From contig JAATGK010000204.1 of the NCBI GenBank assembly GCA_015654715.1, positions 1-11,929 of the forward strand: a stretch of 11,929 bases of DNA, given 5' to 3'. Positions 1 to 11,929 of this stretch are shown piece after piece. How positions within the stretch are numbered: position 1 is the stretch's first letter; each line of letters opens with the position of its first letter. Position numbers and translations under genes: made by a program. The notes below the pieces were generated by a model. It searched no databases and was not told the DNA's origin. It was given only the letters and a program-made list of their open reading frames with translations. Source of the stretch: Alphaproteobacteria bacterium. Lineage in GTDB: Bacteria; Pseudomonadota; Alphaproteobacteria; Micropepsales; Micropepsaceae.

Positions 1-887
1 ATCACGACATAGTCTTTGCCGCCGAAACTGTAGACACTTTGCCCGCCCCAGCCAGCCCATTTGGGGTTCTCCGACACCAGCGCCGTCCCGCCGCCCAGCG
101 CCATGTCGCGGCCATCCTGGTCAAGATACGGCCCAGTGATGTCCTTCGAACGGCCGACCGCAACCCGGTAGGTCGAGTTCTTGCCGCGGCAGCAAAAGCC
201 GGTCGAGACGAACAGATAATAATAGTCAGCCCGCTTGAACAGGAACGGGCCTTCGATGGCGCCCTCACCGGCCGCCTTGACGTCTAGCGCCGTTGTGCGC
301 GGGCGCGCCGCCAGCGTGTGCCATTCTTCGGGCGCGGCTAGGCTGACGCGGTCGGCGTTCAGCTTCACCAGTTTGATCCCCGACCAGAACGAGCCGAACA
401 CCATCCACGGCGTGCCCTTGTCATCGGCGATCACATTAGGATCGATCGCGTTCCAATCGTCGCGGCCCGCCACCGAGCGCAGCACGATGCCCTTGTCGTC
501 CCATTTGTAGTTGGGTGAGGCCGGGTCGAGTGTCTGGTTCACGGTCACGCCGATGGCGGAGTCATTCTTGCCGAACCCCGACACCGCATAATAGAGATAG
601 AACTTGCCGCCCGCATAGCTCACGTCCGGCGCCCAGATGTGGCCGTTGAACCGCGCCGTCACGCCCCGCCCCCACACCGGCTCGGCCTCGAACACCCGCC
701 CGCGCGCCAGCCAATGAACACGATCCTTCGAACTGTAGAACGTGATCCCAGGCCCCGTACTGTACAAATAGTACGTCCCCCCATCCAGGCCGATCGCCGG
801 ATCGTGAATGTCGACTTCAGGCGGAGCAGCAAGGGCTGTGGCGGCTAACAGAAGCATCGCGACGGCAGAAAAAATCGAGCGTTTCAT
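1..887 (-). CDS. GH43 arabinan endo-1,5-alpha-L-arabinosidase, 3' end cut by window edge
   Basis: Secreted five-bladed beta-propeller glycosidase predicted to hydrolyse alpha-1,5-arabinan. The frame opens at ATG 887-885 and stays open for 295 codons to the window edge, so about 25-40 C-terminal residues (the YHAYD-type end seen in its two neighbours) are missing. Residues 1-20 form a Sec signal peptide (MKRS, hydrophobic core, ALA cleavage site), unlike the twin-arginine leaders of the neighbours. GH43 catalytic residues are all visible: base Asp29 in HDP, pKa-modulating Asp149 in AIDPN, acid Glu212 in IEGPF. WAPD (86-89), FGSFWSG (164-170) and the vicinal cysteines of FCCRG (231-235) are also family features. 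It starts 23 bases after the preceding GH43 gene and is preceded by a modest GGAA ribosome site, so it is probably the third gene of one operon. An exo-acting arabinofuranosidase or xylosidase of GH43 is possible but less likely from these motifs. Confidence 0.93.
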   Translation of the reverse strand, partial: MKRSIFSAVAMLLLAATALAAPPEVDIHDPAIGLDGGTYYLYSTGPGITFYSSKDRVHWLARGRVFEAEPVWGRGVTARFNGHIWAPDVSYAGGKFYLYYAVSGFGKNDSAIGVTVNQTLDPASPNYKWDDKGIVLRSVAGRDDWNAIDPNVIADDKGTPWMVFGSFWSGIKLVKLNADRVSLAAPEEWHTLAARPRTTALDVKAAGEGAIEGPFLFKRADYYYLFVSTGFCCRGKNSTYRVAVGRSKDITGPYLDQDGRDMALGGGTALVSENPKWAGWGGQSVYSFGGKDYVV

Positions 888-910
888 TGGTGCGTTCCGG
901 TGTTGTTGCG

Positions 911-1945
911 TCACATCAAGGCCGTCGGCCAGCCGTCAGACGACCAGACCAGCGGCGCGATGCGCAGCGTCGGTGTGCCCTGCTTTTGGGCATCGTAAGC
1001 ATGATAAACGATGTAATCCTGTCCCGCATTGCGCAAGACGGCGGCGTGTCCGGGGCCATGGAAGCGGTCGCGATCGCGAAAGTCGGCGCGTAACAGAACC
1101 GTACCATAACCTTGTAGCATCGGCTTTCCGTCGCGGCCGAGATAAGGCCCGAGAACGTCGCGGCTCCGTCCGATCACGGTGTAATATGTGCTGTTCACGC
1201 CTTTGCAACACCAGTCGTACGACGCCACAAGATAATACCAGCCGCCGCGCGCGAACAAGAACGCCGCCTCGATCGGATCCGGCGCACCATTCGGCACCTG
1301 ACGTTCGGCCAACGGCTTGATTTCCAGCGGCGCGCCCGGACGGCCGCTTTCCCGATCGAGAGCGACGATTTTAAGACCGCTCCAAAAGCTGCCGAAAGCA
1401 AGCCAGCGGCGGCCCTGGCGATCGATGAGATGGGCTGGATCGATGGCGTTGTAATCGTCCCGCTCTTGCGATTGCAAAACCAGCCCATGATCCGTCCAAT
1501 GCGCGGACGAGAGCGTCGGCGTCGTCGCCAGCCCGATCGCGGACCGGTTCGATCCACCCGTGGAGCAGGCGTAATAGAGCCAGTAGCGGCCATTGAAAAA
1601 GGTGATGTCGGGCGCCCAGATATCGCGGATGCCCGGGATCGCCGCCAACGCCCAATTCGGCACGCGCGGCAACACATCTCCCGACAGCCGCCAGTGGATC
1701 AGATCCGGCGACGTCCGGCACGGAATTTGCGGCTTGGTTGGATCGCCGTGCGGCGCCAGCGTCGTCGAGAAAATATAATAGGTGTCGCCTTCGCGGATGA
1801 TCGCCGGATCATGGACGCCGGTGATGTCGCCGGAGAGCCGGTCGTTCAGCCGCGGCGGCGTTTCGGCGTGCGATGGGCCGAGCGCAAAGCTCCCAGCCAG
1901 CGCCGCCAAGGCCCACCGCCGATTGACTGTGAAATCGTCCATCAT
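911..1945 (-). CDS. GH43 arabinan endo-1,5-alpha-L-arabinosidase (second of three)
   Basis: Complete 344-residue GH43 enzyme, a usual length for a single-domain endo-arabinanase acting on alpha-1,5-arabinan outside the cytoplasmic membrane. The leader VNRRWALAALAG (7-18) followed by a hydrophobic stretch and SHA-E looks like a twin-arginine signal. Catalytic residues: Asp46 in VHDP, Asp169 in AIDP, Glu226 in IEAAF. IWAPD (109-113), FGSFWSG (184-190), the Cys pair in WCCKG (245-249) and the C-terminal YHAYD (315-319) are present. The start is ATG 1945-1943, with a second ATG directly after it. A GAAGG Shine-Dalgarno overlaps the TGA of the upstream GH43 gene only 9 bases away, so translation is probably coupled. 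The C-terminal 35 residues are nearly identical in pattern to the upstream gene, indicating tandem duplication. Confidence 0.94.
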   Translation of the reverse strand: MMDDFTVNRRWALAALAGSFALGPSHAETPPRLNDRLSGDITGVHDPAIIREGDTYYIFSTTLAPHGDPTKPQIPCRTSPDLIHWRLSGDVLPRVPNWALAAIPGIRDIWAPDITFFNGRYWLYYACSTGGSNRSAIGLATTPTLSSAHWTDHGLVLQSQERDDYNAIDPAHLIDRQGRRWLAFGSFWSGLKIVALDRESGRPGAPLEIKPLAERQVPNGAPDPIEAAFLFARGGWYYLVASYDWCCKGVNSTYYTVIGRSRDVLGPYLGRDGKPMLQGYGTVLLRADFRDRDRFHGPGHAAVLRNAGQDYIVYHAYDAQKQGTPTLRIAPLVWSSDGWPTALM

Positions 1946-1954
1946 GACATGCCT

Positions 1955-3001
1955 TCAGATGATCGCCGTCGGCCATCCGTCGGCAGACCAGACAAGCGGC
2001 GCGATGCGCAAAGCTGGTACTCCCTGACGGCGTGCATCATAGGCATGGTAGACGATATAATCGCGGTCGCCGTCGCGCAGTATCGACGCGCCGCCCGGCC
2101 CACGCCAACGCGATCCGGAATCGTGTTTCAGGACGATCGAGCCATTGCCCGAAGACATCGCAAAGTGGTTGGCGTCGCCGTAAGGCCCGGTGATGTTAGG
2201 GGCGCGTCCGACCACGGTGTAGTAGTTGGAATCGGCGCCGCGGCAGCAGAAATCGAAGGCACAGAACAGATAATAATAGCCGCCGTGCTCGACGATGAAC
2301 GGCGCTTCGATCGCGTCGAGTCCGGGATCGTCGGTCGGCCGTTTGGCAAGCGAATGAACTTGCGGTTTGCCCGGGAACGGCTTGCCGGTGGCCGGATCGA
2401 GTTCGATCAGTTTGATCCCACCCCAGAAGCTGCCGAAAACCAGCCAATGCTTGCCGTCGCGATCAACGATATGATTGGGGTCGATCGCATTGAAGTCGTC
2501 TTCGGGCCGAGATTCAAAAACGAGGCCCTGATCGATCCATTTGAAGTTGGGGGATGCCGGATCGAGCGTCGCATTGGTCAAGAGGCCGATCACCGACCGG
2601 TTCTTGCCGAAGGTCGAGCAGGCAAAATAGAGCAGATAGCGGCCGCCGACATACGAGATGTCGGGCGCCCAGACGCCCTCCGTTCCTTGGACGCGTTCGC
2701 TCGCCCATTTCGGCAGATCGGACAGCACGCTGCCGCCTTTGTCCCAGTTCACCAGATCTTTTGAGTACCGCCAGGGAATATGGCCGCCGGCACCAGGCTG
2801 ATCGGTGCTGAAGACGTAATAGGTATCGCCGGCACGGATCGCGCAAGGATCGTGAACCGGCGAGACATTGCCGCTGAGACGGCTGTTGAGCGGTTCGGGC
2901 GTTTGGCCGCCGGCGGGCAACAGGGCTGTTGCACCTGCGGCCGCCATGCCGCTCAAGAGAAGTCCACGGCGATTGAGATTGCTTAAGTGATGGACCGACA
3001 T
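1955..3001 (-). CDS. GH43 arabinan endo-1,5-alpha-L-arabinosidase (first of three)
   Basis: Complete 348-residue secreted GH43 glycosidase, the promoter-proximal member of the three-gene cluster. Start ATG 3001-2999 is preceded by GGAG (complement of 3008-3011) at good spacing. Residues 9-35 form a twin-arginine-like leader (LNRRGLLLSG, then an Ala/Gly-rich hydrophobic stretch). Catalytic triad: Asp51 in VHDP, Asp174 in AIDPN, Glu232 in IEAPF. WAPD (111-114), FGSFWGG (189-195), the Cys pair FCCRG (251-255) and YHAYD (318-322) match the endo-arabinanase branch of GH43. The protein is expected to act on arabinan or arabino-oligosaccharides in the periplasm or at the cell surface. The preceding 238 bases contain repeats that may regulate this operon independently of the TonB-receptor gene upstream. 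Substrate is inferred from motifs and from the araBD context. Confidence 0.95.
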   Translation of the reverse strand: MSVHHLSNLNRRGLLLSGMAAAGATALLPAGGQTPEPLNSRLSGNVSPVHDPCAIRAGDTYYVFSTDQPGAGGHIPWRYSKDLVNWDKGGSVLSDLPKWASERVQGTEGVWAPDISYVGGRYLLYFACSTFGKNRSVIGLLTNATLDPASPNFKWIDQGLVFESRPEDDFNAIDPNHIVDRDGKHWLVFGSFWGGIKLIELDPATGKPFPGKPQVHSLAKRPTDDPGLDAIEAPFIVEHGGYYYLFCAFDFCCRGADSNYYTVVGRAPNITGPYGDANHFAMSSGNGSIVLKHDSGSRWRGPGGASILRDGDRDYIVYHAYDARRQGVPALRIAPLVWSADGWPTAII

Positions 3002-3007
3002 GCGAAA

Positions 3008-3011
3008 CTCC
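3008..3011 (-). promoter_or_regulatory. Ribosome-binding site of the first GH43 gene
   Basis: On the minus strand this reads GGAG, seven bases before ATG 3001-2999, and supports that start. Confidence 0.6.
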
Positions 3012-3080
3012 AGGGCTAGTTCGAACCGATCACGACGTGCGGCGAACTACGAACGGGATCGAGACGGGGGCACGCGACGA

Positions 3081-3201
3081 TCGTTGGACATACCCGCACC
3101 GGGAAAAAGCGTGGCGGCCATATTAAAAGGCATGATCCGCCACAGTTATCCGAAGAGGGGTATTCGAAAATACCGGGAGAGACGCCGTCGCTGGACATAC
3201 C
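3081..3201. repeat. Direct 14-mer repeat pair upstream of the GH43 operon
   Basis: TCGTTGGACATACC at 3081-3094 recurs as TCGCTGGACATACC at 3188-3201, in the same orientation with one mismatch and start points 107 bases apart. A related half copy follows the second one (ACATACCAG 3195-3203, ACATGCCAG 3204-3212). Both copies lie in the non-coding spacer between the TonB-receptor stop and the first GH43 start. They are plausible binding sites for a regulator of the GH43 operon; function is inference. Confidence 0.45.
3111..3143. promoter_or_regulatory. Inverted repeat around an AT-rich core, possible operator/promoter
   Basis: GTGGCGG (3111-3117) and CCGCCAC (3137-3143) are a perfect 7-base inverted repeat with 19 bases between. 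Inside sits a smaller GCC (3117-3119) / GGC (3129-3131) pair. The core reads TTTTAATAT on the minus strand, the most -10-like sequence in this spacer, but no convincing -35 lies 16-18 bases upstream of it. It is 110 bases before the first GH43 start. Operator or RNA hairpin are both possible. Confidence 0.35.
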
Positions 3202-3227
3202 AGACATGCCAGAAAACGCCTCTCCCG
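3159..3227 (-). terminator. Hairpin cluster after the TonB-receptor gene, possible terminator
   Basis: Thirteen bases past the receptor stop, CGGGAGAGGCG (complement of 3217-3227) can pair over 11 positions, one of them G-U, with CGTCTCTCCCG (complement of 3174-3184) across a 32-base loop that itself contains CTGG/CCAG. A second short hairpin GGTATT-CGAA-AATACC (3159-3174) follows at once. There is no run of T after either stem, so it is not a textbook intrinsic terminator. It may attenuate or protect the 3' end between receptor and GH43 genes. Confidence 0.4.
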
Positions 3228-3239
3228 TACGACATCCGG

Positions 3240-5936
3240 CTACAGTTTGTAGCGCAGCCCCAGTTCGATGGTCTGGTCGAAGCGGCGCGTATCACGCGGA
3301 TACACGGCTCCGAGCGATCCTCTGCCGAAGCTGTCCTGGAAATAGCTGTCCAGGAGATTGGTGGCGTCGAAGGTGAAGGTCAGCTGGTCGGACCACTTGT
3401 AGCTGGCCGACAAGTCGAGCCACGGCTGCGATTTGGCGTAAATCGTATCGGGGTTCTGGCCACCGCCCGGCGCGGCACCTTCGTTGAAGCCGGCGCGCCA
3501 GTTGTAGGCCACGCGGAACGACACCGGACCGTACTCGTAGATACCGACGGTATTGAAGGAGTACTTCGAGATATTCTGGAACGCTCCGTCAACATAGGTG
3601 CCGTTCAACTGGATGCCGAGACCACTCCAATAGCTCGGCAGGAAATCGAAGAACTGGGTGTAGTTGACTTCGACGCCGTCGATATGCCCGTCGCCGCCGT
3701 TCTCGGGCAATGTAACCTGATAAACGATGCCGCCGATGGTTTGCGGCGTGACATAGCTGCCGATGTAGCCGGCCACCGCCCGGTAGAACACGGTGCCGGA
3801 CAGAATGTTGGCCGGGCCGAAATAGTATTCGACCGACAGATCGACGTTATCCGACTTTTCCGGCGTCAGGTTTGGATTGCCGCTGGTACCGGAACCCAGC
3901 AACGTTGCCGTCGAGGCGGACAGCGACAGGCCAGGATTGAGTTGCGAGAACGTCGGCCGAGTCACGGTGCGGCTCGCCGCCACGCGGACGAACAGATCGT
4001 CCTCGAGCTTGGCCCGCAGGTTGATACTCGGCATCCAGTCGGCGACCTCTTTGGAGCTCTCGGTCGCACTGTAGGCGAAGGTGTAGCCGGTCGGGGTTTG
4101 GGTGGTGACCAGCGTATTGCCCTTCATCTCCGATTTGGTGTCGACGACGCGCAAGCCGATGTTGCCGTCAACGGGAAGTCCACCAAGTCCGAACTCGAAG
4201 TTGCCCTTCACGTAAGCGGCATAGCTCTGCTCGCGATCGTCGAACGCATTGGTCGGGTCTTCGGCCGGGCCCGCCACCGGTTGCCCGAACAGCGTCCGCA
4301 ACTTGCCGACGTTGTTGAAGATCCAATCCGGATTGGCATCCATCCACTTCGTGATGCCGAACTTGCCGTCGAACTGGCTGCCGCCGGTGGTCCAATAGGA
4401 GCCCGGCATGGATCCCAGGGTTATACCCGCCCCGGGGTTGCCGTGATAATTGCCGCAAGCGACCGAACCGTCGCGGGCGACCTGCTGGGCATAATAGGGA
4501 CTGCTGGGATCGGGGAAGCTGTCGCAATCCTGCCCGCCGGTGTTGTCGCCCCGGTTCCGGGCAAAGCGGTTGGCATAGCGGAAGCCGGCTTCCACCGACG
4601 TGAGAGTCTTCGCGCCCGTTTCGTAGTTGACGTCGGCGCGCCAGTCGATTTCGTTACCGCTCTGCCTCACCCACTGATCGTACCACTGGCGCAAGACCAT
4701 ATTGTTCGGGTCGGTCACCGCCGCCGTCGGCACGTTCATGTAGGGCGTGCCGGTGCCATTGTAGTTGAAGTCCGCGACGTACGAGGGTGGATCGCCCGGA
4801 TTGTAATGGGTGTCGAGAATGTAACCGGTCTGGGCGAAGCGGCTGTCGGTGTAATCGAACTCGGTCGACAGGGTCACGGAATTGCCCGTCCAAGTCGCCC
4901 CGGTCGCGAACTGATAGGTGTCCGTCTTTGCGCGATAGGACTGATTGCTGGTCAGATCGTAAAAGCCGGCCTTTACCGTCTTCACCTCATCGGTGCCAGG
5001 GAACACCGTGGCGGTCGACGCATCGGCACCGATCCACGGCAGGCCAACGAAGAAATCGGCCGAGTTCGGGTTGCGATAGCGCGTATAGAACAGCTCGGCA
5101 TAGACTTCCGTGTTGGAATTGGGACGCCACTGGAGCGATACGTCGGTCGCCAAGCGTTCGCGCCGGCCGAGAATCGACTGGGCACCTTCCGTCAGCGGTA
5201 AAAAGGCAACGCCGCCAGCCCCGGTCGATCCGCTTACGGGACCGATCGACTGAGACGAGATGTAGTTGTCGAGAATCTCTTCTTTGTAGTGGCGCTTTGA
5301 ATAGTTGACGTCGAACAGCAACCCGATTTCGCCGATACCTGTGTTCCAGCGATCGCTGATCAGCAGGCTGGCGGTTGGATCAATGTGATCCGAAAGCATT
5401 GAGTCGATGGCGCGCGCGCCACCGGCGATCTCAAGGCCGTCGAAATCGAACGGCCGGTGCAGCCGGACATCGATCAGGCCGGCGATGCCGCCTTCGAGAT
5501 CTGTCGACTGGGCCGACTTGTGCACGTCAACGCGCTGCAACAACTCGGCCGGAATGTCCTGAAGCGACACATAGCGGCCTGTGGACGTGAAGATTTCACG
5601 TCCATTCAGAAGCGTGGCGACATCCGGCAAACCGCGGATCAGAAGCTGATTGGCTTCGGCTGCGTTGCGGCTAACTTGAATGCCCGTAACATGCTGCAAA
5701 GCTTCGATCACGTTGTTGTCGGGCAGCTTGCCGATATCCTGCGCCACGATCGAGTCGACGATCTGCGACGACTTCATCTTGATGTCCTGGGCGGACTGCA
5801 GACTCGCACGAACGCCCGTCACAACGATCGTCTCCATGCTTGAGGAGTCGTTATTTTGGGCGAAAGCGCACTGTAACGTGGCTGCCATCATAGCCAACCA
5901 GGATACGGTAGTAGCGAGTCTCGATTGATTGCTCAT
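3240..5936 (-). CDS. Internal start: STN-less form of the TonB-dependent receptor
   Basis: ATG 5936-5934 lies in the same frame as the long receptor and would give an 898-residue protein, a normal size for a carbohydrate TonB-dependent receptor. It is preceded by AGAGGGG (complement of 5942-5948) five bases away, the strongest Shine-Dalgarno in this block. It begins with a complete Sec signal peptide MSNQSRLATTVSWLAMMAAT, ending in CAFA-Q. A buried signal peptide with its own ribosome site argues that this is a genuine start, either the only receptor start (STN encoded separately) or one of two products. Proteomics or N-terminal data would decide. Confidence 0.6.
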   Translation of the reverse strand: MSNQSRLATTVSWLAMMAATLQCAFAQNNDSSSMETIVVTGVRASLQSAQDIKMKSSQIVDSIVAQDIGKLPDNNVIEALQHVTGIQVSRNAAEANQLLIRGLPDVATLLNGREIFTSTGRYVSLQDIPAELLQRVDVHKSAQSTDLEGGIAGLIDVRLHRPFDFDGLEIAGGARAIDSMLSDHIDPTASLLISDRWNTGIGEIGLLFDVNYSKRHYKEEILDNYISSQSIGPVSGSTGAGGVAFLPLTEGAQSILGRRERLATDVSLQWRPNSNTEVYAELFYTRYRNPNSADFFVGLPWIGADASTATVFPGTDEVKTVKAGFYDLTSNQSYRAKTDTYQFATGATWTGNSVTLSTEFDYTDSRFAQTGYILDTHYNPGDPPSYVADFNYNGTGTPYMNVPTAAVTDPNNMVLRQWYDQWVRQSGNEIDWRADVNYETGAKTLTSVEAGFRYANRFARNRGDNTGGQDCDSFPDPSSPYYAQQVARDGSVACGNYHGNPGAGITLGSMPGSYWTTGGSQFDGKFGITKWMDANPDWIFNNVGKLRTLFGQPVAGPAEDPTNAFDDREQSYAAYVKGNFEFGLGGLPVDGNIGLRVVDTKSEMKGNTLVTTQTPTGYTFAYSATESSKEVADWMPSINLRAKLEDDLFVRVAASRTVTRPTFSQLNPGLSLSASTATLLGSGTSGNPNLTPEKSDNVDLSVEYYFGPANILSGTVFYRAVAGYIGSYVTPQTIGGIVYQVTLPENGGDGHIDGVEVNYTQFFDFLPSYWSGLGIQLNGTYVDGAFQNISKYSFNTVGIYEYGPVSFRVAYNWRAGFNEGAAPGGGQNPDTIYAKSQPWLDLSASYKWSDQLTFTFDATNLLDSYFQDSFGRGSLGAVYPRDTRRFDQTIELGLRYKL

Positions 5937-6302
5937 GGTTTCCCCTCTGTCTTTACAGACGTTTTTTTTAATCGGCGAAGAGATCGTTATGATCCCTTCT
6001 GCCGTGCGGCTGACCGTGAGGTCAGTCCCCTTGAGCATCATCTGGAGAGCGTCTACGACGTCGAAAGTACCCTTGATCTCTGGAGTTACGACGGATTGAA
6101 GCGGCTCGCCCGCGCCGATGATCTGCACATCGGCTTGACGCGCGAGTTCCGGAATTGATTTGCTAGCCGTTTCCGAAGGAATGTCGAACTGCCGTACCTG
6201 CGCACACGCAGGAATACCCTCAAGCATCCCGGCAAGCGTGATGCCACAGCTGACCGCGAATCTGAGATTACAGCGTTCCACACCCCCCGCCCATTTCCGC
6301 AC
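3240..6302 (-). CDS. TonB-dependent receptor with N-terminal STN signalling domain, possibly a fusion of two coding units
   Basis: Outer-membrane active transporter with FecA-type signalling potential, 1020 residues from GTG 6302-6300. Residues 1-34 form a signal peptide (ITLAGM core, ACA-Q). Residues 36-108 are an STN domain (FDIPSETASKSI ... GTFDVVDAL ... ITIS). Residues 123-148 are a second full signal peptide (MSNQ start, hydrophobic TTVSWLAMMAA, AFA-Q). Then come a TonB-box-like ETIVVTG (157-163), a plug (about 165-285; GKLPDNN, LIRGLPDV, LEGGIAGLIDV) and a beta barrel to the C-terminal GLRYKL. Cys593 and Cys616 probably form a loop disulphide. The 84-base gap behind FecR and the STN domain indicate signalling through FecR and the sigma factor. 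Its position before three arabinanases suggests arabino-oligosaccharides as ligand (inference). The frame joining STN and receptor depends on an A8 run. A second start at GTG 6281 is also possible. Confidence 0.88.
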   Translation of the reverse strand: MRKWAGGVERCNLRFAVSCGITLAGMLEGIPACAQVRQFDIPSETASKSIPELARQADVQIIGAGEPLQSVVTPEIKGTFDVVDALQMMLKGTDLTVSRTAEGIITISSPIKKNVCKDRGETMSNQSRLATTVSWLAMMAATLQCAFAQNNDSSSMETIVVTGVRASLQSAQDIKMKSSQIVDSIVAQDIGKLPDNNVIEALQHVTGIQVSRNAAEANQLLIRGLPDVATLLNGREIFTSTGRYVSLQDIPAELLQRVDVHKSAQSTDLEGGIAGLIDVRLHRPFDFDGLEIAGGARAIDSMLSDHIDPTASLLISDRWNTGIGEIGLLFDVNYSKRHYKEEILDNYISSQSIGPVSGSTGAGGVAFLPLTEGAQSILGRRERLATDVSLQWRPNSNTEVYAELFYTRYRNPNSADFFVGLPWIGADASTATVFPGTDEVKTVKAGFYDLTSNQSYRAKTDTYQFATGATWTGNSVTLSTEFDYTDSRFAQTGYILDTHYNPGDPPSYVADFNYNGTGTPYMNVPTAAVTDPNNMVLRQWYDQWVRQSGNEIDWRADVNYETGAKTLTSVEAGFRYANRFARNRGDNTGGQDCDSFPDPSSPYYAQQVARDGSVACGNYHGNPGAGITLGSMPGSYWTTGGSQFDGKFGITKWMDANPDWIFNNVGKLRTLFGQPVAGPAEDPTNAFDDREQSYAAYVKGNFEFGLGGLPVDGNIGLRVVDTKSEMKGNTLVTTQTPTGYTFAYSATESSKEVADWMPSINLRAKLEDDLFVRVAASRTVTRPTFSQLNPGLSLSASTATLLGSGTSGNPNLTPEKSDNVDLSVEYYFGPANILSGTVFYRAVAGYIGSYVTPQTIGGIVYQVTLPENGGDGHIDGVEVNYTQFFDFLPSYWSGLGIQLNGTYVDGAFQNISKYSFNTVGIYEYGPVSFRVAYNWRAGFNEGAAPGGGQNPDTIYAKSQPWLDLSASYKWSDQLTFTFDATNLLDSYFQDSFGRGSLGAVYPRDTRRFDQTIELGLRYKL
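5942..5948 (-). promoter_or_regulatory. Strong internal ribosome-binding site
   Basis: Reads AGAGGGG on the minus strand, five bases before ATG 5936-5934 inside the long receptor frame. It decides in favour of translation beginning at the second signal peptide. Confidence 0.6.
5962..5969 (-). other. A8 homopolymer joining the STN and receptor frames (candidate slippage or frameshift site)
   Basis: The minus strand reads ATT AAA AAA AAC GTC: eight A residues, containing A-AAA-AAC in the phase of a slippery heptamer. As given, the frame runs on into the receptor. With seven A the STN frame would end at the TGA of CCATGA, overlapping the internal receptor ATG. With nine A it would end at TAA after CGT CTG. 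Polymerase slippage, a programmed frameshift, phase variation or a sequencing error at this run would each switch between fused and separate proteins. Confidence 0.5.
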
Positions 6303-6334
6303 TCTTGCGGATCCTGCGCACTCTCCCTACAATA

Positions 6335-6363
6335 CTCATACAAGTAGACGAGTGCGTTGTCGA
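6335..6363 (-). promoter_or_regulatory. Candidate promoter for the STN/TonB-receptor gene
   Basis: In the 84-base gap between fecR-like stop and receptor start, the minus strand has TCGACA (complement of 6358-6363, five of six matches to TTGACA), a 17-base spacer and TATGAG (complement of 6335-6340, four of six to TATAAT). In Fec-type systems a separate sigma-dependent promoter is expected here, but I cannot recognise a clean ECF-type pair. Confidence 0.3.
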
Positions 6364-6386
6364 TTTCCCTGAACCGAAAAGACACG

Positions 6387-7466
6387 TCAGCGAACGATCC
6401 GAACTTCTTTGGGTTCGACTTCGATTCGTAGACCGAGAACAGACGCGGCAACTTTGGCAAAACCGACGGGATCATTCGAAGCGAACAACCCTGTGATCGT
6501 ACGACGCTCGAACGCCGGGTCGACGATGATTCTCGTGTCACTGTAACGCGCGAATTCTGTGGCTGCATCCGCGAGCGTTTCGTTTTCAAACGCTATCCGG
6601 CCGAACTGCCAGACCAACTGGCGCGCCACTTGCGGGTGCGAAACGGGGTGAACGGTGATCGGAGCGTCACGCATAACCAAGGCCTGCGTCTCCGCAACGG
6701 CGCGGACAGGATGAGCACTCGGCCTGTCGCGGCGGATCACCTCGACCACACCTTCCTGCACCAAAACCTGAATCGGGCGCTTCGGCAGCAGGCGCACGGT
6801 AAAACTCGTCCCTACCGCACGGACTTCGGTATCGAAAGCAGTCACGACGAACGGACGCTTTCTGTTTTTCGCGACCCTAAAAAGGGCTTCACCGCACACA
6901 AGCCGGATGCTCCGCATGGCCTCCGTATAACGGACCGTCATCTTGGAGGCGGTATTGAGCGTCACGACAGAACCGTCCGGCAGGTTTACGACGCGGGTTT
7001 CCCCCACCGTCGTGGTGAATTCCGTCCGCGCGCGTTCCCACAAATCCGTGCCCACCACACCAGCCACCGCAAAGGACGCCGCGGCGCTGCCGGTCAAGAC
7101 GATCCGGCGGCGCGTCCAAACTTGCGACGTCGTCACAGCCGCCGGCGTCTCGGCAACCATCGCGTTCAGAGCGCTGCTCGACACGTCAGCCGAGAGCACC
7201 GGAGTTTTGGGTAATGCCGCGCTCGCGTCGTCGGTGGGAACCGCCATTTCGGCAATGGACGCGCGTAAGGCGTCCGCACCGACCGCACGAAGCCGATCCA
7301 GACGCATAAATACAGCTTGGGCCCGTGCGAAAGCGCCGACATGCCGGATATCCTCGGCTTGCCACGACGCAAGTCGAACCCGTTCGTCCGGGGTCAGATT
7401 TCCGCGGACTACCTTTGCAGCCCATGCGGCTGCGAGCCTGTCAATCTCATCGTTTAAGGAACCCAT
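6387..7466 (-). CDS. FecR-like anti-sigma / sigma-regulator protein
   Basis: Inner-membrane sensor that relays receptor occupancy to its sigma factor. The 359 residues show a cytoplasmic N-terminal domain of DUF4880 type (about 6-60; EIDRLAAAWAAKV, ARAQAVF). A single membrane segment (121-141) follows, just after a TRRR stretch. The periplasmic FecR domain (about 150-245) contains LPDGSVVTLNTAS, GEALFRVAK and RAVGTSFTVR. The C-terminal part (287-359; GRIAFENETLADAATEFARYS ... ITGLFAS ... VRIVR) is STN-like, the region known in this family to meet the receptor's signalling domain. ATG 7466-7464 overlaps the sigma-factor stop by 20 bases, implying coupled translation and a fixed ratio. The neighbouring STN receptor is the obvious partner. 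Whether it inhibits or activates the sigma factor cannot be read from sequence. Confidence 0.94.
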   Translation of the reverse strand: MGSLNDEIDRLAAAWAAKVVRGNLTPDERVRLASWQAEDIRHVGAFARAQAVFMRLDRLRAVGADALRASIAEMAVPTDDASAALPKTPVLSADVSSSALNAMVAETPAAVTTSQVWTRRRIVLTGSAAASFAVAGVVGTDLWERARTEFTTTVGETRVVNLPDGSVVTLNTASKMTVRYTEAMRSIRLVCGEALFRVAKNRKRPFVVTAFDTEVRAVGTSFTVRLLPKRPIQVLVQEGVVEVIRRDRPSAHPVRAVAETQALVMRDAPITVHPVSHPQVARQLVWQFGRIAFENETLADAATEFARYSDTRIIVDPAFERRTITGLFASNDPVGFAKVAASVLGLRIEVEPKEVRIVR

Positions 7467-8037
7467 CTTCCGAGCTTACTTCATCTACCTTATTATTGGA
7501 CGAACGAGCCCGAGCTTTTCCCCCGCGTCCGAACACTTTGATTAGCACTAAGACGCCCTTCGCTAAGTTATTCTCGACAACTTTTTCCGTGACTCCAAGA
7601 CGTTGGGCCGTTTCCTTTTGCGATAATCCTTCCACGCGGCGCATAATCAGCGTTTCCCGACAAGCTTCTGGAACCTGGGCCAACGCGTTCGCGACTTCCA
7701 GAATCTCATCCCGAAACTCCATACGCTCTTCCGCACTCACTTCGGGTAACGCCACTTCGAGCTGCTCCAGACTTTCGCCCGAAATGATGGACACCACCCG
7801 CGAGCGCCGAATATGATCGATGATAATGCCCCTCGCCGTCTGGATCGCGTATTGCCGCGGATAACGGATCGACTCGATCCCCGGGGCGGAGAGAATGCGC
7901 GCGTACATCTCCTGGATGACGTCATCGATATCCAGATCCGCGACGTAAGCGCGCTTCAACCGGGCACGAACAAGCGCCTCATGGGGCAGCACATTTCGCG
8001 CCAGCCACTGCGTTCGCTCTTGGTTGCTTAACGTCAT
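7447..8037 (-). CDS. ECF-subfamily RNA polymerase sigma factor (FecI-like)
   Basis: Extracytoplasmic-function sigma factor, 196 residues, with region 2 at about 20-80 (LDIDDVIQEMYARI, YAIQTARGIIIDHIRRSR) and region 4 at about 105-168 (LAQVPEACRETLIMRRVEGL, helix-turn-helix SQKETAQRLGVTEKVVENNL). A basic/polar tail RGGKARARSSNN follows. I chose ATG 8037-8035 because it is the only ATG before region 2 and gives a normal family length. The frame stays open back to a TTG at 8169, but those 44 residues are Cys-rich and unlike any sigma factor. No good Shine-Dalgarno precedes 8037, so translation may be weak or the start differs. It overlaps the FecR-like gene by 20 bases. Likely targets are the receptor gene and perhaps the GH43 operon (inference). 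Confidence 0.92.
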   Translation of the reverse strand: MTLSNQERTQWLARNVLPHEALVRARLKRAYVADLDIDDVIQEMYARILSAPGIESIRYPRQYAIQTARGIIIDHIRRSRVVSIISGESLEQLEVALPEVSAEERMEFRDEILEVANALAQVPEACRETLIMRRVEGLSQKETAQRLGVTEKVVENNLAKGVLVLIKVFGRGGKARARSSNNKVDEVSSEDGFLKR

Positions 8038-8283
8038 ACGTTGAGGAAAGCACCAATCCGAACTTTTGCAATGCGTTTCTGCCCCTCTGGGGAGCGTTTT
8101 TCCCAACGACTGTGTCTGCCAATCACCGCCGCATTTGCGGTTCGGGCAAATCGAGCGCCCGTTCGTCAACTAATGTAGTATTTGGCGTGTTTTTGGCGCG
8201 TGAGGTACGTTCAGCAAACGATTTTCGAACATCGCCGCGGCAACAGATTCCGTCCGTTGACGCGCCTGGGGTGGCGGTAGTGT

Positions 8284-8330
8284 GCAGCACGAAGGTGGTA
8301 ACGCTACCACGCTAGCGCACGGCGTGCTGC
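8284..8330. promoter_or_regulatory. LacI-type operator candidate inside a nested inverted repeat
   Basis: GTGGTA (8295-8300) ACGC TACCAC (8305-8310) forms a palindrome whose core TGGTAACGCTACCA has the 14-base, central-CG layout usual for LacI-family operators. It is flanked by the perfect arms GCAGCACG (8284-8291) and CGTGCTGC (8323-8330). Two further short palindromes, CGCTAGCG (8310-8317) and GCACG-G-CGTGC (8317-8327), overlap the right side. It sits about 260 bases before the sigma-factor start, so it could control the sigma/FecR/receptor unit. The regulator is not in this window. Confidence 0.45.
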
Positions 8331-8472
8331 CTTTCGCGCACAGCGCAACGCCTTGAAACCCACTTCAAGCGCCTGATCAGCGACATGCGTTCTATTCCGG
8401 TGGGGTTGCCCTTGAAAGCAACTCCATGGTGCAGAACGCCGGCGCAGTCACCTGATCCGCGAGCTGGGCGCC

Positions 8473-8505
8473 GGATGGCGGATGGCGGATGGCGGATGGC
8501 GGATG
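8473..8505. repeat. Heptamer tandem repeat (GGATGGC, 4.7 copies)
   Basis: Four exact GGATGGC units (8473-8479, 8480-8486, 8487-8493, 8494-8500) and a partial fifth (GGATG, 8501-8505). The unit is not a multiple of three and the array is non-coding. Such short arrays change copy number by replication slippage. Confidence 0.9.
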
Positions 8506-8669
8506 ATACGATTACCATGCGTAGCCCGAGGCATTCACAGCCAGGGGAATCCGTACCATCGTTTGGCGCTTGGTCACAGGCGTCACGCCGAAAACACGCG
8601 CCAAGATCAACCCCAGGTCCTAAGGGCGCCAAAAATACTTCCGCCGGTTAAGCGCGCGCTGCAAAACGG

Positions 8670-8698
8670 AACACCCCGGCTTTGCAGGCCGGGGTGTT
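8670..8698 (-). terminator. Intrinsic-type terminator of the araB-araD-symporter operon
   Basis: Perfect 11-base stem AACACCCCGGC (8670-8680) / GCCGGGGTGTT (8688-8698) with a 7-base loop, 34 bases after the symporter stop. On the minus strand it is followed by CCGTTTT. The hairpin is strong although the T tract is short and interrupted. Confidence 0.8.
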
Positions 8699-8732
8699 TG
8701 CCAATGGCACAAACGGTTTCGCCGTGCCGTGA

Positions 8733-10490
8733 TCAGAAGAACGTGATGTAGAAGGCGATGATGACGGCCACCACGATCAGGCTGAGCACCACATCGCCGG
8801 TGCCCCAGCTGGCGCGCGTGGCCGCTTTTTCCTCCGGCGTAGCGCCGAACCACGAGTATTTGAGCTTGCCGAGGTCGGGTGCTTTGGTGAGCAGGCTGAT
8901 GATGACCATCAGCGCCGCCGAGGTCACCAGCAGTATCTGGCACCAGTAAAGCCAGTTGATGATCCAAATGTCGAAGATCATGCCGTACTGCGCTTTCAGC
9001 GGTGCCAGCGCCGCGTGATACTGGTCGAGGGTAATGGTGTTGTGGAAGAGTTGCTGCTTGAGCGCGGCAACCTCCACTTTGTGACCCTTCATCACGATGT
9101 CGGCGCCGAGGCGGGCGAACCCGCCGATGATGCCGATCAGGAACGACCAGAAGGCTGCCGGCGCCGTGGCGCGCTTCCAGAACACGCCCGCGATGAACAA
9201 CACGACGATCGCCGGCGACAGGTAGCTCTGCACATTCTGCAGATATTCGTAGAGATTCGACGACAGCATCTTGATCACCAGCACCCAGCAGATGCCGAGG
9301 ATCACAATCACGCCGGTAGCGATGCGCCCGACCGTCACTTCCTCACGGCCCGATGCGTTCGGCCGCCATTCGCGATAGAAGTCCATGGTGAACAACGTCG
9401 CCGAGGCGTTGAACTTCGAGGCCAGCGACGCCATCAGCGCTACGATCATGCCGCAAGCCACAAAGCCGCGCACGCCGTGCGGCAGAATCTGCGCCACCAA
9501 CGAGGTGTAGGCCGCATCGCCGTTCGGGGTATGGAAGCCGGAGCCCGGCATCGACACCAGCGCAAACGCGATCATGCCGGGTACCAGGAAGATGAATACC
9601 GGCGTGAGCTTGAGGAAGCCGGCGAGGATCGTGCCGCGCCGTGCTTCCTGCTGGTTCTTGCCGGCAAGAACGCGCTGAACGATGTATTGATCGGTGCACC
9701 AGTACCAGAAGCCGATGATGGCGGCACCCGGCAGCACCGCAGCCCACGACCACTCCGGATCATGGAAAGAACGGATGAGGTGGATGTTGGCGCCTGCGGC
9801 AGCGACCATCTGGTGCCAGCCGAAGAACAAATTGCCGTGGCCGAGTTCCTGCAGGCCGATGAAGAGAATCGCGACCGAGCCAAAAATCAGAACCGGGGTC
9901 TGCAGCACGGCAGTGTACATGATGACGCGCAAGCCCCCGAGCACCGTGTAAAGCCCGGTCGTGAGCGCCAGACCCAACGCAATCGCCCAGAACACATCCA
10001 TCTGAAAGCCGAACACGTTGACGCTATCAATGCCGAGAAGCGTGCGCACCACCACGTCGCCGGCATAGATGGTGGCGGCAATTTTGGTCAGCACCAGCGA
10101 GGCCATGGTCAGCAGGCTGAGGAGGTTGCGCGAGCCGCGGGAGAAGCGGAGTTCAAGGAACTCCGGCATGGTGAAGACCTTCATGCGATCGTAAAGCGGC
10201 ACGAAGACCCAGCCCAAAACCAGGATGATCCAGCCCTGCATTTCCCAATGGGCCATGGCCATGCCGGTGGCAAAGCCGGCGCCGGCCAACCCGACGAGGT
10301 GCTCGGAGCCGATGTTGGACGAGAAGATCGAGGTACCGATCTGCAGCCAGTTCGAGTCGCGGCCGGACAGGAAATAGTCCTTGCCGGATTCGTTCTTTTT
10401 GCGCATCGACATCATGACGACGGCCGTCATGGCCGCGACGAACGCCGCAACGATCCACCAGTCCAGTGCGTTGAACACCGAATTGCCCAT
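8733..10490 (-). CDS. SGLT-type sodium/solute symporter (SSS family), probable arabinose importer
   Basis: Cytoplasmic-membrane secondary transporter of 585 residues driven by a sodium gradient. About 14 hydrophobic helices are visible, from WWIVAAFVAAMTAVVMM (11-27) to the terminal VVLSLIVVAVIIAFYITFF. Family motifs: DYFLSGRD (38-45), SSNIGSEHLVGLAGAG (57-72), WEMQGW (82-87), WYWCTDQYIVQRVLAGK (262-278, very close to animal SGLT) and ASLASKFNASATLFTMDFY (354-372, the sodium-site helix). A hydrophilic stretch at about 467-503 interrupts the last helices. ATG 10490-10488 follows AAGGGGGAG at a suitable distance and lies 21 bases after the araD stop, so the gene belongs to the ara operon and ends it before the hairpin terminator. 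Arabinose as substrate is inferred from araB and araD; galactose, glucose or oligosaccharides cannot be excluded. Confidence 0.95.
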   Translation of the reverse strand: MGNSVFNALDWWIVAAFVAAMTAVVMMSMRKKNESGKDYFLSGRDSNWLQIGTSIFSSNIGSEHLVGLAGAGFATGMAMAHWEMQGWIILVLGWVFVPLYDRMKVFTMPEFLELRFSRGSRNLLSLLTMASLVLTKIAATIYAGDVVVRTLLGIDSVNVFGFQMDVFWAIALGLALTTGLYTVLGGLRVIMYTAVLQTPVLIFGSVAILFIGLQELGHGNLFFGWHQMVAAAGANIHLIRSFHDPEWSWAAVLPGAAIIGFWYWCTDQYIVQRVLAGKNQQEARRGTILAGFLKLTPVFIFLVPGMIAFALVSMPGSGFHTPNGDAAYTSLVAQILPHGVRGFVACGMIVALMASLASKFNASATLFTMDFYREWRPNASGREEVTVGRIATGVIVILGICWVLVIKMLSSNLYEYLQNVQSYLSPAIVVLFIAGVFWKRATAPAAFWSFLIGIIGGFARLGADIVMKGHKVEVAALKQQLFHNTITLDQYHAALAPLKAQYGMIFDIWIINWLYWCQILLVTSAALMVIISLLTKAPDLGKLKYSWFGATPEEKAATRASWGTGDVVLSLIVVAVIIAFYITFF

Positions 10491-10511
10491 GAACGCGTAC
10501 TCCCCCTTACT

Positions 10512-11204
10512 TTATTTTTGTCCGTAGTAGGCTTTCGGCCCGTGCTTGCGCAGAAAGTGCTTGTCGAGCAGCACCGATTGCATTGCGCCGGTGGCGGGAT
10601 TGATGCGAAGCGTCTCGCTGGCGAGATGCGCCAGATATTCGAGGATCGCCGCGTTGTGCACGGCCTCGTGCGCGTCCTTACCCCAAGCGAACGGGCCATG
10701 GCTCGATACCAGCACCGCCGGCTTATGCAAGGGGTTGATCCCCTTGAACGTCTCGACGATCACCTCGCCGGTGTTGGCTTCGTATTCGGTGTTGATCTCG
10801 TCCGCGGTCATCAGTCGTGTGCAGGGAACGTCGCCATGCCAATAATCGGCATGAGTAGTGCCCATGGCGGGGATCGGCAGCTTGGCTTGCGCCCAGGCCG
10901 TGGCGAACAGGCTGTGGGTGTGGACGATGCCGCCCACCTCCTTGAAGGCGCGGTAAAGCACCAGATGGGTCGCCGTGTCGGAGGAAGGCCGCAGATTGCT
11001 CTCCACCACCTTGCCGGTTTCGAGACTGACCACGACCATGTGCTCGGGCGTCATGCCGTCATAGGAGACGCCCGATGGTTTGATGACGACGAGGCCGCTT
11101 TTGCGGTCGATGCCGCTGACATTGCCGAAGGTCTGGATGACGAGACCTTCCGTCACCAAGTCGAGATTGGCCTGGCAGACGGCCTGTTTCAGCTCTTCCA
11201 GCAT
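10512..11204 (-). CDS. araD: L-ribulose-5-phosphate 4-epimerase
   Basis: Converts L-ribulose 5-phosphate to D-xylulose 5-phosphate, the last dedicated step of bacterial L-arabinose breakdown, in the cytoplasm. The 230 residues match the 231 of the E. coli enzyme and align without gaps through most of it. Features of the class II aldolase fold: GNVS (27-30), KPSG (42-45), SSD with metal ligand Asp76, HTH with ligands His95 and His97, catalytic Asp120 in HAD, and the third histidine ligand His169 in [11 protein letters not shown]-terminal Tyr pair (226-227) lies near the expected active-site tyrosine. I chose ATG 11204-11202: it forms a TGATG overlap with the araB stop and has GGAG six bases upstream. 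An upstream in-frame extension to 11273 exists but only covers araB sequence. Confidence 0.97.
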
Positions 11205-11929
11205 CAAGCACTCCGTACTCGGTCGCGAATATCCATCAGCCGCTTCATCACCGGGGCGAGATTGCCCTGCCATGTCGTGGTTCCGAAAGCGTCATGCAAG
11301 GTGCGATAGATTGCATAAAGCTCGACGTAGACCGCGTGGGCGGCCGCATCCGGCTGATAAACCGTGTCTTTCAGGCCGGTCATGGCGCTTTGCGCAGAGG
11401 CGAAGTCCGCATACACACCGGCAACGACCGCGGCGGCAACCGCCGAGCCGAGGGCTGGGGTCTGGGCCGAGCGCGATATCTTCATCGGCCGGCCGGTGAC
11501 ATCGGCATAAAGCTGCATGACGAAAGCATTCTTCTCGGCGATGCCGCCGCAGTTGATCACCTCGTCGACTTTGACGCCGTATTCTTCGAACCGGTTGATG
11601 ATGGTGAGGGCGCCAAAAGCGGTCGCTTCCACCAGGGCGCGGTAGATTTCCGCCGGGCTGGTATAAAGCGTCTGGCCGAGGAGAAGACCGGTCAGGCGCT
11701 GATCAACCAGGATGGTGCGGTTGCCGTTGTTCCAATCGAGCGCCACCAGGCCGGATTCGCCGGGCTTGAGCTTGGCGGCCATTTCGGTGAGCTCGACGTG
11801 CGAAAGCCCGGCCGGTTGGATGTACTCGACAAACCAATTGAAGATGTCGCCGACCGCCGATTGGCCAGCTTCGAGCCCGAAATAGCCCGGCAACACGCTG
11901 CCGTCGACAATGCCGCAAAGGCCAGGAAC
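11204..11929 (-). CDS. araB: L-ribulokinase, C-terminal part (5' end beyond the window)
   Basis: FGGY-family sugar kinase that phosphorylates L-ribulose with ATP. Only the last 241 residues are present, open at the window edge; family members are about 530-570 long, so over half is missing. Visible blocks are [20 protein letters not shown] (5-24 of the fragment) and [12 protein letters not shown] (23-34), which are characteristic of AraB rather than xylulokinase. DWNNGNRTI (65-73) and the C-terminal FGGY nucleotide-binding region [17 protein letters not shown] (128-144) with [15 protein letters not shown] (157-171) follow. The stop TGA (11206-11204) shares one base with the araD start, giving tight translational coupling. 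Rhamnulokinase or another FGGY kinase is less likely given araD next door. Confidence 0.94.

What the first reader, a model, noticed from the sequence alone, without database searches (positions are those of the whole stretch)
5934..5972. A8 run decides whether STN domain and TonB receptor are one protein or two
Seen directly: ATT followed by eight A, in-frame through to the receptor. Removing one A puts the STN frame onto a TGA overlapping the receptor's own ATG (ATGA), a classic coupled gene junction. Adding one A gives TAA two codons later. Both near-miss frames ending at or just before a start with a strong Shine-Dalgarno is unlikely to be chance. It suggests an ancestral separate STN gene plus receptor gene, now fused, phase-variable or slipping. 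A runs of this length are known sites of bacterial transcriptional slippage, and A-AAA-AAC is a known frameshift heptamer type. If real, the cell may make fused and separate signalling domains from one locus, tuning FecR signalling.
Basis: partly seen in the sequence, partly recalled or inferred. Interest (0 to 1): 0.72.

Follow-up and report, generated by a model that had tools for sequence, protein, structure and literature searches.

The report
Receptor gene with two nested starts
In a group of soil bacteria, genes for a nutrient-sensing outer-membrane receptor carry a second, hidden start site with its own export signal, so one gene probably makes both a signalling and a transport-only receptor; the run of eight A bases that drew attention looks incidental.

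Summary
The sequence observation is right: on the minus strand A8 (5962-5969) lies in an open frame joining an STN domain to a TonB receptor; A7 would stop at ATGA, A9 at TAA. The A-run as switch is not supported: of 22 other copies in the genus only one has an A8 in the linker, 21 are open from STN into the receptor, and the search for free-standing relatives gave no intact split pair. In all 23 copies a start codon (22 ATG, 1 TTG) sits at the same alignment column behind a strong Shine-Dalgarno sequence and opens a second signal peptide just before the TonB box. Codon choice is held there while residues vary; STN itself is under purifying selection. Three loci have a broken or decayed STN but keep this start; one receptor in another family has the same layout with GTG. 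Most likely each gene makes two precursors: a long STN transducer and a short STN-less transporter, each with its own signal peptide. The block travels with sigma-factor and FecR genes; here it fronts an apparent arabinan-use locus. Two products are inferred, not shown. New variant of a known kind.

The parts
7447..8037 (-). ECF sigma factor gene, first gene of the signalling operon
   Evidence: Pfam Sigma70_r2, Sigma70_r4_2
6387..7466 (-). FecR-type anti-sigma regulator gene
   Evidence: Pfam FecR 2e-17
6279..6281 (-). Likely start codon (GTG) of the long form
   Evidence: Lines up with the starts of several relatives; Shine-Dalgarno energy -8.3. An upstream in-frame GTG at 6300-6302 is the mechanical ORF start
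6201..6281 (-). First signal peptide (SP1), cut predicted after ACA
   Evidence: Read from sequence; no signal-peptide predictor available
5979..6200 (-). STN signalling domain
   Evidence: Pfam STN 9.6e-4, below the curated cut-off; phmmer to the signalling domains of the pseudobactin 358 receptor (1.4e-5) and FpvA (1.8e-4), weakly PupB (0.089); strands and helices at residues 29-101 of the model
5962..5969 (-). A8 run of the finding; not conserved
5941..5948 (-). Internal Shine-Dalgarno sequence AGAGGGGA, in the STN-receptor linker
   Evidence: codons before the start held across copies
5934..5936 (-). Internal in-frame start codon ATG of the short form
   Evidence: Same alignment column in 23 of 23 copies
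5859..5936 (-). Second signal peptide (SP2), cut predicted after AFA
   Evidence: Net positive start, hydrophobic core, AFAQ by a simple script
3243..5858 (-). TonB box, plug and beta-barrel of the receptor, common to both forms
   Evidence: Pfam Plug and TonB_dep_Rec_b-barrel; model
5827..5827 (-). Seam: from here through the receptor and the genes behind it (window 1-5827) the window is 90% identical to L039, which shows no DNA similarity upstream and no STN, FecR or ECF relative

Best explanation
This is a cell-surface-signalling operon (ECF sigma, FecR, TonB transducer) whose transducer gene has two in-frame translation starts. From the upstream GTG the ribosome makes signal peptide 1 + STN + linker + receptor, the signalling transducer. 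From the internal ATG, behind its own Shine-Dalgarno sequence written into the linker, it makes signal peptide 2 + receptor, a transport-only form that lacks the FecR-contacting domain. Shown by sequence comparison: fusion, conserved internal start, conserved codons before it, selection on STN, retention of the start where STN is broken. Inferred: that both proteins are made, that the short form is abundant, and that their ratio sets the gain of FecR signalling. The A8 run is a chance feature of a lysine-rich linker.
For: Same-column start codon in 23 of 23 copies, 22 ATG and one TTG, itself an initiation codon. Strong Shine-Dalgarno in 23 of 23 versus 8 of 1048 other starts, spelled through different residues (DRGET, QEEREG, EEGKA, DTEGEA). 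Real energy beats the mean of synonymous recodings in 21 of 23, individually p<=0.05 in 7 of 23. Among same-residue comparisons the codon is identical in 82% of cases over the 9 codons before the start, against 42-68% in most other stretches; difference for -7..-1 +0.28, bootstrap 0.21-0.35. Mean synonymous difference is lowest in the linker (0.25 against 0.42 STN, 0.55 SP2) while STN pN/pS is 0.26 (16 chosen pairs). SP2: hydrophobic core and AxA-type end in 23 of 23, net positive start in 22 of 23; 48 of 56 database relatives keep SP2. L098, L106 and L107 have a broken or decayed STN but keep Shine-Dalgarno, ATG and SP2. Internal energy is stronger than the best long-form candidate in 19 of the 22 copies with one. 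A receptor in another family of the class (L111/L175) has ECF, FecR, STN and an internal GTG (-8.4) at the matching place.
Against: No RNA, ribosome or protein data. Copies were gathered with a profile that included the linker, which favours conserved linkers, and I set the limit of the 23 after seeing them. The synonymous-recoding test is weak gene by gene, because the acidic and glycine residues already spell much of the Shine-Dalgarno sequence. Codon conservation rises from about 27 codons upstream (0.72, 0.76), not only at the Shine-Dalgarno sequence, and blocks have recombined, so part of it may reflect recent exchange. The STN match is below Pfam's cut-off. Seven of 56 fused relatives have STN but no SP2. 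A used start cannot be told from a retained but silent one.
Confidence: 0.7

Rival explanations
1. Only the long protein is made; the internal Shine-Dalgarno sequence and signal peptide are leftovers from when the receptor had its own start, and the linker is kept as protein.
For: Receptors of the same clade without STN start exactly this way (L039, L041-L045), so descent from a separate receptor gene is plausible. Fused frame kept; indels in the DNA alignment come in threes.
Against: Leftovers should decay; 23 of 23 keep start, Shine-Dalgarno and SP2. The linker shows the pattern of a nucleotide constraint more than a protein one: low synonymous change with relatively free residues.
Confidence: 0.18
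2. The long precursor is made and then cut at the internal signal peptide (by signal peptidase or a periplasmic protease), giving a free or membrane-tethered STN domain and a receptor, as suggested for FoxA of Pseudomonas aeruginosa.
For: SP2 keeps a signal-peptidase-type end in 23 of 23. FoxA was seen with and without its signalling domain (in a prc mutant) and the overproduced domain protected FoxR (PMC11637429, abstract, section 12 and part 1 of section 13 read).
Against: Does not explain the Shine-Dalgarno conservation. Topologically awkward: after SP1 has exported STN, a stop-transfer SP2 would leave its cut site on the cytoplasmic side (reasoning, not tested). May coexist with the best explanation.
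Confidence: 0.07
3. A8 slippage, phase variation or -1 frameshifting at A-AAA-AAC splits STN from receptor.
For: A8 and an in-phase A_AAA_AAC are there; a -1 shift would end STN at TAA 5953-5955; A7 would couple the STN stop to the receptor start.
Against: A8 in 2 of 23 copies; in the other (L093) neither shifted frame stops near the start. No consensus RNA structure around the junction. Relatives are fused without it. A chance A8 is not rare.
Confidence: 0.03
4. The A count is an assembly error and STN and receptor are separate genes in this organism.
For: Draft metagenome bin; homopolymers are error-prone.
Against: The window's frame agrees with 9 fused database relatives of the same receptor and with the other copies that have DNA.
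Confidence: 0.02

Closest known systems
TonB-dependent transducers of cell-surface signalling (FecA, FpvA, PupB, FoxA)
   Same: STN + TonB box + plug + barrel, with ECF and FecR upstream; FoxA and FpvA are among the best structural matches.
   Different: Second start site and second signal peptide between STN and TonB box. In a control of 66 STN loci all 6 cassette members score for both; of the other 60 one scores (L143), where the hydrophobic stretch is the TonB box/plug start.
FoxA processing in P. aeruginosa (PMC11637429)
   Same: Receptor present with and without the signalling domain.
   Different: There by proteolysis, as the authors propose; here probably by a second translation start.
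VreA of P. aeruginosa PUMA3 (PMC2729926, passages read)
   Same: STN-like domain with ECF and sigma-regulator partners, not attached to a barrel.
   Different: A separate protein with a TolA/TonB-like second domain; no nested receptor.
Bacterial N-terminal proteoform pairs from in-frame internal starts (PMC11005335, passages read)
   Same: One gene, two in-frame starts, sometimes with different predicted localisation.
   Different: The passages seen describe short forms that lack a signal peptide (OmpX, PagC); here the short form has its own.

Membership tests
Cell-surface-signalling transducer (STN TonB receptor) | N-terminal STN domain | tested here: met
   Pfam below cut-off (19.4 against 28.4 bits), but a solved signalling domain matches (2a02 E 1.4e-5) and the secondary structure fits
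Cell-surface-signalling transducer (STN TonB receptor) | ECF and FecR genes adjacent | tested here: met
   Window; FecR upstream in 22 of 23 copies, ECF in 19 of 23; the 4 copies without an ECF hit (L077, L078, L097, L098) have little upstream sequence on their contigs
Cell-surface-signalling transducer (STN TonB receptor) | STN controls FecR and ECF activity | not testable with these tools
   needs genetics
In-frame internal-start (dual proteoform) gene | Conserved internal start with a ribosome-binding site held at nucleotide level | tested here: met
In-frame internal-start (dual proteoform) gene | Both proteins detected | not testable with these tools
   no expression data
Slippage or phase-variable gene | Homopolymer conserved at the site, with frame-dependent outcome | tested here: not met
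   A8 in 2 of 23; frame fates differ
Slippage or phase-variable gene | Mixed run lengths in reads or RNA | not testable with these tools
   no reads
Programmed -1 frameshifting gene | Slippery heptamer with a stimulating structure, conserved | tested here: inconclusive
   In-phase A_AAA_AAC present in the window; no consensus structure across the 23 copies; the window's own downstream sequence was not folded singly

The most novel reading that the evidence does not exclude
A class of dual-start TonB transducers, common in one genus and seen once in another family of the class: one gene encodes a signalling and a non-signalling receptor, each with its own Sec signal, and the ratio of the two ribosome-binding sites sets the gain of FecR signalling. 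The ECF-FecR-STN-second-start block is shuffled among different receptors as a plug-in sensor unit, its junction lying at or just behind the internal start so that the receptor stays expressed even if the sensor part is lost.
Probability: 0.45. Interest if true: 0.75.

Novelty: new variant of a known kind. Interest (0 to 1): 0.62.

Why it matters
How signalling and transport roles of one receptor are kept apart is open: recent work proposes that the FoxA signalling domain is cut off its receptor (PMC11637429). Here evolution appears to have written the separation into the gene. It gives a simple test of whether the proportion of STN-bearing receptors sets signalling strength, it suggests such signalling at a plant-sugar locus, and it warns that annotation can miss the second product: for Rhizomicrobium electricum one long receptor protein is listed (P0008). 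It also shows how a sensor module could be moved between receptors without breaking them.

Tried and rejected
Rejected: A8 as a switch; split ancestral genes surviving in relatives (4 proteins, sequences, none an intact free-standing STN gene; that search reaches only relatives sharing exact words).

Led nowhere: consensus RNA structure at the junction (0 pairs); Rfam (one hit below its gathering score); ten literature searches, of which none listed a paper that I recognised as describing an internal start or second signal peptide in such receptors; only open-licence papers are held and most listings were seen as titles and abstract starts, so this is no proof of absence.

Choice of copies: one search prints a capped list. 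The 23 are the window and L077-L098, the full-length profile matches down to 93 bits. The next full-length ones were fetched, looked at and not counted: L099 (65 bits; hydrophobic stretch, start unclear) and L102 (35 bits; ATG before a signal-peptide-like stretch, Shine-Dalgarno only -5.2), and L100, L101, L103, L104 (ordinary linkers). The start in each copy was picked as the in-frame start with the best energy in a 32-codon stretch.

Controls: a first control lost 30 of 66 loci because its script found no linker, and mis-placed some; the repeat scored 66 of 66. One search was an intermediate version that mis-placed five loci. In one search L111 is missed by the hydrophobicity limit although it has the layout by eye. 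In one search, 48 of 56 proteins are judged to have SP2: the script said 49, P0166 rejected by eye; 7 lack it (P0165-P0171); P0128 could not be scored.

Full report
What is there. The window lies in a draft genome bin (3.13 Mb, 518 contigs, 74% complete). A named member of the same genus group is Rhizomicrobium electricum: its contig of 375,169 bases (L040) has the length of contig C6 of G001, and both hold the same receptor. On the minus strand the order is ECF sigma factor (7447-8037), FecR (6387-7466), then one open frame from 6302 to 3240 holding STN, plug and barrel. Beyond it are three GH43 glycosidases, and on the other side an SSF transporter, a class II aldolase and an FGGY kinase, which together look like arabinan/arabinose use (inference from family names; pathway knowledge recalled).

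The observation. As a statistical object the A8 is unremarkable (25 of 200 shuffles have one).

Relatives. The protein search listed the 120 best of 2925 hits. Nine of these, P0003-P0011, cover 97-100% of the query and carry STN fused in the same frame, with the linker ending in an internal methionine and a signal-peptide-like stretch; the other 111 cover 82-89%, among them the closest (P0001, 93%), which begins without STN. A search with the N-terminal part gave 55 proteins; of the 56 examined (these and P0011) 48 keep the internal signal peptide, including some with clearly different receptor sequence behind it (P0139, P0143, P0145, P0155, P0160, P0164; by eye). The residue at the start position is methionine in these 48 except P0161 and P0157, where valine stands there (P0157 has a methionine ten residues on; by eye, codons unknown). 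A profile search of 69 genus genomes, with DNA fetched, gave 23 copies including the window. One of them, L098, has a TGA inside STN. The other 22 are open from STN into the receptor (L087 and L095 run off their contigs), with linker lengths differing by whole codons.

The internal start. In all 23 copies the start codon falls in the same alignment column: 22 ATG, one TTG (L086). Energies are -8.7 to -12.7 kcal/mol, mean -10.2, against mean -2.5 for 1048 other in-frame starts, of which 8 reach -8.7; none of 269 ATGs does. Picking the best energy in a 32-codon stretch carries a mild selection effect, but the choice falls on the signal-peptide start every time. Receptors of the same clade without STN use starts of the same kind (-10.9 to -15.1 in L039 and L041-L045, best candidate each). 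The encoded residues differ between subgroups (DRGET, DEGET, QEEREG, EEGKA, DTEGEA), yet the nucleotide motif stays. Synonymous recoding weakens it on average (mean -7.3), with the real sequence better than that mean in 21 of 23 and individually significant in 7 of 23.

Selection. Codon identity at same-residue sites climbs to 0.82 in the 9 codons before the start, from 0.42-0.68 in most of the alignment; the two blocks just upstream also stand at 0.72 and 0.76 (20 representatives, 67 pairs, not independent). In 16 chosen pairs the mean synonymous difference is 0.25 in the linker, 0.42 in STN and 0.55 in SP2; pN/pS is 0.26 in STN, 0.30 in SP2 and 0.62 in the linker. So STN and SP2 are kept as protein and the linker more as RNA. 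That fits two used starts.

Natural tests. L106 has a remnant of the STN tail with stop codons (its receptor frame runs off the contig) and L107 an out-of-frame STN remnant before a 1003-residue frame (both by eye from three-frame translations), yet both keep Shine-Dalgarno, ATG and SP2; L098 has a nonsense codon in STN and an open receptor frame from the internal start. L105, L106, L108, L109 and L110, which match only the SP2 end of the profile, show no ECF or FecR in the fetched sequence (0 of 5), whereas FecR lies upstream in 22 of 23 copies and ECF in 19 of 23. These are mostly draft assemblies, so single stops could be errors.

Modularity. From 5827 on, the window matches L039 at 90% nucleotide identity through the receptor and the genes behind it, while upstream L039 shows no similarity, no STN, FecR or ECF relative, and has its own start. 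L078 and L086 are 90-98% identical over about 480 bases up to the internal start and 63% then 48% right after it. The junction is therefore a seam of exchange at or just behind the internal start.

Structure. The model (mean pLDDT 81.5) shows STN at residues 29-101, a low-confidence stretch at 104-155 that holds SP2 as a short helix, then plug and barrel; the best solved matches include PfeA, FoxA and FpvA. No consensus RNA structure was found that would hide the internal start.

Specificity and spread. In 66 STN loci scored alike, all 6 cassette members have both a strong Shine-Dalgarno and a hydrophobic stretch behind it; of the other 60 one scores (L143), where the stretch is the TonB box and plug start. 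In 385 genomes drawn from the class no match at E <= 1e-12 covers the whole profile outside the genus, and none in the 96 genomes of the family outside the genus among the listed matches. But the partial match in G217, of another family, when read, shows ECF, FecR, then STN, a GETN linker and an internal GTG with energy -8.4 opening a signal-peptide-like stretch that ends in ALAQ. Only two genomes of that family are held, and the second shows only STN-part matches.

Mechanism. Best reading: two precursors from one gene. Internal energies exceed those of the best long-form candidate in 19 of the 22 copies that have one (the long start is uncertain in several), which suggests, but does not show, that the short form is common. 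An STN-less receptor could import but not contact FecR; published work shows that the signalling domain binds and protects the anti-sigma factor (PMC11637429, abstract, section 12, part 1 of section 13), so the ratio of forms should matter. Not shown here: expression, ratio, or effect.

Noticed in passing
window 3-3001 and 8733-11929 (minus strand): Three tandem GH43 glycosidases downstream of the receptor and an SSF symporter, class II aldolase and FGGY kinase upstream: apparently an arabinan-use locus under cell-surface signalling.
   Followed up: partly
window 8473-8505: Short tandem repeat, four GGATGGC units and a partial fifth, between the sigma factor and symporter genes (by eye).
   Followed up: no
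L078 and L086, junction at the internal start: Near-identical STN block in front of diverged receptors: recent exchange with the break at the internal start codon.
   Followed up: partly
cassette alignment, codons -27 to -10 before the internal start: Codon conservation is raised well upstream of the Shine-Dalgarno sequence (0.72-0.76); no RNA structure explains it.
   Followed up: partly
L175 (G217:C9:90500-98500), minus strand: ECF-FecR-STN receptor in another family of the class with an internal GTG and second signal-peptide-like stretch.
   Followed up: partly
L102 (G023:C20) and L099 (G025:C106): More distant STN receptors with a hydrophobic stretch before the TonB box; Shine-Dalgarno weak or start unclear.
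   Followed up: partly
L093, linker: A second linker with A8 (in-phase A_AAA_AAG), but its shifted frames do not stop near the start.
   Followed up: partly
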